A DNA stretch of 64,000 bases from assembly GCF_002025255.2 (NCBI RefSeq), contig NZ_CP054587.1, positions 2,356,001 through 2,420,000 of the forward strand, read 5' to 3'. The notes below the pieces were generated by a model that had not been told where the DNA came from, did no database searches, and saw only the letters and a program-made list of their open reading frames with translations. Numbering within the stretch: the stretch's first letter is position 1; each line of letters opens with the position of its first letter. The stretch is from Halolamina sp. CBA1230 (GTDB taxonomy: Archaea > Halobacteriota > Halobacteria > Halobacteriales > Haloferacaceae). This document shows, one piece after another, positions 1 to 64,000 of the stretch. The position numbers and the translations under genes are program-made.

Positions 1-1
1 T

Positions 2-82
2 CGGACTGCTACAATGACCGAGCTCGCGGGCGCCGCGCCGAACCGCTGTCCGCAGTGTGACGGCCGGCTGGCGAAGCGGTAG
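2..82 (+). CDS. C-terminal end of a zinc-binding protein (5' truncated)
   Basis: An open frame enters from the left edge and stops at TAG 80-82. The last residues contain a CPQC knuckle followed by a short basic tail (GRLAKR), which suggests the end of a small zinc-ribbon or zinc-finger protein. An internal ATG at 14 could start a 22-residue peptide, but a truncated longer gene is more likely. It is convergent with the lipoprotein gene on the other strand, 13 nt away. Nothing more can be said about function. Confidence 0.45.
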   Translation, partial: RTATMTELAGAAPNRCPQCDGRLAKR

Positions 83-95
83 CGGTTGACCCCCC

Positions 96-725
96 TCACT
101 CGACTTCCTCGACGGTCACCACCGTCGCCCACGCGTCGCCGACGGCGTAGCCCGTCTCGTAGGTCCGGTTCTCGTACCGCACGTACTCGGCGTCCTGCAG
201 GGATTCGGGGAGCGAGCCCCATTTCCCGTACGGCGCGTAGTACTCGCCCTCGATGATCGCCGTCCGGACCTCGTCGCGAACGCGGTCAGGGAGCTCTTCG
301 AGCGCGACGACGGTCGCGTTCTCGTCGGGCGAGCCGACGGATGTTCGGATCTGGTAGGACGCGTACAGCTCCCCCTGGGTGGTCGAGATCCGGTACTGGT
401 CGCCGTCGTACCGAACGTACTCGTGTTCCTGGAACGGGTCGACGTGCTCGAACTCGTACCCTGCGGAGTCGTTCACGTACGACGTGTTCGGGACGAAGCT
501 CGCCTCGCCGTCGATCGCGTCCCGGAACGCCGCCTGCTGCTGGTCGTTCAGGTCTTCGTACGCGACGACGCGCTCGGACTCGTCCGTACTCGTGGGCGGT
601 GTCACGGTCGGCGTCTCAGTCGCCGTCTGCGTGGCGGTCGCCGACCCGTCCGTCCCGACGCCGCCGATGCAGCCGGCGAGGAGGATCGCAGCCGCGAGCG
701 CGACTGCGGGGACCGGTTTTCGCAT
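96..725 (-). CDS. Haloarchaeal lipoprotein with an internal duplication
   Basis: A 209-residue protein with a signal peptide ending in a lipobox (LLAGC, lipidated Cys19), then a Thr/Ser/Pro-rich linker (about residues 25-50) typical of haloarchaeal lipoproteins tethered outside the cell. The rest consists of two related halves (about 53-130 and 138-209). Each starts with a 'VVAxExL' strand and an Asp/Glu/Arg helix, and later has an E-Y-V-R-Y segment (EYVRYDGDQY and EYVRYENRTY). The function is unknown; the duplicated fold may be a ligand- or metal-binding module. The start is well placed, giving a basic MRK N-terminus directly before the hydrophobic core. Confidence 0.8.
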   Translation of the reverse strand: MRKPVPAVALAAAILLAGCIGGVGTDGSATATQTATETPTVTPPTSTDESERVVAYEDLNDQQQAAFRDAIDGEASFVPNTSYVNDSAGYEFEHVDPFQEHEYVRYDGDQYRISTTQGELYASYQIRTSVGSPDENATVVALEELPDRVRDEVRTAIIEGEYYAPYGKWGSLPESLQDAEYVRYENRTYETGYAVGDAWATVVTVEEVE

Positions 726-783
726 ACCGACACTCCCGCGGCGTCAGTTGAAACCTTTGTGCCGGGGTCGGCAGAAAAACCGC

Positions 784-3549
784 TCAGGCCGTCTGCTTCT
801 TCCGCAGCACGTCGGGCGCCTCGTCGAGCGCCTCGTCGAGCGCTTCCACGTCGGGGCCGCCGCCCTGGGCGAAGTCCGGCGGGCCGCCGCCGCCGCCGCC
901 GACCTTGCGGGCGAGCTCGCCGATCACCTCGCCGGCGTCGACGTCGACGCCGTCGGGGACGCCCACGACGATCTGGGCGGAGTCGTCGGCGCCGGAGCCG
1001 ACGACCGCGATCTTCCCCTCCCCGACGAGCGCGTTCGCGGTCGCCTGGAGTTCGTCGGCGTCGGCGTCGATGCGCTGGATCACGGCGGTCGTGCCGTCGA
1101 TCTCGACCTCCTCGGCGTCCTCGCCGCCGCCCGCGCGGGCCTCGGCGAGCTGCCCTTTGAGCTCCTCGATGGTCTTGCCGCGCTCCTTCCACTCGGTGAA
1201 GAAGCGCTCGGCGGCGTCGGGGACGTCCGCGGGGTTCACGTCGAACGTGTCCGCCGCGGCGTACAGCGCGTCCTCGGTGTCCTGGGTCGCCTCGATGGCG
1301 GCTTCGCCCGCGGCGAACACGAACCGCTCGACGCCGTCCTGCACGGGCTCGGTGTTCAGGATCTTGATCGCGCCCACGTCGCCGGTCCGGCTGACGTGGG
1401 TGCCGCCACAGGCCTGCACGTCGTCGCCGACGTGGATCAGCCGGATGTTCTCGCCCGGCGGGATGCCGCCCTGGTAGAGGTCGAACCCGTGTTCCTCCTC
1501 GGCCTCGTGGCGCTGGGGCCACTCCTGGCGGACGCTGGTGTTGTCGGTCACGATCTCGTTGGCGACGCGTTCGATCTCCTTGACCTCCTCCCGACTCACT
1601 CGCTCGTAGTGGTTCACGTCCAGCCGCGAACTGTCGACGCCTTTCTGGGCGCCGGCCTGTCGGACGTGGTCGCCGAGCACCTGCCGCGCGGCGGCGCCGA
1701 CGATGTGGGTCGCGGTGTGGTGCTGCATCAGGCGCCGGCGGCGCTCGGCGTCGATCTGCCCGGTGACGAACTCGCCTTTCCCGGGGCTCTCGGTGGTGCG
1801 GTGGAGGATCACGCCGTCGCGCGACTGCACGTCGACGACCTCGACGCTGCCGTCCTCGCTGACGAGCGTCCCGTGGTCGGCGGGCTGGCCGCCGCCCTCG
1901 GGGTAGAACATCGTCTGGTCGAGCACCACGTCGTACCCCTCCTCGCGTTCGAGCACGTCGAGAACCACCGCCTCGAACTCCATGCGGTCCTGGTCCTCGT
2001 AGTAGAGCTGATCGGTCTCGGGGAGGTCATCGACGCGGTCGGCCGTCCCCTCCCCTTCCTCGAGCGCCTCCTCGGCGTCGTGGCGCTCGGCGACCAGCGA
2101 GTAGAAGTCGTCGGGCTCGTTCACCTCGGCGCCGCGCTCCGCGGCGATCTCGGCGACCATCGACGGCTGGATCCCGTGGGAGTCGTACAGCTCGATCAGC
2201 TGTTCGGTCGGGATCGGCGTGCCGGCTTCGGCGTGCTCGTCGGCCAGCTGCTGGACCTTCCGCCGGCCGCGTTCGAGCGTCTCCTCGTACTTGCGCACCT
2301 CCGTGCGGACGATGTCGCGGATCGTGTCGCGGTTCTCGTACCCGAGTCGCTCGGCCTCGCGGTCGACCAGTTCGTCCAGCGGCACGTCGACGCCGACGTC
2401 GTCGACCAGCCGCTTCGTCCGGCGGAGCACCATACGGGCGAGGTAGCCCGTCCCCACGTTCGAGGGGACGATCTCGTCGCCGAACATGTAGGCCAGACAG
2501 CGCGCGTGGTCGGCGATCGCGTAGATCGACTCCAACGGCTCCATCAGCTCCTCGAGCCGCTCGACGGGGACGTCCAGCCGCTCGGCGATGGTGTCGCGGG
2601 CGGCCTCCATGTCCTCGGCCTCGTCGATGTCCATGTGGCCCGCGAGCTTCGAGGCGCGGTGGACGAGCTCCTGCTCCGCCTCGGTCATCTCGATCCCGGC
2701 GTTCTCCTTGAGGAACTCGATCGATTCGGGGTAGATCGCCTCGTACACCGTGGGCGTGCCCTGGCTCATCCACGTCCAGCGCTCGATCCCGTACCCAGTG
2801 TCGACGACTCGGCGGTCCATCTCCGAGTACGTGTTGCCGTCCTTCATCTCGTACTCGCCGTCGGGGTCCTGCTCAAGCATCATGAACACGAGCGTCGCCA
2901 GCTCGAGCCCCTTGTAGATCACCTCGAAGGCGGGGCCGGCGTTGCCGCCGCCGACCCACGGGTCCTCGATGAACGTGATCTCCTCGCGGGGGACGCCCAT
3001 CGACGAGAAGAACTCCTCGCAGTACTCGACACACTGGTCCTTCCAGTACACCTCGCCCTCGTAGGCGTAGTCGGTCCCCTCGTCGGCGTTGAACGCGTGG
3101 TGGCCGCCCATCTCGAACGCCATCGTGTGGCGGCCGGTTTTCCCGACGTTGTCGATGTCCTGCATCCGGATGCAGGGCTGGGAGACGACCAGCGGGTTCG
3201 CCGGCGGCGGCGACTGGCCGCTGGTGACGTGGGGCTGGAAGTCGTAGATCGACGCCTGGGTCAGCAGCACGTCGTCGCGCCAGCGGTTGGCCGCGACGGG
3301 GGCGGGGTCGACCCGCTCGTGGCCGTGCTCCTCGAAGAAGGAGAGGAACTCCTCGCGCATCTCCACCAGCGAGTACGACTCGTCGAACCCGGGGTCGTCG
3401 ATGAACCCGTAGTCCTCACAGGGGGGCTCGCCACAGGTTTCGCGCTCGACGCGGCTCCAGAAGTGGGCGCCACACGACGAACAGGTCTGGCGTTCGAACC
3501 CGTTCTCCGCGAAGTATTCGAGCCGGTACTCGCTCTCGAGCTCACTCAT
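784..3549 (-). CDS. alaS: Alanyl-tRNA synthetase (archaeal type)
   Basis: A 921-residue cytoplasmic enzyme that charges tRNA-Ala. The N-terminus carries the archaeal zinc module (TCSSCGAHF, then [10 protein letters not shown]), followed by the class II aminoacylation core. The editing domain has its metal ligands in HHTATH (about residues 610-615) and CGGTHVSR (about 712), so hydrolysis of mischarged Ser/Gly-tRNA should be intact. The C-terminal domain has a Gly-rich stretch ([15 protein letters not shown]) like the DHHA1/C-Ala region. The length fits archaeal AlaRS. It is divergent from the histidine kinase gene across a 114-nt gap. Long frames antisense to this gene are GC-driven shadows. 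Confidence 0.97.
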
Positions 3550-3663
3550 TACCGGATGTGGTCAACCGCCGGGCAAAAGGATTCCGGGCTCCGGGTGGGC
3601 CCGCCCGACCCACCGAAACACATATGCGACCGTCTCGCAAGAAACACAGTAGCTGTCTAGATC

Positions 3664-6360
3664 GTGCCACATCGAACGGATATCCTCGTGGTCGGGGAAA
3701 ACCCCTGTCGGGCGGCGGGGCAACTGCTCGATCGGGACGGGTTCGTCGGCCGCGCCGAACCGCCGTCGTCGGCGTACGCGGCGTTCGAGGAGTCACATCC
3801 GGACTGTCTGGTCGTCTGTGGCGACTCGCTCCCGACGCCGCTGGCGGCCGCGGCCTCGGAGGCCGGCTGTCCGATCGTCGACTGCGAGGGAGGCCGTCCC
3901 GCGACACGGGGTGACGACGAGAACGCCGACGCGTCGGGTGATCTCGGTGACCGCGTCACGGCGGCCGTCGGCGCCACACCCAACCGCGAGCGCATCGCTC
4001 GCCTCCACGAGGGCTCAGCCGAACTTGTCGGGGTCGACGACCGGGGGGACCTCTACCAGCGCGTGGTCGATATCGCGGCGGACGTGCTCGATTTCGACAC
4101 CGCCGTGTTGTACTTCCGCGATGGGGACGGGTTCGCCGCCGCTGCGGTGACTGGGAGGGCGGATCCCGACCGCGTCCCGCCCGACCAGGGGGTGGTGGCA
4201 CACGTCGCCGAGACGAGAGAGCCGGTGATCGTCGACGACGTCGAGCGCCATCCGATCGCCGAGCCGCGGGACGAACGCCACCGATCGGCGCTGGTCGTCC
4301 CCTTCGGCGGCGACGGCGTGTTCACCGCTCTCTCGACGTTGCGTGGGGGGTTCGACGAGGTGGATCTGAAGCTCGCGGAGCTGTTGGTCACCCACGGCTC
4401 GCAGGTCGACGCCCGGCTGCGCGCCGAGGCGGACCTCCGGGACCGACAGGAGCGCATCACCCGACTCCACGAGGCCGCGCCGTCGTTGATCGGCGCCGAG
4501 TCCGAGTCGGCGCTGTTCCAGCGCGTGGTCGACATCGCGGAGGACGTGCTCGAGCTCGACCAGTCGGTGCTGTTGATGATGCAGGACGGCGATCTGAAGC
4601 CGGTCGGCGGCCGGACCGACAGGCTGGAGAACGTGTCGACCGAGGCGGGTATCGTCGGTCGGACGTTCAACGAGGAGCGCTCGTTCCTCGTCGACGACGC
4701 CGAGGCGAACGTCGACGCCGAACCGGCCGACGAGACGGTCAGGTCCGCGATCAGCGTCCCCGTCGGGAGCTCCGGCGTGTTCCAGGTGATCTCCAGTGAG
4801 ACGGGAACGTTCGACGAGATCGATCTCGAGCTCGTTGAGCTGTTGATCGGCTACGCGGAGTCGACGCTCGACCGCATCCGGTCGGAGGCCGCGCTCCGGG
4901 AGTCCCGCCGGGTGATCGAGCGGCTCCACACGACCGCGATGGAGCTGGGCGCCGCCGAGACCGAGGCGGCGCTGCTCGATCACGCCATCGACGCCGCCGA
5001 GGACGTCCTGGATATGGACATGTGTAAGCTGGACCTGCGCGACGGGGATATGCTCGTCCCCGTCGTGGAGTCGGGCGGCGTCCCGGAGGACGCGGGGCGG
5101 AAGATGCACGTCTCGGAGGGGATCGCGGGCAAGACCGTCCGTACGGGCGAGTCGTTCCTGCTCCGGGACGTCACCAGCGACCCCGACTCCGAGCCGACCG
5201 ACCCGGAGTTCGAGTCGGCTATCTCCGTCCCGGTCGGGGAGCTCGGCGTGTTCCAGGCGGTCTCGAACGAGCCCGAGGCGTTCGACGAGGAGGATCTCGA
5301 ACTCGCGGAGCTGCTGATGGCCCACGTCGCGGTGGCGCTGCAGCGCGTCCGCGCCGAGGCCGACCTCCGTCGCCAGCGGGACAGTCTGGAGGCGCTGTTC
5401 GAGAACATCCCGGGCGCCGCCGTCGCCTACGAGATGATCGACGGCGAGCCGATCGTCCAGCGCGTCAACGGCGCGTTCGAGCGGACGTTCGGCTACGACG
5501 CCGACGATATCGAGGGGGAGTCGCTCGACGAGTACATCGTCCCGCCCGAGGGCGAGGACCAGGCCGACTCGTACAACGAACGGCTCGCGAACGGGGAACG
5601 GGTCCAGTCCGAAGTCGAACGGGAGACTGTCGACGGCAACAAACACTTCCTGCTGCAGGTGACGCCGCTGGAGGTCGGCGAGGAGAACGCGCCGGGGTAC
5701 GCCATCTACACGGACGTGACCGAGCAGCGCGAGCGCGAGGCCGAGCTCCGGCGGCAGAACGAACGCCTCGACCAGTTCGCGAGCGTGGTCTCCCACGACC
5801 TGCGCAACCCCCTCAACGTCGCCTCGGGCTACCTCGACCTGGTCAGGGAGACCGGCAACCTCGACAAGCTGGACAACGTCGAGAACGCGCTCGACCGCAT
5901 GGACGCGCTGGTCACCGACCTCCTCACGCTGGCCCGCGAGGGGAAGGACGTGGGCGAGACGCGCTCGGTGGCGCTGGACAGCGTCGCCCGGACGGCGTGG
6001 GACCACGTCGCCACCGACGGCGCGACGCTCGCTGTCGAGACCGACCGCGAGGTCGACGCCGACCCGGACCGGCTGATCGAACTGTTCGAGAACCTCTACC
6101 GGAACGCGGCCGAACACGCCGGCGACGCCCCCACGGTGACCGTCGGCGCGCTCGCCGACTGCGAGGGGTTCTTCGTCGCGGACGACGGCCCCGGGATCGA
6201 CGAGGCGATCGACCCGTTCGACACGGGCGTCACCACCAGCGACGAGGGGACCGGGTTCGGGCTCCCGATCGTCGAGAGCATCGCGGAGGCCCACGGCTGG
6301 TCGGTGTCGGTCACGGAGAGCGACGAGGGCGGCGCGCGGTTCGAGTTCGAGACGGCGTGA
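3664..6360 (+). CDS. Soluble sensor histidine kinase with receiver-like, three GAF and one PAS domains
   Basis: An 898-residue protein starting at GTG. Order: a degenerate receiver-like segment (about 1-80; the usual phospho-Asp position in 'CLVVCGDSLP' is not Asp); three GAF repeats (about 115-255, 270-410, 420-565), each opened by a 'RxxRLHExA' helix and closed by 'FDExDLELxELL'; a PAS domain (about 575-690); HisKA with the H box SHDLRNPLN (His711); then HATPase with DDGPGID and GTGFGLPIV. No membrane segment is seen, so the signal is probably cytoplasmic (redox, light or a small ligand). No response regulator gene is adjacent. The three GAF copies look like internal gene duplication. Confidence 0.9.
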   Translation: MPHRTDILVVGENPCRAAGQLLDRDGFVGRAEPPSSAYAAFEESHPDCLVVCGDSLPTPLAAAASEAGCPIVDCEGGRPATRGDDENADASGDLGDRVTAAVGATPNRERIARLHEGSAELVGVDDRGDLYQRVVDIAADVLDFDTAVLYFRDGDGFAAAAVTGRADPDRVPPDQGVVAHVAETREPVIVDDVERHPIAEPRDERHRSALVVPFGGDGVFTALSTLRGGFDEVDLKLAELLVTHGSQVDARLRAEADLRDRQERITRLHEAAPSLIGAESESALFQRVVDIAEDVLELDQSVLLMMQDGDLKPVGGRTDRLENVSTEAGIVGRTFNEERSFLVDDAEANVDAEPADETVRSAISVPVGSSGVFQVISSETGTFDEIDLELVELLIGYAESTLDRIRSEAALRESRRVIERLHTTAMELGAAETEAALLDHAIDAAEDVLDMDMCKLDLRDGDMLVPVVESGGVPEDAGRKMHVSEGIAGKTVRTGESFLLRDVTSDPDSEPTDPEFESAISVPVGELGVFQAVSNEPEAFDEEDLELAELLMAHVAVALQRVRAEADLRRQRDSLEALFENIPGAAVAYEMIDGEPIVQRVNGAFERTFGYDADDIEGESLDEYIVPPEGEDQADSYNERLANGERVQSEVERETVDGNKHFLLQVTPLEVGEENAPGYAIYTDVTEQREREAELRRQNERLDQFASVVSHDLRNPLNVASGYLDLVRETGNLDKLDNVENALDRMDALVTDLLTLAREGKDVGETRSVALDSVARTAWDHVATDGATLAVETDREVDADPDRLIELFENLYRNAAEHAGDAPTVTVGALADCEGFFVADDGPGIDEAIDPFDTGVTTSDEGTGFGLPIVESIAEAHGWSVSVTESDEGGARFEFETA

Positions 6361-6426
6361 TCACAAAAGCGGCTAGAGCACCTCGGATATCGGTAGAGCG
6401 GGCGACTGGTCGCGTGTGTTGGTCGT

Positions 6427-7188
6427 CTACTGAGTCGCCTCTCGCCGCCCCCGAAGAAACGTTTCACCACGGTCACCTGCGTCCAGTTGGGACACCGCTA
6501 GTCCTGCCTCCTCGAGGCGGTCGCGAACGTCTTCATCGCTCACGCCGTTGTGTACCTCGACAAAACAGTCGCGTACCGTAGCCAACCGTTGTTCCATCCC
6601 GTCGAGGACAGCGACCTCAGTCCCCTCAACGTCGATCTTCACGACATCCGGTGACGGAACATCGATCTCGTCCCCTCGCTCGACCGGAACCGTGGTTCCG
6701 CTCCCCCCGGAAAGAGCTCGCGTCGCGGTTTTGTCCCCTCGAGAGAGCGTTGCAGTCCCGGACTCGTTACTCAACGCGATCGGGACGGGGTCTATCTTGT
6801 TGTCGAGATCGTTCCGCTCGGCGTTGGCAACCAGCTGTGCCCGGGCTTCTGCTCCTGGCTCGAACGCAACAACCTCGGCACCGGATTTCGCGGCCAATAG
6901 TGCGTACGATCCCATGTTTGCGCCGACGTCCCACACAACATCCTCGGCGTCTACAGCCTCCACGAACGCCTCGAGAACGGGTTCCTCACCGTGACCGCGA
7001 GCACGCCAGAGCGCCTCTTGATTGTTTATCACCAAGGAGACGGATACGGAGCCAACGTCCAACTCCGCCGTTCTGATCAGTTTGTGCAAGCGGAATTTGT
7101 AGTACGCGTAGTCCTGAACGGCACGGGCCACCCCCCGAACCCCCTCTTGGCGGTAGTGTTGAACCAACTGTGCGGGTTTCGAACCCAT
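6427..7188 (-). CDS. FkbM-family SAM-dependent methyltransferase
   Basis: A 253-residue protein. The SAM-binding motif I is DVGANMGSYALL, an acidic residue ends strand 2 (VVAFEPG), and the FkbM signature KIDVEGTEVAVLDGM follows. The C-terminal strand reads DCFVEVHNGV. The family methylates hydroxyl groups on sugars or lipids, and in archaea is often near surface-glycan genes; no such cluster is present here. It is a single-gene unit between the kinase and threonine aldolase. Its codon use looks slightly less GC-rich than its neighbours, so an accessory acquisition is possible. The substrate is not known. Confidence 0.85.
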   Translation of the reverse strand: MGSKPAQLVQHYRQEGVRGVARAVQDYAYYKFRLHKLIRTAELDVGSVSVSLVINNQEALWRARGHGEEPVLEAFVEAVDAEDVVWDVGANMGSYALLAAKSGAEVVAFEPGAEARAQLVANAERNDLDNKIDPVPIALSNESGTATLSRGDKTATRALSGGSGTTVPVERGDEIDVPSPDVVKIDVEGTEVAVLDGMEQRLATVRDCFVEVHNGVSDEDVRDRLEEAGLAVSQLDAGDRGETFLRGRREATQ

Positions 7189-7321
7189 GTATTCATCACG
7201 ACTCGCAGGCGGGATAAGTTATCGCATGGGTCGCCTGATATCTCATCTGACCCAACTACTCACAAACTCGATATCCACCCCCCGAGCTGGCCGAAGAGCT
7301 TCCCCCCACCAACAGCCGACC

Positions 7322-8350
7322 TCAGACCGCCGCCATCGCGGTCCGCACCGAGTCGATCGCGCCCTCGACGTCGGCGTCGCTCACGTCCCAGTTCGTCGTG
7401 AACCGAACGGTGGTCTCGCTGAACGCCACCGCGAGCACGCCGTGCTGTTCGATCTCGCCGACGAACTCGTCGGCGTTCAGCCCCGTCCCCTCGACGTCGG
7501 CGACGACGATGTTCGTGTCGGGTGCGGTCGTCTCGATCCCGTCGATCGAGCCCAGCCCCTCCGCGATGCGGTCGGCGCGGCGGTGGTCCGCGTCGAGATG
7601 GCTGCGGTTCTCCAGCGCCAGCAGGCCGGGCGCGGCGATCATGCCGGCCTGGCGCATCCCGCCGCCGAACAGCTTCCGTGTCCGGCGCGCGCGGTCGATG
7701 AACGCCTGCTCGCCGACGAGCACCGAGCCGACGGGGGCGCCGAGCCCCTTCGAGAGACAGAACATCACGCTGTCGGCGCTGTCGGCCAGTTCGGCGGCGT
7801 CGACGTCCAGCGCGGCGGCGGCGTTGAACAGCCGCGCGCCGTCGAGGTGGACGGGCACGTCGTGGTCGTGGGCCACGCTGGCCGCGGCGTCGATCTGTGC
7901 CTTGGAGACGGCGACGCCGCCGCGGTAGTTGTGGGTGTTCTCCAGACAGAACAGCCCCGTGCCGGCCTCATGGAGGCTCTCCTCGACGACCCCTTCCTCG
8001 ACCTGCTGGGGTGTGGGGACGGCCGACTCGCCGAAGTCGAGCAGGCGCGTCTGGAGGCTACTCAGCTGGGCGATCCCGCCCAGCTCCCACTTGAGGACGT
8101 GGGCGTGCTCGTCGGCTAGGAGCTCCTGCCCGCGGTCGGTGTGGGTCCGGATCGCGACCTGGTTCCCCATCGTCCCGCTGGGGACGAACAGGCCGGCCTC
8201 CTTGCCGAGGATCTCGGCGGCCCGGGCTTCGAGTTCGTTGACGCTCGGATCGTCCTGGTAGACGTCGTCGCCGACCTCGGCGTTCTTGGCAGCCTCCCGC
8301 ATCGCGTCCGAGGGTTTGGTGACGGTGTCGGAGCGTAAGTCTACGACCAT
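7322..8350 (-). CDS. ltaE: Low-specificity L-threonine aldolase / beta-eliminating lyase
   Basis: A 342-residue PLP enzyme (fold type I) that cleaves threonine or allo-threonine to glycine and acetaldehyde. The N-terminus MVVDLRSDTVTKPSDAMR and the following EVGDDVYQDDPSVNELE are family signatures. FVPSGTMGNQVA binds cofactor, VHLDGARLFNAA holds the PLP-binding Asp, and CLSKGLGAPVGS holds the Schiff-base lysine. The open frame runs 59 codons further upstream, but that part is Thr/Pro/Ser-rich and lies outside the family, so the ATG at 8350 is preferred. It stands alone, with a repeat-rich non-coding region upstream. Confidence 0.93.
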   Translation of the reverse strand: MVVDLRSDTVTKPSDAMREAAKNAEVGDDVYQDDPSVNELEARAAEILGKEAGLFVPSGTMGNQVAIRTHTDRGQELLADEHAHVLKWELGGIAQLSSLQTRLLDFGESAVPTPQQVEEGVVEESLHEAGTGLFCLENTHNYRGGVAVSKAQIDAAASVAHDHDVPVHLDGARLFNAAAALDVDAAELADSADSVMFCLSKGLGAPVGSVLVGEQAFIDRARRTRKLFGGGMRQAGMIAAPGLLALENRSHLDADHRRADRIAEGLGSIDGIETTAPDTNIVVADVEGTGLNADEFVGEIEQHGVLAVAFSETTVRFTTNWDVSDADVEGAIDSVRTAMAAV

Positions 8351-8468
8351 GGAGTGGCTGGGAGAGGAGGAGGAATAAGGGATACGGTGGCGTGAGAACG
8401 CTTCCGGATTCAGGGTGGCGGGCGGGGTCGGTGTTTGGTTAGGTGCCGGTGCTGTGGCCGTCAAGGTT

Positions 8469-8488
8469 AGCAACTTCGTGAAATCCCC
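8469..8488 (+). repeat. Decayed copy of the hairpin-repeat end motif
   Basis: This 20-nt stretch (AGCAACTTCGTGAAATCCCC) matches the outer end motif of the repeat unit beginning at 8519 (AGCAACACCGTGAAAGCCCC) with three differences. It lies 50 nt upstream in the same orientation. It looks like an older, eroded end of the same kind of element, which suggests repeated insertion at this spot. No partner end is recognisable. Confidence 0.5.
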
Positions 8489-8518
8489 TACTGGATCGTG
8501 ATCGTTGACTAGCAGGGC

Positions 8519-8645
8519 CAGCAACACCGTGAAAGCCCCTCACTGCTCGACTCCCGGGACTCGTTGCGCTCCTCAGTCACTCCGCTCCCTGCGGTGCTTA
8601 CTTCGTCCGGGTTCGCCGAGCAGTGAGCCCCTTTCAGTCCCACCC
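8519..8645 (+). repeat. Palindromic repeat unit A (hairpin element)
   Basis: The unit starts with CAGCAACACCGTGAAAGCCCC (8519-8539, 19 of 21 bases like the reverse complement of 8977-8997) and ends with GCCCCTTTCAGTCCC (8627-8641). Just inside the ends a perfect 10-bp stem forms: TCACTGCTCG (8540-8549) with CGAGCAGTGA (8617-8626). The loop contains a TGCGGTGCTTACTTCG segment shared with unit B. No credible protein is encoded. A mirrored partner lies at 8864-8997. Confidence 0.75.
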
Positions 8646-8863
8646 ACCAGTACAGTCCTCGATCCTCCCCAGCCGACTCGCTCGCGGTGCTCGCTCGCCC
8701 CTCGCGCTCGGCTCGCGCACGGAGGCGCGAGCGCTTCGCGCCGACAGCCACCGCAGTGCGGTCGCAGTGGACGCCTCGCGGGCGCAACGGTCGCGCCCGC
8801 GGGGGGAGAGGTGGGGACTCGGTGCTGTGCCGGACCTCGTGTCCGGCGCACGGTGCTGTCGGG
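8646..8863. other. Non-coding spacer between the two palindromic repeat units
   Basis: About 220 nt of very GC-rich, low-complexity sequence full of GCGAGCG/CGCTCGC blocks. It contains one small hairpin, GCCGGAC-CTCGT-GTCCGGC, near 8830-8850. Frames that cross it on both strands give Arg/Ser/Pro/Ala-rich products with no haloarchaeal acidity, so no gene is supported. Confidence 0.5.
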
Positions 8864-8997
8864 CGGGACTGAAAGGGGCTGTCGCCTCCGGGAAGGCGGG
8901 CGAAGTAAGGACCGCAGTGGAGTGAGCGAAGCGAACGGAGCGAGGACCGCAGCGAGCCCCCCGACCGGAGGCGACAGGGGCTTTCGCGGTGTTCCTG
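8864..8997 (-). repeat. Palindromic repeat unit B, opposite orientation
   Basis: This unit mirrors unit A. Its inner end GGGACTGAAAGGGGCT (8865-8880) and outer end GGGGCTTTCGCGGTGTTCCTG (8977-8997) are near reverse complements of unit A's ends. The stem is CTGTCGCCTCCGG (8879-8891) with CCGGAGGCGACAG (8965-8977): 13 perfect pairs, with a sequence unrelated to unit A's stem. Conserved ends with a changed but still pairing stem suggest that the folded form is selected or is generated during mobility. Confidence 0.75.
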
Positions 8998-9079
8998 ATT
9001 CCGTCGTTCACCCTACAACCGGGACCGCTCCTGAGCGAGTATCGGTAGCAATGGCGCACCCCAAAGACGACGAGAACTT

Positions 9080-10081
9080 CTACAACTTCGCGTACGGGCC
9101 GCCCTTCGCCTCGGTCAGCCGGTCTACCTGCTCCTCACTCAGGTCGATCCGTGCCGCCCCGAGGTTCTCCTCCAACTGCTCCACCGTCCGCGCACCCACG
9201 ATCGGCGCGGTCACGCCGTCGCGGTGCATCAGCCACGCCAGCGCGGTCTGTGCCGGCGACGCCCCCACCTCGTCGGCGACCTCGTCCAGCACGTCGTGGA
9301 CGTCGAAGTTCGTCTCCGTCAGGTACGCTTTCTCGAACCGACTCGACTCGGCGGCGCGGGACTCGCCGGTGAGGCCGTCCTCGCGGTCGTACTTCCCGGT
9401 CAGGAACCCCTGACCGAGCGGGCTCCACGGGCAGACCGCCAGCTCCTCCTCGCGGGCGAACTGGAGGTAATCCCCCTCGATCTCCCGGTCGACGAGGTTG
9501 TACCGCGGCTGGAGCACCGTGAACGGCTCCCAGCCCTCCGCGCGGGCGAGTTCGTTCGCCTTCGCGACGCGCCAGGCGTTGGGGCGAAGCGTCGACGCGC
9601 CGAGGTAGTGGACTTTGCCCTCCTCGACGAGCGCGTTCAGCGTCTTCATCGTCTCCCGCGCCGGCGTCTCGCCGTCCCAGCGGTGGAGGTAGAGCACGTC
9701 GACGTACTCCGTGCCGAGTCGGTCGAGGATCTCGTCGACGCGGTGCCGGAGGTTCTTCCGGTTCGTGCCGCGGCTGTTGGGGTCGTCCTCCCGGATCTGC
9801 CAGTAGATCTTGGAGGCGACCGTGTAGCGCTCGCGGTCGCGCTCGGCCAGCCAGTCGCCGATCCACTCCTCGGCCTGCCCGCCGCCGTACACGTCGGCGG
9901 TGTCGATGTAGCGTCCGCCGGCCTCGGCGTAGGCGTCGAGCAGCTTCTTCGCGCGGTCCTCGCCGATCTCGAGGTTGCCTGCCTCGGTCTCGCGCCCGAA
10001 GCGCCACGTGCCGAACTGGAGCTCGCTGGTCTGGAGGCCGCTGTCGCCGAACGGGACGAAGTCGAGGTCGGTGTCGCTCAT
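9080..10081 (-). CDS. Aldo/keto reductase
   Basis: A 333-residue NAD(P)H-dependent oxidoreductase with a TIM-barrel fold. Catalytic residues are visible in the family order: Asp and Tyr in YIDTADVYGGGQAEE, Lys in ASKIYWQ and His in VLYLHRWDG. The C-terminal APIVGARTVEQLEENLGA is the nucleotide-binding end. It belongs to the YajO/Tas-like branch rather than to sugar reductases, but the substrate is unknown. The ATG at 10081 (MSDTDLDFVPFG) is chosen over an ATG 14 codons upstream because it matches the family start. The upstream repeat region separates it from threonine aldolase. Confidence 0.9.
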   Translation of the reverse strand: MSDTDLDFVPFGDSGLQTSELQFGTWRFGRETEAGNLEIGEDRAKKLLDAYAEAGGRYIDTADVYGGGQAEEWIGDWLAERDRERYTVASKIYWQIREDDPNSRGTNRKNLRHRVDEILDRLGTEYVDVLYLHRWDGETPARETMKTLNALVEEGKVHYLGASTLRPNAWRVAKANELARAEGWEPFTVLQPRYNLVDREIEGDYLQFAREEELAVCPWSPLGQGFLTGKYDREDGLTGESRAAESSRFEKAYLTETNFDVHDVLDEVADEVGASPAQTALAWLMHRDGVTAPIVGARTVEQLEENLGAARIDLSEEQVDRLTEAKGGPYAKL

Positions 10082-10207
10082 GTGTCTGCCCGTTGGGGCG
10101 AACGGGGCAAAAACGTTGAGCAATCGGCGATACGACGACCCGCGTCGACGGATCTGCCGAACATCTTCGGGAACGAGGGGTTACGGGCGTAGCTCCAACT
10201 GCTCGGT

Positions 10208-10597
10208 ATGAGCACTGTCGAGACCGAACAGGCGACGACGACCACTGTCGAGGTGAACGCGACCGGCCACGTCCGCCGGGAACTGGGCGAGCACGAGTTC
10301 TCGTTCACCTTCGAGGGCGACACGCTCGGGGCGTTCCTCGACGCCTTCTTCGCGGAGCACGGCTGCGAGGAGCTCCTGCTCGCCGAAACGGAGGCCGAGG
10401 AGACCGCCCACGGCTGGGCCGACTACCCGGGCGACCCACCGGGGCGCTGGGAGCGCAACCCCGAGGGCGAGCGCACCCGCGCCTTCGCCCGCGTGATGGT
10501 GAACGGCCAGTTCAACGAACTGCTGGACGGGTTCGGGACGGAGCTCGAGGACGGCGATCGGGTCGCGCTGCTGTACCCGTTCATGTTCTGCCTGTAG
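10208..10597 (+). CDS. MoaD/ThiS-like beta-grasp protein lacking the C-terminal Gly-Gly
   Basis: A 129-residue acidic protein. After a Thr-rich start, VEVNATGHVRRELGEHEF and FTFEGDTLGAFLDAFF match the first strands and helix of MoaD/ThiS ubiquitin-like sulfur carriers, and VMVNGQFNELL followed by LEDGDRVALLYP matches the last strands. The chain ends in PFMFCL, not the diglycine needed for adenylation and thiocarboxylate formation, so it probably does not work as a sulfur carrier or SAMP modifier. A central insertion (about 65-90) is Trp/Pro-rich. It could be a structural or ligand-binding relative. It is convergent with the macrodomain gene. Confidence 0.7.
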   Translation: MSTVETEQATTTTVEVNATGHVRRELGEHEFSFTFEGDTLGAFLDAFFAEHGCEELLLAETEAEETAHGWADYPGDPPGRWERNPEGERTRAFARVMVNGQFNELLDGFGTELEDGDRVALLYPFMFCL

Positions 10598-10609
10598 GCC
10601 GGGGATCAG

Positions 10610-11119
10610 CTACTCCGAGCGAACCGTTTCCGCCACTTCCTCGAGCGTCCGGTACTCCGATTCCGAGTACGCGATCACGCGAACGTCGGTCAGCGTCGAG
10701 GGGTCGTACGCCCAGACCTCTTCACACACCAGCCGCGCGCCCCTCTCGAACTCGAACCCCGCGGCGCCGGTACCGAGGACCGGAACGACGACCGACTCGC
10801 ATCCGAGGTCGTCGGCCTTCGCGAGCGCGTTCCGGGTCGCGTCGCGGATGCTCTCCTCGGTGGCCCGGCCGTCGCCGTAGTGGGGCATGGCGGCGGCGTG
10901 GATCACGTACTCGGCGTCGAGGTCGAACGCGTCCGTGACCGCGACCGCGCCGAGGTCGACCGGCCCCTGCTCGACCGCTGCCTCGTTGATCGGTCCGTTC
11001 GCGCTCCGGCGGAGCGCGCCCGCGACGCCGCTGCCCATGTGGAGGCTGGTCCCGGCGGCGTTGACCAGCGCGTCCGCCGACTCGGCCGCGATGTCGCCCT
11101 GGACGACGGTGAACTCCAT
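10610..11119 (-). CDS. Macrodomain (ADP-ribose-binding) protein
   Basis: A 169-residue single-domain protein. QGDIAAESADALVNAAG is the classic macrodomain start, with the Asp that contacts adenine and the Asn-Ala-Ala ribose loop. GSGVAGALRRSANG is the glycine loop, and VVVPVLGTGAAGFE is the phosphate-binding loop. It should bind ADP-ribose or its derivatives, and may remove ADP-ribose from proteins or act on O-acetyl-ADP-ribose. The ATG at 11119 is chosen; the 75 codons upstream in frame are not macrodomain-like. Its start is 118 nt from the divergent MATE gene. Confidence 0.9.
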   Translation of the reverse strand: MEFTVVQGDIAAESADALVNAAGTSLHMGSGVAGALRRSANGPINEAAVEQGPVDLGAVAVTDAFDLDAEYVIHAAAMPHYGDGRATEESIRDATRNALAKADDLGCESVVVPVLGTGAAGFEFERGARLVCEEVWAYDPSTLTDVRVIAYSESEYRTLEEVAETVRSE

Positions 11120-11237
11120 GGGCGAGGGTTGGGACGTGAGCGACTTAGCCGCTCGGGGGGCGTCGACCCGTGGGCGAGTCCCGTCCGCGTCGCCTCTACC
11201 CAAGCCCTCTTGGTCCGGACCGTCGGAGCCTCGGGTG

Positions 11238-12611
11238 ATGTCTCGTCTGCTCTCCGTCTGGCGGCGGGCCGCCTCGCTGGGCTGGCCGGTCGCCGTGCAG
11301 CAGACGCTCAACACGCTGATGCGGACGGTCGACCTCGTGGTCACTGGGCTGTTCTCGCCGGCCGCCGTCGCGGCGGTCGGCCTCGCGGATCTCTACGCGC
11401 AGATCCCCCTCCGGGTGGGCCTGGCGCTGGGCACCGGGTCCATCGCGCTCTCCTCGCAGGACACCGGCCGCGGCGCCGACCTGACACGCGATCGGTCGAT
11501 CACGCAGGCGCTGCTCATCGGCGCGCTCTGTGGCTTGCCGCTGGTCGCCGTCGGCCTCCTGTTCAGCGGCCCGCTGATCGCGCTGCTGGGCGCCGAACCG
11601 GCGGTCGTCGCGGACGGCGGGCGCTACCTCGCGATCGTGTTCGCGGCGGCGCCGATGCGGATCGTCGGGCTGATCGGCGCCCGCTCGTTGCAGGGCGCCG
11701 GCGACACGCGGACGCCGATGTTCGTCAACGGCACCGCGAACGCGCTCAACATCCTGCTGACGGTGAGTCTCGGCCTCGGGCTCTGGGTCGCCCCCGAACT
11801 GGGGATCGTCGGCGTCGGCGTCGCGACCGCGGTCAGCCGGACGCTCGAGGCGGTGTCGCTCGTGGTCGCGCTCGCGGGCCCGTGGACCGGCCCCTCGCTC
11901 GCCCGGCCACGGGAGCTCACGGTCACCCGCCAGCTCGTCGCGGTCAGCCTCCCCAGCTTCGCGGAGGGGATGAGCAGCACGCTCGCGAACTTCCCGTTCA
12001 ACTCCCTCACGCTGCTGTTCGGCACCGAGGCCAACGCCGCCTACCACATCGGCCGCCGGATCTACCAGCAGCTGACTGGGCCGCTGTACCGCTCGTTCAG
12101 CACGGTCTCGAGCATCACCGTCGGCCAGCTGCTGGGCGACGGTGAGGCGGGCGACGCGCGCTACGCCGCGGGCGCGATCCTCGCGCTGAGTCTCGGCACG
12201 CTCGGCGTCGCCGGCGCGGGGATGTTCGTCGCGGCCGAGGAGCTGGTCCGCGTGTTCACCCGCGACCGGACCACGATCGGGTACGCGGTGGGGTTCACCC
12301 GCACGTTCGCCGTCTCGATGCTGTTCTTCGGGATCTTCTTCCCGCTCGCGGGGACGCTGCGCGGCGCGGGCGACACGCGGACGCCGTTCTACGCCCGGCT
12401 GCTCGGCTCGGTCGTGTTCATGCTCGGGGTCTCCTACCTGCTGGCGTTCGTGCTCGACTACGGGATCGTCGGCGTCTACGTCGGGCTGGTGCTCTCCTAC
12501 GCCTCCTGGGCCGTGGTGGTCGTGGCGGGGTTCCTCCGCGGCGACTGGGTCGGGACTGCGGAGTCGATGATCGCCGACCGGGCCGCGATGGAGGAGGAAG
12601 CGGAGGACTGA
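11238..12611 (+). CDS. MATE-family multidrug/cation antiporter
   Basis: A 457-residue integral membrane protein with about 12 hydrophobic helices in two similar halves. Family marks include PVAVQQTLNTLMRTVDLVV in helix 1 and the matching half signatures RSLQGAGDTRTPMFVN and GTLRGAGDTRTPFYAR at the ends of helices 6 and 12. It probably exports cationic drugs or metabolites in exchange for Na+ or H+. The start at 11238 gives MSRLLSVWRRAASLGW; the longer frame upstream is antisense to the macrodomain gene. It is followed by the rRNA methyltransferase gene 98 nt downstream. Confidence 0.93.
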   Translation: MSRLLSVWRRAASLGWPVAVQQTLNTLMRTVDLVVTGLFSPAAVAAVGLADLYAQIPLRVGLALGTGSIALSSQDTGRGADLTRDRSITQALLIGALCGLPLVAVGLLFSGPLIALLGAEPAVVADGGRYLAIVFAAAPMRIVGLIGARSLQGAGDTRTPMFVNGTANALNILLTVSLGLGLWVAPELGIVGVGVATAVSRTLEAVSLVVALAGPWTGPSLARPRELTVTRQLVAVSLPSFAEGMSSTLANFPFNSLTLLFGTEANAAYHIGRRIYQQLTGPLYRSFSTVSSITVGQLLGDGEAGDARYAAGAILALSLGTLGVAGAGMFVAAEELVRVFTRDRTTIGYAVGFTRTFAVSMLFFGIFFPLAGTLRGAGDTRTPFYARLLGSVVFMLGVSYLLAFVLDYGIVGVYVGLVLSYASWAVVVVAGFLRGDWVGTAESMIADRAAMEEEAED

Positions 12612-12709
12612 CGGGCGCTATCCGATGTGCCTTTCCGGGTCGGCGGCGTCGTGTCCAGTATGAACGAGCGTTCACGCACCGTTTCTCGGCGGGAGCCGGG
12701 GGGTCGACG

Positions 12710-13480
12710 ATGACCCGGAAGGACGACTACTACAACCGCGCCAAGCAGGAGGGGTACCGCGCCCGCTCGGCGTACAAGCTCCAGCAGCTCGACGACACCG
12801 CGAACCTGTTCGACGACGGCGACACGGTCGTCGACCTCGGCGCCGCCCCCGGGGGCTGGCTCCAGGTCGCCGCCGAGGAGGTCGGCCCGCAGGGGAAGGT
12901 GGTCGGCGTCGACCTCCAGCGCATCGACGATCTCGAGGCCCACCAGGTGAGCACGATCCCCGGCGACATGACCGAGGAGGAGACCCGCGATCGGCTCCGC
13001 CGCGAACTCGGTGGGTCCGACGCCGACGTCGTGATCTCGGACATGGCGCCGAACATGACCGGCGAGTACGAGCTCGACCACGCGCGTTCGGTCCACCTCG
13101 CGCGGATCGCGTTCGAGACCGCCGAGGAGGTGCTCGCTCCCGGCGGCGACTTCGTCGCCAAGGTGTTCCAGGGGAAGGATCTGGACGACCTCGAGGCCGA
13201 TATCGAGGGGTCGTTCAAGTACGTCCGCCGCGTGAACCCCGAGGCCTCCCGGGACTCCTCCAGCGAGGTGTACCTGGTCGGGAAGGGGTACACCACTGCA
13301 CCCGTCGCCGAGGGCGATCAGCGCTCGGTCGAGATCACCGACACCGGCGATGAGGGTGACGGCATCGCGAAGGTCGAGGGGTTCACCGTGTTCGTCGCCG
13401 GCGCCGACGAGGGGGAGACGGTGGAAGTCACGATCACCGACGTGAAACCCAACTTCGCGTTCGCCGAGCGCGTCGACTGA
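12710..13480 (+). CDS. rlmE: 23S rRNA uridine-2'-O-methyltransferase with a C-terminal TRAM domain
   Basis: A 256-residue FtsJ/RrmJ-family enzyme. The N-terminus DDYYNRAKQEGYRARSAYKL is the family's RNA-contacting start, including the first catalytic lysine. DLGAAPGGWLQVA binds SAM, ISDMAPNMTG holds the catalytic Asp, and FVAKVFQG holds the second Lys of the K-D-K-E set. Residues about 195-256 form a TRAM domain (EGFTVFVAGADEGETV, then VKPNFAFAERVD), an RNA-binding addition usual in archaeal versions. It acts on the ribosomal A-loop by analogy with bacterial RlmE; the archaeal target is inferred. Confidence 0.92.
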   Translation: MTRKDDYYNRAKQEGYRARSAYKLQQLDDTANLFDDGDTVVDLGAAPGGWLQVAAEEVGPQGKVVGVDLQRIDDLEAHQVSTIPGDMTEEETRDRLRRELGGSDADVVISDMAPNMTGEYELDHARSVHLARIAFETAEEVLAPGGDFVAKVFQGKDLDDLEADIEGSFKYVRRVNPEASRDSSSEVYLVGKGYTTAPVAEGDQRSVEITDTGDEGDGIAKVEGFTVFVAGADEGETVEVTITDVKPNFAFAERVD

Positions 13481-13494
13481 CCCGCTGGAGTCGA

Positions 13495-13704
13495 TTAGCT
13501 GGAGATCCAGGCGTACGTCTGGATCGAGCCGAACAGCAGCGCGAGCACGCCGTTCTGGACGAGAAGCACGTGCTCGGCGTTCGCTGGGGGCGCGGTCCGG
13601 ACCCACAGCGTCAGCAGGCCGAACAGCGTCGTCAGCACGAGGTTGTACTTCGCCAGCACTAGCCAGGTGTCCTGGTCGAGGGAGACGAGGCCGTCACTGC
13701 CCAT
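13495..13704 (-). CDS. Small two-helix membrane protein
   Basis: A 69-residue protein with two hydrophobic segments (about residues 15-34 and 45-65) and a short acidic N-terminus. No recognised family. It is the promoter-distal member of a run of four minus-strand genes for small membrane proteins that extends to 14886, and may be co-transcribed with them. It is convergent with the rRNA methyltransferase gene, 14 nt away. Confidence 0.65.
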   Translation of the reverse strand: MGSDGLVSLDQDTWLVLAKYNLVLTTLFGLLTLWVRTAPPANAEHVLLVQNGVLALLFGSIQTYAWISS

Positions 13705-13746
13705 GCTCGTTCGTGGTGATGCGACGGGAGGAAGCTGTCGGCCGAC

Positions 13747-14088
13747 TCAGTCGAACCGGAGGAGCTCCGAGCCGGTCCGCCAGTTGTACAGTTCGACGAC
13801 TGCGGCAGCGCCCATCAGCACCGCGAACACCGACAGCACGACCGACCCGTTCCGGACCGCGCTCGCACCCACCGCTCCGGCACAGACACCGAGACTGATC
13901 GGTGGGGATGCGGGGTGGTCGCGGACCGCAGGGATCAGCCCCGCGAGGAGGAAGAGGGTCACGAGTCCCGCCACCACGTACTCCAGCGTGGTGACGCTCC
14001 CGTAGCGGATCTGGAGCGCGAGGAACCCCAACCAGAGCAGGAGGAAGCCGACGCCGGTCGCGATCCGGAACTGTTCGGCGGAGGGCAC
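13747..14088 (-). CDS. Small four-helix membrane protein, paralogue 1 of 3 (VELYNWR motif)
   Basis: A 113-residue protein read from GTG at 14088. It has about four hydrophobic helices and ends in VVELYNWRTGSELLRFD. The same ending (V/L-V-E-L-Y-N/S-W/Y-R) is found in the next two upstream genes, so the three are tandem paralogues. A longer frame exists, but its upstream part is antisense-like Arg/Gly-rich sequence. The function is unknown. The cytoplasmic charged tail after helix 4 is the most conserved part and may be the functional contact. Confidence 0.7.
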   Translation of the reverse strand: MPSAEQFRIATGVGFLLLWLGFLALQIRYGSVTTLEYVVAGLVTLFLLAGLIPAVRDHPASPPISLGVCAGAVGASAVRNGSVVLSVFAVLMGAAAVVELYNWRTGSELLRFD

Positions 14089-14129
14089 ACCGCGATCGAC
14101 GCACGCTCCTGGCAAAACGCTGCCGGAGG

Positions 14130-14468
14130 TCAAAGCCGCATGTACTCGGTGCCGGCCCGCCAGTTGTACAGTTCGACCAGCGTGCCGACCGCGCTGAACA
14201 CGGCGAGGATCCCGACCAGCAGCGTCCCGCTCCCGACGTAGCCGACGGTACAGACCGCCGCCGCGAACGCCGCGCCGAGTGCGTTGTACGCCTCGTGCTC
14301 CCGCACCCGTGGGACCGCGCTCACGGCGAAGAAGACCGTCCCGAGCGCGACCAGCCCGTACGCCCACGCCGCCGAGTCGCCGCGGCGGACGACGAAGGCG
14401 CCACCGACGACCGCGATCAGCACCGCCGCGGCGGCGTACAGCCCCGTCTGGACCCGTTGCTCGTCCAT
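14130..14468 (-). CDS. Small four-helix membrane protein, paralogue 2 of 3 (VELYNWR motif)
   Basis: A 112-residue protein starting at ATG 14468 (MDEQRVQTGLY); a start 12 codons upstream is possible but adds an Arg-rich leader. Four hydrophobic helices are followed by TLVELYNWRAGTEYMRL. The segment AVPRVREHEAYNALGAAF between helices 2 and 3 matches FSGVRAHRAYGLLNAGY in paralogue 3. The gap to paralogue 1 is 41 nt. No family or function recognised. Confidence 0.75.
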   Translation of the reverse strand: MDEQRVQTGLYAAAAVLIAVVGGAFVVRRGDSAAWAYGLVALGTVFFAVSAVPRVREHEAYNALGAAFAAAVCTVGYVGSGTLLVGILAVFSAVGTLVELYNWRAGTEYMRL

Positions 14469-14517
14469 CGACGGCCACTCGGGGCGCCGGCGAGAAAAAG
14501 CCACGCAGTCGGCGCCG

Positions 14518-14886
14518 CTACTCCGGTCGGCGGTGGCTGGCGCGGCGGTAGCTGTACAGTTCGACCACGAGTCCGCCCGCGGCGAGGACCGCGAACACGC
14601 CGATCGCGTCGACGGCCGTCGCGCCGACGCCGGGCGAGGAGCGGACGGCGAGATACCACAGCGAGAACAGCGCGGCGACGTAGCCCGCGTTCAGGAGGCC
14701 GTACGCACGGTGAGCACGGACACCGGAGAACGCGCTCGCGCCGAGAAAGGCCGCACACAGGGCCAACATCGCGATCACTGCGGGGTCGACCGCCCCGGCG
14801 ACGAACACGAACCCGACGGTGCCGGCTGCGGCGAGGAGGGCGGCGACGGCCGCGAGGGCGCTCCAGACGGGGCTGGTGATCTCCAT
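14518..14886 (-). CDS. Small four-helix membrane protein, paralogue 3 of 3
   Basis: A 122-residue protein from ATG 14886. Four hydrophobic helices are followed by the tail VVELYSYRRASHRRPE, a diverged form of the VELYNWR ending in its two downstream neighbours. The loop VRAHRAYGLLNAGYVAAL resembles paralogue 2. It is probably the first gene of the small-membrane-protein operon and lies 49 nt downstream of the YhhQ-like gene on the same strand, so it could also belong to that transcript. Confidence 0.75.
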   Translation of the reverse strand: MEITSPVWSALAAVAALLAAAGTVGFVFVAGAVDPAVIAMLALCAAFLGASAFSGVRAHRAYGLLNAGYVAALFSLWYLAVRSSPGVGATAVDAIGVFAVLAAGGLVVELYSYRRASHRRPE

Positions 14887-14934
14887 ACACCGACTTTCGA
14901 CGCTTGCTGACAAAAAACGTCGGTCGGCGGACTG

Positions 14935-15669
14935 CTACGACGCGAACAGCCGCCGATCGTTCTCGTCACGTCGCTGGACCGCGCCGACCACCGCGTAGAC
15001 GAACGGCGTGTCGATCAGTGCGATCGCCAGCTTCAGCACGTACTGGCCGACGATCAGCGCGGCGACGCTCGGCGCGGGGCCGCCGTCGACCAGCTTCAGC
15101 CCCATCTCGGCGCCGATCCCCAGTTCGGGGAGCAGCCAGAACGCGACGCCGACGAAGATCACCGTATCGATGAGCTGGCTGCTCGCCGTCGAACCGATGT
15201 TCCGGAGCCAGAGCTTCTCGCCGTCGGTCGCCTCCTTCAGCCGGTGGAAGGCGATCACGTCCCAGTTCTGGCTGGCGACGTAGGCCAGCAGGCTGCCCGC
15301 GACGATGTTCGTCGAGGCGCCGAGCACTGAGGAGAACGTGCTCGCGAACTCGGGGTTGGCGGCGGGGGCGACGATGGTGCTCCAGACCAGCGCCAGCACG
15401 ACGAAGTTCATCAGGAAGGCGACGTTGACCAGTTCGCGGGCGGCCCGCTTCCCGTACAGTTCGGCGTAGCAGTCCGACGCGAAGTAGGTCACCGCGTACG
15501 CGAGCGCGGCGCCCGGGAGCGTGAGCGCGCTGCCCGCGACGGGGATCGAGAACGGCAGCTGGAAGGAGAGCAGCTTCGCGGCGGTGAGCTGTGCGACGAC
15601 GAGCGCCGTGACGAACAGCGCCACCAGCAGCAGGCGATCGACGGGGAGCGGCCGGCGGTCGGCGCTCAT
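14935..15669 (-). CDS. yhhQ: YhhQ/VUT-family transporter, probable queuosine/archaeosine precursor uptake
   Basis: A 244-residue membrane protein with about six helices. ALVVAQLTAAKLLSFQL and the family signature YFASDCYAELYGKRAAREL mark the YhhQ (DUF165) family. Bacterial YhhQ imports 7-deazaguanine precursors (preQ0/preQ1). In archaea such precursors feed archaeosine in tRNA, and archaeosine synthase is encoded in this window (30953-32725), so that substrate is a reasonable inference. The start overlaps the stop of the ribbon-helix-helix gene (ATGA), so the two are translated together. Confidence 0.85.
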   Translation of the reverse strand: MSADRRPLPVDRLLLVALFVTALVVAQLTAAKLLSFQLPFSIPVAGSALTLPGAALAYAVTYFASDCYAELYGKRAARELVNVAFLMNFVVLALVWSTIVAPAANPEFASTFSSVLGASTNIVAGSLLAYVASQNWDVIAFHRLKEATDGEKLWLRNIGSTASSQLIDTVIFVGVAFWLLPELGIGAEMGLKLVDGGPAPSVAALIVGQYVLKLAIALIDTPFVYAVVGAVQRRDENDRRLFAS

Positions 15670-15848
15670 TCTTCGTCCTCCCCCGCCAGCCGCCCCTGCC
15701 GCTCGTCGATCTCGTCGAGGCGGTCGAGCGTCTTCCGTATCGACGCCCGGATCGCGTCGCTACGGTTGACGAACTTCCCGTCCTCGCCGACGTGCTCGTC
15801 CAGATCGTCGAGCAGTTCGTCGGGGATCTCCACGGAGACTTTGCTCAT
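15666..15848 (-). CDS. Ribbon-helix-helix DNA-binding protein
   Basis: A 60-residue protein. MSKVSVEIPDELLDDLDE is the DNA-contacting ribbon and first helix of the CopG/NikR/ParD fold, and RSDAIRASIRKTLDRLDE is the second helix with the typical R-S-D-A turn. It should act as a dimer or tetramer. It overlaps the downstream transporter gene by 4 nt, so it may regulate that transporter. The ATG at 15848 is the only start that fits the fold; the longer open frame is spurious. Confidence 0.88.
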   Translation of the reverse strand: MSKVSVEIPDELLDDLDEHVGEDGKFVNRSDAIRASIRKTLDRLDEIDERQGRLAGEDEE

Positions 15849-16023
15849 CGTTCCCCCGTCGACCCAGCCACCGTTCGATCCGGTACTCGTAGAGTCATAT
15901 CTGGGGAGTATCCGAGGAGTAGCAAAAACGCACCGTTCGGGAGTCGGCCGGTCCACTCGACCGAGTCGCGCCCCATGCTGTCGCGAGCGACCCGTGCGGG
16001 GTGGATCGCTGCTCCCGTTCGCG

Positions 16024-18762
16024 CTACCCGTCGTCGCTGGACGTCCCGGGGCCGATCGTGGGTTTCCGGAGGTTCCGCCGGCCGCCGAGGGTGAGCACGT
16101 ACAGCACCCCGAGACCAATGCCGTAGGCCGCCATCAGCGGGATCGTGATCATGATCATGGTGAGCGCGTCCGCGGGGGTCAGCAGCGCGGCCACGAGCAT
16201 CATGCCGATCATCACCTCGCGCCAACGGTTCCGCATCGCGGTGTAGGAGATCCCCGCGGTGTTCAGCAGCGCCATCAGGACGGGCACGTCCGCGAGGATG
16301 CCGATCCCGGCGGTGGTGAAGAAGATCAGCCAGAAGAAGTCGGTGATCCGGTAGCTGATCGTCATGTTCGCCGCCAGCGCGTCCTCGACGAGGTAGGAGA
16401 TCACCCGCGGCGCCACCTCGAGGTAGCCGAACACCATTCCCCCGAGCAGTCCGGCGGTCAGGAGGGTGGCCCAGCCGAAGATGAGCTCGCGGCGTCCGCG
16501 GACGAACCCGAGGTCGCGCAGTGCGGGCCACGCGAAGTAGGCGATCAGGGGGAGCGCCGCCGCGACGCCCAGCAGCGCGGAGAACTTCACCTCGAACACC
16601 AGCGCTTCGACGGGGTGGAGCGCGATCACCTTCGACGCCTCCATCGCGGTCTGGCCGGGTTCGAGCACCTCGCCCGGCACGCGGGAGAGGAAGTCGGCGT
16701 ACACGTCGCGGATGCCGCCGGTGTACAGCCAGAAGAACGACCCCGCCATCACGACCATGAACGTGCCGACGATGTAGAACAGCCCCGAGGTGAGCGAGCC
16801 GAGGATGAACTGGATATCCTTGTAGTAGCCGCCGATGTCGTCCTCGTCGGTGTCCTCGGCGAACTCGTCGAGGAACGTGCTGCTCGCGCGCTGGGTCCGG
16901 TCGCCCACGCTGCCGGGTTCGGGTTCGTCCTCCTCGGCCGCCTCCTCGGCGGCGGCGGTCGCCTCGTCGTAGCGGTCGAGGATCAGCCGCGCCCGTTCGT
17001 CGTCGTCGGCTGCCAGCGCGCGGTTGGCGTAGTAGTTGGCCGCCCGTTCGCTCAGCGCGGTGAACGTCGCCGGCGGCGCGCGTTCGAGCTCCTCGGTCGA
17101 GAGCTGGCCGACGTTCACCGCGGTCGGGTCGGTGCCCGCGAAGTAGCACGCGAGCAGGGTGTAGACGGCCACGAGAACGGCGACGACGGCGAGCACCCCC
17201 GCGGCGGCGAGGCCGGCGGCGGCGACCGTCGAGTAGCCAAAGGTCGGGACGACGGCGTCGAAGCCGGCCTGCCCGAGCAGCCCGTTCACCTCGCCGGGGT
17301 AGCCGAGCACGGCGTAGGCGATCCCGAACAGCAGCACCGCGAACACGGCGAGTGGCTGGCCCTGCTGGCGCAGGCGCTGCCCCCAGTCGACCCACTCGCG
17401 GCCGCGTTGGATCGCGCCGATCGGGTTCACCGGCGTGAACAGCGGGTCGACCTCGTAGGTCGGCGGCTCGGGCTCGTCGGGGTCGGGCTCGTGGGCCTCG
17501 TCGTGGCGGTCGAGGATCGCCTGGGCCTTCCCGTGGTCACCCTCGTCGATGGCGTTCTGGGCAGCCTCGAGCGCTTCGGGCTCGCTCATCGCTTCGAACG
17601 CCTGGATCGGCGCCGCGCGGACGCCCTCCTCGTCGAGCGTCTCGAGATCGACCCCCGTCGGGTCGCCGGTCTCGGCGTCGGGGTCGACCGTCTCCTCGAG
17701 TTCGCGGTAGGCGAACAGCAGCAGGCCGATCACGGCGAAGACGACGCCGATCCCGAGGCCGACCAGCACGACGTTCCCGATGGCGGAGAGCGAGGTGACC
17801 CCGTCGATCGCCGGCGCGCGGTAGCTGCTGCCGACCGCTTCGAGACCCGCGTTGATCGCGCCGCGGACGCCGGTGTTGGCGTAGAGCCACGCGACGGCGA
17901 CGCCGGAGACGACGAGTGCGGCGGTCGCGTTCCAGTTGCGTCGGACGACCCCGCCAACCGAGAGTCGCTCGCTGCCGCGTTTCATCGTCACCGCGAACTT
18001 CGCGAGGTAGAGGCTGAACCCGTAGAGCACGAGCAGCGGCACCGCCCACATGATCTGCGTGAACGGGTCCGGCGGAGAGAACACGGCGCCGAACACGAAG
18101 ATGGCGACGACCGCGTACCGCCACTTGTCCCGGAACTGCTCGTAGGGGACGATCCCAGTGTAGGAGAGCCCGGTGATCGCCAGCGGCATCTGGGCCGCCA
18201 GCCCGAACGAGAACGTCAGCAGCAGCACGAACTCGGTCCAGAGGACGATCGACCAGTAGGGGGCAAAGCCCGCCGACACCGCGTTGCCGGCGAGGAAGTT
18301 GAACATGATCGGGAAGAAGAGGAGATAGCCGTACGCCATCCCGCCCATGAACAGCGCGGCAGCGAGCAGGGCGATCCCGGCGATCTTCCACCGCGCCACC
18401 GTGATCGACGGCCAGTGGCCGCGCTCCTTCAGGGCGTCACGGGAGAAGTAGACGAGCACGGGCGAGGCGACGATGAGCCCCGCGACGAGCGAGATCTTCG
18501 CCTGCAGGAGGATCACGTCGAACGGCGTCTGGGCGATGATGTCGAACTGGGCCTCGAGCTCCGCGGGCATCCGCTGGGTGGTGACGCCCTTGAGCCACTC
18601 CCAGACCCCCCTGCGGAGGCCCATGAACGTCCCCAGGAAGCCGATCACGAAGACGATGAACACCTTCTGGAGATCCTTCTGTGCGGATCGGAGTATCGCA
18701 CCCGCCGTCTCCCGCCCCTCGGCGATGGCGCGCTGGGTATCGTCGTCGAGCGCGCTGGACAT
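16024..18762 (-). CDS. tatC: Twin-arginine translocase TatCt (two fused TatC units)
   Basis: A 912-residue membrane protein with two TatC domains in one chain, a layout known from haloarchaeal TatCt (about 14 helices). Domain 1 is about residues 25-310; the middle has acidic cytoplasmic stretches and two extra helices; domain 2 is about 600-890. Both halves show TatC helix patterns (PVLVYFSRDAL and LPLIAYFAWPALRD). TatC recognises the twin-arginine signal and exports folded proteins, the main export route in halophiles. The ATG at 18762 (MSSALDDDTQ) is preferred to one 13 codons upstream. It is divergent from the single-unit tatC gene, 96 nt away. Confidence 0.95.
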   Translation of the reverse strand: MSSALDDDTQRAIAEGRETAGAILRSAQKDLQKVFIVFVIGFLGTFMGLRRGVWEWLKGVTTQRMPAELEAQFDIIAQTPFDVILLQAKISLVAGLIVASPVLVYFSRDALKERGHWPSITVARWKIAGIALLAAALFMGGMAYGYLLFFPIMFNFLAGNAVSAGFAPYWSIVLWTEFVLLLTFSFGLAAQMPLAITGLSYTGIVPYEQFRDKWRYAVVAIFVFGAVFSPPDPFTQIMWAVPLLVLYGFSLYLAKFAVTMKRGSERLSVGGVVRRNWNATAALVVSGVAVAWLYANTGVRGAINAGLEAVGSSYRAPAIDGVTSLSAIGNVVLVGLGIGVVFAVIGLLLFAYRELEETVDPDAETGDPTGVDLETLDEEGVRAAPIQAFEAMSEPEALEAAQNAIDEGDHGKAQAILDRHDEAHEPDPDEPEPPTYEVDPLFTPVNPIGAIQRGREWVDWGQRLRQQGQPLAVFAVLLFGIAYAVLGYPGEVNGLLGQAGFDAVVPTFGYSTVAAAGLAAAGVLAVVAVLVAVYTLLACYFAGTDPTAVNVGQLSTEELERAPPATFTALSERAANYYANRALAADDDERARLILDRYDEATAAAEEAAEEDEPEPGSVGDRTQRASSTFLDEFAEDTDEDDIGGYYKDIQFILGSLTSGLFYIVGTFMVVMAGSFFWLYTGGIRDVYADFLSRVPGEVLEPGQTAMEASKVIALHPVEALVFEVKFSALLGVAAALPLIAYFAWPALRDLGFVRGRRELIFGWATLLTAGLLGGMVFGYLEVAPRVISYLVEDALAANMTISYRITDFFWLIFFTTAGIGILADVPVLMALLNTAGISYTAMRNRWREVMIGMMLVAALLTPADALTMIMITIPLMAAYGIGLGVLYVLTLGGRRNLRKPTIGPGTSSDDG

Positions 18763-18826
18763 AGCGAGAAGGAGCCACTTCGGCGTTATCAACCTTTCCA
18801 CCTCGCGGGCAGGCGATCCGGAAAGG

Positions 18827-18834
18827 CCTATAAG
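18827..18834 (+). promoter_or_regulatory. TATA box for the tatCo gene
   Basis: CCTATAAG lies with its centre about 28 nt before the ATG at 18859. That spacing puts transcription start at or next to the start codon, so a leaderless mRNA is expected. Confidence 0.6.
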
Positions 18835-18858
18835 ACCGCGTGAGCCATACCGACCTAT

Positions 18859-20175
18859 ATGGCCGAGGAACCGGACGACGAGGAGGGACGCGAGCCGTCC
18901 GACTCGTCAGCGTCCGGTTCCGACGAGAGGTCGGACGCCGAACGCGAACTCATCGGACCGGAGGAGCCCGGCTCGCACGACAACGATCCCGCTTCGGACG
19001 ACGAGGCGGAACCGGACGACGACGAGGCGGAACCGGACGACGACGAGACGGAACCGGACGACGACGAGACGGAACCGGACGACGACGAGACGGAACCGGA
19101 CGACGACGAGACGGAACCGGACGACGACGCGGACGGTTCCGACGACGCCCCGGCGTTCACACAGGTCGACGGGCTCGGCCCCGACAACGAACCGCGGGAG
19201 GAGGTGGAGTCAGACGACGACTCCTCGGACGACGAGTCGGGCGACGACGACGAGTTCGAAGCCGAGCACGTCTTCGAGGATTACGACCCCAACGAGACGC
19301 CGACATCGCCCGAGGAGCGCGGTGCGACGATGCCCCCGGTGGATTCGGAGTCTGAAACCGAGCCGGGGGGCCCGGAGGACGCCGGGTTCGATCCGGACGA
19401 CGGCCTGCTCGGCGAGGGTCCCGACTCGGACGAGGAGATGCCGCTTGCGGCCCACATCGAGGAGATGATGCGCCGGCTGTCGGTGGTGTTCATCGTCGGC
19501 GGCGCGGTCGCGCTGACACTGCTCGGGCTGGGACAGCTGTTCGAGCAGGTGCCCACGGCGGTGGACATCATCGACATCCTCTGGAACAACGCGATCCCCG
19601 GCGCGCCGGAGATCGAGGGGCGACGGCCGCGGGTGTACGGCCCGCTGGAGCTGGTGCTGACCAAGCTCAAAGTGACCGCGCTGGCGGGGCTGCTGATCGC
19701 GCTCCCCGTGTTCGTCTACGAGACGTACATGTTCATGCGTCCGGGGCTCTACCCCAAGGAGCGGCGGTACTACATCTCCGCGATCCCGACCAGCCTGATC
19801 CTCGGCACGATCGGGATGGCGTTCTCCCACTTCGTGATCATCCCGGCGATCATGAGCTACTTCACCGTCTACACCGACGAGAACGTCGCCACCGTCGCGT
19901 ACGGGCTGGAGAGCACGTTCTCGCTGATCATCGTCCTGATGGGGTACATGGCGGTGATCTTCCAGATCCCGCTGTTCATCATGCTCGCGATCATGATGGG
20001 GATCGTCACCCGGGAGTGGCTCGAGGACAAGCGCCTCCTCTTCTGGGGTGGCTTTCTCACTATCGCGTTCCTCGTCAACCCCGACCCGACGGGGATGACG
20101 CCGTTCATCATCGCGGCGACGATGATCGTACTGTACGAGGGGACGCTGGCGCTGCTGCGCTGGACGGGGAACTGA
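18859..20175 (+). CDS. tatC: Twin-arginine translocase TatCo with a long acidic N-terminal tail
   Basis: A 438-residue protein. The first about 190 residues are extremely acidic and predicted disordered, and include six heptads of the form E-A/T-E-P-D-D-D. From about residue 195 a normal single TatC begins: PLAAHIEEMMRRLSVVF corresponds to the TatC start 'HLxELRxRL', and six helices follow (for example VYETYMFMRPGLYPKERRYY between helices 2 and 3). It works with TatA in exporting folded proteins. The acidic tail is on the cytoplasmic side, where it could contact basic twin-arginine signals or act as a salt-tolerant spacer; this is inference. Confidence 0.93.
   Translation: MAEEPDDEEGREPSDSSASGSDERSDAERELIGPEEPGSHDNDPASDDEAEPDDDEAEPDDDETEPDDDETEPDDDETEPDDDETEPDDDADGSDDAPAFTQVDGLGPDNEPREEVESDDDSSDDESGDDDEFEAEHVFEDYDPNETPTSPEERGATMPPVDSESETEPGGPEDAGFDPDDGLLGEGPDSDEEMPLAAHIEEMMRRLSVVFIVGGAVALTLLGLGQLFEQVPTAVDIIDILWNNAIPGAPEIEGRRPRVYGPLELVLTKLKVTALAGLLIALPVFVYETYMFMRPGLYPKERRYYISAIPTSLILGTIGMAFSHFVIIPAIMSYFTVYTDENVATVAYGLESTFSLIIVLMGYMAVIFQIPLFIMLAIMMGIVTREWLEDKRLLFWGGFLTIAFLVNPDPTGMTPFIIAATMIVLYEGTLALLRWTGN
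19003..19128 (+). repeat. Six tandem 21-bp repeats inside tatCo
   Basis: Six consecutive in-frame 21-bp units, each encoding E-A/T-E-P-D-D-D, nearly identical at the DNA level (GAGRCGGAACCGGACGACGAC). The first two units read EAEPDDD and the last four ETEPDDD, so the array probably grew by slippage or unequal exchange. The number of units could vary between strains. Confidence 0.9.
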
Positions 20176-20316
20176 CCGTCACTGGGCGTCGACGCCGACC
20201 CGCATCGGAGTTCGGCTTTCCCCTCGATAAATCGGTGATAACCCAGAAAAACACGGTAGGAAGCGTCTACTCTCTAGTTGGAAAATATTACCGGATCTGG
20301 CAATCGGGGGCGAGTG

Positions 20317-20322
20317 TTTATA
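20317..20322 (+). promoter_or_regulatory. TATA box for the pilin gene
   Basis: TTTATA in the sequence GAGTGTTTATACCCCG. Transcription would start near 20345, leaving a leader of about 57 nt before the ATG at 20404. The leader contains the perfect 12-bp palindrome GCCTCGCGAGGC (20352-20363), a possible regulator site or short hairpin. Confidence 0.5.
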
Positions 20323-20403
20323 CCCCGTAGCGTACTCCTTACGGCTAGACAGCCTCGCGAGGCGGGTGCCCACAGCAGCCGAACCGCGGGCGGTCGGATA
20401 CCC

Positions 20404-20931
20404 ATGAAACAGAAGCTCAAAGCGATGCTCGGCGACGACCGTGGTGTGAGCCCGGTCATCGGCGTCATCCTGATGGTCGCGATTACGGTGATTCTGGCCG
20501 CGGTTATCGGCACGTTCGTCCTCGGACTCGGGGACAGTTTGGAACAGGCGCCGCAGGCGTCGCTGAACGCGGCGGACGCGTCGGACGATTACTCGGATGC
20601 TGGTGATGACGATGCGTTCACGATCTCGCACGACGGTGGTGACGCCATCGCCTTCAGCGATATTCGAGTGATCGTCGAGCCAGTCGATGGTGACGGCGCT
20701 GCCCGGTTCGAGCAAGGTTCCTGGTCTCCCAGCCTTGACGGTGCTAATCTCACTCTGAACTACGACGGTGATAACCCAGAGTCCGGCGACGAGTTCCAAG
20801 TCGGCGACCAAGTGACGATTGCCGATGAGGACGACGACGACACACTCTCCTCCGGCGAGGACTACCGCATCCGCCTGATTCACCTCCCGTCCGAGTCGAT
20901 CCTGATGGACCAGGAAGTAACGCTGCGGTAA
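20404..20931 (+). CDS. pilA: Type IV pilin (PilA family)
   Basis: A 175-residue secreted subunit. The short basic leader [14 protein letters not shown] is followed by [20 protein letters not shown], the haloarchaeal Pilin_N hydrophobic core, with the prepilin-peptidase site after Gly-Val. The mature part is acidic and Asp/Ser-rich, as expected for a surface protein in high salt. Such pilins mediate surface adhesion and biofilm formation. No assembly ATPase or prepilin peptidase gene is nearby, so it relies on machinery encoded elsewhere. A start further upstream is excluded because it would bury the leader. Confidence 0.92.
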
Positions 20932-20966
20932 CAGTTCGCCTCCGCGACGGTCTTCCGAAACATCGT

Positions 20967-21434
20967 CTACACGGACGCAGCCGACTCCGATCCGTCGCCG
21001 CGCCGCAGGCCGAACTCGACCTCGATCCGGACCGTGTCGTAGGGAACGTACGGCTTCTTCGCGCGGCCGTCCGCCTCGAAGTGGACGATCTCGTACTCCG
21101 CCAGCAGGGACAGATCGTCGTGAACGTCGTGGACGTCACGGTCGAGCCGGTCGGCCAGCGCGCGGATGCTCTCGGGCGGCTGATCCATCACCGCTTCGAG
21201 TAGTTCCATCCGCCGGTCAGTGAGCAGTTGGCGGAGCCGTGCCCGGTCCTCGAAGTTGACGACGTGCGGGACCGTCTCGCCGCCCTCCCACCGTTCGGCG
21301 CGCTCGATGGCTGCCGCTTGGGCCTGCTCTGCGGGGATCGACGTGATGCGAAGGGTCGAGGGGTACTCGACCGCATCCGGATCGGACGAAAATTCGTCGT
21401 GCGTGGGTTCGGTGTCAGTCGGTTCTTCGCTCAT
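20967..21434 (-). CDS. Winged-helix protein, HVO_A0114-like (probable antitoxin/regulator)
   Basis: A 155-residue acidic protein. The middle (about 75-130: LRQLLTDRRMELLEAVMD, then ESIRALADRLDRDVHDVHDD) is a winged helix-turn-helix like the haloarchaeal HVO_A0114 family, followed by a strand ending KPYVPYDTVRIEVEFGL. Related genes often sit beside TumE-type toxin genes in halophiles, and here a TumE-like gene lies 37 nt upstream on the same strand. It is therefore read as the DNA-binding antitoxin of the pair. Confidence 0.7.
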   Translation of the reverse strand: MSEEPTDTEPTHDEFSSDPDAVEYPSTLRITSIPAEQAQAAAIERAERWEGGETVPHVVNFEDRARLRQLLTDRRMELLEAVMDQPPESIRALADRLDRDVHDVHDDLSLLAEYEIVHFEADGRAKKPYVPYDTVRIEVEFGLRRGDGSESAASV

Positions 21435-21471
21435 GGATTTCGTTCACTTGGTTCTTGATAGCGGCTCGCTC

Positions 21472-21912
21472 TCAGTTGTTCACGTCCTCCTGGAGTCGCT
21501 TCCGGAGTCGCTCGAGACAGATCTCCAGAACGCTTAGCGGCGCCTCAACCTCGATATCCGCCGGCTCGTGCTTGACCTCACCCTCCCGCGCCAACTGGAA
21601 GTGCGTCACCCCGAGGTCGGGATGGTCGTCGTCCTTGTGCCAGCCGAGGCTAACCGCGTCGTCGACGTACTGCACGCGCTGGATGTCGTCTCCCTCGTGC
21701 GGCCGCCACAGCACCTCCAGTGTCGCGTCCGTCCGTGGGAACGCCTTGCCGAGGAACTGATCGACGGCGAGGTCGGCGACAACCGTTCGGGGGCGAACCT
21801 TGGAGGGTCTGTATCGGACGTCCGACGCGCCAGCAACGTTCTGCAGTCGCTCTTTGAGACGGCGTAGCCCCTGGCGTCGCGTGAAACCACGACCGCCGGC
21901 GAGCAACACCAC
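21472..21912 (-). CDS. TumE-like putative toxin
   Basis: A 146-residue protein from GTG 21912. The core strand-loop pattern YVDDAVSLGWHKDDDHPDLG followed by THFQL resembles the TumE (DUF6516) toxin family, where an aromatic-Asp-Asp motif and a His-rich loop are conserved. It lies directly upstream of an HVO_A0114-like gene, the usual partner order. Its start codon shares a base with the stop of the preceding gene (TAGTG), so it is translationally coupled. The toxin role is inferred from family and context only. Confidence 0.55.
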   Translation of the reverse strand: MVLLAGGRGFTRRQGLRRLKERLQNVAGASDVRYRPSKVRPRTVVADLAVDQFLGKAFPRTDATLEVLWRPHEGDDIQRVQYVDDAVSLGWHKDDDHPDLGVTHFQLAREGEVKHEPADIEVEAPLSVLEICLERLRKRLQEDVNN

Positions 21913-22457
21913 TATCCGCGCTCCACCACCGCGTCAGTCGAGTCGTCGCCGAACGGCTCCAGCGTCGTCAGCGAGTCCTGCAAACTGATCGCCAGCCGGA
22001 TCGCCTCACGGATCTCCATGTCGTACTCCCACTCTGCGATCGTCTCCAGCCGGTCGTTACGCTCCGTCTCCGTGAGGTCGTCCCGGCCGACGCTCCGGCG
22101 CAGCTCCGACAGCGACTCCACGTCGTACGCCTCGCGCCACTCCTCGATCTCGGTCGCGATGGCGTCCAGTTCCGCAGTCAGTTCGTCGACGCCGTGGGCC
22201 TCGGCCAGCCGCCGCACCTCGTCGAGGAACTGTGTCACCTCGTCGGGCTTGTACCCGATCCCTCGATCGGTCTCGACAGCTTCGAGATCACCCTGCTCGA
22301 CCATCCGTTCGAGGTACTTCACCGCCGTATCCCGCGAGACGTTCGCCTCGTCGGCGATCCATCCGGCGTTCCGTGGCTCGGTTCGCGTCGACGCGACGTG
22401 GCGGACGCGTGCTTCGGCGTCCATCCCGTCGAGCCACGCTGACTCCCGCTGGCTCAT
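21912..22457 (-). CDS. Winged-helix transcriptional regulator (haloarchaeal)
   Basis: A 181-residue acidic protein. RVRHVASTRTEPRNAGWIAD, followed by EANVSRDTAVKYLERMVEQG, is a winged helix-turn-helix found in many haloarchaeal proteins, often near mobile or toxin genes. The C-terminal half is a predicted long helical pair (LAEAHGVDELTAELDAIATE and onward) that probably dimerises or binds a partner. The ATG at 22457 (MSQRESAWLDGMDAEARV) is preferred to one 22 codons upstream. It is the first gene of a three-gene unit with the TumE-like and HVO_A0114-like genes. Confidence 0.75.
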   Translation of the reverse strand: MSQRESAWLDGMDAEARVRHVASTRTEPRNAGWIADEANVSRDTAVKYLERMVEQGDLEAVETDRGIGYKPDEVTQFLDEVRRLAEAHGVDELTAELDAIATEIEEWREAYDVESLSELRRSVGRDDLTETERNDRLETIAEWEYDMEIREAIRLAISLQDSLTTLEPFGDDSTDAVVERG

Positions 22458-22578
22458 ACCCGCCAGTTCGTCGCTGCGACACAAATAGTTTCTCACGAAA
22501 ACGAGATATTTCGCCCAATTCATCGACAGATGTCGTCGCTACCTCGACGGCGTCACGGAAAAGACGTGCCCGAAAGAA

Positions 22579-24708
22579 CTACTGCGGCGTCGGCTCCGAA
22601 CCGCCCGCGGGCTTCGTCACGTCGGAGCTCTCCAGCGCCGAGCCGGTGATGCTCTTGAGCCGGCTCACGAGCGAGTCCTTCTCGCCCTCGCCTTCGAGTG
22701 CGACTTCGAGCACCTCGGAGATGTGCGAGACCGGGATGATCTCGATCATGTCCTTGTACTCGTCCTCGATCATCACGTCCTGCTCGTTGGCCTGCGGGAT
22801 GATCACGCGGTCACAGCCCGCCTTCGCGGCGGCCTCGATCTTGTGGGTGACGCCGCCGACGGGGAGCACGTCCCCGCGCACCGACAGCGAGCCCGTCATC
22901 GCGAGGCTCTGATCGACGCCGATGTTCTCCAGCGCGGAGATCACCGCCGTCGCGACCGTGATCGACGCCGAGTCGCCGTCGACGCCCTGCTGGCCGGTCT
23001 GGATGAACTGGATGTGGATGTCCTTGTCCGAGATCTGCTCGTCGGTGTACTTCTTGATGATCGCCGAGACGTTCTGCACCGACTCCTCGGCCATCTCCTG
23101 GAGCTGGCCGGTGGCGATCACCTGCCCACCCATCCCCTGGGAGGGGGTGATCTCCGCCATCACCGGCAGCATGATCCCGGAGTCGTCGCCCATCACGGCG
23201 AGGCCGTTGACGCGGCCGACCTCGTGGCCTTCGGAGACCTGGAGCTCGTAATCCTTCCGGCGCTCGATGTAGTCGTCCGCGAGCTGCTGCTCGATCGAAC
23301 GGCTACGGCCCTTGGCCTCGAGCACGTGCTCGCGCGTGGTGGCGTCGGCGCCCTCGCCACGGGCGATGTCACCCGCGACGCGGACCAGCCCACCCAGCGA
23401 GCGGAGTTCGAGCGTGAGGTGGTCCTTCCGGCCCGAGCGGCGCCGGGCCTCGAGGATGACCTCCTCGACGGCGTCGTCCGTGAAGTGCGGGAGTCGGCCG
23501 TCGTTCTCGACCTCCTGTGCCACGAAGCGCGCGTACTTCCGGCGCATCTCCGGGCTGTCGCGGATGGTGTCGTCCATGTACACCTCGTACCCGTAGCCGC
23601 GGATGCGGTTCCGGAGCGCGGGGTGCATGTTCTCCATCGCGTCCAGGTTCCCCGCTGCGACCATCACGAAGTCCGTCGGGACGGGTTCGGTCTGGACCAT
23701 CGCGCCCGAGGAGCGCTCTGACTGGCCCGTGATCCCGAACTCGCCCTCCTGGACCGCGGTCATGAGATGCTGCTGGGAGCGCACGTCGAGCGTGTTGATC
23801 TCGTCGATGAACAGCACGCCCTTGTTCGCCTTGTGGATCGCGCCGGCCTCGACGCGGTCGTGGCTCGGCGTCTCCATCCCGCCGGACTGGAACGGGTCGT
23901 GGCGGACGTCGCCCAGCAGCGCACCCGCGTGGGCACCCGTCGCGTCCTCGAACGGCGCCGTCTTCGTGTCGGCGTTGTCCACCAGCAGGTTCGGGATCAT
24001 CGCGTCGCTGCCACGGGAGATGTACTGGAACCCGATGTAGATCAGCACCGCCGCGATCACGGCGATGATGGGGTTCCCCATCGCGAGGATGGCGTAGCCG
24101 GCGACGACGGCGATCACGATCCACATCAGGAGGCTGCGCAGCTGATCGCGCTTCTGGGCCTCCTCCTTGTGGGCGTCGATGATCTGTTCGCCCTTGCCTG
24201 CGGGGACGGTCCGGACTTTCGGCTCGTTGCTGTCGTCCGGGTTGTGGTAGACGAGCACGTCCTGGAGCTCCTCCTTCGGCAGGAGCTCCGCCATCGCCTT
24301 CGCGAGCATCGACTTCCCCGTCCCGGGGGAGCCGATCATCATCACGTGGCGGCGCTGCTTGGCCGCCTTCATCACGACGTCCCGGGCGTGCTCCTGCCCG
24401 ATCACCTGGTCGACCAGCCGATCGGGCACCTCGATCTCGTCGGTCGAGTCGATCCGGAGCCCGCCGAGCAGGTCGTCCTTCCCGATCTCCTCGTCGTCGT
24501 CGATTTCGGCGTCGAACTCCACCTCGCTCCCGAGGTCCTCGATCCCGGGAGCCTCGTCCTCGTCCTCCTCGCGGGGCTGCTGCTCCGCGGGGGGGTCGGG
24601 CTGTTCGTCGGGGTCGCCCTCTCGGGCGCCCGACCCGTTGAGCGGGAAGGGATCCTCCCCCTGCTCCCCCTCGTCGGGCACGTCGGTATCGTCCGTTTCG
24701 TTGCTCAT
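22579..24708 (-). CDS. lonB: Archaeal Lon protease LonB (membrane-anchored)
   Basis: A 709-residue ATP-dependent protease. Order: acidic disordered N-terminus (1-85); AAA+ domain with Walker A GSPGTGKSMLAKA and Walker B GVLFIDEIN; inserted between them two adjacent transmembrane helices (WIVIAVVAGYAILAMG and PIIAVIAAVLIYIGFQ) that anchor it to the inner face of the membrane, as in other archaeal LonB; and a C-terminal protease domain with catalytic Ser in GDSASITVA and Lys in VGGVTHKIEAA. It degrades misfolded and regulatory proteins; in Haloferax it controls membrane lipid synthesis enzymes. Its promoter region is shared with the divergent NMN adenylyltransferase gene. Confidence 0.96.
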   Translation of the reverse strand: MSNETDDTDVPDEGEQGEDPFPLNGSGAREGDPDEQPDPPAEQQPREEDEDEAPGIEDLGSEVEFDAEIDDDEEIGKDDLLGGLRIDSTDEIEVPDRLVDQVIGQEHARDVVMKAAKQRRHVMMIGSPGTGKSMLAKAMAELLPKEELQDVLVYHNPDDSNEPKVRTVPAGKGEQIIDAHKEEAQKRDQLRSLLMWIVIAVVAGYAILAMGNPIIAVIAAVLIYIGFQYISRGSDAMIPNLLVDNADTKTAPFEDATGAHAGALLGDVRHDPFQSGGMETPSHDRVEAGAIHKANKGVLFIDEINTLDVRSQQHLMTAVQEGEFGITGQSERSSGAMVQTEPVPTDFVMVAAGNLDAMENMHPALRNRIRGYGYEVYMDDTIRDSPEMRRKYARFVAQEVENDGRLPHFTDDAVEEVILEARRRSGRKDHLTLELRSLGGLVRVAGDIARGEGADATTREHVLEAKGRSRSIEQQLADDYIERRKDYELQVSEGHEVGRVNGLAVMGDDSGIMLPVMAEITPSQGMGGQVIATGQLQEMAEESVQNVSAIIKKYTDEQISDKDIHIQFIQTGQQGVDGDSASITVATAVISALENIGVDQSLAMTGSLSVRGDVLPVGGVTHKIEAAAKAGCDRVIIPQANEQDVMIEDEYKDMIEIIPVSHISEVLEVALEGEGEKDSLVSRLKSITGSALESSDVTKPAGGSEPTPQ

Positions 24709-24845
24709 AGAACGCTGTCGCTACTACAAACGAGGCTCGCGCGCCTGATATACTTTCCCCCATCAGTGGAACTCGCTCCTCTTCCGGAATCCGTAGGTAT
24801 GAGGCTCTAAACCACGTTTTTCCACAAACTCTCCCTGGCCGATCG

Positions 24846-24886
24846 CTTATAAATGGGGTCGGGTGGGCCGACCCGCGGTTTTTATT
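24846..24886 (+). promoter_or_regulatory. Two TATA-like boxes flanking an inverted repeat, upstream of the NMN adenylyltransferase gene
   Basis: CTTATAAATG (24846-24855) and GGTTTTTATT (24878-24887) are two TATA-like elements. Between them GGGTCGG (24856-24862) and CCGACCC (24868-24874) form a perfect 7-bp inverted repeat with a 5-nt spacer. The second box is about 27 nt before the start codon, giving a leaderless transcript. The inverted repeat would be well placed as an operator. Confidence 0.5.
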
Positions 24887-24905
24887 CCCCCCGGGAGCGA
24901 ACGCG

Positions 24906-25427
24906 GTGAGCATGCGGGGGTTCTACATCGGACGGTTCCAGCCGTACCACGACGGCCACCACCGGATGGTGACGGAGATCGCCGACGAGGTCGACGAGCT
25001 CGTGATCGGTATCGGCTCCGCGGGCGACTCCCACACGACGCGGAACCCCTTCACCGCCGGCGAGCGTGTGATGATGGTGACGAAGGCGTTGAAGGAGCTC
25101 GACGTCACCAGCTACGTCGTCCCGATCGAGGACCTCGACCGGAACGCGGTCTGGGTCAGCCACGTCCAGTCGATGACCCCGAAGTTCGACGTGGCGTACT
25201 CGAACAACCCGCTCGTCGTCCGGCTGTTCGGGGAGGCCGGCGTCGAGGTGCGCCAGTCGCCGATGTTCCAGCGCGACGTACTCGAAGGGACGGAGATCCG
25301 CGAACGGCTCGTCACCGGCGGCGACTGGGAGTCGCTCGTCCCCGACGCCGTCGCCGCCACGATCCACGAGATCGACGGCGTCGAGCGCATCCGACAGATA
25401 TCCGAGACCGACACCAACGGGAACTGA
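24906..25427 (+). CDS. nadM: Nicotinamide-nucleotide adenylyltransferase (archaeal NadM type)
   Basis: A 173-residue enzyme that makes NAD+ from NMN and ATP, the last step of NAD synthesis and salvage. GRFQPYHDGHHRM carries the nucleotidyltransferase HxGH motif (here H-D-G-H), and EGTEIRERLVTGGDWE is the archaeal counterpart of the C-terminal ISSTxxR motif. SHTTRNPFTAGERVMM is also family-typical. The start may be GTG 24906 or the in-frame ATG 24912 (MRGFYIGRF); the second fits the family better. The stop overlaps the start of the next gene (TGATG). Confidence 0.95.
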   Translation: MSMRGFYIGRFQPYHDGHHRMVTEIADEVDELVIGIGSAGDSHTTRNPFTAGERVMMVTKALKELDVTSYVVPIEDLDRNAVWVSHVQSMTPKFDVAYSNNPLVVRLFGEAGVEVRQSPMFQRDVLEGTEIRERLVTGGDWESLVPDAVAATIHEIDGVERIRQISETDTNGN

Positions 25428-26101
25428 TGGTCGAGGCCGGGATCGCGTTCGGGGTGATGAACGCGATCGGCCTCGTGGCCTTCGCCGCCGTCGGCGCGCT
25501 GAAAGGCAGCGACGCCGGCCTCGACCTGTTCGGCGTGGCGGTGCTGGGCTTTCTCACCGCGCTCGGGGGCGGGACGATCCGTGACCTGTTGGTCGGCCGG
25601 ATCCCCACGTCGCTCCAGTCGAACACGGAGGTGCTGTTCGCCGCCGCCGGGATCGCCCTCGCCGTCGCGCTCGCCACCCGAGTCGAGGTCGACGAGAGCC
25701 GCAAGCTCTCGTCTGCCAACCAGAACGCGTCGCGTTCTGGTGACGGTGATCTGATGGAGAGCCCCGCGGTGCTCCTCCCCGACGCGGTCGGCCTCGCGGC
25801 GTTCGCCGCGACCGGCGCCGCGGTCGGGATCGAAGCCGGCCTCTCGCCGTTCGGCGTCGTCGTCACCGCGACGCTCACGGGCGTCGGGGGTGGGAGCCTC
25901 TCGGATCTGCTGCTCGCCCGGATCCCAGCGGTGCTCCGCGAGGACTTCTACGCGACGCCCGCGGTCGCCGGCGGCGCCGTCGCCCCGCCAGCGGTCGCTG
26001 CCGGCCTCTCGGTCGGCGCGACGACGCTGTTCGCGGCGGGCGTGGTGTTCGGCCTCCGCCTCGGCGCGCTGCGGTACGGCTGGCGGCTGCCGACGGTCTG
26101 A
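25427..26101 (+). CDS. TRIC-type cation channel family protein (UPF0126), with a repeat-derived insertion
   Basis: A 224-residue membrane protein with two homologous three-helix halves, each with the family's glycine kink (LGGGTIRDLLVGRIP and VGGGSLSDLLLARIP). TRIC proteins are trimeric K+/Na+-permeable channels; prokaryotic members are sometimes annotated YicG. Translation is coupled to nadM. Residues 89-107, in the loop between the two halves, are encoded by a 54-bp double-hairpin repeat (25692-25745) also found at 45598-45651 outside any gene. The insertion keeps the reading frame and lies in a cytoplasmic or external loop, so the channel should still fold. Confidence 0.88.
   Translation: MVEAGIAFGVMNAIGLVAFAAVGALKGSDAGLDLFGVAVLGFLTALGGGTIRDLLVGRIPTSLQSNTEVLFAAAGIALAVALATRVEVDESRKLSSANQNASRSGDGDLMESPAVLLPDAVGLAAFAATGAAVGIEAGLSPFGVVVTATLTGVGGGSLSDLLLARIPAVLREDFYATPAVAGGAVAPPAVAAGLSVGATTLFAAGVVFGLRLGALRYGWRLPTV
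25692..25745 (+). repeat. Double-hairpin mini-element, copy 1 (in frame inside the channel gene)
   Basis: Hairpin 1 is ACGAGAGC / GCTCTCGT (8 bp, loop CGCAA). Hairpin 2 is CCAGAACGCG-T-CGCGTTCTGG (10 bp around one base), followed by TGACG. The 54 bp agree with copy 2 (45598-45651) at 47 positions. All differences are in the arm, loop or flank of hairpin 1, and the arm change keeps pairing (A-T against G-C). Fifty-four bp is 18 codons, so the host frame is kept. Confidence 0.88.
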
Positions 26102-26106
26102 GCCCG

Positions 26107-26277
26107 CTATCGGTCGACCCCGCCGCGGAGCTGGACGGCGATCCCCGTGGCGGCGGCGCCGAGCATCGCCCCGGCGAGGTAGATCGTGAGATCGGTATCC
26201 GTGCTCCTGAACAGGCCGAGTGACGACCCCGCGAGGACGACGAACAGCACGATCAGGACGGTTCGTTCCCGTTCCAT
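26107..26277 (-). CDS. Small two-helix membrane protein
   Basis: A 56-residue protein from ATG 26277 (MERERTVLIVLFVVL); a start 9 codons upstream at 26304 is also possible. Two hydrophobic helices (about residues 6-22 and 31-48 of the short form) are joined by a polar loop STDTDL. No family recognised. It lies between the channel gene (convergent) and hemD (same strand, upstream) and could be the last gene of the hem transcript. Confidence 0.6.
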   Translation of the reverse strand: MERERTVLIVLFVVLAGSSLGLFRSTDTDLTIYLAGAMLGAAATGIAVQLRGGVDR

Positions 26278-26345
26278 GGCTCGACGCGCGTCCCGTTCGA
26301 CCATAAAATCGCACGCTCGCCACGGCTGGCCGACGCGGAGGAGGA

Positions 26346-27074
26346 CTACCGTTCCGCCCGCTCGACGACCGCGCGGGCCAGCGTCTCGAAGTCGGCCTCC
26401 TCGGGCACCACGTCGACCGTGATCCCCGCCTCCCGCGCGGTCTCGGCGGGGCTCTCGGCGATCGCGCCGACGACGGCCTCGTTCAGCCCCGCGACCGCGT
26501 CCTCGCGGATCCCACGCCCCTCGGCCGCGGCGAGAAACCCCTCGACGGTCGAGGCGGAGGTGAACGCGGCGCCGTCCAGCTCCCCGCGAGCAGCCAGTTC
26601 CGCGGACTCGTCGGCGTCGTCGGGGCGTTCGAGCCGGTAGAGCGTCGTCTCGCTCACGTCGGCGCCCGCGTCGCGCAGGCCCTCGGGCATCGTCGCGCTC
26701 GCCCGGTCCGAGCGCGCGAGCGCGACGGTCTTCCCGTCGACGTCGTCACGGAGTGACGCGACCATCCCCGCGGAGTCGTACTGCTCGGGCACGCGGTCGA
26801 CGGTCCAGCCAGCCGACTCGGCAGCCTCGGCGGTCGAGGCGCCGATACAGCACAACACGGCGTCGCCGGGAGCCCAGCCCGCGTCGGCGAGCACGTCCAC
26901 GCCCGTCGAAGACGTGAGCACGACGAAGTCGGCGTCGGGTGGCGTCTCGTCGGTCGGTTCGATCGTCAGCATCGGGTCCGGCACCGGCTCGGCACCGAGC
27001 GAGTCGAGGAGGTCGGCGGCGTCGTCGATGCGGCCGTCGTCCGGGCGGAAGACGGCGACGCGCGGGCGGGACAT
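26346..27074 (-). CDS. hemD: Uroporphyrinogen-III synthase
   Basis: A 242-residue enzyme that closes hydroxymethylbilane with D-ring inversion to give uroporphyrinogen III. Sequence conservation in HemD is low. The visible signs are the two-domain pattern: FVVLTSSTGVDVLADAG in the first lobe, TLYRLERPDDADE in the linker strand, and GAAFTSASTVEGFLAAA with VVGAIAESPAETARE in the second lobe. It starts one base after the hemC stop, so the two are an operon for siroheme/heme synthesis. Confidence 0.9.
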   Translation of the reverse strand: MSRPRVAVFRPDDGRIDDAADLLDSLGAEPVPDPMLTIEPTDETPPDADFVVLTSSTGVDVLADAGWAPGDAVLCCIGASTAEAAESAGWTVDRVPEQYDSAGMVASLRDDVDGKTVALARSDRASATMPEGLRDAGADVSETTLYRLERPDDADESAELAARGELDGAAFTSASTVEGFLAAAEGRGIREDAVAGLNEAVVGAIAESPAETAREAGITVDVVPEEADFETLARAVVERAER

Positions 27075-27075
27075 G

Positions 27076-28224
27076 CTACTCCTCGGCGGCGGCCGCGATC
27101 AGGTCGTCGGCGCCCCGGTCGGCGAGGTCGGAAGCGAACTCGGTCGCGGCCTCGGCGTGCCGTGCGACCGGCAGGTCGCGGGTCTCCTCGACGACCTCGG
27201 TGCCGTCGGTCGAGAGCACCTGCGCGCGGACGGAGACCATATCCCCCTGCACGGTCGCGTGGACGCCCAGTGGGGCGACACAGCCCCCGCCGAGCTCCGC
27301 GAGCACGGTGCGCTCGACGGTGATCGCGACCCGGGTCGGCGCGTGATCGAGCCGGTTCCGGAGCCGCGAGACCACCTCCTCGTCCCTGGCGGTGACGGCG
27401 ATGGCGCCCTGTGCGGGCGCGGGGACGAACTCCTCGGTCGGGAGGCGGCTGGTGCCGATCTTGTGGCGCAGGCCGCTGCGTTCCACCCCGGCCTCCGCGA
27501 GCACGATCGCGTCGTACTCGTGGTCGTACTCCTGGCCGAGCGCACCGCGTTGGAGTTCGGAGAGGCTATCGAACCACTCCTCGACGCTCTGGTCGAACTC
27601 GTCGGTCTCCTCCTCCAGCGCGTTCAGCCCCTCGTTCTCGTCGTCGAGCACGCCCTCGGGGTCGATGTTGTACTCCCGCATCTCCTTGCTGGTCTCCGTC
27701 TCGTCGGTGCCGAGGCGGCGCTCGTGCTCGCGCTGGAGTTCGGGCGCGAGCAGCTTCTCGATCCGCGTATCGACGTTCCCTCGCAGCGGTCGAACGTCCA
27801 GATCGGGGCGAGCGTGGAGTAGCTGGGCGGTCCGGCGGACCGACGAGGTGCCGACGACGGCGCCCTCGTGGAGATCCTCGAGGTCCTTGCCCTCCTTCGT
27901 GACGAGCAGGTCGCCCGCCGCGGCGCGCTCGGGCACGGCGGCGACGACGATCCCCTCGGCGAACTCGGTCGGCATATCCTTCATCGAGTGGACTGCGGCG
28001 TCGCAGTCGCCGTCGACGACCTCCTGGTCCAGCGCGTGGACGAACGCGCCGATCCGGCCGAGGTCGGCGATCAGTTCGTCACGGATCCGGTCGCCCTCGG
28101 TCTCGATCTCGACCAGTTCCACCGGGCGCCGGCGGGTCCCCACCCGGTCCTGCACCAGCGCAGCCTGTCGCAAAGCGAGGTCGGACCCGCGCGTGGCGAG
28201 GCGGAGGGTCCTGTCGGAGCTCAT
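27076..28224 (-). CDS. hemC: Porphobilinogen deaminase (hydroxymethylbilane synthase) with an acidic insertion
   Basis: A 382-residue enzyme that joins four porphobilinogens. LRLATRGSDLALRQAALV starts the family, AAVHSMKDMPTE and GTSSVRRTAQLL form the active site, and Cys315 in ELGGGCVAPLG carries the dipyrromethane cofactor. Usual length is about 300-310. The excess is a roughly 70-residue, very acidic insertion (about 160-233) placed between NVDTRIEKL and YDAIVLAEAG, next to the active-site cleft. I believe other haloarchaeal HemC proteins share it. Genes hemL, hemC and hemD follow each other on this strand. Confidence 0.94.
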   Translation of the reverse strand: MSSDRTLRLATRGSDLALRQAALVQDRVGTRRRPVELVEIETEGDRIRDELIADLGRIGAFVHALDQEVVDGDCDAAVHSMKDMPTEFAEGIVVAAVPERAAAGDLLVTKEGKDLEDLHEGAVVGTSSVRRTAQLLHARPDLDVRPLRGNVDTRIEKLLAPELQREHERRLGTDETETSKEMREYNIDPEGVLDDENEGLNALEEETDEFDQSVEEWFDSLSELQRGALGQEYDHEYDAIVLAEAGVERSGLRHKIGTSRLPTEEFVPAPAQGAIAVTARDEEVVSRLRNRLDHAPTRVAITVERTVLAELGGGCVAPLGVHATVQGDMVSVRAQVLSTDGTEVVEETRDLPVARHAEAATEFASDLADRGADDLIAAAAEE

Positions 28225-28299
28225 GGGCGGGAGTGGGCGACGGGTGGGGAAAAGGGGTGCGTTCGTGGGTCGGGACGCCCCTGCGTCGTCGCGGCGGCG

Positions 28300-29640
28300 T
28301 TACAGCGCCTCGCGATACGCCGCCAGCGTCTCCTCCACGTCTTCCTCGGTGTGGCCGTAGGAGACGAACTGCGACTCGAACTGGTTCTGGGAGAGGAACA
28401 CGCCCTGCTCCTTCATCTTCGGCCAGAACCGCCGGCGCCAGCGGTCGGTCTCGGCGGCGGCAACGTCGGCGCCGGTTTTCGGGCAGTACTCGTAGCGCGG
28501 GCAGCTCTCGTCCTGCCGGCAGCCGCCGGCGCAGGTGTCCTCGACGTTCTCGGGGCCGTCACGGGTGAAGATCACCTTGAACAGCGAGTCGGTGCCGACC
28601 ACCGTGTACTCCGGCGCGCGCTCCCGGACGATCTCGGTCAGCCCCTCCCGGAGCTGCCGCCCCAGGCTGTTGACGTGCTCGTACACGTCGTTCTCGGCGG
28701 CGAAGCGCAGCGTTTCGAGTCCGGCGGCCATCGTCACGGGGTGGCCCGAGAAGGTGCCCGCCTGGAACACGTCGCCGGAGGGGGTGAACTGGCTGATGAT
28801 CTCGCTTTTCCCGCCGATGGCGCCGACGGGGAAGCCGCCGCCGATGATCTTCCCGAACGTGGTCACGTCGGGCTCGATGCCGAACTTCGACTGGGCACAG
28901 CCGAGGCCGCCGACACGGAACCCCGTGATCACCTCGTCCCAGATCAGCAGCGAGCCGTAGTCGTCACAGAGATCCCGGAGGAGCTCGTGGTAGCCGTCGA
29001 CTGGGTGGACGATCCCCTTGTTCGCGAGGATCGGTTCGACGAGGACGGCGGCGATCTCGTCGCCGTGCTCCTCGAAGGCCTCGGTGACCGCTTCGGAGTC
29101 GTTGAACGGGACGGGGATCGTGTGTTTCGCGAACTCCGCCGGGATCCCGTCGGTCGAGGGGCCGCGCTCGTCGAGGTCGCCCTCCACGAGCGTGGAGTCG
29201 TTGGCGCCGTGGTAGGAGCCCTGCATCACGACGATCTTGTTCCGATCCGTGTACCCTCGGGCGAGGCGAGTGGCCGACACCGTCGCCTCGGTGCCGGAGT
29301 TAACGAACCGCAGCATCTCCACGCTCGGGACGTGCCGGGCGACGAACTCGGCGTGTTCGACCTCGATCTCGGTCGGCATCCCGTACATCGGCCCGGCGCT
29401 GGCGTGACGCTGGATCTCGGACTGCACCTGCTCGGGCAGGTCGTGCCCCAGCAGCAGCGGGCCGAGTCCCATCACCCAGTCGACGTAGCGGTTGCCGTCG
29501 GCGTCGACGACGTGGCCGCCCTCGCCGCTCTCGGCGAAGGGGGGGTACGGCTCGATCGCCGCGCGGACCGACGAGTTCACGCCGCCGGGCAGCACCGACA
29601 GCGCGCGGTCGTAGAGCTCGCCGGAGCGTTCGTGGTTCAT
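28300..29640 (-). CDS. hemL: Glutamate-1-semialdehyde 2,1-aminomutase
   Basis: A 446-residue PLP enzyme that makes 5-aminolevulinate in the C5 tetrapyrrole pathway. [10 protein letters not shown] is the family start, [14 protein letters not shown] and [14 protein letters not shown] position the cofactor, and [19 protein letters not shown] contains the Schiff-base Lys. A Cys-rich insertion near 350-375 ([17 protein letters not shown]) could bind a metal. The ATG at 29640 ([15 protein letters not shown]) fits the family; a frame 16 codons longer does not. It lies 75 nt upstream of hemC. Confidence 0.95.
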
Positions 29641-29708
29641 ACGTCGGGGGTCGGGCCGGCCGGCGAAAGAAGCTAACGGGTTCGACACACGGCTTCGCCG
29701 TCCCGCGG

Positions 29709-30857
29709 TCAGGCCGGCGGCAGCCGCAGCGTGACGACGGTGCCACCCTCGTCGGGGACGCCGAAGTCGAGGCGCCCGCCGGCGGCGTCGACGACCGCCT
29801 GTGCGACCCAGAGCCCCAGCCCGGAGCCGTGGGTGAGCTGGGTGATCTCGGTGTCGCCGGTGACGACCTGGTACTCCTCTTCGGGGATGCCGGGACCGTC
29901 GTCGCGGACTTCGATCGCGACCCAGTCGTCCTCGCGGACCGCGGTCACCTCGACTGCGGGCTCGTCGGCGCCGTGGACGACGCCGTTCTCGACCAGCTCC
30001 TCGATCGCGTCGGGGAGTGCGGGGTCCGAGCGGGCAGCCAACCCCTCGGGCACGTCGACCGAGAGGTCGGCCTCGGGGTGCTCGGCTGCGACTGACTCGA
30101 CGGCGCGTTGTGCGTCGTCCCGGACCGATCTGTCCTCCAACCCGGAGCCGTGCCGGTCGTAGACGCTCATCACGGTGTCGGCCTCCTCGGCGAGCTCGCC
30201 GACGATCTCGACGTGTTTCCGTAGCGTCTCCGCGGAGTCGACGACGCTCTCGTCGTCGGCGGTGGCGGCGATCTGCTCCGCGTGCCCCAGCATCACCGTC
30301 GCCTCGTTCCGGAGGTTGTGCCGGAGCACGCGGTTCAGTACGGCCAGCTTCCGGCGCTCGGCCGCCAGCTCCTCGGCCCGGACACGCCGGGCGTCGTACA
30401 CGCCGATGATGACGTGGGCCGCCGCGCCGATCGCGAGCAGGTTCGCGATCGTGAACGCCCGGTTCGTGATATCGACCCCGGCGCCGGACTGGTAGGCGAA
30501 CAGCCCGAGCATCACCGACCCCAGCACGACGAGGCCGAGCACGTTCCAGACCGCGATCCGGATCGCGTTCCGGTCGCTGAAGCCGCTGCGGTAGAGGCTG
30601 TACCCCGCCGCGACCAGCCCGGTCGAGACCACCGTGCCGACCAGCGAGAGGGCGAGCCCGACGGGGCCGAGCCCGGGTGTCAGCAGAACGGTGACGTTCG
30701 GGATCAGCAGTACGACGCCCGTGAGGACGACGATCGCGCTGGCTACCAGCCGCGTCGTCCCCCGATCGGGCTCCCCCTTCGACTCGACGTCGGGGTTGAA
30801 CCCGACCTCCCGCAGGAGCGCGTCGACGACCCCTCGTGACTCCCCCTTCGTAGACAT
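29709..30857 (-). CDS. Membrane histidine kinase of haloarchaeal type
   Basis: A 382-residue protein. Four to five hydrophobic helices occupy about residues 36-155; then a helical dimerisation segment carries the H box [12 protein letters not shown] (His180); then an HATPase domain with [11 protein letters not shown] (G1) and [19 protein letters not shown] (G2). No separate sensor domain is seen, so the membrane part probably senses the signal. It has no adjacent response regulator gene. The ATG at 30857 (MSTKGESRG) is chosen over one 12 codons upstream. It is divergent from the archaeosine synthase gene. Confidence 0.88.
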
Positions 30858-30952
30858 CGTTCTGGACCTACCCTCACCCACTGGCCGCATCAAGCTACCG
30901 CCAGCGACACCACAACGAACCCGATAAGGCCCTCCCCGCGCCAGTTCGGGCC

Positions 30953-32725
30953 ATGACCGAGTACTTCGAGGTGCACGGGCGCGACGGCGCCGCCCGCCTC
31001 GGCGAACTCCGCCTCGCCGACCCCGTCACGACGCCGGCGACGGCCGATTCCGTCGTCGAGGACGCCGGCTCCCTCTGGGCCGAGGACCGCGACCTCCCCG
31101 AGGGCGCCGACGACCGCCTCACCGTTCTCCCCCACCGCGCGTTCCCGCCGGGCACCCGCGAACCCGTCCGGGAGTCGTTCCGCGTCGACCACCCCGAGAT
31201 CGACGCCCCCAGTGCCGCCGTGCTCTCCAGCGAGGAGGCCCGGGACGTGGGCGCCGACGCCTATCTGCTCTCCGACGCCAACGGGTTCGTCGGCCACGCG
31301 GCGGCGTTCAAAGACGCCATCGTCCGCACCCGGGAGGCGATCCCCGCCGACACCGCGCTGTACCTCTCCGGCGTCGCCACGCCGCGGAACGTCGCGACAC
31401 TCGTCTACGCCGGGGTCGACCTCGTCGACGCGAAGAAAGCTCGTGTCCGTGGTGCCGAGGGGTTCTACCTCACCAGCGAGGGCGAGCGGTTCCTCGAGGA
31501 CCTGCGGGAGCTTCCCTGTTCGTGTGCGGCCTGCCAGCAGCCCATCGAGGAGTTCGATCGCCGGGACTGCGCCGAGCACAACGCAAACGCGCTCCGCACT
31601 GAGCTCCGGGTCGTCCGCGAGCGCATCCGCGAGGGCCGCCTGCGCGACTACGTCGAGGGGCAGGCTCGCCACGACCAGTGGCTCACCGCCGCGTTCCGCG
31701 AGTTCGATCAGCAGTACGGCTACGTCGAGGAGCGCGCGCCGGTCGTGCGGGACAGCGAACTCGCCGCGGCCAGCGGCGACAGCATCCGCCGGCCGGAGAT
31801 CCAGCGCTTCGCCGAGCGCGTGACGAACCGTTACGAGACGGAGTTCGACGACCCGCTGGTGCTCGTCCCCTGTTCGGCGAAGAAGCCGTACAGCGAGTCA
31901 CAGAGCCACCGGCAGTTCCACGACGCGATCCAGTGGCGCGGCCACCTCGCCTCCATGACCTCGCCCATCGGCGTCGTCCCGCAGGAGCTCGAACTCACCT
32001 ACCCCGCCCAGCAGTACGACACTGTCGTCACCGGGCGCTGGAGCGCCGACGAGCGGGAGTTCGTCGCCGAAGTGCTCCAGAGATACCTCCAGCGCAACGA
32101 GTACGACCGCGTGATCGCCCACGTCCCGCCGGGGGGGTACACCGACATCTGTGAGACCGTGGAGCCAGCGGTCGACGCCGAGTTCGAGTACACCGTCGCC
32201 GACCACCCCACCACGGACGAGTCGCTCGCGGCGCTGTCCGACGCACTCGAGGGGGAGGAAACGTACCGGAAGCGCACCCGCGAACACCGGATCGTTCGCG
32301 CGATGGCCGACTACCAGCTCGGCGAGGGTGCGGGCGCGGCGCTGTTCCCCAGCGACGAGATCCGGACCACCAGTCGCTACCCGAAGCTCCAGGTTCGCGA
32401 CACCGAGGGCGAGCAGTTGGCGACGATGGTCCCCCAGTACGGCGTGCTCTCCTTCACGACTGCCGGCGCCCGGAAGTGGGCCGAGAGCGACGCGCCGAGC
32501 AAGACCGTCGAGATCGACGAGTTCGTCCCTCACGGCAGCGTGCTCGCGCCTGGTGTCGTCGACGCCGACGAGGGGATCCGCACCGGCGACGAGGTGATCG
32601 TCTCCGGGCCGAAGGCGTTCGGCGTCGGCCGGGCGTCGATGTTCGGTCGGGAGATGCAGGAGTCGACCCGGGGAATCGCCGTCGAGACCCGACACGTCGA
32701 CGAACTGTCGACGCGCTCGCGGTAG
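30953..32725 (+). CDS. arcS: Archaeosine synthase ArcS (TGT-like with PUA domain)
   Basis: A 590-residue enzyme that converts preQ0 at position 15 of tRNA to archaeosine. The N-terminal half is a degenerate TGT barrel (VATPRNVATLVYAGVDLVDA), followed by a Cys cluster (LPCSCAACQQPIEEF, then CAEHNANAL). The ArcS-specific motif VLVPCSAKKPYSESQSH follows at about residue 305 with LELTYPAQQYD. The C-terminal PUA domain (EIDEFVPHGSVLAPGV, then GDEVIVSGPKAFGVGRASM) binds tRNA. With the YhhQ-like transporter it suggests a complete route from imported or synthesised precursor to G+ in tRNA. Confidence 0.95.
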   Translation: MTEYFEVHGRDGAARLGELRLADPVTTPATADSVVEDAGSLWAEDRDLPEGADDRLTVLPHRAFPPGTREPVRESFRVDHPEIDAPSAAVLSSEEARDVGADAYLLSDANGFVGHAAAFKDAIVRTREAIPADTALYLSGVATPRNVATLVYAGVDLVDAKKARVRGAEGFYLTSEGERFLEDLRELPCSCAACQQPIEEFDRRDCAEHNANALRTELRVVRERIREGRLRDYVEGQARHDQWLTAAFREFDQQYGYVEERAPVVRDSELAAASGDSIRRPEIQRFAERVTNRYETEFDDPLVLVPCSAKKPYSESQSHRQFHDAIQWRGHLASMTSPIGVVPQELELTYPAQQYDTVVTGRWSADEREFVAEVLQRYLQRNEYDRVIAHVPPGGYTDICETVEPAVDAEFEYTVADHPTTDESLAALSDALEGEETYRKRTREHRIVRAMADYQLGEGAGAALFPSDEIRTTSRYPKLQVRDTEGEQLATMVPQYGVLSFTTAGARKWAESDAPSKTVEIDEFVPHGSVLAPGVVDADEGIRTGDEVIVSGPKAFGVGRASMFGREMQESTRGIAVETRHVDELSTRSR

Positions 32726-32756
32726 CTTTTTCAGGATTCCTGACGCGTCTCCGAGT

Positions 32757-33119
32757 ATGGTCCCGCTCAAGTCCTGGCCGGGCATCGCGCTCGTCCTCGT
32801 GGTCACGCTCGGGCTCTCCGCGCTCACCGCAGTGCTCTCGCTCGGCGCCCTCCCCGCGGTCGTCACCATCGTCGGCTGGTTCATCGTCGCGCCGGTGCTG
32901 GCGATCCTCACGTACTACGAGGACGAGGAGGGTGACGCTGATCCGGAGCGCGACGACCCAGTAGCGACGCTTCGGGAGCGATACGCCCGTGGCGAGCTCA
33001 CCGAGGCGGAGTTCGAACGGCGACTGGATCAGCTCTTGGAGACGGAGGGGACAGGTCGATCCGCGGGCGTCGACGGGGCGCGAGAACGCGGCGAACGCGA
33101 GCGCGTCAGGGAGCGGTAG
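32757..33119 (+). CDS. Membrane protein with SHOCT domain
   Basis: A 120-residue protein. Two hydrophobic helices (about 8-28 and 30-52) are followed by an acidic turn and a SHOCT domain, LRERYARGELTEAEFERRLD. SHOCT segments end many small haloarchaeal membrane proteins; the role is thought to be in protein contact but is not settled. It starts 31 nt after arcS and may be co-transcribed with it. Confidence 0.85.
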   Translation: MVPLKSWPGIALVLVVTLGLSALTAVLSLGALPAVVTIVGWFIVAPVLAILTYYEDEEGDADPERDDPVATLRERYARGELTEAEFERRLDQLLETEGTGRSAGVDGARERGERERVRER

Positions 33120-33271
33120 CGCCGTCAGTTCTCGGCTTCCGGTGACTCCCGCACCGCGGGCTGCGGGCCGAACTCGCGGTCGGCGGCTCGGTGCCGACCT
33201 TGCAGGCGACCGTCGAAAGCGGGGGCGTTCGCGCCGAAACGGCGAAGGGGCTTCGCGACGAGAGACGGACG

Positions 33272-34237
33272 ATGGCTCGTGTCGAGACCGCCGGCCGACT
33301 CCACTTCGGCTTCGGCAACCTCTCGCTCGCCTACGACCGGCTCTACGGCGCGCTCGGGGTCGCGCTCGATCGCCCCCCGCTCGCCGTCGAGGCGACGGCC
33401 GCCGAGTCGGTCCGCTGTGACGACGAGGTGGCCGCCGAGTACGCCGAACGCGCCTGTGACCTGCTCTCGGTGTCCGGCGCCGACGTGTCCGTCGAGAGCG
33501 GCCTCCCCCGCCACGCCGGGCTCGGGAGCGGAACGCAGATCGCGCTGGCCGTGCTGGCGGCGGTCGCCCGCGCCCACGGTCGCGCGCCCGGCGCCCGGGA
33601 GCGCGCGCCAGATCTCGGTCGCGGCGGCCGCTCCGGCGTCGGCGTCGCCACGTTCGAACAGGGCGGGTTCGTGCTCGACGCCGGCCACCCCGCGGCGCTG
33701 TTCACCGCCGACGCGCCCGAAGTGGGTTCGTGGGCGGTGCCCGAGGTGTCCGCCCGCCACCCGATCCCGGAGGGCTGGCGCTTCCTCGTCGTCGTTCCCG
33801 ACGCGCCCTCGGGCCGGAGCGGCGACGACGAGGACGCCGCGATGCGCCGGACGGTCGCGGACGCCGACCCGGACCTCGCGGACCGCGTCGCAGGTGTCGT
33901 GGTCCGGGGGGTGCTCCCGGCGGTCGCGGCCGGCGACGTTGCACGGTTCGGCGACGCCGTGAGCGAGGTGGGGCGGCTCAACGGCGCGTGGTACGCCGAC
34001 GAGCAGGGCGGCACCTACCGCCCGCCGGTCGGCAGCCTCGTCGACTCGCTCTCGGGGTCGGCCGCGGTGTACGGCGCCGGGCAGTCCTCCTGGGGGCCGG
34101 CGGTGTACGGCGTCACGGACGACGAGCACGCGGCCGCCGCCCGCGAGGCCGGCGAAGAAGCGCTCGACGCGGCGGGCGTCGACGGCGAGGTGTTCGTCGC
34201 CGCGGGGCGCAACCGCGGGGCGTCGATCGACTCGTAG
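33272..34237 (+). CDS. GHMP-family beta-ribofuranosylaminobenzene 5'-phosphate synthase-like protein
   Basis: A 321-residue protein. It shows the GHMP fold: the N-terminal strand VETAGRLHFGFGNLS, then the phosphate loop GLPRHAGLGSGTQIALAV. Downstream GGRSGVGVATFEQGGFVLDAG matches beta-RFAP synthase, the first committed enzyme of methanopterin-type pterin synthesis (PRPP plus p-aminobenzoate). Halophiles use folate-like cofactors, so the exact product here is uncertain. The ATG at 33272 (MARVETAG) is chosen over a start 27 codons upstream. The downstream ATPase gene has its own promoter. Confidence 0.85.
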   Translation: MARVETAGRLHFGFGNLSLAYDRLYGALGVALDRPPLAVEATAAESVRCDDEVAAEYAERACDLLSVSGADVSVESGLPRHAGLGSGTQIALAVLAAVARAHGRAPGARERAPDLGRGGRSGVGVATFEQGGFVLDAGHPAALFTADAPEVGSWAVPEVSARHPIPEGWRFLVVVPDAPSGRSGDDEDAAMRRTVADADPDLADRVAGVVVRGVLPAVAAGDVARFGDAVSEVGRLNGAWYADEQGGTYRPPVGSLVDSLSGSAAVYGAGQSSWGPAVYGVTDDEHAAAAREAGEEALDAAGVDGEVFVAAGRNRGASIDS

Positions 34238-34282
34238 CCGCGTGGACTGCCGGCGATCGTGGCCGGGCCGACACGGGAACCC

Positions 34283-34288
34283 TTTATA
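34283..34288 (+). promoter_or_regulatory. TATA box for the RecA-like ATPase gene
   Basis: TTTATA in CCCTTTATACGC, centred 27 nt before the ATG at 34313, as expected for a leaderless haloarchaeal transcript. It supports that start over the in-frame upstream one at 34259. Confidence 0.6.
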
Positions 34289-34312
34289 CGCTCGGCGGGC
34301 CCTCGAAGGGGC

Positions 34313-35149
34313 ATGGAGCGGCTACCGCTGGGCGTCGCGCGCATCGACAGCATCCTCCGCGGCGGCGCGCCGCCGGGGAGCACCCTGCTCGCGGCCGGGG
34401 AGTCGGGGGCGGGCGCCCGGGAGTTCGCCCACACCGCGGCGGCGATGAACGCGCTCTCGGACGCCGATCCGGAGCTGTTCGACCTCTACTACGGCGACCT
34501 GCCCGAACGGTCGACGGTGCCCCCGGAAATCCACTACGTCTCCTTCACCGCCGACAGCGACGAGATCGCCCGCGAGATGGGGTACACGATGGACGACGAC
34601 ATCGTCGAGGCCGCGAGCGAGGCGATCCAGTTCCGGGATCTCTCGCCGGAGTACTTCCAGCTCTCGCCGATCCCGCGGGAGTGGTACATGGGCGAGGCTC
34701 AGACGATCGAGGATCTCGGGAAGGCGGAGGGGACCGACGACGTGCTCGGCGCGCTGGGGGATTACCTCAACGAACACGCGGCGGGGAACCTCGTGGTGCT
34801 CGACTCCATCTCCGACCTCGTCGGCGCGATGGGCGAGGACGTGGAGTGGAACGACATCACGACGCTGATCCGCGGGCTCACCAAGGCCTCCCACAGCTGG
34901 GACGGGCTGATCGTCATGATCGTCAACCGCGACGCGATCACCGCCAAGGAGTTCGGACAGTTGATGGACGCCGCGGAGGGCACCTTCGAGTTCTCGTGGG
35001 AGTCCGGCGGCTCCCAGCGCGCCAGAACGATGGTGGTCAGACAGTTCCGTGGCGTGCTCTCCCAGCTGGAGCAGGAGAACATCGTCCGGTTCGAGACCGA
35101 GATCCACGAGGGCGGCTTCGACGTGAGCGACGTGCGGAAGATCCGTTAG
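34313..35149 (+). CDS. RAD55/KaiC-like ATPase-fold protein with a defective P-loop
   Basis: A 278-residue protein. RLPLGVARIDSILRGGAPPG and GSTLLAAGESGAGAREF follow the RecA/KaiC layout, where the P-loop normally reads GxxGxGKT/S. Here the Lys-Thr pair is replaced by Ala35-Arg36, so nucleotide binding is doubtful. A Walker B-like strand NLVVLDSISDLVGAMGED is kept, as is the later strand GLIVMIVNRD. Similar proteins in halophiles are annotated as RadA-like or HTR-like with unknown roles. It overlaps the end of the convergent trmY gene by 4 nt. Confidence 0.8.
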   Translation: MERLPLGVARIDSILRGGAPPGSTLLAAGESGAGAREFAHTAAAMNALSDADPELFDLYYGDLPERSTVPPEIHYVSFTADSDEIAREMGYTMDDDIVEAASEAIQFRDLSPEYFQLSPIPREWYMGEAQTIEDLGKAEGTDDVLGALGDYLNEHAAGNLVVLDSISDLVGAMGEDVEWNDITTLIRGLTKASHSWDGLIVMIVNRDAITAKEFGQLMDAAEGTFEFSWESGGSQRARTMVVRQFRGVLSQLEQENIVRFETEIHEGGFDVSDVRKIR

Positions 35150-35742
35150 CACCGCCGGTACCCCTCGGTGTCGAGGAAGTTGTGCGCCACCGTGATCGTG
35201 TGGTCGGCGTGGAGCCGTTTCGGCCCGACGCGGACGCGACGGTCCGCCTTCTCGTCGAGTAGTTCCCCCTCCGCGTCGGCGAAGTCGTTGTGATCCGAGA
35301 GCACGAACAGCGGGTCCTCCGGCGGTTCAGCGTCGACGAGCGGGTCGCCGTCCTCGTGGAGTTGTACGACTGTCGCGTCGCGGGCGACGCGGTCGAACGT
35401 CGCCGAAAAGCCCATCCGGTAGAGCGAGACGCCGGGACTCGTCTCGACCGGCTGGTGGCCGATGGCCTCCCCTTTCTCCTCCAGCGCGCCGCGGATCAGC
35501 GCGGCCGTCGAGCGCTCGTCGGGGTTGAGTCGGCGCAGGTCGGCGCCGTCGAAGGAGACGGTGTACTCGTCGCGCAGGACGAGGTGGACCTGTACGTCCC
35601 CGCGCAGGTCGTGAGAGAGGAAAAAGGCCGAGTTGACACAGCGACACAGCACGTCCAGCCGGCCCGCACCGCCGGCGATGTCGTCGAGCGAGAACGAGGG
35701 CTCGGTCGGCACGTCGTGGCCGACGACGAGGAACTGGCGCAT
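35146..35742 (-). CDS. trmY: tRNA (pseudouridine-54-N1)-methyltransferase TrmY
   Basis: A 198-residue SPOUT-fold enzyme that makes N1-methylpseudouridine at tRNA position 54, the archaeal replacement for ribothymidine. MRQFLVVGHDVPTEPSFSLD is the family start. DLRRLNPDERSTAALIRGAL is conserved, and the knot region VLSDHNDFADAE with VGPKRLHADHTIT binds SAM. The ATG at 35742 is the clear start; the longer open frame overlaps the Ggt gene antisense-style. Confidence 0.94.
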   Translation of the reverse strand: MRQFLVVGHDVPTEPSFSLDDIAGGAGRLDVLCRCVNSAFFLSHDLRGDVQVHLVLRDEYTVSFDGADLRRLNPDERSTAALIRGALEEKGEAIGHQPVETSPGVSLYRMGFSATFDRVARDATVVQLHEDGDPLVDAEPPEDPLFVLSDHNDFADAEGELLDEKADRRVRVGPKRLHADHTITVAHNFLDTEGYRRC

Positions 35743-35783
35743 GCCTCCCTGTCGACGGGCCGCCGTAGAATCCGTTTCGCTTC

Positions 35784-37433
35784 TCAGTACCCCTGTGCGG
35801 TCCCGTCCTTCCGGGGCTCCGTCGCGGCCGAGAGGATGCCGTCCTCGCTGCGGACGATCTGGGCACCGCCGAACATGCCGGGGTAGAGCACCTGCACGTC
35901 GTGATCCCTGCGGGAGAGCTTCGTCAGCAGTTCGTTGTCGGCGTCCATCCGCTCCTCGACCGCCAGCGAGCCGTCCTCGCGGTAGCGCCAGCGCGGCAGA
36001 TCCAGCGCGGCCTGGAGCGGCAGGTCGTAGTCGACGATGTTCGAGACCACCTGCAGGTGGCCCTGGGGCTGCATGAACCCGCCCATCACGCCGAAGGCGG
36101 CCCAGTCCTCCGTCCCGTCGTCCTCGGCGGCGAACTCCGAGATAGCGGGGACGAGCGTGTGGAACGGCCGTTTCCCGGGTTCGATGACGTTCGGGTGGTC
36201 CCCGTCGAGCGAGAACGAGGAGCCGCGGTTCTGGAGCGCGATCCCCGTGTCGCCCGCGACCAGCCCGGAGCCGAAGCCGGCGAACCGGGAGTTGATGAAG
36301 GAGACGACGTTCCCCTCGCCGTCGGCGACACAGAGCAGCACCGTGTCGGCGTCCTCGGCGTTGCTCCCCTCGACGCCGAAGCTCACGTCGTGGTTCGCCT
36401 GCTCGCCGATCAGGTCGGCACGCTCTTTCGCCCACGCCTTGGCGGCCAGCGGCGGGTGGTCCTCGTACTCGGGGTCGGTGATGTAGCGGTGGCCGTCCGC
36501 GAAGGCGACCTTCATCGCCTCCGCGAAGTAGTGGACGCGCTCGGGGGAGTCGAGATCGTACTCGCCGGCACCGATCTCCTCGGCGACGTTGAGCGCCTCC
36601 AGCGCGATCAGCCCCTGATTGTTCGGCGGGAGCTCGTACACCTCGGCGCCGTTGTACGTCGTCGACACGGGATCGAGCAGTTCGGGCTCGAACTCGGCGA
36701 GGTCCTCGGTCGTCAGGAACCCACCCTTCGACTGCACCTCCGCGGCGATCTGCTCGGCGATCTCGCCCTCGTAGAACGCGTCGGCGCCCGCCTCGGCGAT
36801 CGTTTCGAGCGACTCGCCCAGCCGGGGGAGCGTGACCTCCTGGCCCGTGCTCGGCGCCTCACCGTCGAACAGGTACGCCTCCCGGGCGTGGTCGTCCTGG
36901 AACAGCTCCTCTCCGTGCTGCCACTGCGAGGACACCACTTCGGAGACGGGGTACCCTTCGGTCGCGTAGCGGATCGCCGGCTGGAGCAGTTCGCCGAGCC
37001 CCTTGTTCCCGAACTCCTCGGCGGTCAGCTCCCAGCCGCGTGCCGTCCCGGGGACGGTGACGGCCTGTGCGCCGGTCTCGGGCATCTCGGCGTCCTCTGG
37101 GTCGATATCCTCGTCGGCGTCCTCCGCGACCGCCTCGCGGACGTTCTCGAGGGTCGCGTCGGCGGGCGCGCCCCCGCAGGAGCGCATCGCGCCCACGTCG
37201 CCGTCGGCGGTCCTGTACAGCGCGAACACGTCGCCGCCCAGCCCCGTGGAGGTGGGCTCGACGACGTTGAGCGCGGCCGCGGCCGCGACGGCGGCGTCGA
37301 ACGCGTTGCCGCCATCCTGAAGCACCGACACCCCGACCTGCGAGGCGAGGGGCTGGCTGGTGGCGACGACGCCGTCAGCGCCGTAGACGGTCGAACGGCG
37401 CGAAGTAAATCGATCGAGATCCGGCTCGGACAT
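35784..37433 (-). CDS. ggt: Gamma-glutamyltransferase
   Basis: A 549-residue Ntn-hydrolase that transfers or hydrolyses gamma-glutamyl groups of glutathione-like or gamma-glutamyl peptides. ATSQPLASQVGVSVLQDGGN and FDAAVAAAAALNVVEP start the large subunit. The self-cleavage site and nucleophile Thr lie in EDADTVLLCVADGEGNVVSF. GFMQPQGHLQVVSNIVDYDL near the C-terminus is also family-typical. No signal peptide is seen, so it may be cytoplasmic. Halophiles make gamma-glutamylcysteine, a plausible substrate. It is divergent from the DUF1028 gene. Confidence 0.95.
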   Translation of the reverse strand: MSEPDLDRFTSRRSTVYGADGVVATSQPLASQVGVSVLQDGGNAFDAAVAAAAALNVVEPTSTGLGGDVFALYRTADGDVGAMRSCGGAPADATLENVREAVAEDADEDIDPEDAEMPETGAQAVTVPGTARGWELTAEEFGNKGLGELLQPAIRYATEGYPVSEVVSSQWQHGEELFQDDHAREAYLFDGEAPSTGQEVTLPRLGESLETIAEAGADAFYEGEIAEQIAAEVQSKGGFLTTEDLAEFEPELLDPVSTTYNGAEVYELPPNNQGLIALEALNVAEEIGAGEYDLDSPERVHYFAEAMKVAFADGHRYITDPEYEDHPPLAAKAWAKERADLIGEQANHDVSFGVEGSNAEDADTVLLCVADGEGNVVSFINSRFAGFGSGLVAGDTGIALQNRGSSFSLDGDHPNVIEPGKRPFHTLVPAISEFAAEDDGTEDWAAFGVMGGFMQPQGHLQVVSNIVDYDLPLQAALDLPRWRYREDGSLAVEERMDADNELLTKLSRRDHDVQVLYPGMFGGAQIVRSEDGILSAATEPRKDGTAQGY

Positions 37434-37521
37434 GTCCGGGGGGACGTGTCGGTGAGAGTAAAATGCCCCCCCAAATAGATTCGGTGCGGGCCTTTTTCAC
37501 CCCCGCGTCCACCCTCCGTGC

Positions 37522-38181
37522 ATGACGTTCTCCGTCTGTACACGCGTTCCGTCGGCCGAGCACGACGCCGGCGACGGCCCCGCGTTCGCCGTCGCGGTCG
37601 CGACCGACGCCCCTGCCGTTGGGGCGCTCTGCCCGTACGTCAGCCACGAGGGGGCGGTCGCGACCCAGAGCTTCGTCAACGTCCGACTCGGACGGCGCGG
37701 GATCGACCTGCTCCCCGACCTCGCGGTCGACGACGCGCTGTCGGGGCTGCTCGAACAGGACGACCACAGCGAACTCCGTCAGCTCCACGGCGTCGACGAC
37801 CGTGGCAACGAGTTCGCGTTCACGGGCGAGGACTGTGACGAGTGGTGCGGCCACGAGGTCCGCGACGGGATCACCTCGGCTGGCAACATGCTCGCGACGG
37901 GCGAGACGCTGCCCGCCGTCATCGACGCGGTCGAGGCCGCCGACGGCCGGATCGGCGAACGCCTGCTCGCCGGGCTCGACGCCGGCGTCGAGGCGGGCGG
38001 CGACAAGCGCGGCCACTCCTCGGCGGCGATCCTGATCAAGGCGCCACAAACGACCGCGTTTCACGATCTGCGTGTCGACGAACACGAAAACCCCGTCACG
38101 GAGCTGCGCCGCGTGTACGAGGCGGCGGTCGAGGCCAGCGACGGGTTCAGCGAGTCGTCGAAGGAACGGATCTTCGACTAG
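37522..38181 (+). CDS. DUF1028 family protein (Ntn-hydrolase-like)
   Basis: A 219-residue protein. FSVCTRVPSAEHDAGDGPAF, then GALCPYVSHEGAVATQSFVN, and GITSAGNMLATGETLPAVID match the DUF1028 family. Members resemble N-terminal nucleophile hydrolases and often lie beside peptide transporters and peptidases. Here the neighbours are gamma-glutamyltransferase (divergent) and a dipeptide transporter (convergent, with stop codons adjacent at 38181/38182). A peptide- or amide-cleaving role is likely but unproven. Confidence 0.88.
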   Translation: MTFSVCTRVPSAEHDAGDGPAFAVAVATDAPAVGALCPYVSHEGAVATQSFVNVRLGRRGIDLLPDLAVDDALSGLLEQDDHSELRQLHGVDDRGNEFAFTGEDCDEWCGHEVRDGITSAGNMLATGETLPAVIDAVEAADGRIGERLLAGLDAGVEAGGDKRGHSSAAILIKAPQTTAFHDLRVDEHENPVTELRRVYEAAVEASDGFSESSKERIFD

Positions 38182-39480
38182 TCAGTCCAGCTCCGGCGCG
38201 GGACGCCCCGGATCAACCCGGTGACACGCCGCCGTCCGGTTCGACGCGGGTTCGACGACCCGCGGCGTCTTCTCGACACACGGTGAGGCGAACGCCTGTA
38301 CCGTCTCCACGGCTGCGTCTTCGTCGCCCTCGACCACCTGTGTTGCGGCGGTCCGCACCGTCTCGGCCGCCGAGTCGGGCAGCGACTCGATCTCGCCGGG
38401 CAGCGCGCCCTCGATCAGCCGCGACGCGACGTCGTCGTCGGTCACGCCGTCGGACTCGGCTTCCAGTCGGCTCCGGACTGCCTCCGGATCGAGTTCGCCG
38501 TTCTCGACGCGGTTCCGGAACGTGAACGCCCGGCGGAACGCCGGCTGGTCGCCGGGCCAGTCGTCGCCGGGGATCACCTCCGGACAGCGCGTGTGGAACC
38601 GACAGCCCTCGGGCGGGTCGATCGGCGAGGGGACCGTCCCTTCGAGTAGGATGCGGTCCTCGCGTGCCTCGGGGTCGATCCGGGGCACCGCCGACAGCAG
38701 CGACTTGGTGTAGGGGTGGCGCGGGTCCTCGAACAGCTCCTCGACGGGCGCGGTCTCGACGATCTCGCCCAGATACATCACCGCGACACGGTCGGCCACC
38801 TGGTGGACGACCGAGAGGTCGTGGGTGATCATCAGGATCGAGAGTCCGAGCTCCTCCTGCAGGTCGTCGAGCAGCTGGAGGATCTGGGCCTGCACGCTCA
38901 CGTCGAGCGCGCTGACCGGCTCGTCGGCCACGATCATCTCCGGCTCGACCGCGAGCGCGCGGGCGATGCCGACGCGCTGCTGCTGACCGCCGGAGAACTG
39001 CCCGGGGTAGCGGTCGACGTGGGCGGGCTTGAGCCCGACCCGTTCGAGCAGCTCCTCGGCGCGTTCGATCCGGTCGGCCTCGCTCTCGCCGATGTCGTGG
39101 ACCTCCATCGGCGCCGTGACGATGTCGCCGACGGTCTGGCGCGGGTTCAGCGACGCCAGCGGGTCCTGGAAGATCATCTGCATCCGCCGGCGGTACTGGC
39201 GCATCTCTCGGTCGGAGAGCCCCGTCAGTTCGTCGCCGCGGAACTCGATCGAGCCGTCGGTCGCCGAGTGGAGGTTCAGCAGCGTCTGGCCCAGCGTCGA
39301 CTTCCCGCAGCCGGACTCGCCGACCACCGCGAGCGTCTCGCCCTCCCGGAGTTCGAGGTCGACGCCGTCGACGGCGCGGACCAGCCCGCCCCCGCCGAGC
39401 AGTCGGTCGAGGAACCCGTCGGACTGGTCGAAGTGTTTCTTCACGTCCTCGGCCGCGAGCAGGGGGGTGTCGGCGCTCAT
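38182..39480 (-). CDS. dppF: Dipeptide/oligopeptide ABC transporter ATP-binding protein (DppF type)
   Basis: A 432-residue ATPase. Walker A GESGCGKSTLGQTLL, ABC signature FSGGQQQRVGIARAL and Walker B MIVADEPVSALDVS are intact. The oligopeptide-specific C-terminal part HPYTKSLLSAVPRID and the Cys-containing segment GCRFHTRCPEV follow. The last about 110 residues are an acidic extension with another Cys (FASPCVEKTPRVVE), longer than bacterial DppF. It is the last gene of the five-gene dpp operon and overlaps dppD by 4 nt. Confidence 0.95.
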   Translation of the reverse strand: MSADTPLLAAEDVKKHFDQSDGFLDRLLGGGGLVRAVDGVDLELREGETLAVVGESGCGKSTLGQTLLNLHSATDGSIEFRGDELTGLSDREMRQYRRRMQMIFQDPLASLNPRQTVGDIVTAPMEVHDIGESEADRIERAEELLERVGLKPAHVDRYPGQFSGGQQQRVGIARALAVEPEMIVADEPVSALDVSVQAQILQLLDDLQEELGLSILMITHDLSVVHQVADRVAVMYLGEIVETAPVEELFEDPRHPYTKSLLSAVPRIDPEAREDRILLEGTVPSPIDPPEGCRFHTRCPEVIPGDDWPGDQPAFRRAFTFRNRVENGELDPEAVRSRLEAESDGVTDDDVASRLIEGALPGEIESLPDSAAETVRTAATQVVEGDEDAAVETVQAFASPCVEKTPRVVEPASNRTAACHRVDPGRPAPELD

Positions 39481-40523
39481 AGGCGCTCACCCTCCGGGCC
39501 GCGGCGGAGACACGCCGCCTCGTGGTCGTCGTTCGGGTCGCCCACGTCGCGGAACTCCGGCTTCACTTCGAAACACTCCCGTTTCGACTCGGGACAGCGC
39601 GGCGCGAAGTGGCAGGCGTAGGGGATGTCGATCAGGTCGGGGACGTTCCCCTCGATCGGCTGGAGATCCCGGTCCGGATCCTCGAGCCGGGGCGTGCTCG
39701 CGATCAGCCCCTGCGTGTAGGGGTGTTCCGGCGACGAGAACAGCGTCTCGGTCTCGGCGCGTTCGACGATCTCGCCCGCGTACATCACGTTCACGCGGTC
39801 GCAGGTCTCCGCGACCACCGCGAGGTCGTGGGTGATCAGCAGGATCGAGGTGTCGAACTCCTCTTTCAGCCCCGTGAGCTCGTCGAGGATCTGGGCCTGG
39901 ATCGTCACGTCGAGCGCCGTCGTCGGCTCGTCGGCGACCAGCAGATCCGGCTCGCAGGACAGCGCCATCGCGATCATCGCGCGCTGGCGCATCCCGCCGG
40001 AGAACTCGTGGGGGTAGTCCGTCGCCCGCGCGTCGGGCTCGGGAATCTCGACGGCCTCCAGCATCTCGATCGCCCGGCGCCACGCCTCGCTGTTCTTGGT
40101 GGCGCCGACGATCTTGCGTTTCATCTCCGCGGAGAGCGACACCGACTCCCCGACGTCCTGGTGGAGCCGGACCGTCTCGGCGATCTGCTCGCCCACGCGG
40201 AGCGTGGGGTTGAGCGAGTTCATCGGGTCCTGGAACACCATCGAGACGTTGCCGCCGCGGATCGACTCCCGTTCGGCCTCGGACATCTCGAGCAGCGACT
40301 CGCCGTTGAACAGCACGTCGCCGCCGGCGATCTCGCCGGGCTCCTCGACGATGCCGACGACGCTGTCGGCGAGCACGCTCTTGCCGGAGCCGGACTCGCC
40401 GACGAGCCCGACGATCTCGCCGGTCTCGATCGTGAGGTCGACGCCGGCGACGGCCTCGACGAGGCCGCGTTCGGTCGGGAACTGCGTCTGCAGGTCGCGG
40501 ACTTCCAGCACGGGCTCGCTCAT
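39477..40523 (-). CDS. dppD: Dipeptide/oligopeptide ABC transporter ATP-binding protein (DppD type)
   Basis: A 348-residue ATPase with Walker [16 protein letters not shown], signature [15 protein letters not shown] and Walker [16 protein letters not shown]-terminal [16 protein letters not shown] and [17 protein letters not shown] are the oligopeptide-family tail. Some bacterial relatives bind a 4Fe-4S cluster with similar Cys residues, and three Cys are present here. It pairs with DppF to drive the DppB/DppC channel. It follows dppC by one base. Confidence 0.95.
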
Positions 40524-40524
40524 C

Positions 40525-41511
40525 TCAGTTCACCTCCTGCTCCGAGATGTCGAACGCGTCGCGCAGCCCGTCGCCCAGCGTGTTGAACGCGAGCACGGTG
40601 ACCATGATCGCCAGCCCGGGCATCACGGAGATCCACCAGGCCCGCGAGATGAACTGCCGACCGTCGGAGATCAGCAGCCCCCAGGTCGGCGTCGTGGGTT
40701 TGACGCCCAGCCCGAGGAAGGAGAGCCCCGCCTCGGCGAGGATGGCGAAGGGGATCATCAGCGTCGCCTGGACGATCAGCGGCGCGACCGCGTTGGGGAG
40801 CATCTCCTTGAACATGATGCGGAGGTCGTTCATCCCGACCGCGCGGGCAGCAGTGATGTACTCCTCCTCGCGTATCGACAGCACTTCGCCGCGGATGATC
40901 CGCGCGAAGTCGTCGATGAAGGCGATCCCGATCGCGATCACGACGTTGGTGACGCCGAGCCCGCCCATCACTGCGATGATCCCCACCCCCAAGATGATCT
41001 CGGGGAACGCCCACTGGAAGTCGACGTAGCGCATCACGACGCTGTCGACCCAGCCGCCGTAGAAGCCGGCGAGGATCCCCAGCGTCGTGCCGACGGTAAA
41101 GGCGAACGCGACGGTCGCGAGCGCGACCAGTAGCGAGACGCGCGCCCCGAAGATGATTCGGGTGAGGATGTCGTGGCCGAAGGAGTCGGTGCCCAGGTAG
41201 TGGGTGACCGTCTCCATCTCGCCGTCGCCGTCGAAGTCGCCGGTCGACTCGCTCATCGGCTCCTGCATGAAGCCGAACTGCTCCTCGGGGCCGTGGGGCG
41301 CGACGAACGGCGCGAACGCCGCCACGATCACCAGCAGCACGATCGCGACCGCGCCGGCGAGCGCGAGCTTGTTCGCCCACAGCGCCTCGGCGATCCGGGT
41401 GCCGGTGGATTTGTGCTCCTCGACGGCCTCCTCGATCTCGTACTCGGGGGGGACTTCGCCGACGCCGAACTCGCCCTCGTTGCGGGCGTACGACGGTGCG
41501 TCGTCGCTCAT
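40525..41511 (-). CDS. dppC: Dipeptide/oligopeptide ABC transporter permease (DppC type)
   Basis: A 328-residue membrane protein. An acidic N-terminal tail (1-45) precedes helix 1 (LALAGAVAIVLLVIVAAFAP). The typical periplasmic loop HYLGTDSFGHDILTRIIFGA and the coupling-helix segment EEYITAARAVGMNDLRIMFK with the EAA-type motif LPNAVAPLIVQ are present. It forms the translocation pore with DppB, whose stop overlaps its start by 4 nt. Confidence 0.95.
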   Translation of the reverse strand: MSDDAPSYARNEGEFGVGEVPPEYEIEEAVEEHKSTGTRIAEALWANKLALAGAVAIVLLVIVAAFAPFVAPHGPEEQFGFMQEPMSESTGDFDGDGEMETVTHYLGTDSFGHDILTRIIFGARVSLLVALATVAFAFTVGTTLGILAGFYGGWVDSVVMRYVDFQWAFPEIILGVGIIAVMGGLGVTNVVIAIGIAFIDDFARIIRGEVLSIREEEYITAARAVGMNDLRIMFKEMLPNAVAPLIVQATLMIPFAILAEAGLSFLGLGVKPTTPTWGLLISDGRQFISRAWWISVMPGLAIMVTVLAFNTLGDGLRDAFDISEQEVN

Positions 41512-42464
41512 GTCCCCTCACCCCCGTACTGGACGCGCGGGTCGATAGCTGTGTAGGCGATGTCGACGATGAGATTCATGAACACGAATATACCGGAGAT
41601 CAGTAGGATGGTGACCTGGGTCACCGGGTAGTTCCGCTCCAGGATGGAGTTGACCAGCAGCCGACCCAGCCCCTGGATGCCGAACACGATCTCGACCGTG
41701 ACCGTGCCGCCGAGCACCAGCGCGAGCTGGATCCCCGCGATCGTCACCACCGGCATCAGGGCGTTCTGGAGCGCGTGCTTGTACAGCCGCACGTCGCTTT
41801 TCACGCCCTTCGCCAGCGCGGTTCGCATGTACTGTTCGTCCAGCGTCTCGATCAGCGACGAGCGCATCATCCGGGTGACGCCGGCGGCGTACGGCAGGCC
41901 GACGGCGATCCCCGGCAGCGTGATGCTCTTGAGCCACGGCACCACCCCCTCCGAGAGCGGCGTGTAGCCGACGACGGGGAACCAGCCCAGCCAGACGCCG
42001 AACACGATCGCCAGCAGGATCCCGACGAAGAAGGCGGGCATCGAGATCCCCAGGAACGCGGCGATCGTCGCGGCGTAGTCGGCGGGCTGGTTCCGCCGGG
42101 TCGCGCCCACGACACCGGCCGGGATCGACACCGCGAGCCCGATCAGCACGCCGAACAGCGCGATCGAGAGCGTTCGCGGCGCCGCCTGGGCGATCAGCGA
42201 ACCCACTTCCGCACCGGAGCTGATGCTGGTTCCGAAGTCGCCGACGAACATCCCGGCTAGCCAGTCGACGTACTGGACCGGGAGCGGCTCGTCGAGCCCC
42301 AGCTCACGGCGGAGCGACGCGACGGCCTGTGGCGTCGCTTCCTGCCCGAGCATCGCGCGGACCGGGCCGCCGGGGATCGACCGCAGCCCTAGGAACACGG
42401 TCGTCGCCACCAGCCACATGACGAACAGGGCGTGGGCGACGCGTTTCGCGATGTATCGCCACAT
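41508..42464 (-). CDS. dppB: Dipeptide/oligopeptide ABC transporter permease (DppB type)
   Basis: A 318-residue membrane protein with six helices. MWRYIAKRVAHALFVMWLVA, then LGLDEPLPVQYVDWLAGMF, and the coupling segment EQYMRTALAKGVKSDVRLYK with ALQNALMPVVT are the family marks. It lies three bases after dppA and overlaps dppC by 4 nt, so the operon order is A-B-C-D-F. Confidence 0.95.
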   Translation of the reverse strand: MWRYIAKRVAHALFVMWLVATTVFLGLRSIPGGPVRAMLGQEATPQAVASLRRELGLDEPLPVQYVDWLAGMFVGDFGTSISSGAEVGSLIAQAAPRTLSIALFGVLIGLAVSIPAGVVGATRRNQPADYAATIAAFLGISMPAFFVGILLAIVFGVWLGWFPVVGYTPLSEGVVPWLKSITLPGIAVGLPYAAGVTRMMRSSLIETLDEQYMRTALAKGVKSDVRLYKHALQNALMPVVTIAGIQLALVLGGTVTVEIVFGIQGLGRLLVNSILERNYPVTQVTILLISGIFVFMNLIVDIAYTAIDPRVQYGGEGT

Positions 42465-42467
42465 CGA

Positions 42468-44156
42468 TTACTCGTCGAGGTACACCGTGTGGAAGTAGCG
42501 CAGGCCGGGGATGTGCTGGAACCCCTGGACGTTGGTCCTGACGCCAGCGATGTCGTCCTGGTGGTGGAGGTACGCGTGGGGGACGTCCTGGATGAGGTGG
42601 TCCTCGAGCTCCCAGAGCACGTCGCGGCGCTCGTCGCGGTTCATCGTTGCGCGCTGCTCGGCCAGGAGATCGTGGGCCGTCTCGGACTCGTAGTCGACCC
42701 AGTTCCAGACGCCGCCCTCGTCGGGCAGGCGGTAGAAGTTCCAGAGCGACTGCTCGGGGTCGGGGTCGATCACGCTGCCGGAGATGGTCGTGTCGTAATC
42801 CCCCTCCTCGTAGCGGGTCCAGTACGTCGAGGACGTGACCTGTTCGATGCTCACGTCGAAGCCGGCGTTGTTGAGCTGGTTCCGCATCGCCTCGGCGGCG
42901 CGGAGGTTGCCGGAGTTGGCGAGGATCGAGAAGCTGGCGCCGTCGGCGCCGGCGTCCTGAATCAGCTCCTGTCCCTCCTCGGGGGCGTACTGCTGGTCGC
43001 TTGGCTTCTCACCCTCCTCGCGCCAGACCCACGCTGTCCCCTTGTTGAGGACGCCGGTGTCGGCGAGCGCGTTGCCAAAGAACGCCGAGTCGACGAACGC
43101 CTGGTTGTCGATCACCTTCGCGATGCCGCGGCGGACCTGTCGGTCGCCGAACGGCTCGCGGTTCTGGTTCATCGCGAACCCGGTCCAGTTGATGCCCGGC
43201 TTGGAGTCGACCTCCGCCTCCTGGGAGTCCTCGATCTGCTGGAGGTTCTGGAGCGGGAGCATGTTCGCGAAGTCGATGTCGCCGGCCCGGAGCGCGTTGA
43301 CGATCGACGCCGGCTCGGGGATCGGCTGCACGTCGATCCCGTCGAGGTAGGGGAGCTGGTTCCCGTTCTCGTCGGTCTCGAAGTAGTCGTCGTACGCGTC
43401 GAGGGTCACGCCGCTGCCGACCTGGTGTTCGGTGACTTCGAACGGGCCGGTGCCGACCGGCGTGACGCCGTACTGGTCGGCGCCCATCTCCTCGATCGCG
43501 GTCTGGTTCACGATCGTCGCCGCGCGGCCCGGGCCGCGAGTCAGGTAGATCAGCGCGACCGCGTTGGGGTCCTCGAACCGGATGGTGACCTCGTAGTCGC
43601 CGACGACCTCGACGCCGCCCTCGTCGACCGGCTGGAGCGTCGAGAGCTTCGAGGCGGCGGGCGCACCCTCCTCGATGGTGCGGTTGATCGTGTACCGGAC
43701 GTCCTCGGCGGTGAACTCCTCGCCGTTGTGGAACGTCACGTCGTCGCGGAGCTGGAACGTGAACGTCGCGCCGTCGTCCTCGACGGTCCAGTCCTCCGCC
43801 AGGTCGCCCCTGACCGTGAGGTCCGGCTTCAGGGTCGTCAGGCCGCTGAACACGTTGGCAGAGAGCTGGAAGTACTGCCCGACGCTGATGTACGGGGGAT
43901 CCATCTGCTCGATCGCACCGGTGAACCAGCCGGCCTGCAGTCGCCCGCCGAACTGGTCCTCCGGCGGCGGCGTCGCGGTGGCGCTCGCCGTGCCGTCGCC
44001 CCCGCTCTCCCCGTCGGTCTCGGTCTCGGTGCCGTCGCCGCCGGTACAGCCGGCCATCCCGCCGAGCCCGGCCGCCCCCAGCAGCGAAACCACGGTCCGC
44101 CTGTCTATCTTCGGCCCACTCAGTTCCTCTTCGGTCCACTCCGTATCGGATGCCAT
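42468..44156 (-). CDS. dppA: Dipeptide/oligopeptide-binding lipoprotein (DppA type, Tat-exported)
   Basis: A 562-residue solute-binding protein (SBP family 5). The N-terminus has a twin-arginine signal (DRRTVVSLLGAAGLGG) with a lipobox ending in AGCTGG, then a Thr/Ser/Glu linker. It is therefore exported folded by the Tat pathway encoded in this window and anchored by lipid. Binding-domain marks include RDDVTFHNGEEFTAEDVRYT and INWTGFAMNQNREPFGD. It captures peptides or related solutes for DppBCDF. It is the first gene of the operon, divergent from an HTH_10 regulator gene. Confidence 0.95.
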   Translation of the reverse strand: MASDTEWTEEELSGPKIDRRTVVSLLGAAGLGGMAGCTGGDGTETETDGESGGDGTASATATPPPEDQFGGRLQAGWFTGAIEQMDPPYISVGQYFQLSANVFSGLTTLKPDLTVRGDLAEDWTVEDDGATFTFQLRDDVTFHNGEEFTAEDVRYTINRTIEEGAPAASKLSTLQPVDEGGVEVVGDYEVTIRFEDPNAVALIYLTRGPGRAATIVNQTAIEEMGADQYGVTPVGTGPFEVTEHQVGSGVTLDAYDDYFETDENGNQLPYLDGIDVQPIPEPASIVNALRAGDIDFANMLPLQNLQQIEDSQEAEVDSKPGINWTGFAMNQNREPFGDRQVRRGIAKVIDNQAFVDSAFFGNALADTGVLNKGTAWVWREEGEKPSDQQYAPEEGQELIQDAGADGASFSILANSGNLRAAEAMRNQLNNAGFDVSIEQVTSSTYWTRYEEGDYDTTISGSVIDPDPEQSLWNFYRLPDEGGVWNWVDYESETAHDLLAEQRATMNRDERRDVLWELEDHLIQDVPHAYLHHQDDIAGVRTNVQGFQHIPGLRYFHTVYLDE

Positions 44157-44255
44157 TGTCGTGTGTGTATCTTTACCACGTCCCCATGAGTCTCACCCCA
44201 AATATATCCGGCAGTCGCCGAAAGCCGCTTCCCCGTCGACCTCCGAGGCTCCACC

Positions 44256-44939
44256 ATGCGCGAAGTCGTGCTCCGGATCCGCCACCGGGGCGAGCCCGAA
44301 CAGACGGTGTCGGCTGAGTTCCCCGAGGTGACGATGCGGTCGGTGTCGTCGATGACCGGGCGGGGGGATATCCGCCGGCGCATCATCGAACTCGTCGGCG
44401 ACGCCGACTCGATCCCCCCGTTCATCGAACAGTTCCGCGACACCGAACCCATCCTCGAAGCCGAACCGCTGTCCGCGCTCGGCGGGGAGCGAGTGTACGT
44501 CTCGATGGCGGTCGACGTGACCGAGTGGGACAGCATCTCCGAACGGCTCTCGGACATGGGGATCCACCACCGGATGGGGACAACGATCTCGGGCGGCTGG
44601 GAGCGCTGGACGATCTACCTCGAGGATCCCGAGCGGCTCAACGAGATCATCGGGCGGATCGAGGCGGGGGACAACGACGTCCGGCTCGAACGGAACGTGG
44701 AGCTGAGCCAGCTCACGATGGAGCCACAGCTCGACGCCTCGAAGCTGTTGACGGTGCTCACCCCCCGGCAGCGGGACGCGCTCCGGGCCGCCATCGAGGC
44801 GGGCTACTACGGCATCGACCACGAGACGACCGTCGAGGAGATCGCCGAGGAGCTCGGCGTCTCACGCACGACGGCGTGGGAACACCTGGTCCGCGCGGAG
44901 GCGAAGGTGATGGAGGAGATCGGCGGCCACCTCTACTGA
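44256..44939 (+). CDS. HTH_10 (Bat-like) transcriptional regulator
   Basis: A 227-residue protein. The N-terminal about 150 residues form a sensory-type domain of beta-alpha pattern (ILEAEPLSALGGERVYVSMA). The C-terminal HTH_10 reads LTPRQRDALRAAIEAGYYGI followed by EIAEELGVSRTTAWEHLVRA. Such regulators are almost exclusive to halophiles. Being divergent from dppA (99-nt gap), it is a candidate regulator of the peptide transporter. Confidence 0.92.
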   Translation: MREVVLRIRHRGEPEQTVSAEFPEVTMRSVSSMTGRGDIRRRIIELVGDADSIPPFIEQFRDTEPILEAEPLSALGGERVYVSMAVDVTEWDSISERLSDMGIHHRMGTTISGGWERWTIYLEDPERLNEIIGRIEAGDNDVRLERNVELSQLTMEPQLDASKLLTVLTPRQRDALRAAIEAGYYGIDHETTVEEIAEELGVSRTTAWEHLVRAEAKVMEEIGGHLY

Positions 44940-44959
44940 CGGTCGGCGAACGGCGGCGC

Positions 44960-45394
44960 TCAGCGGACGACCGTCACCGGACAGGGAGCGCGACGGACGA
45001 CTTTCTCGGCGACGCTCCCGAGCAGCACGCGCGTGACGCCCGTGCGGCCGTGACTGCCGATCACGATGTGATCGATCCCCTCCTCGTCGGCGTAGTCGAC
45101 GATCGCTCGCGCCGGCCGGTCGGTGACGCGGACGGTGTCGATCTCGCGGTCGTGCTCGGCAGCCCGCTCGGCGGCGTCGTCGAGAACCGCGTCCGCGCGG
45201 TCGTGAGCCTGCTCGATCCACTCGCCGGGGTAGCCGCCGGCGTCGGGCCCGGGCGCGGCGCTGTAGCCGGCCGCGATCGGGTCGACCGCGGTCAGCGCGA
45301 CGAGTTCGGCGTCGGGGAACTGCTCGAACGCGTGGTCGAGCGCGGCGTCGGACTGGGGCGATCCGTCGACTGGGACGAGTACGGTTTCGGACAT
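44960..45394 (-). CDS. Universal stress protein (UspA family)
   Basis: A 144-residue cytoplasmic protein. MSETVLVPVDGSPQSDAALD is the family start; the ATP-binding motif GxxGxxGxxxxxxGS(V/T) is seen as IGSHGRTGVTRVLLGSVAE, followed by the family-typical C-terminus RRAPCPVTVVR. It is thus an ATP-binding type. Role: stress-linked regulator, not specified. It is convergent with the HTH_10 gene, 20 nt away. Confidence 0.93.
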   Translation of the reverse strand: MSETVLVPVDGSPQSDAALDHAFEQFPDAELVALTAVDPIAAGYSAAPGPDAGGYPGEWIEQAHDRADAVLDDAAERAAEHDREIDTVRVTDRPARAIVDYADEEGIDHIVIGSHGRTGVTRVLLGSVAEKVVRRAPCPVTVVR

Positions 45395-45487
45395 GGCCGG
45401 GTGGTCGGCTTCCCGCGGCGAAAAGCTACCGGCCAGTTCCCGGTCGGCGGGATGCGTTCCGCGGCGTCGACGGTCGCGCGCCGTAAT

Positions 45488-45828
45488 CAGTACGACAGAG
45501 CCACGGCGTAGGCTCCTTGCTCGCGACCGACGCCGCGAGCGCTCGCTCGCCGTGGCTCAGTTTGACAGAGCCACGGCGTGGCTCCGTGGCTGCGTTAACG
45601 AGAACCGTCGGTTCTCGTTCGCCAACCAGAACGCGTCGCGTTCTGGTGACGACACGGAGGTCGCAGCAGGTCGTGAGCCGTGGTTCAGTATACAGAGCCA
45701 CGGCATGGGTCCCGTCGTCGCGTGACGGAGCGCGCGACAGGTCACTCGCCACGATTCAGTACGACAGAGCCACGGCATGGGTTCCGTCGCCGCGACACGG
45801 AGGTCGCGGCAGGTCACTCGCCGTGGCT
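45488..45828. repeat. Four tandem units of about 71 bp between stress-protein and M28 peptidase genes
   Basis: Units start at 45488, 45558, 45686 and 45757. Each begins CAGTNNNACAGAGCCACGGC and ends near GCCGTGGCT or a variant. Three are 70-72 bp; the second is 128 bp because it holds a 57-bp insertion (45595-45651). Across unit borders GCCGTGGCT and AGCCACGGC can pair (9 bp, perfect at 45549-45577). The array ends exactly at the stop codon of the M28 peptidase gene. Frames across it are repeats of the unit, not genes. Confidence 0.85.
45595..45651 (+). repeat. Double-hairpin mini-element, copy 2, inserted in repeat unit 2
   Basis: Hairpin 1 is ACGAGAACC / GGTTCTCGT (9 bp, loop GTC; 45598-45618). 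Hairpin 2 is CCAGAACGCG-T-CGCGTTCTGG (45626-45646), followed by TGACG. Comparing unit 2 with unit 4 of the array shows the insertion point: GCTGCG before, ACACGGAGGTCGC after, which meet directly as GCCGCG-ACACGG in unit 4. TTA precedes the shared 54-bp core in this copy. Confidence 0.88.
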
Positions 45829-47189
45829 CAGTAGGGCCACCGCCCGCCCATCTTCAACTCCTGAGCGTACCCCTCGTCGATCGCGTCGCGGGTCTCCTCG
45901 CGGCTCCGGGACTCGACCTCGAACTCGTCCTGTGCGGCGCGGTACACCGCCTCCGTCACCAGCGTCGCCACGTCCCGGAGGTCCCGGGAGTCGAGCTTGT
46001 CCAGCGTGTCGGCGTGGGTGTGCCCCCACCCCCGGCCGGACTGGTCGGAGGTGGTGCCGGTCATCGTCGCCGGCACGCCCTCCTGGACGAACGCCCACTG
46101 GTCGCCGTGGGGCGAGATGGTGTCGCCCGTCGAGATGGGGGCGTCGAAGTCGTCGGCGACCGAGCGGAACAGCTCCCTCAGCTCGCCGAACCCGTTGGTC
46201 CCCACGCGGAGGTTCCGGGAGCTACACGCGCCGTCGAGGTTGATCACGCATTTCACGTTCGAGAGGTCGGTCGTCTCCGCGCAGTGGTACGCGCCGCGGA
46301 GGCCGATCTCCTCGGAGCCGAACGTGACGAGGCGGACGCGGCTGTCGAGATTCTCGGCGACCTGTGAAAGCAGGCGACCCACCTCGGCGACGAGCACCGA
46401 GCCGGCGCCGTTGTCGTTCGCGCCGTCGGCGATGTCGTGGGCGTCGACGTGGGCGGTCACGAGCACCTCGTCGGCATCCCCGCCCTCGTCCGGCCCCTCG
46501 GGGCCGACGGAGGCTTCGACGTTCCGGGAGGTCGCGGGCTCGTTCCGGCAGTCCACGTCGACGGTGACCTCGCAGTCGCCCTCGTCGGCGTAGCGTTCGA
46601 GGCGGGCGCCGACCTCCTTGCTCACGCCGACGGCGGGGATCGGGCCAGGGCGGTTGTTGTACCCCACCTCGCCCGTCGGCGGGAGCGCGCCCTCGATGTG
46701 GTTCCGGAACACGAACGCGACCGCGCCGTGGTCGGCGGCGTTGACGTACTTCTCCATCCGGTGGAGCCAGCGGTCGGCGTGCTCGGGCGTGTCGCTCGTC
46801 GCCATCGCGATCGCGCCGTCGAGTTCGACGGCTTTGGCCTCGAACTCCTCGTAGCTACCGTCGCCGACGTCGACGATCGATCCCGTCGCCGTGCCCGCGG
46901 GCGTGCCGGGGAGCGCGACGACCTGGTGGCTGCCCTCGTGGACGCGCTCGTGGGGCGACTCGACGGTCAGCGACGACTCGCCGCGCCACCAGCCCGGGAT
47001 CTCGAACTCCTCGATCCGGGGGTGCCGGAGCCCGGCCGTCTCGAACGCGTCGCGGACGATCTCGGCGCCGGCCTCCTCGCCGGCCTGGCCGGCCATACGG
47101 TTGCCGACGTCGACGAGCTCCTCGAGCCGGTTCCACGCGAACAGGCTCGTCTGTGCGTCGCCGACGACGGCGTCGGGTAGGTGGACCAT
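45828..47189 (-). CDS. M28-family zinc aminopeptidase
   Basis: A 453-residue peptidase. Metal and catalytic residues of M28 are visible: His and Asp in TAHVDAHDIADGANDNGAGS, Glu-Glu in FGSEEIGLRGAYH, Asp in CVINLDGACS and His in GHTHADTLDKLD. A protease-associated-like domain is inserted at about 90-210. No signal peptide is visible, so it is probably cytoplasmic and trims peptides. It could act on peptides brought in by Dpp; that link is only inferred from genomic closeness. Confidence 0.9.
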   Translation of the reverse strand: MVHLPDAVVGDAQTSLFAWNRLEELVDVGNRMAGQAGEEAGAEIVRDAFETAGLRHPRIEEFEIPGWWRGESSLTVESPHERVHEGSHQVVALPGTPAGTATGSIVDVGDGSYEEFEAKAVELDGAIAMATSDTPEHADRWLHRMEKYVNAADHGAVAFVFRNHIEGALPPTGEVGYNNRPGPIPAVGVSKEVGARLERYADEGDCEVTVDVDCRNEPATSRNVEASVGPEGPDEGGDADEVLVTAHVDAHDIADGANDNGAGSVLVAEVGRLLSQVAENLDSRVRLVTFGSEEIGLRGAYHCAETTDLSNVKCVINLDGACSSRNLRVGTNGFGELRELFRSVADDFDAPISTGDTISPHGDQWAFVQEGVPATMTGTTSDQSGRGWGHTHADTLDKLDSRDLRDVATLVTEAVYRAAQDEFEVESRSREETRDAIDEGYAQELKMGGRWPY

Positions 47190-47291
47190 GTCCGCCCCTG
47201 TTCCGGGTACGCGGTAAACCTGTGGATAAAGGCGAAGCGAGCGACCGGCGGGAGCGAGCGGGGGACGAACTGATTCGCGAGGGCGTGTCGC

Positions 47292-47885
47292 TCAGTCGTC
47301 CGCGGTCACGGGCTCGGCGTGGTCGATCTCGGTCCCGAGCACGTCGAGGAACTCGGCGAGCCACTCGGGGTGGTCGGGCCACGCCTGTCCGGTGACGAGG
47401 TTGCCGTCGCGGACGGTTCCGTCGACCCACGAGCAGCCCGCGCCCTCGACCTCCGCGCGGACCGCGGGGTAGGACGTGGCCTCTCGACCCTCCAGCACGC
47501 CCGCGGCAGCGAGGATCTGCGGGCCGTGACAGAGCGCCGCGACGGGCTTGTCCTCCTCGAAGAAATGCTGCACCGTCTCGATCACCGAGTCGTACGTCCG
47601 CAGGTACTCGGGGGCGCGCCCGCCCGGGACCACCAGCGCGTCGTACTCGGCGGGGTCGACGTCCTCCAGCGTCGCGTCGACGCCGAAGTCGTGGCCGCGA
47701 CTCTCCATGTACGTCTGGTCGCCTCGGAAGTCGTGGATCGCGGTCTTGACCACGTCGCCCTCGTCTTTCTCGGGACAGGCGGCGTCGACCTCGTGGCCGA
47801 CCATCTCGAGCGCCTGGTACGGCACCATCACCTCGTAATCCTCCACGAAGTCGCCGACGATCTCCAGAATCTTCTTGTTTGACAT
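47292..47885 (-). CDS. DJ-1/PfpI family protein
   Basis: A 197-residue protein of the class I glutamine amidotransferase-like fold. The nucleophile elbow PVAALCHGPQILAAAG holds the catalytic Cys-His, and DALVVPGGRAPEYLR is the preceding family motif. Members act as proteases, deglycases or chaperones; the activity here cannot be told. The ATG at 47885 (MSNKKILEIVGDFVED) is chosen; an upstream extension of 79 codons is not family-like. Confidence 0.92.
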   Translation of the reverse strand: MSNKKILEIVGDFVEDYEVMVPYQALEMVGHEVDAACPEKDEGDVVKTAIHDFRGDQTYMESRGHDFGVDATLEDVDPAEYDALVVPGGRAPEYLRTYDSVIETVQHFFEEDKPVAALCHGPQILAAAGVLEGREATSYPAVRAEVEGAGCSWVDGTVRDGNLVTGQAWPDHPEWLAEFLDVLGTEIDHAEPVTADD

Positions 47886-48106
47886 GTTTCCGGGAGGACG
47901 TTGGGGCGCTGCGCTATTAGGTATTTTGTCGGTTATCCGGAGTAGTAGCGTCGTAAACCTCGAATGCGGTTTTACGTCCCACACCCACATCGGTCGCTGT
48001 GCGTTGCATTCACGGGGGAGCTCACCCCCACGGAAAGGAGTGTGCGTGGTGGGGCCCCGGTCGTGGGTTGGATAGATTTTTGTGGCGACTTGCCCGAACA
48101 TCGGGT

Positions 48107-48928
48107 ATGATCTCTGGTGCAACTGACCCCATCTCGCGCGACGGCAAACTGCTGATCCTGGCGTACGACCACGGGCTCGAACACGGCCCCGTCGACTTCG
48201 AGGCGGTGCCGGAGTCGATGAACCCCGAGCACGTGTTCGACGTGGCGACCCACGACGCCGTGACCGCCATCGCGGTCGGCAAAGGCGTCGCGGAGGCGCA
48301 CTACCCCGACTACGAGGACGAGGTCAATCTGCTGGCGAAGATCAACGGCACCTCGAACCTCTGGATGGGCGAGCACGACTCCGCGGTGAACTGGAGCGTC
48401 GACTACGCCGAGGAGCTGGGCGCCGACGCGATCGGCTTCACCCTCTACGGCGGCTCGAACCACGAGGTCGAGATGGCCGAGGAGTTCCGCGACGCACAGG
48501 AGGCTGCCCGCCACCGGGACATGGGCGTCGTGATGTGGTCCTACCCGCGCGGGCAGGGCGTCAAGAACGACACCAAGCCCGGGACGATCTCCTATGCGGC
48601 CCGCCTCGGCCTCGAACTCGGCGCCGACGTGGCGAAGATCAAGTACCCCGGCGACCCCGAGGCGATGGCCCACGCCTGCGACGCCGCGGCGTCGACGGAC
48701 GTGGTGATGTCCGGCGGCTCCAAGGCCTCCGACGAGGCGTTCCTCTCGACGGTGAAGGAGGCGATGGACGCCGGCGCGAAAGGGCTCGCGGTCGGCCGGA
48801 ACGTGTTCCAGCGTGAGAACCCCGAGGCGCTGCTCGACGGGCTGGAGAAGATCATCTTCGAGGAGAGCTCCGTCGAGGAGGCGCTGGCCGCCGTCGAGGG
48901 GAACGGCGAGCAGGCCACACTCGACTGA
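48107..48928 (+). CDS. fba: Archaeal class I fructose-bisphosphate aldolase
   Basis: A 273-residue Schiff-base aldolase (DhnA/FbaB type). ILAYDHGLEHGPVDFE is the family start, YPRGQGVKNDTKPGTISYA is conserved, DVAKIKYPGDPEAM contains the Schiff-base Lys, and VVMSGGSKASDEAFL with GLAVGRNVFQRENP form the phosphate site. It cleaves or forms fructose 1,6-bisphosphate. The stop overlaps the start of the bisphosphatase gene (TGATG), so the two consecutive gluconeogenic steps are translated together. Confidence 0.95.
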   Translation: MISGATDPISRDGKLLILAYDHGLEHGPVDFEAVPESMNPEHVFDVATHDAVTAIAVGKGVAEAHYPDYEDEVNLLAKINGTSNLWMGEHDSAVNWSVDYAEELGADAIGFTLYGGSNHEVEMAEEFRDAQEAARHRDMGVVMWSYPRGQGVKNDTKPGTISYAARLGLELGADVAKIKYPGDPEAMAHACDAAASTDVVMSGGSKASDEAFLSTVKEAMDAGAKGLAVGRNVFQRENPEALLDGLEKIIFEESSVEEALAAVEGNGEQATLD

Positions 48929-49785
48929 TGACGGACACCGTCGACGACGTCCTGGAGACGGTCGCGGCGGTCGCGCCAGACGTGCGCGACGGGCTCCCGG
49001 GCCGCCGACTCACGGAAGCGGGCGTCGAGAACCCCTCCGGGGAGACGGTCACGGCCGCGGACGTCCACGCCGACGAGCTGTTCTTCGAGGCGCTGGGCGC
49101 CATCGACGGCGTCGTCGAGTACGCGAGCGAGGAGCGCGAGGCGGTCGCCGACGTCGGTGACGGCGAGGACGGCGTCGCGATCGCGATCGACCCGCTCGAC
49201 GGCTCCTCGAACCTCGCCTCCAACAACGCGATGGGGACGATCGTCGGCGTCGCCGACGACTCCCTCCCCGCGGCGGGCGAGGATCTGGTCGCGGCGGCGT
49301 ACGTGCTCTACGGCCCGATCACGACGATGACCGTCGCTCAGGAGGGAACCGTCACCACGTACGTGCTCGACGGCGGCGAGACCCGCGCGGTCGAGGAGGA
49401 CGTCGAACTCCCCGACGACCCCGTCGTTTACGGGTTCGGCGGCCGCGTGCCGGACTGGCCCGACGCGTTCCACGACTACGCTCGCGAGATCGAAACCGAG
49501 CTCAAACTCCGGTACGGCGGCGCGATGGTCGGCGACGTGAACCAGGTGCTGAGCTACGGCGGGGTCTTCGCCTACCCCGCACTCGAGTCGGCGCCGAACG
49601 GGAAACTCCGGCTCCAGTTCGAGGGGGCGCCGATCGCGAAGATCATTGAGGCCGCCGGCGGGGCGTCGTCGGACGGCGAGCAGTCGCTGCTGTCAGTCGA
49701 GCCGACGGAGCTCCACCAGCGTGTCCCGGTTCACGTCGGGAACGAGGAGTATATCGACCGACTGGAAGCCGCACTCGCGGACTGA
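48928..49785 (+). CDS. fbp: Fructose-1,6-bisphosphatase
   Basis: A 285-residue Mg-dependent phosphatase of the FBPase/IMPase fold. EYASEEREAV and AIAIDPLDGSSNLASNNAMG carry the metal-binding Glu and D-P-L-D-G-S. YGGAMVGDVNQVLSYGGVFA and LQFEGAPIAKIIEAAGGASS are the sugar-phosphate side. Translational coupling to the aldolase supports fructose 1,6-bisphosphate as the substrate rather than inositol phosphate. Confidence 0.93.
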   Translation: MTDTVDDVLETVAAVAPDVRDGLPGRRLTEAGVENPSGETVTAADVHADELFFEALGAIDGVVEYASEEREAVADVGDGEDGVAIAIDPLDGSSNLASNNAMGTIVGVADDSLPAAGEDLVAAAYVLYGPITTMTVAQEGTVTTYVLDGGETRAVEEDVELPDDPVVYGFGGRVPDWPDAFHDYAREIETELKLRYGGAMVGDVNQVLSYGGVFAYPALESAPNGKLRLQFEGAPIAKIIEAAGGASSDGEQSLLSVEPTELHQRVPVHVGNEEYIDRLEAALAD

Positions 49786-49790
49786 GGTAG

Positions 49791-50357
49791 TCAGTCGTCG
49801 GCGCTGAAGTCGATGTCCTCGGCGTCGACGCCACAGGCCAGTCGGACCTCCGTCTTCTCGTCGACGACGTAGACGCCGTCGGTCAGGTTCGGTACCGCGA
49901 ACGGGTAGTCACCGTTCAGGCGTCCCGGCGTCTCGGGCGTGTCCGGGAGGCCGCTGGGGGGTGCGAACTCCCCCAGCGGATTCTCGGGGGAGCAGCCGTG
50001 CCGGTCGAAAAAGTCCTCGTAGCGCTCGTAGTAGGCGTCGGCCTCCTCGGGCGGGAACTCCACCAGCTCCCCCCAGCCCTGCTGGATGAACGTCCACGAG
50101 CCCTGGATGTGAGTGATCTCGCGAGCCTGCGCCTCGGGGTACCCCTCGCGGAGCGCTTCGCGGTAGACGTCGATGGTGGCGTCGAACAGCGCCTCGAACA
50201 GTGGGCGGCGGGCCTCGGCGTCCCGTTCGCTGTGTTCGACGAAGAAGTCGGTGTGGAGGTCGACCAGCCACGAGCGCACCCAGTCCGTGACGAGCGGGAT
50301 ATCCAGTTCGAGCAGGACCTGTGCGGCGTAGTTTCGCCAGCTCTGGTGGAGGCGCAC
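49791..50357 (-). CDS. DUF6149-like haloarchaeal protein
   Basis: A 188-residue acidic protein. MRLHQSWRNYAAQVLLELDI starts it, and REGYPEAQAREITHIQGSW, then FPPEEADAYYERYEDFFDRH form a helical core with conserved Tyr and His residues. It resembles the haloarchaea-specific DUF6149 group from memory. It is cytoplasmic and of unknown function. Convergent with fbp (6-nt gap), with its promoter side facing the tRNA-Leu gene. Confidence 0.75.
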   Translation of the reverse strand: MRLHQSWRNYAAQVLLELDIPLVTDWVRSWLVDLHTDFFVEHSERDAEARRPLFEALFDATIDVYREALREGYPEAQAREITHIQGSWTFIQQGWGELVEFPPEEADAYYERYEDFFDRHGCSPENPLGEFAPPSGLPDTPETPGRLNGDYPFAVPNLTDGVYVVDEKTEVRLACGVDAEDIDFSADD

Positions 50358-50442
50358 GGTCGTCGTTCGGAAGCGAGACGGGAGTAGCTGTGGGCCGAGG
50401 GAACGACAGTTTCTTACGGCGATTGGGGCGTAGTGAGGGTGC

Positions 50443-50527
50443 GCGCGGGTTGCCGAGCCAGGCCAAAGGCGTAGCGCTTAGGACGCTATCCCGTAGGGGT
50501 CCGCCGGTTCGAATCCGGTCCCGCGCA
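50443..50527 (+). tRNA. tRNA-Leu (anticodon UAG)
   Basis: An 85-nt class II tRNA. The acceptor stem is GCGCGGG (50443-50449) with CCCGCGC (50520-50526), followed by discriminator A. The anticodon stem is TAGCG/CGCTA around loop CTTAGGA, so the anticodon is TAG (reads CUA). A long variable arm follows, and the T arm is CCGGTTCGAATCCGG. No intron and no encoded CCA. The integrase gene starts 48 nt downstream, so the 3' part of this gene is the likely attachment site. Confidence 0.95.
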
Positions 50528-50548
50528 TCCTCTACCTCCCGTTTTCGG

Positions 50549-50567
50549 CTTGTCCAACAACGACAAG
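50549..50567 (+). terminator. Small hairpin between tRNA-Leu and integrase
   Basis: CTTGTC (50549-50554) pairs with GACAAG (50562-50567) across a 7-nt loop, just after a GTTTTC run. It may help end the tRNA transcript or affect integrase translation, as it lies 7 nt before the integrase ATG. Confidence 0.4.
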
Positions 50568-50574
50568 ACCCCAA

Positions 50575-51669
50575 ATGAACCTCGATAAGCCGAATACGCT
50601 GGAACGCTGTCCCGGTTTCGATTCGGATATGATGGAGCCGAACAGAACGATTACAATCGTCCGTAAGGGTCAACGCGACTTCCTCACCGATAAGGGCGCC
50701 GTGGACTACTACGAGTACCGCAAGCCCTTCCTCACATACCTACTCCGGATGGGGAAAGACCCAGACAAAGCGAAGGGGTACTCTCCCTACACCGTCTGCC
50801 AGACGGGACACAGGACGGCACGCTTCGACTTGTGGATGTGGGAGAACCGTGGGGGCTACAAAGCTCCACCTGACCAAGAGGACGCACGCGCCTACATGGA
50901 GGAAGTCGCGTTCCGTGACGTGACGGAATCCACGAAGGGCAAAATCCTCGGTGCGCTCGGACGCTACTCGAAGTGGCTTCAGCACAAGTACAACCGCGAC
51001 GAGTGGGAGTTCAGTTGGAACTTCCAGTCTGGCGGAGGAAACAACGGTCCCCGTGACTATCTGACCAAACCGGAACGTCGCAAGATTCGACAGGCTGCGC
51101 TCGGGAAGGACGGCACTCCCAATTACGGGACTGACGCCGACCTTCTCGAAGCCGACCCGGACAGTTGGAAATTCACGTCTCTCGTCTGGACGAGCCTCGA
51201 CGCCGGCCTACGTCCGGTGGAAGTTGGGAACGCTCGCGTAAGCTGGTGTGAAGCCGAGAACGCCCTGTTACGCATCCCGAGAGAGGACTCTGCGAAGAAC
51301 GAGGGGAACTGGACGGTGGGTATCACCGACCGCACAGCGACCGCGTTAGAGCGGTGGATAGACGAACGAGCTGACCATCCGAGATACGAGGATACGGACA
51401 AACTCTGGCTCACTCGGCATGGGAATCGCTACGGTTCAAACGAACTCAGTCGGATACTCAAAGACCTGTGCGACCGGGCGGAGATTAGCCACGAGAACCG
51501 CCAGATGTCGTGGTATGCAATCCGCCACTCGGTCGGGACTCACATGACCAAGGAGCGAGACCTTGCTGCTACACAGGCCCAGTTACGTCACGAGTCGGTG
51601 AAGACTACTCTCAAGTACGACAACGTCCCGGTTGAAGACCGGCGCGACGCACTCGATAAAATGGGTTGA
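50575..51669 (+). CDS. int: Tyrosine recombinase (integrase) of the element
   Basis: A 364-residue integrase. The N-terminal SAM-like DNA-binding part spans about 25-145 and the catalytic domain about 160-364. Catalytic residues in order: Arg213 (GLRPVEV), box II YAIR with Arg317 (the usual His of HxxR is Tyr314), His339 (AQLRHESV) and the nucleophile Tyr348 (TTLKYDNV). It should recombine the element at the tRNA-Leu gene. The start ATG lies 48 nt after the tRNA. It is convergent with the next gene, 8 nt apart. Confidence 0.93.
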   Translation: MNLDKPNTLERCPGFDSDMMEPNRTITIVRKGQRDFLTDKGAVDYYEYRKPFLTYLLRMGKDPDKAKGYSPYTVCQTGHRTARFDLWMWENRGGYKAPPDQEDARAYMEEVAFRDVTESTKGKILGALGRYSKWLQHKYNRDEWEFSWNFQSGGGNNGPRDYLTKPERRKIRQAALGKDGTPNYGTDADLLEADPDSWKFTSLVWTSLDAGLRPVEVGNARVSWCEAENALLRIPREDSAKNEGNWTVGITDRTATALERWIDERADHPRYEDTDKLWLTRHGNRYGSNELSRILKDLCDRAEISHENRQMSWYAIRHSVGTHMTKERDLAATQAQLRHESVKTTLKYDNVPVEDRRDALDKMG

Positions 51670-51677
51670 GGAGATAT

Positions 51678-52736
51678 TTAAACGACAAATTCAGACATTT
51701 CCCTGAGTTTCTGCTCAAATAGCATATTAGATAATCTTTCTTCATAATTATCCTCGTTCAATAGAGCAACGTTTGACGAGTCTGCAAGACGGTGTAAGTC
51801 TTCATACTGCTCCTCCGAAAGACCCCTCACTACCGTAATCAGTTGTAAGTCTGCTTGTTCAGCATAATCTTTCGGCTTGCGTATGAGTTCTGACCGAAGT
51901 TCACCTGAGTCTTTGCTGACAGACGGACTTTCGTCAACTGCATCATTGTCCTCTTGCGAATAATCCTTTACTTCAATGGCATATCCAGTTCCCATCCCCC
52001 CGAGTGGTAGGGCAACTGCGTCAAAATCAGGATTATCTCCAACATCCACCTGAATACGCACATTTTCAAGTGCGATTCCAGTTAACTCGCACACAGAATC
52101 GAATACCTCGTCCTCAAAGTCATTATTTTCCTCGTCAAGATACCAGTCGGTTATATTCGAACTTTCCTTAACTTTTTTATCGAAATATTCATGGACTATC
52201 TCTCCATCATATGTCAGTTCTTTCGCCTCCGCATAATCTCCAACATATGTGGAAATTTCGTGTATTTCGTTTGCAAAGAACCCGATAAATGACTCACCAT
52301 CTTCGGATGTTTTAGCTAAAATACTTATTTTGAATTTGTCTGAACGTTCTTCAGACCGTCTGTGCGGGGGTTTATCGCGTTCATCCATAACAAACAGTAG
52401 AACAGGATGCTCTGTCTGTTCTCCTGTATATTTTGTAGTGTTACCAGCAGACTGAGGGTGACGTGAAGGGAATCCTACCCTTATCTGTTCTTCAGCAAAC
52501 AGCACATCTTGTGCAACGGTAGAAACAGGTTCCCCGAATTCCTCTAATTCTTTTCCAATCTGTTCCCGTTGCTCCCTCACCAACTTCCTGACTTTTTTGT
52601 TAAATTCTTCTTGAGGGCTTATTTCTTGGAAATCTGACTCATTCTTCTCAATCACTCTAGAATAAAAGAAGTCTTTGGGAACCTGTTCTGCATGTCTTCC
52701 AGTCGTAGGGACAATCTGAATCTGGTCGAAGTACAT
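51678..52736 (-). CDS. Putative PD-(D/E)xK nuclease, unknown family
   Basis: A 352-residue protein, AT-rich for this genome. The C-terminal half has a nuclease-like motif: Asp239 in NPDFDAVALP, a glycine turn, then Glu255-Val-Lys257 in GYAIEVKDYS, as in restriction-endonuclease folds. The last part (QLITVVRGLSEEQYEDLHRL) is a strand-helix that could complete the fold. The N-terminal half (1-200) is not recognised. It is divergent from the type IIG-like gene, 191 nt away, and could be a companion nuclease or a separate defence gene. Function inferred from motif only. Confidence 0.6.
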   Translation of the reverse strand: MYFDQIQIVPTTGRHAEQVPKDFFYSRVIEKNESDFQEISPQEEFNKKVRKLVREQREQIGKELEEFGEPVSTVAQDVLFAEEQIRVGFPSRHPQSAGNTTKYTGEQTEHPVLLFVMDERDKPPHRRSEERSDKFKISILAKTSEDGESFIGFFANEIHEISTYVGDYAEAKELTYDGEIVHEYFDKKVKESSNITDWYLDEENNDFEDEVFDSVCELTGIALENVRIQVDVGDNPDFDAVALPLGGMGTGYAIEVKDYSQEDNDAVDESPSVSKDSGELRSELIRKPKDYAEQADLQLITVVRGLSEEQYEDLHRLADSSNVALLNEDNYEERLSNMLFEQKLREMSEFVV

Positions 52737-52927
52737 TTGTGACTAATCCGTCACTCCTACCGTATTAACGTAACCCTCGGGAACCAGATTCTAATTGGCT
52801 AATCAACATTTCCTAATTTCTCAGGAGTTAGCTCTATCAGAGCAGGACGTTTGGTCTCGATAAGGCCGCCACCGCCACTCTGGCTTTCCGGTGGAATTTA
52901 TCACACTTGACGAAGAAACCGAGTGTA
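52737..52927. promoter_or_regulatory. Divergent promoter region of the two nuclease genes
   Basis: This 191-nt gap separates the starts of the minus-strand nuclease gene and the plus-strand type IIG-like gene. It is AT-rich on the left side (AATTGGCTAATCAACATTTC), giving several TATA-like options. It holds one copy of CGATAAGG (52858-52865), the 8-mer that recurs in the element. No definite promoter can be singled out. Confidence 0.35.
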
Positions 52928-55900
52928 ATGTCGACTATCTCGCTGGAAGACCTCCACGAGGCCTTTGTTACTCTTCATGAAGAGGTCAGACAGGAAGGGA
53001 GCGAGTTCGACTTCCGTTACAGTCTGGTAGACCACCTCTTCACCGATGCGCTGGGATGGTCGCGTACAGTCGGGGAAGGTCACGTCAACTTCGAAGACGA
53101 GCGCAAGGACGTGCTGTGTTACGATGATAGTGACCCACCGTTCCCGGTTATCGTTTGCGAGACGAAGCGACCCTCTCACGACCTTGGTCTTGATGACGTA
53201 GAACAATTGAGGACCTACATGAACGGGGTCGGGAGTGCCGATTACGGTATCCTGACGAACGGTCATGAGTTCCGTCTATACGACTACGATGGGGATAATA
53301 GAGAACTAAGCGTTATCGACGGCTTTGAGATTGCGACCGTCGCTGAGGCGGAATTTGAAGCCCTATCAGAGAGTCAGCGAACCGCACTTGACGAGTTAGA
53401 ACGTCTCCATCACAGCCGATTTGTTGACCTCGGAGACGCCGAGTATTTCCGGAGGACATATCAGGAAGTTCCTGTCCAATATCAGCCCGGCACAGAAGAC
53501 GAAGGGTATGAACTGTTCTTAGATGCTATCAAAGATTCACTTGATGCTCTAACCGACATACTCAAGCGGTTTTTCGAGGACTACCGTGACCGCCCGGAAG
53601 ACTCCTATCCTCGTTCTTTCCTCGACTCGACGTTCCCGGACTGGAAGGAGTGGCGAGAATACACGGGCCAAAGTGGGAACGCGAAGGAAGCGTTCTGCCG
53701 GGAAACTGCCTACATCATGTTGAACCGGGCGCTGTTCGCTCGGATTGCGGAAGACAAGGAGATTGTAGGGCATACACGAATCTCGTCACGGGGGATGGCC
53801 GATGCCTTGGACCATGATGACCGCCCTTATCTCGACGCCCTGATGGACACCTACGACGATATTGACGACCACTATCCAGACCTCTACGAACTGGGGATTT
53901 TCGATTGGTGGTGGGTCAGCCGCGATAAGCGCCAGCAGTTCGATGACAAGGAAGAACGCGCTCAGGAAAGTCTGGAAGATGACCTCAATCATACTCTCGG
54001 AACCGTTCTAAAGCGTCTGAACCGTTTCGACTTTGAGTATGTGAATCGTGACATCCTCGGTCACGTTTACGAAGACTACCTCCCCAAGAAGGAACGCAAG
54101 GAACTGGGCGAATACTACACACCAATAGAAGTCGTCCAGTTCATGCTGGATTCCGTAGACTATCGACCCGGCGAAGACCTCGGCCAAAAGCAGGTACTCG
54201 ACCCGGCTTGTGGGAGCGGAACGTTCCTTACCGAAGTCACGGAGCGGCTCATCACCCACTACGTCGAGAAGTTCAATAAAACAAGCGTCAGGAAGTTGGA
54301 CTCCGACGAGGCTCGCACGATTCTCGAAAGGGTTGAGGAGAACGTCTATGGAATCGACATCAACCCCTTCGCGGCACACATCACGCAAATCAATCTCCTG
54401 TTCCGCACTATCGACCTCTACGACAAGGTAACTGAACAGAATCCCAACTACACGATGGACGGGTTCGAGATTCACGTCGCAGACACGCTTTCACCAACGC
54501 TTCTGGAGAAGCAGGGCGGAACAACTGAAGAGGAGGGCGAACAGTCGTCACTTGAGCAGTTCGCAGGGTACAACGGACGGGCGAAGTCGTTCATCGAAGA
54601 CCGGAACGAGGTAGACCACATCAAAGATGAAGAGGAGTTTGACGTAGTGGTTGCGAATCCTCCCTACGTCCGTATCCAAAACCTACGCGGTGTGAAAGAC
54701 GAATACTCTGCACGCTATGCGACGGCCATCAAGAACTTCGACATCTACGTACCGTTCATTGAGCGGGGGATAGAGTGGCTAACTGACGACGGCAAACTCA
54801 CGTACATCTGCCCGAACCGTCTGTTCACTAACGATTACGCACAGAAGATTCGTGACCGGCTGACCGAGGAACCGATTACGCAATTACTGGATTTCAAAGA
54901 TACCGAGGTGTTTGATGCCGCCACACCCTACCCATGTATCATTTCTGTCGATAAAACCAAGACTGTTGATGGCAACTCAGTAGAGGTTGGGAGGTTTGCA
55001 GATGAAAGAGAGGGGGTTCTTGACGAAATCTATCATCTGGACCAATGGAAAACCCCCGAGGAAGTAGACGAGTACGACCTGTTTGAATATCCCCAGTGTA
55101 GTCTCCGGGAGGACAACCATGACGATTACTTGACTTCTTGGAAACCGATGCCCGAAAGCGAAAAGCAGGTTTTCGACTTACTCAAACAATCCGCAGACTC
55201 TCGACTTCAGGAAGTAGCAAAAGAGGTCTTCGTGGGGATTCAGACGAGTGCGAATCCCGTTTATCTCGGCTACGTTGAGGGGAACCCGAATCAAGACGTA
55301 GTCCAATTTAGAGCAAAAGGCGATGAGGATGCGATGCCAGTAGAGAGAGGTATCCTTCGGCGGCTCCTTCGCGGTCCTGAGATAGACCGCTGGGGTGTAA
55401 ACTGGGAAGGTCTTTGGCTTGTTTTCCCGTACGAGGTTGCGAGCGGTGACGCGGAGGTGATGACGAAAGAGACTCTTCAAGAGGACTTCCCCAATACGTG
55501 GGACTTCTTCAAATCGCATGAAGACTATCTCAAAGACCGGAGTATGCAGAACGACACCCAATGGTGGGCATTTGGTCGCCGTCAAAATGTCGAAAAAATG
55601 GAGCCAGATAAAATCATGACGAACATTATGAGTAGTTACAATCGGTTTGTAGCTGACACCGACGGCGAGTATTATTTCGTCGGTGGGGGAAATGCAGGCG
55701 GTTACGGCATCCAATTGAGAGGAGAGTATGCCCCGGATTCCGAAGACCTACTCTACTACGTTGCTCTGCTCAACTCACGAGTTCTGGAGTTCTTCCACAA
55801 ACACATCGCCCCCATCTTTGGGGGGAAATATTACTCCTACAATAAACGGTATCTCGAACCACACCCCATCGTTCTTCCCGAGAACGCACCAGACTCCGAA

Positions 55901-56422
55901 ATCGAAACGAAGGCTAAAGGAATCAAAGCCAAGCGCGAAGAAAGGACGGACCTCCAATATCGAACATCAGACGTTCGTAACTATTTAGAGGAGTACGAGT
56001 GCGACAGTACGATTCTCGACATCGTAGCCTCCACCAGTCTTGATGATGACGACTACCGACAGGGTCCAATTCGCACCAACGACAAGATGGAGGTCAGTTC
56101 CGAGAAAGTCTATCAGGTCGTGATGAAGCGAGGACACGCACTTGAGTTCGAGAGTGAATCCGTCCGTGACTTCGTCTTCGAACTACTGACGGCACAGGAC
56201 AAGCGCCTCGGTCGGATGGAAATTCTAAATATGGACGTTCCGACTCGTGACGACGTACTGGCCCTCATGGACGAATACGAGTCTGACGAAGCTCGAATCA
56301 AGGAACTCGAAAGAGAGGCCGAAGAGCTGCAGGCCGAACTGGACGATATGATTCTCCGTGACGTGTACGACCTCGATGACGAAGAAGTAGAAGTCGTTGA
56401 TGAATTCTTAGAGGTCTGGTAA
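52928..56422 (+). CDS. Type IIG-like restriction-modification protein (nuclease plus N6-adenine methylase)
   Basis: An 1164-residue fused enzyme. N-terminus: a PD-(D/E)xK nuclease of the type I R-subunit kind, with Asp61 and Glu78-Thr-Lys80 (VIVCETKRP). Middle: methylase motif [16 protein letters not shown] (423-437) and catalytic NPPY (577-580, in [11 protein letters not shown]). The C-terminal 500 residues would be the target-recognition part, ending in a coiled coil ([16 protein letters not shown]). Such single-chain enzymes cut and methylate without other subunits. ATG 52928 is preferred; a TTG 7 codons upstream is possible. No separate specificity gene is nearby. Confidence 0.88.
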
Positions 56423-56837
56423 ATCGGCAAGGAAAGCAGCGATAAGGTCGCCGGGGTGATTTCCGTGATGCTGTGAGGTTCTAATTCTCCGCTGTTTTCA
56501 TCAGCGCCCTTATCGCTGTCAACAGCTGTCTACTCCTACATTGTGGCCGTGAACGACCGCCGGAATCGCACCGGTATGGTCGTCAGCGCGACCCAGAGCG
56601 GTGCGGGGCGGTCTGCTGGGCTGTCTGCCGCTGGACCTTATCGGTGCTAACATCGCAGTATTGGCTGTTTGCTGCCCCCGTATTGCAGTAGCCAGTTGTT
56701 GCTTTGACAGTAGCCCTCTCAGGGGTGGACTGGAACATCAATTTGCTCATCAGTTCGTCGTGTGTAACCAACGGGGTTTAACACTACTTCTCCTCAATAT
56801 ATACATTACTAAGGGGTATATATACCCCTTGGGGGGT
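56423..56837. other. Gene-free stretch with recurring 8-mer and a palindrome
   Basis: About 415 nt without a credible gene. It contains three copies of CCTTATCG or its complement (56440-56447, 56508-56515, 56636-56643), a CAACAGCTGT palindrome-like patch near 56520, and a 20-bp perfect palindrome at 56811-56830. Short frames here lack acidity and family signs. It separates two oppositely oriented genes at their 3' ends, so a promoter is not required here, which makes the clustered motifs more noticeable. Confidence 0.5.
56811..56830. repeat. Perfect 20-bp palindrome
   Basis: AAGGGGTATATATACCCCTT equals its own reverse complement, with an alternating TATATA centre. It lies 8 nt beyond the stop codon of the minus-strand TFIIB-like gene. 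It could be a cruciform, a two-way terminator, or a dimeric protein's binding site. Confidence 0.8.
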
Positions 56838-57425
56838 TTATATGCTATCGTCCCCGTGCAGGTGATGTTCATTTCGGTTCTCGTCCTGTACTGATGGTGC
56901 AGTATCAGGTAGCCGAGACTCAATCTTACCGTACGCACTCTTTACGGATTTCTCATCAAGATTGAGGGAATCCACTATCTCTTGGAAGAGCGGGTCCATC
57001 TTCTCATCAGACAAGTTCGGATGGCAACGTCGTTCAGTATTCTTACAATTTTCCTCAACAACGTAGGAACAAACGCAGTATGCAACTAAAGATGATTCTA
57101 AGCCGAGCTTTTCTCGGTCAAGATTGACGAAGTACCCCCGTGCTTGACCTCGCTCTTTAGGTGTCAAACCTAATTGTGCAGACAAGATGTCAATATAGTC
57201 ACTCGCCATCTCGTAGGTGATGACTTGGTCATTGTACCAATTGAGCGCTGTTACCTTGCCAGAATTGATTTCTTTTAAATACTTGAAGTGTTGTTTCTTA
57301 TTTAATTTTCTATAATCTGATATAAAACTCCCCTCAGGAGCATCATCGGCACGGAAGTGTGTTGCATTGTTTGAATCGGGATTATCGGGAGTTCGGAACT
57401 GATTTCGATTTTTTTGAGTACTCAT
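56838..57425 (-). CDS. TFIIB-like single cyclin-fold protein (putative)
   Basis: A 195-residue protein. Residues about 75-175 follow the pattern of a TFB cyclin repeat: helix ASDYIDILSAQLGLTPKERG, helix QARGYFVNLDREKLGLESSL, helix VAYCVCSYVVEENCKN, then FQEIVDSLNLDEKSVKSAYG and KIESRL. Only one repeat and no N-terminal zinc ribbon are present. Viruses and plasmids of halophiles can carry such reduced factors; it could bind DNA or RNA polymerase to control element genes. The assignment rests on helix spacing and hydrophobic pattern only. Confidence 0.5.
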   Translation of the reverse strand: MSTQKNRNQFRTPDNPDSNNATHFRADDAPEGSFISDYRKLNKKQHFKYLKEINSGKVTALNWYNDQVITYEMASDYIDILSAQLGLTPKERGQARGYFVNLDREKLGLESSLVAYCVCSYVVEENCKNTERRCHPNLSDEKMDPLFQEIVDSLNLDEKSVKSAYGKIESRLPDTAPSVQDENRNEHHLHGDDSI

Positions 57426-57789
57426 AGATAAGTTAGTGGCAGACCTGACTCCTTCCGCTCCTTATCGGCGCTGACCCTACAGCTACCGCTTGCTGATGTT
57501 TTCGTTATGTCTCTCCCTGCCCTTTGACTTGTAAGCCTCTGGCTGGGAGTTGACGAGAGACCCGTAGAACGGTGGTGAGTAAGTAGGTCGATGGGTACTT
57601 TAGGAGTCTGGGGTCTGCTCATTAACCAGATATTTCTCCAAACACGAAAGTCTACCGGAGATGAATCTTTAGCAGGTGTTCCCGACGCCCGATTTCGCCG
57701 AAAATCTGGTCAAATACCCTCAGCTTCGAGCGCGGAAGGTTACTAATGATGTACGGGTGGGGGTGTCTCCGATGTTCCAACCGGGCCGC
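57426..57789. other. Gene-free stretch upstream of the TFIIB-like gene
   Basis: About 364 nt. It must hold the promoter of the minus-strand TFIIB-like gene, but no clear TATA box stands out. One CCTTATCG copy lies at 57460-57467. An open frame of 66 codons (57422-57622, minus) overlaps the gene start by ATGA, but its product is basic and low in Asp/Glu, unlike genes of this genome. The right part lies behind the stop of the next minus-strand gene. Confidence 0.45.
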
Positions 57790-58026
57790 TTACTCGTCCA
57801 TCAAAATGTAGACCACAGCTCGCGCGCCGACTTTCTTTTTTTGTAGCTCTCCCCTGTCAACCAGACTTTCCAATTTGTTGTAGGCGGACGCCCGAGAGCA
57901 GTCCAATTCCTCGGCGACCTCCGTAGCAGTCAGTACGGGCAAATTCGCGTTCTGGAAGACAGACAGTACGCTATCAAGCGTCACCTGCTCTGTGTACTGC
58001 CCGCTCTCATCTCTCTCACGCTCCAT
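57790..58026 (-). CDS. Small winged helix-turn-helix protein
   Basis: A 78-residue protein. VLSVFQNANLPVLTATEVAE, then LDCSRASAYNKLESLVDRGE, is a complete helix-turn-helix with recognition helix, and LQKKKVGARAVVYIL is the beta wing. It resembles small MarR/ArsR-like regulators common on haloarchaeal plasmids and proviruses. It is divergent from the SWIM-domain gene and probably controls the intervening promoters. Confidence 0.85.
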   Translation of the reverse strand: MERERDESGQYTEQVTLDSVLSVFQNANLPVLTATEVAEELDCSRASAYNKLESLVDRGELQKKKVGARAVVYILMDE

Positions 58027-58158
58027 GCGCGTGTGTCCGGGCGGGCGGAGTATAATCCCTCTGGCTTCGAGGTTATTGGGGAAGACTTATCACCAATAGC
58101 TTCGTGGTTACTGGTAGAAGGTCGCTCGACCCTCGGGGCGTTGCGGTTCGGAAAACGC

Positions 58159-58177
58159 CCGGTGCTTGGAACACCGG
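58159..58177 (+). promoter_or_regulatory. Inverted repeat between the winged-helix and SWIM genes
   Basis: CCGGTG (58159-58164) and CACCGG (58172-58177) form a 6-bp inverted repeat with a 7-nt centre, 27 nt before the ATG at 58204. It is a candidate operator for the divergent winged-helix regulator, or a leader hairpin. Confidence 0.35.
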
Positions 58178-58203
58178 ACGGTGGCCTTCTTGGGAGAAAG
58201 CCA

Positions 58204-58716
58204 ATGGAAGATACAACGACTACAGCTGATAAGCGCATCGTTGAGGAACTACAGTTCGGTGCAAAGACTGCGAAGCGGGTTGGGTGGGAAGCATGGGAGT
58301 TCTCAGTAGAGGCTCCGCACCTTGTTCGGGTTACGAACGCAAGCTACGGGTTCGAGAAGGAGGACCATAGCTATCTCGTCGGCGTCGACGACCGCGGCGA
58401 CGTCGTCGTCCCCGCTGAGTGCGGCTGTAAGGCCGACCGCTTCCGCGACCACTACGACTGCAAGCACAAAGTCGCGCTGGCGACTATCGGTGGTCCTGTC
58501 GTTCTCCAAGCTGCTGTAGACGTGGAGAGCAGCGCGCCGGCCTTATCGGTGCAAGAGCGCGACGACGTCACAACGGTCGCAGACAAACTCCAGACTGACG
58601 GCGGGAGTGTGGCCGTCGACGCCGATTCAGACAGCTGTCGGCACGGCGACGACCGTTGTGACGGTCCTAACGGTGAGGGGCTTCCCTGCTTCCCCTGCTT
58701 CGAGGTGGGCCGATGA
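58204..58716 (+). CDS. SWIM zinc-finger protein
   Basis: A 170-residue protein. The SWIM motif is in the middle: CGCKADRFRDHYDCKHKVAL (C-x-C ... C-x-H). Before it is a strand-rich part (EFSVEAPHLVRVTNASYG) and after it an acidic tail ending in a Cys cluster (CRHGDDRCDG and CFPCFE). SWIM domains bind DNA or proteins; short versions are frequent on haloarchaeal mobile elements. ATG 58204 is chosen, since the upstream extension is unlike the family. It overlaps the next gene by 4 nt. Confidence 0.88.
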   Translation: MEDTTTTADKRIVEELQFGAKTAKRVGWEAWEFSVEAPHLVRVTNASYGFEKEDHSYLVGVDDRGDVVVPAECGCKADRFRDHYDCKHKVALATIGGPVVLQAAVDVESSAPALSVQERDDVTTVADKLQTDGGSVAVDADSDSCRHGDDRCDGPNGEGLPCFPCFEVGR

Positions 58717-59576
58717 CGGACCACAAGAACGACGAGCGCACCGTCCGCTGTCCGGTCGAAGGCTGTGACGCAACGCCGCTGGCAAGAGGCGTGAATCTTC
58801 ACGTCAATCGTTCGAGCGGGGACGGGCATGGCCCGCGCGGAGAAGTCCCTGAGGGAATCTCGTTCGAAAACCTCGAAACAGTCGGTGAGCGCGAGGTCGA
58901 GATGGACTATCCCGACGAACGAAATAACGAGAAACATGCGCGCCTGTGCCCCTACTGTTCCCAGAGCTTCGCCGGCGTGCAGGGGCTAATGATTCATCTG
59001 GGCCAGACGGCTGGCCGAAAGAATCACCCTGCGAACCCGAAAGAACGGCACGAACCCGGGGACTTCCCCCGTGTAGAGGTGGATGCTCAGGGGAATCTTC
59101 AGCAGGTCGTTGATACGTCGCCGACAGACGACACCGAGAAGGGCGCAGTTTCGGAAGCACGGGTGTTCAACCTGATTGCCGACCTCGTCGCAGACGGCGA
59201 GGTGCTAACTGCGAATCGGGTTCGTAGCCAGCTTCTCGGTGTCAACAGCGTAAATCGCCCAGTCAGAACAGAGTCCCCTCACCCAGAGGTCTTCGACGCG
59301 CTCTTAGCACACGGCTATGCGGATGATGCCACCAACGACATCTCTGCCGCCGTCGAGAAGGAAGGCATCATGGTTGCACTTCGAGGGGAATCAGCACTCT
59401 ACACGACTGACGAAGCTCTCGACCTCGCGGCTTATCTGGAAGAGTTGGCCGACCGGCGGGACTGGCAGGATAGTGAAATGCGGGATTTCATCGAGTTCCT
59501 TCGATACAGTACAGAACTCCTACGTAACGACGGGGGAAGAGAAAGTCTCCACGAGGAGTTCTCCAGCTGGCGGTGA
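58713..59576 (+). CDS. Zinc-finger protein of unknown function
   Basis: A 287-residue protein with two zinc motifs near the N-terminus: RCPVEGCDATP with HVNRSSGDGH, and LCPYCSQSFAGVQGLMIHLG with a following His (C2H2-like). The C-terminal part (about 145-287) is helical and acidic, possibly a dimer or partner-binding region. It is translationally coupled to the SWIM gene (ATGA), so the two may work together in DNA binding. No known family beyond the fingers. Confidence 0.75.
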   Translation: MTDHKNDERTVRCPVEGCDATPLARGVNLHVNRSSGDGHGPRGEVPEGISFENLETVGEREVEMDYPDERNNEKHARLCPYCSQSFAGVQGLMIHLGQTAGRKNHPANPKERHEPGDFPRVEVDAQGNLQQVVDTSPTDDTEKGAVSEARVFNLIADLVADGEVLTANRVRSQLLGVNSVNRPVRTESPHPEVFDALLAHGYADDATNDISAAVEKEGIMVALRGESALYTTDEALDLAAYLEELADRRDWQDSEMRDFIEFLRYSTELLRNDGGRESLHEEFSSWR

Positions 59577-59584
59577 GTCCTTCC

Positions 59585-59737
59585 ATGGCCCCCGCTTTCC
59601 GTGTCTGTGAACCCTGCCCACGTTGCGGCGACGACAGCAACGTGTGGTACTCCGAAAAGGCCGAGCCGACCGTAACGAAGGAACACTACACTTGCGAGAA
59701 GTGCGGGTTCGAGTGGACTGAAATCAGGCAGGACTAA
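59585..59737 (+). CDS. Small zinc-ribbon protein (50 residues)
   Basis: A 50-residue frame with two Cys pairs in ribbon spacing: CPRCG (11-15) and CEKCG (37-41), plus one extra Cys at 8. The end (CGFEWTEIRQD) is like the C-terminal ribbon of archaeal TFS or RPB9. It begins 8 nt after the zinc-finger gene, so it is the third zinc protein in the same transcript. Too short for many gene finders, but composition and spacing support it. Confidence 0.75.
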   Translation: MAPAFRVCEPCPRCGDDSNVWYSEKAEPTVTKEHYTCEKCGFEWTEIRQD

Positions 59738-59768
59738 CCCACTCGCGCCCTTATCGCTGCCTACGTTG

Positions 59769-59990
59769 ATGGAACAGTTCACCGAGGGCGACCGTGTGCG
59801 TGTGGACATCCCCGACGAGACTGACCCTGATTACGAGCGCTACCACGGAGTTCAGGGGACGGTCGTCGCCGTCCTCGAAGACGACGCGGGTCGAACTACT
59901 GGCGACGAACGCGATTCCCTACTATTTCGAGTGGAACTCGAAGACGGCCATGTAGAGGACTTTCGTTGGCGGGACCTTAGACCGCGATAA
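59769..59990 (+). CDS. Small acidic KOW/SH3-like protein
   Basis: A 73-residue protein. FTEGDRVRVDIPDETDPDYE then GVQGTVVAVLEDD, and FRVELEDGHVEDFRWRDLRP, give a five-strand SH3-like barrel of the KOW type. Such small domains bind nucleic acids or proteins. The ATG at 59769 lies 10 nt after a CCTTATCG copy (59749-59756). It continues the run of small element genes. Confidence 0.75.
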   Translation: MEQFTEGDRVRVDIPDETDPDYERYHGVQGTVVAVLEDDAGRTTGDERDSLLFRVELEDGHVEDFRWRDLRPR

Positions 59991-60037
59991 ACGGCCGCTC
60001 TACCAGCGAAAAGGGTTCACTCCTTGCGGCTGATGGT

Positions 60038-60175
60038 ATGGGCGACGAACAGGATAAAAATCTTGAGATACCCCTACTAACCGACGAAGAGGAAGTTCAC
60101 GCCATGGCAGGTGCCGAGACGGATGAAGAGAAGGCAGTCGCGGTCGCACAGGCTCACCTCATTGGCGACCTGTAG
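60038..60175 (+). CDS. Small acidic hypothetical protein (45 residues)
   Basis: A 45-residue frame, MGDEQDKNLEIPLLTDEEEV then an Ala-rich helix (AETDEEKAVAVAQAHLIGDL). It is strongly acidic, in line with halophilic coding sequence, and lies 47 nt behind the KOW-like gene. No family recognised. The small size leaves some doubt. Confidence 0.5.
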   Translation: MGDEQDKNLEIPLLTDEEEVHAMAGAETDEEKAVAVAQAHLIGDL

Positions 60176-60257
60176 TTTCCTTCTGCGGAGTGCAAATATT
60201 GGGGCCACTCCCTATTGGGACGCCGATGTTACCCTAATTTTGCTCAAATGTATTCAC

Positions 60258-60266
60258 TTTTATAAT
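60258..60266 (+). promoter_or_regulatory. TATA box for the Rex-like pair
   Basis: TTTTATAAT centred about 28 nt before the ATG at 60290, in an AT-rich stretch. This is correct spacing for a leaderless start, and implies that the two-gene unit has its own promoter, separate from the small genes upstream. Confidence 0.6.
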
Positions 60267-60289
60267 GTGTTAATTCGAGAGGGTGAGTA

Positions 60290-61285
60290 ATGCCCTCGGA
60301 GAAACTTGTCCCTTACAAGTTCGAGATTTACGAACACCGGAACCCTGACAACAAATATAATCTCACCAGTCTCCGAGAATCCGATACCTCATTTAGCGAG
60401 AATCATCTACTCGATTTGCTGGAAAACCTCTTTAACAAGCAAGATACCAACCTTGAGCCTGCGACCAATGATAAGACGTTCGTAATTGAGGAATACCATC
60501 GTGATGGAAACGTAATTGAAGGCATTGTTTCCACCGGGTACCACGGCTATGAGGCGGAAATCCGGGATGTTGAATCAGGGAATATGACTCACCTCAAGGG
60601 TGAAGATGAAGCCGAGCAAATGCCTCTATACTTTCTAATTTATCTCCCACAGACAACGGCAGGCGAACCATATGAGAAGGGGCAAACTGCGCTAATAATT
60701 CTTCATCAGGTGAACCGAATCGGGGCAAAGGGGAAATTCAAGAAGCATATCAAGCAATCCTGCCTCAGTGGCGTGACTGACTATACTATGAAAATGGAGC
60801 CGGTGACCACAGAGGATGTACTTGAGAAAGTGATTGAGGCTGACCGGATTGCCAAGTTGGACCTCAACGTTCAGAAAATCCCCGGCGACGACGAAAGCAG
60901 AATGGAATTAGTGAAGGGTCTAAGTACTGAGGAAGTCGGAACCCGGTCGATTGTTCTACGTCCCAAACACGGTAAGAGCCTTGATTGGGTGAAACGACAG
61001 GCTGAGAGATTCAAGAACTCCGAGAAGCATTTCGGGACGATAGTTGGCGGTGATGTAGAGAACTTCAGCGTCACAATTCAGAAGGATGGGGGGCGGAGCG
61101 AGACGTTCTCGCTTCTGAATGATGAAGTTGCCATGCGGAAAGACCTCGATAGCGAGGAACTACGCACTGACTCTGGTCTCATTACGGCACGTTCCCTTCG
61201 TGCTGAATCGAACGAATTGGCCAATGATATATTCAATCAGCAGATTGTAGAGTCACTCACGGGGTCAGCCAACGTCCACAGATGA
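60290..61285 (+). CDS. RexA-like soluble protein of a two-gene membrane-effector system (putative)
   Basis: A 331-residue soluble protein. No family can be assigned with certainty. Its layout runs parallel to phage lambda RexA as I remember it: an N-terminal 'YEHRNP' strand and Leu-rich helix (NHLLDLLENLFNK); a central strand MPLYFLIYLP; a turn with GQTALIILHQVNRIGAKGKF; the segment MKMEPVTTEDVLEKVI (RexA: IEPL...TTKDDVM); then SIVLRPKHGKSLDWVKRQAE (RexA: DIVIKPKFKRDIKKVA). It overlaps the next gene, a four-helix membrane protein, by ATGA. RexA senses phage and opens RexB. A relation to KwaB of the Kiwa system is an alternative. Confidence 0.55.
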   Translation: MPSEKLVPYKFEIYEHRNPDNKYNLTSLRESDTSFSENHLLDLLENLFNKQDTNLEPATNDKTFVIEEYHRDGNVIEGIVSTGYHGYEAEIRDVESGNMTHLKGEDEAEQMPLYFLIYLPQTTAGEPYEKGQTALIILHQVNRIGAKGKFKKHIKQSCLSGVTDYTMKMEPVTTEDVLEKVIEADRIAKLDLNVQKIPGDDESRMELVKGLSTEEVGTRSIVLRPKHGKSLDWVKRQAERFKNSEKHFGTIVGGDVENFSVTIQKDGGRSETFSLLNDEVAMRKDLDSEELRTDSGLITARSLRAESNELANDIFNQQIVESLTGSANVHR

Positions 61286-61788
61286 TATTCGGAAACATCC
61301 GGAGTATCATTGGCGACCACTACTCGTCCCTTGGGCAAGAGACTGGTCTAAAGACGCCCTTCGATTACATTCTATTGGCTATCCTGTTCGTCGCTTTCCC
61401 AGTTGGGGTCGGCTTTGCTCTTGCGAACTATGTCGTACTCTGGTCCGGCTTCATCACTGCTTCTGCTTCTGTTCTGAGTGTCCTGACCGGCTTCTCGATT
61501 AACACCATCATCCTTCTCATGAGGTATGACAAGGATGGCGGTCACCCCTACGAACAAAAGACGGTGAGGAAGACGAAGGAGTTCACCCTCTACGCTATTT
61601 TAGCAGGTGTCGTCCTTATCATCTGTCTCGTTTTTGGAATGGTAGTATCGCGGATTGGCGGAGCCGCCGGTTCAGGACTGGCCTTCGTCGTAAGTGGCGT
61701 CGTCTACAGCCTGATGGCACATTATTTCCTCACACTATTGGTCATAACCCACCGTCTCTGGTCGTTGATACACGGAGACGTGATTTGA
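61282..61788 (+). CDS. Four-helix membrane protein, RexB-like partner (putative)
   Basis: A 168-residue protein with four clear helices (about 28-48, 53-79, 101-123, 131-155) and both ends cytoplasmic by charge (basic loop RYDKDGGHPYEQKTVRKTKE between helices 2 and 3). Size and topology match lambda RexB (144 residues, four helices, an ion channel), and the order soluble-then-membrane matches rexA-rexB. KwaA of Kiwa also has four helices but comes first. Coupled translation with the upstream gene indicates a single complex or pathway. A channel or membrane-depolarising effector is inferred. Confidence 0.6.
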   Translation: MIFGNIRSIIGDHYSSLGQETGLKTPFDYILLAILFVAFPVGVGFALANYVVLWSGFITASASVLSVLTGFSINTIILLMRYDKDGGHPYEQKTVRKTKEFTLYAILAGVVLIICLVFGMVVSRIGGAAGSGLAFVVSGVVYSLMAHYFLTLLVITHRLWSLIHGDVI

Positions 61789-61861
61789 GACTCGGGACTA
61801 TTGGACCCAGTTCACTCATTCACAGGGATTGATATGGTGTCGGGAAGTGGTGACAGACAAT

Positions 61862-63019
61862 ATGAATAGGGACGCTGTTCGGGGCTACGTGGAGCAATCT
61901 GAGGCCGTTCTGGACTCTTCTCCGCAGATGGACGAAGCGAATACAAAAGCGGCTGTCTTGCGCGACTTCTTGGAACTTCTTGACTGGCAGATTCCACAAG
62001 ACACCCAACTCGAATACTCTGTGGAAGCCTTCGGAAACACATATAAAGTCGATTATGCACTGATTCTCGAAGGAACTCCGGTCGCATTTCTCGAAGCGAA
62101 GGGCGCAGATACCTCCCTCACACACGACCACGAGGAACAGTTGTCGTCGTATATGACGAATAAGAATGTTACCTATGGTATCCTGTCGAATGGCAAGCAG
62201 TATCGCTTCTTTCAGCGCCGTGTAGACGCCTCGAACGTAGACGTGCAGAAGGTCGGTGACGTAGCCCTCGAAGACCTCCCAAGCCGTCTTGCGGTCCTGA
62301 AGGCCTACGAGAAGGACGCTATCGAGTCTGGCGAATCTGGGAAGATACTCGGTCGAATCAACGAACTCCGTGAGGCCCGCCAAACCCTCGAAGCGGAAAA
62401 AGACGACTTGGCAGTTGAACTCTCAAACGCACTGGCAAACGAGGTTTCAGACTCTATCTCGTCGCTTGCAGAGACGCAGGCAAAAGAGATGATTGATAGG
62501 CTCGTTGAGGACATTAACTCCGAAATCGACGCCGACGGCGGAGGTGCTGACGAACCGGTTGGTGGCGGTAGTGGCGGTATCAAGCCAACAGGAAATCATC
62601 TCGCGGGAGCAATTCGGCGGACTGAGATTGGCGGCAACGATGACGCGAAAGTAGCGGTGTTCCCGACGAAGGAGTCGGGTCTACCGTTTCTCAAGGAGAA
62701 CAACGCGTGGGGATTCGTTCGGGTTGGAAGCGAGTTCGAGTACGTTGCGATGTACGTGACCGGTGACGTGCGTCAGGTCAAATACTTTGCCACGGTCAAG
62801 GACGTAGTTCCGCCCGAAGAGGCCGAATTATCTCGCCCAATCGAAGAGTATGCAGACGGCGCGAAAATCGCAGAGGACAAGATGGTAATTCGATTCGAGC
62901 CGGAGAGTCTGTACGAGTTGGAAGACCCAGTACCCTACGAGACGAAATACCCACAGGGTCTCCGATATACTACGCTTGGAGCACTTCGGTCAGCACAGAC
63001 AACGGACGATATGCTCTGA
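61862..63019 (+). CDS. Type I restriction R-subunit-like nuclease-domain protein, stand-alone
   Basis: A 385-residue protein. Residues about 25-125 match the HsdR N-terminal nuclease domain: TKAAVLRDFLELLDWQIPQD, Asp64 in YKVDYALILEG, Glu78-Ala-Lys80 in VAFLEAKG, then LSSYMTNKNVTYGILSNGKQ. A coiled coil follows (about 160-215), then a Gly-rich hinge (GGGADEPVGGGSGG), and a C-terminal beta-rich domain (about 255-385) not recognised. No helicase motor is present, so it is not a full restriction subunit. ATG 61862 is preferred. It lies 73 nt after the RexB-like gene. Confidence 0.75.
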   Translation: MNRDAVRGYVEQSEAVLDSSPQMDEANTKAAVLRDFLELLDWQIPQDTQLEYSVEAFGNTYKVDYALILEGTPVAFLEAKGADTSLTHDHEEQLSSYMTNKNVTYGILSNGKQYRFFQRRVDASNVDVQKVGDVALEDLPSRLAVLKAYEKDAIESGESGKILGRINELREARQTLEAEKDDLAVELSNALANEVSDSISSLAETQAKEMIDRLVEDINSEIDADGGGADEPVGGGSGGIKPTGNHLAGAIRRTEIGGNDDAKVAVFPTKESGLPFLKENNAWGFVRVGSEFEYVAMYVTGDVRQVKYFATVKDVVPPEEAELSRPIEEYADGAKIAEDKMVIRFEPESLYELEDPVPYETKYPQGLRYTTLGALRSAQTTDDML

Positions 63020-63034
63020 CAGATTTGAGAAATC

Positions 63035-63532
63035 ATGATGGTTTCATCTTTTCTCACAAGTCTCGGGCTGGCTTGTGATATTCTCGGTGCGCTCATTCTT
63101 GCAGTTCCGGACGTACCTCTGCTTGCACAACGATTTGAGTTCGGTCGTCTGCGTCGCGCCCGTGAAAAAATGGAGGCAGAAGGAGTTCAGGCCGGAGATG
63201 CAGGATTCGATGGTCTGCTTGCTTCGCTTGAAGGGATAGAACCGATTGAACAAGCGTCAGCAGATGATATTGGAGATGATGTGGTAGAGATTGTAATAGA
63301 TAGACGTACAGGAGTAGCCGCGTCGGATATTGATTTTAATTGGGGAGAGGAATATGTCGAAGCGAGATATGAACCGGACGGGGATTATGATGAAGCCGAT
63401 TTCTATGATACTGGGGATGTATATCGGAGAATACGCGAAAGGGTGGATGGAAAGGCAACCAGAGTTCGTGTGACTGGCCTTTTCCTGCTTGCCGGTGGAT
63501 TTACGCTCCAATTCATCGCCACTCTTGTCTGA
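63035..63532 (+). CDS. Membrane protein with helices at both ends
   Basis: A 165-residue protein with one hydrophobic helix at each end (about 5-27 and 146-165) and an acidic middle domain (RRAREKMEAEGVQAG, then DVVEIVIDRRTGVAASDIDF). No family recognised. It starts 15 nt after the nuclease-domain gene, on the same strand, so it is probably co-transcribed and may anchor or modulate that protein. Composition is AT-rich like the rest of the element. Confidence 0.6.
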   Translation: MMVSSFLTSLGLACDILGALILAVPDVPLLAQRFEFGRLRRAREKMEAEGVQAGDAGFDGLLASLEGIEPIEQASADDIGDDVVEIVIDRRTGVAASDIDFNWGEEYVEARYEPDGDYDEADFYDTGDVYRRIRERVDGKATRVRVTGLFLLAGGFTLQFIATLV

Positions 63533-63557
63533 CTCATTAGCCGACAGATGATTATCT

Positions 63558-64000
63558 TTAGAATGGCGAGAACGGCAAAGTGAACATTAGTTGGAATATC
63601 CCAATCATGGCGACAAGGAGTGTAGTCATCGTTGCCAGCCTCTGCATCTCTTTCGGCCTTTCGTGTATGACTCGGTAGTGGTCCCGGTCCCAAACAGAGA
63701 AGGTGTATGCTGGCGAGTAATTGGCTCCACTTCCTGCGTGTAGTTTGCGTTGAACAGAATCTCCCTTTCCTGAGTGTCCCCCTGCGTCAAGCCCGATTAC
63801 GCCGTGTCCCTCAAAGGCCAGTAGTTCCCCACCAAACTCATATTCCCGGGACTCTCCCTGTGGAATCTCGATGTCGAGTTTTCCCTGATACACAGGCTCG
63901 GGCATACCGTCACCGATAGCAATATACCACGAAACACTGCTTCCCTCAACGAAATCGTATTCAGTGTTGTTAGTTATCTCAACCGTGAATCGAGGTCGTT
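63558..64000 (-). CDS. Tail-anchored beta-rich protein (5' truncated by the window edge)
   Basis: The open frame continues to the right edge beyond the internal Met at 63905, and the upstream residues (RFTVEITNNTEYDFVEGSSV) look coding, so the true start lies outside. The 146 visible residues are strand-rich, with an immunoglobulin-like feel, an acidic Gly-rich part (FEGHGVIGLDAGGHSGKGD), and a C-terminal membrane helix (MTTLLVAMIGIFQLMFTLPF). It may be a membrane-anchored surface or effector protein. No family recognised. Confidence 0.6.
   Translation of the reverse strand, partial: RPRFTVEITNNTEYDFVEGSSVSWYIAIGDGMPEPVYQGKLDIEIPQGESREYEFGGELLAFEGHGVIGLDAGGHSGKGDSVQRKLHAGSGANYSPAYTFSVWDRDHYRVIHERPKEMQRLATMTTLLVAMIGIFQLMFTLPFSPF

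Follow-up and report, generated by a model that had tools for sequence, protein, structure and literature searches.

Among dispersed bacterial hairpins, the REP and REPIN sequences that go with RAYT (Y1) transposases often stand as inverted pairs with a spacing of a few tens of bp and are recognised by their shape, mismatches included. Integron attC sites, recognised as folded single strands, surround a stem of free sequence with conserved outer sequences and carry conserved unpaired features. In the haloarchaeon Haloquadratum walsbyi, the non-coding SMR-A repeat of about 110 bp has prominent inverted repeats and is present in tens of copies per genome; it is homogeneous, commonly with more than 95% identity within a type, it lies inside IS605/PATE palindromes, no target duplication has been seen for it and its mobilisation is unknown (PMC3119063). 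The PATEs of Haloquadratum, also non-coding and without target duplication, lack terminal inverted repeats and have near-terminal palindromes, common to them and to IS605-type transposons, with heterogeneous sequence beyond (PMC3119063).

The locus described here lies in the window, a stretch of 64,000 nucleotides of the Halolamina sp. CBA1230 genome that spans contig positions 2356001-2420000, and is a copy of a haloarchaeal hairpin family that has not been catalogued before: the unit matches no Rfam family above the gathering threshold, and literature searches on the motif and on haloarchaeal repeats did not find the element, PMC3119063 being the only relevant paper. A sequence-only reading of the window had pointed out two inverse units with near-identical ends and unrelated stems that pair, and both the sequence and a repeat search, which recovered the hairpins and their inverse relation (TGAAAGCCCCTCACTGCTCG/CGAGCAGTGAGCCCCTTTCA and GAAAGGGGCTGTCGCCTCCGG/CCGGAGGCGACAGGGGCTTTC), agree with it. 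The units, given there as about 130 nt long and facing each other, are indeed paired, but their limits are refined to 8522-8641 and 8865-8994 and they face outward. Likewise the stems, given as 10 and 13 bp of perfect pairing, do pair, over 12-13 bp with a few mismatches; another covarying helix comes next, along with conserved loops of non-Watson-Crick type. The features of the locus are as follows (seven-digit positions are those of the contig).

7322-8350, minus strand: flanking gene downstream of unit 1, which I take to encode a threonine aldolase (open reading frame, start codon set by ortholog alignment).
8405-8521, minus strand: tail of unit 1, reaching the downstream gene's conserved core promoter.
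8471-8488, minus strand: degenerate second unit end GGGGATTTCACGAAGTTG inside the tail of unit 1 (2364471-2364488, 3 mismatches).
8522-8641, minus strand: unit 1 (sequence, repeat search, covariance-model match at 2364522-2364641, E 1.4e-27); on the sense strand GGGACTGAAAGGGGC, stem TCACTGCTCGGC/GTCGAGCAGTGA, an internal helix with a conserved C.C mismatch, an apical loop, then GGGGCTTTCACGGTGTTG.
8642-8742, minus strand: conserved 5' block of unit 1, GGCGCG-hairpin-GCGCGAGGGRCGA-hairpin-TCGGCTGGGGAGG (alignments, blastn self-comparison).
8743-8864, no strand: rest of the centre, with GC-rich hairpins at 8774-8804 and around 8830-8850.
8865-8994, plus strand: unit 2 (sequence, repeat search, covariance-model match at 2364865-2364994, E 3.0e-25); outer sequence as in unit 1, and a 13-bp stem CTGTCGCCTCCGG/CCGGAGGCGACAG unrelated to that of unit 1.
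8995-9079, plus strand: tail of unit 2, up to the neighbouring gene's stop codon.
9080-10123, minus strand: flanking gene beside unit 2, presumably encoding an aldo/keto reductase (list of open reading frames, ortholog comparison).

The two units read outward from a 223-bp centre that holds further hairpins and the conserved 5' block. This block is common to the long-form copies of the window genome and of genome G033, whereas most other genera have about 30 bp in place of the stretch 8743-8864. The sequence of the tail of unit 1 is not common to different loci. The general plan of a unit, read on its sense strand, is GGGACTGAAAGGGGC, free stem, inner helix, apical loop, return strands and GGGGCTTTCACGGTGTTG.

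Both window hairpins have better folds than their dinucleotide-shuffled versions (z -2.7 and -2.9), which taken alone is modest evidence; chance is excluded for them because of family-wide covariation, not by these scores alone. Fitted to 15 copies of the window genome, a 28-pair structure leaves 98.8% of cells paired, and 16 pairs have changes on both sides. Since this structure was drawn from the same 15-copy alignment that it scores, pairing was tested separately on units chosen by their outer sequence only, with the stem unused and near-duplicates removed. The 129 non-redundant stems so obtained, with 125 different 5' halves, are Watson-Crick paired at 86.3% over nine stem positions, as compared to 40.7% with shuffled partners (maximum 44.8%). 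The outer helix hardly varies in the window genome, and in G033 it is changed on both sides, from TGAAAG/CTTTCA to TCAAAG/CTTTGA. Recurrent secondary inserts of about 50-65 bp were observed inside the loops of some units (L004, L011, L013, L020-L022, L281, L156); they consist of two short perfect hairpins, GAGAGACGCC..GGCGTCTCTC and ACGAGAGAGC..GCTCTCTCG, and have the look of small mobile repeats that are nested.

The unit core GGGACTGAAAGGGGC occurs exactly 20 times in the window genome, and 32 times when 2 mismatches are allowed, against only 2 matches for a reversed control. A covariance model built from the 15 copies finds 23 places in this genome, which has about 22 copies. Within the haloarchaeal order it matches 150 of 195 sampled genomes (E<=0.01) and, in a second draw overlapping the first, 125 of 145 (E<=1e-4); in a phylum-wide draw it matched 21 of the 24 genomes of the order and none of the 124 genomes outside it. 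All named genomes among the matches listed for the exact 19-base core are Halobacteria. Cultured species with many copies include Haloarcula rara and Halomicrococcus gelatinilyticus. With 150 candidates scored in each genome, the model search counted 95 copies in G033, at least 143 in G191, 40 each in G027 and G146, and 22 each in G119 and G140. Few structured non-coding features encountered in these genomes of haloarchaea are as common as the hairpin element. The copies of G033 are about 95 single ones (L337-L356 among the loci inspected), with a conserved right tail and an outward TATA-like CGAAACACCCGT..TATAAGCAC. A virus-borne element was rejected, as neither phage records nor 2.9 million viral contigs gave a match. 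A lack of further copies, or copies whose stems did not pair, would have refuted the sequence-only reading, and neither is the case: copies abound in the window genome and in related genomes, and their stems pair. Its inference that pairing kept without sequence kept means that the hairpin matters, be it as a non-coding RNA or as a mobile hairpin, is thereby supported.

A complete copy is a twin: two outward units with unrelated stems, whose terminal bases also covary. In many other genera the two units are separated by about 30 bp. In a set of 38 twins, pairing between the 8 terminal bases of one end and those of the other reaches 80%, versus 56% when the ends are shuffled (0 of 2000 shuffles), while stems within a twin are no more alike than stems across twins (0.45 versus 0.49). 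In the window the twin has an enlarged centre; single units with the conserved 5' block make up most copies of the window genome. At L005 and L140 one hairpin has been lost cleanly between flanking GGGGC repeats. As read from the alignment, without a folding run, a single strand of a twin could fold as a four-way junction made of the ends, hairpin 1, the centre GCCCCTTTCAGTCCCACCC/GGGTGGGACTGAAAGGGGC and hairpin 2. Some twins of G191 (L357, L358, L364, L373) have an additional inverted repeat, GAACTACTGTGTTGATC../..GATCAACACAGTAGTTC, at the tail ends away from the units, and this repeat sometimes overlaps the stop codon of the neighbouring gene.

Units lie between genes. With gene positions called by a simple codon model around 164 units in fetched loci, 97 have a same-strand start codon at most 300 nt downstream, 41 of them with the start codon 80-100 nt from the unit end; at convergent gene ends the distance from the unit peaks at 40-80 nt. 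Seven loci of the window genome were compared with those of congeners. At the window locus the element is observed in the window genome and in G132 and is absent from five related species (G195-G199), in which the aldolase-like and reductase-like genes are no more than about 90 bp apart. Presence and absence are equally patchy at the other loci compared, and the copy near L007 is inverted in G132. Many copies are old, the same site being occupied in several species. By alignment, the insert extends exactly from the stop codon (or divergent promoter) to a core promoter that precedes the start codon by about 45 bp. It follows that most of the tail sequence between unit and promoter comes and goes with the element. 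Comparisons of filled and empty sites revealed no target-site duplication. A riboswitch or leader of the downstream gene was rejected, since that gene has a core promoter of its own, placed after the unit and before the start codon, and species that lack the element retain it.

The tails have a peculiarity of their own. Over about 45 nt, one base in three, counted in phase with the unit end, is poor in G (164 units, the two tails of the window copy among the examples): G frequencies by phase are 0.29/0.25/0.15 in the window genus and 0.28/0.30/0.13 elsewhere, a bias matched by none of 1000 phase shuffles in either set. The periodicity is found in all genera and in both gene orientations. Protein coding does not account for it, as stop codons are present in all frames and a third-position G+C bias is absent. 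Filaments of the RecA/RadA type bind three nucleotides per subunit, and contact with such a filament is no more than a guess at the origin of the periodicity.

The unit is also found on plasmids. A blastn search of PLSDB with unit-bearing sequence returned 25 haloarchaeal plasmids for the window query and 33 for a second query. In eight of the nine plasmids inspected, all eight of MPF_T type, a gap with little coding sequence precedes an RPA-like gene and bears the unit or a stretch matching it; in the ninth, from Halorussus, the unit has another context. The RPA-like gene is of about 288-300 codons, is mostly called a DNA-binding protein and mostly starts 470-615 bp from the unit; the C-terminus of its product matches replication factor A and archaeal single-strand-DNA-binding proteins. 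Conservation across genera extends to the approximately 500 bp that separate the gene from the unit, where a long inverted repeat lies (L377 2036-2500, L379, L381-L385), and this non-coding region has no match in Rfam. Two copies of the window genome (L012, L110) and a congener copy (L114) are of the plasmid, RPA-linked type. Genomic RPA loci, which were found independently, mostly have the non-coding region and, adjoining it, the hairpin described here or a second subtype; in a few the hairpin is absent or replaced. The unit's fixed position on plasmid backbones, adjoining a DNA-processing gene, is what is expected of an oriT or ori; support of replication or transfer in cis is a possibility only. 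The plasmid link is weakened because most plasmids were chosen as unit-bearing and because G146 (40 copies) and G199 (15 copies) lack the plasmid-type RPA gene.

The explanation that I prefer, which I judge to have an even chance of being right, is that the window locus is one copy of a non-coding, transposase-free haloarchaeal hairpin family that is recognised as folded DNA and whose movement or maintenance is provided in trans. The functional piece would be the unit of about 120 nt, and what is recognised would be its shape, not the stem sequence: the outer TGAAAG/CTTTCA helix, the free stem, the conserved mismatch and G.A loops, and the conserved apex. Recognition, itself an inference, would most likely be of folded DNA, either a single-strand hairpin or a cruciform, and in complete copies, inverted pairs whose ends pair, one strand may fold into the four-way junction. 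The unit is part of the haloarchaeal plasmid backbone as well, beside the gene for an RPA-like single-strand-DNA-binding protein, and the chromosomal copies were probably moved or copied in trans by the single-stranded-DNA machinery of the plasmids. The family, its structure, pairing and distribution, its presence or absence at orthologous sites and its plasmid linkage rest on direct results; mobility, mobilisation in trans and the acting protein are likewise inferred. Against this reading, no transposase, recombinase or relaxase could be tied to the element, no target-site duplication was observed, no movement was seen at the strain level, and many copies are old.

The main rival holds that the units are a structured non-coding RNA family, transcribed outward, with a conserved fold, many paralogues and perhaps a common protein. 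Strand-specific conserved internal loops (GA/GA, a 7x7 loop, a fixed C96 opposite C or A) amid covarying helices speak for it, as do the conserved structured 500-nt non-coding region adjoining the unit on plasmids and the 5' block with its further hairpins; this block looks RNA-like as much as DNA-like, which counts against the DNA reading. If only an RNA strand has to pair, G-U is expected far above A-C. Model-fitted alignments gave 98 G-U versus 18 A-C, but this apparently strong RNA signature did not hold, shrinking to 41 versus 31 in the units chosen by outer sequence only, where G-U occupies only about 2.5% of stem positions and is not clearly above A-C; in this set, stems with at least six of the nine pairs had 26 G-T versus 14 A-C (p=0.08). 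The initial excess is probably an alignment bias, since the covariance model itself favours G-U. The near-equal rarity of G-U and A-C mildly favours DNA over RNA as the level at which pairing matters, and the argument is a weak one. An RNA reading also has no relative in Rfam and no expression evidence behind it, and must accommodate twin sense strands that stand back to back only about 30 bp apart. A mobile DNA recognised by shape is thus favoured over a non-coding RNA, because G-U is not clearly above A-C, because of presence and absence at orthologous sites, and because of the RPA-like neighbour on plasmids. The RNA reading is unlikely in my view, but it is not excluded.

Pairing might instead be kept by mutation and not by selection, the units being functionless relics in which template switching or gene conversion restores the match between the arms. 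The stems are almost perfectly Watson-Crick, at sites shared within one genus both arms have often changed together, and at one orthologous site (L066 versus L082) one arm has been replaced wholesale while the other was kept, all of which would fit. The C.C or A.C mismatch and the G.A internal loops, however, stay fixed while adjoining pairs flip from G-C to C-G, whereas template switching would remove them, and the apex and outer motifs are maintained from one genus to another; I give this possibility little credence. A conventional MITE, whose outermost bases are read by a terminal-inverted-repeat transposase and whose hairpins are cargo, is very improbable: the outer ends do form inverted repeats, matching each other in any one copy and varying from genome to genome, and several G191 twins end in the longer repeat GAACTACTGTGTTGATC/GATCAACACAGTAGTTC, but no target-site duplication is seen, solo one-ended units persist, and the hairpin structure is conserved though such a transposase would not need it.

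Going beyond the preferred reading of a folded DNA element acted on in trans, a doubtful but possible extension is that the hairpin is the cis signal of a haloarchaeal single-strand-DNA system for plasmid transfer or replication, with the RPA-like protein as partner, and that this signal has escaped as a class-wide, transposase-free mobile four-way-junction element able to exchange whole hairpins between copies. If the hairpin is a plasmid transfer or replication signal, it offers a direct handle on DNA movement between haloarchaea, for which few cis sites are known; if it is mobile without a transposase, folded DNA would be a unit of selection; and if it is an RNA, it defines a new class-wide RNA family.

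No link of the element to IS605, RAYT or SMR could be established, the SMR-A sequences themselves not having been compared. Like SMR-A, it is haloarchaeal and non-coding, has a unit of about the same size with inverted repeats and tens of copies, and shows no target duplication; unlike SMR-A, its stems differ between copies, and its units lie between genes and not in IS605/PATE palindromes. It shares with PATEs a non-coding nature, palindromes near the ends with heterogeneous sequence beyond and the lack of target duplication, but its ends are inverted repeats, as the pairing of twin ends indicates (80% versus 56% shuffled), and no link of it to TnpB or a Y1 transposase was found. An IS605/PATE origin was rejected, as 30 TnpB loci from four genomes had neither the unit nor the GGGGCTTTC or GAAAGCCCC motif. 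The window genome has about 50 TnpB and 10 Y1 transposase matches, many of them on contigs C2-C4. Resemblance to REPINs lies in the inverted hairpin pair with a short spacer (about 30 bp in most of the 38 twins, 223 bp in the window copy), although the haloarchaeal unit is several times longer than a REP. A RAYT/REPIN system was rejected since G033 and G146, with their 95 and 40 copies, have no PF01797 Y1 match, a past presence not being excludable. As in attC sites, conserved outer sequences surround a free stem and unpaired features are conserved, but the element is flanked by conserved chromosomal genes and not by exchanged cassettes. The nearest kin in kind of this new haloarchaeal family are transposase-free hairpin repeats.
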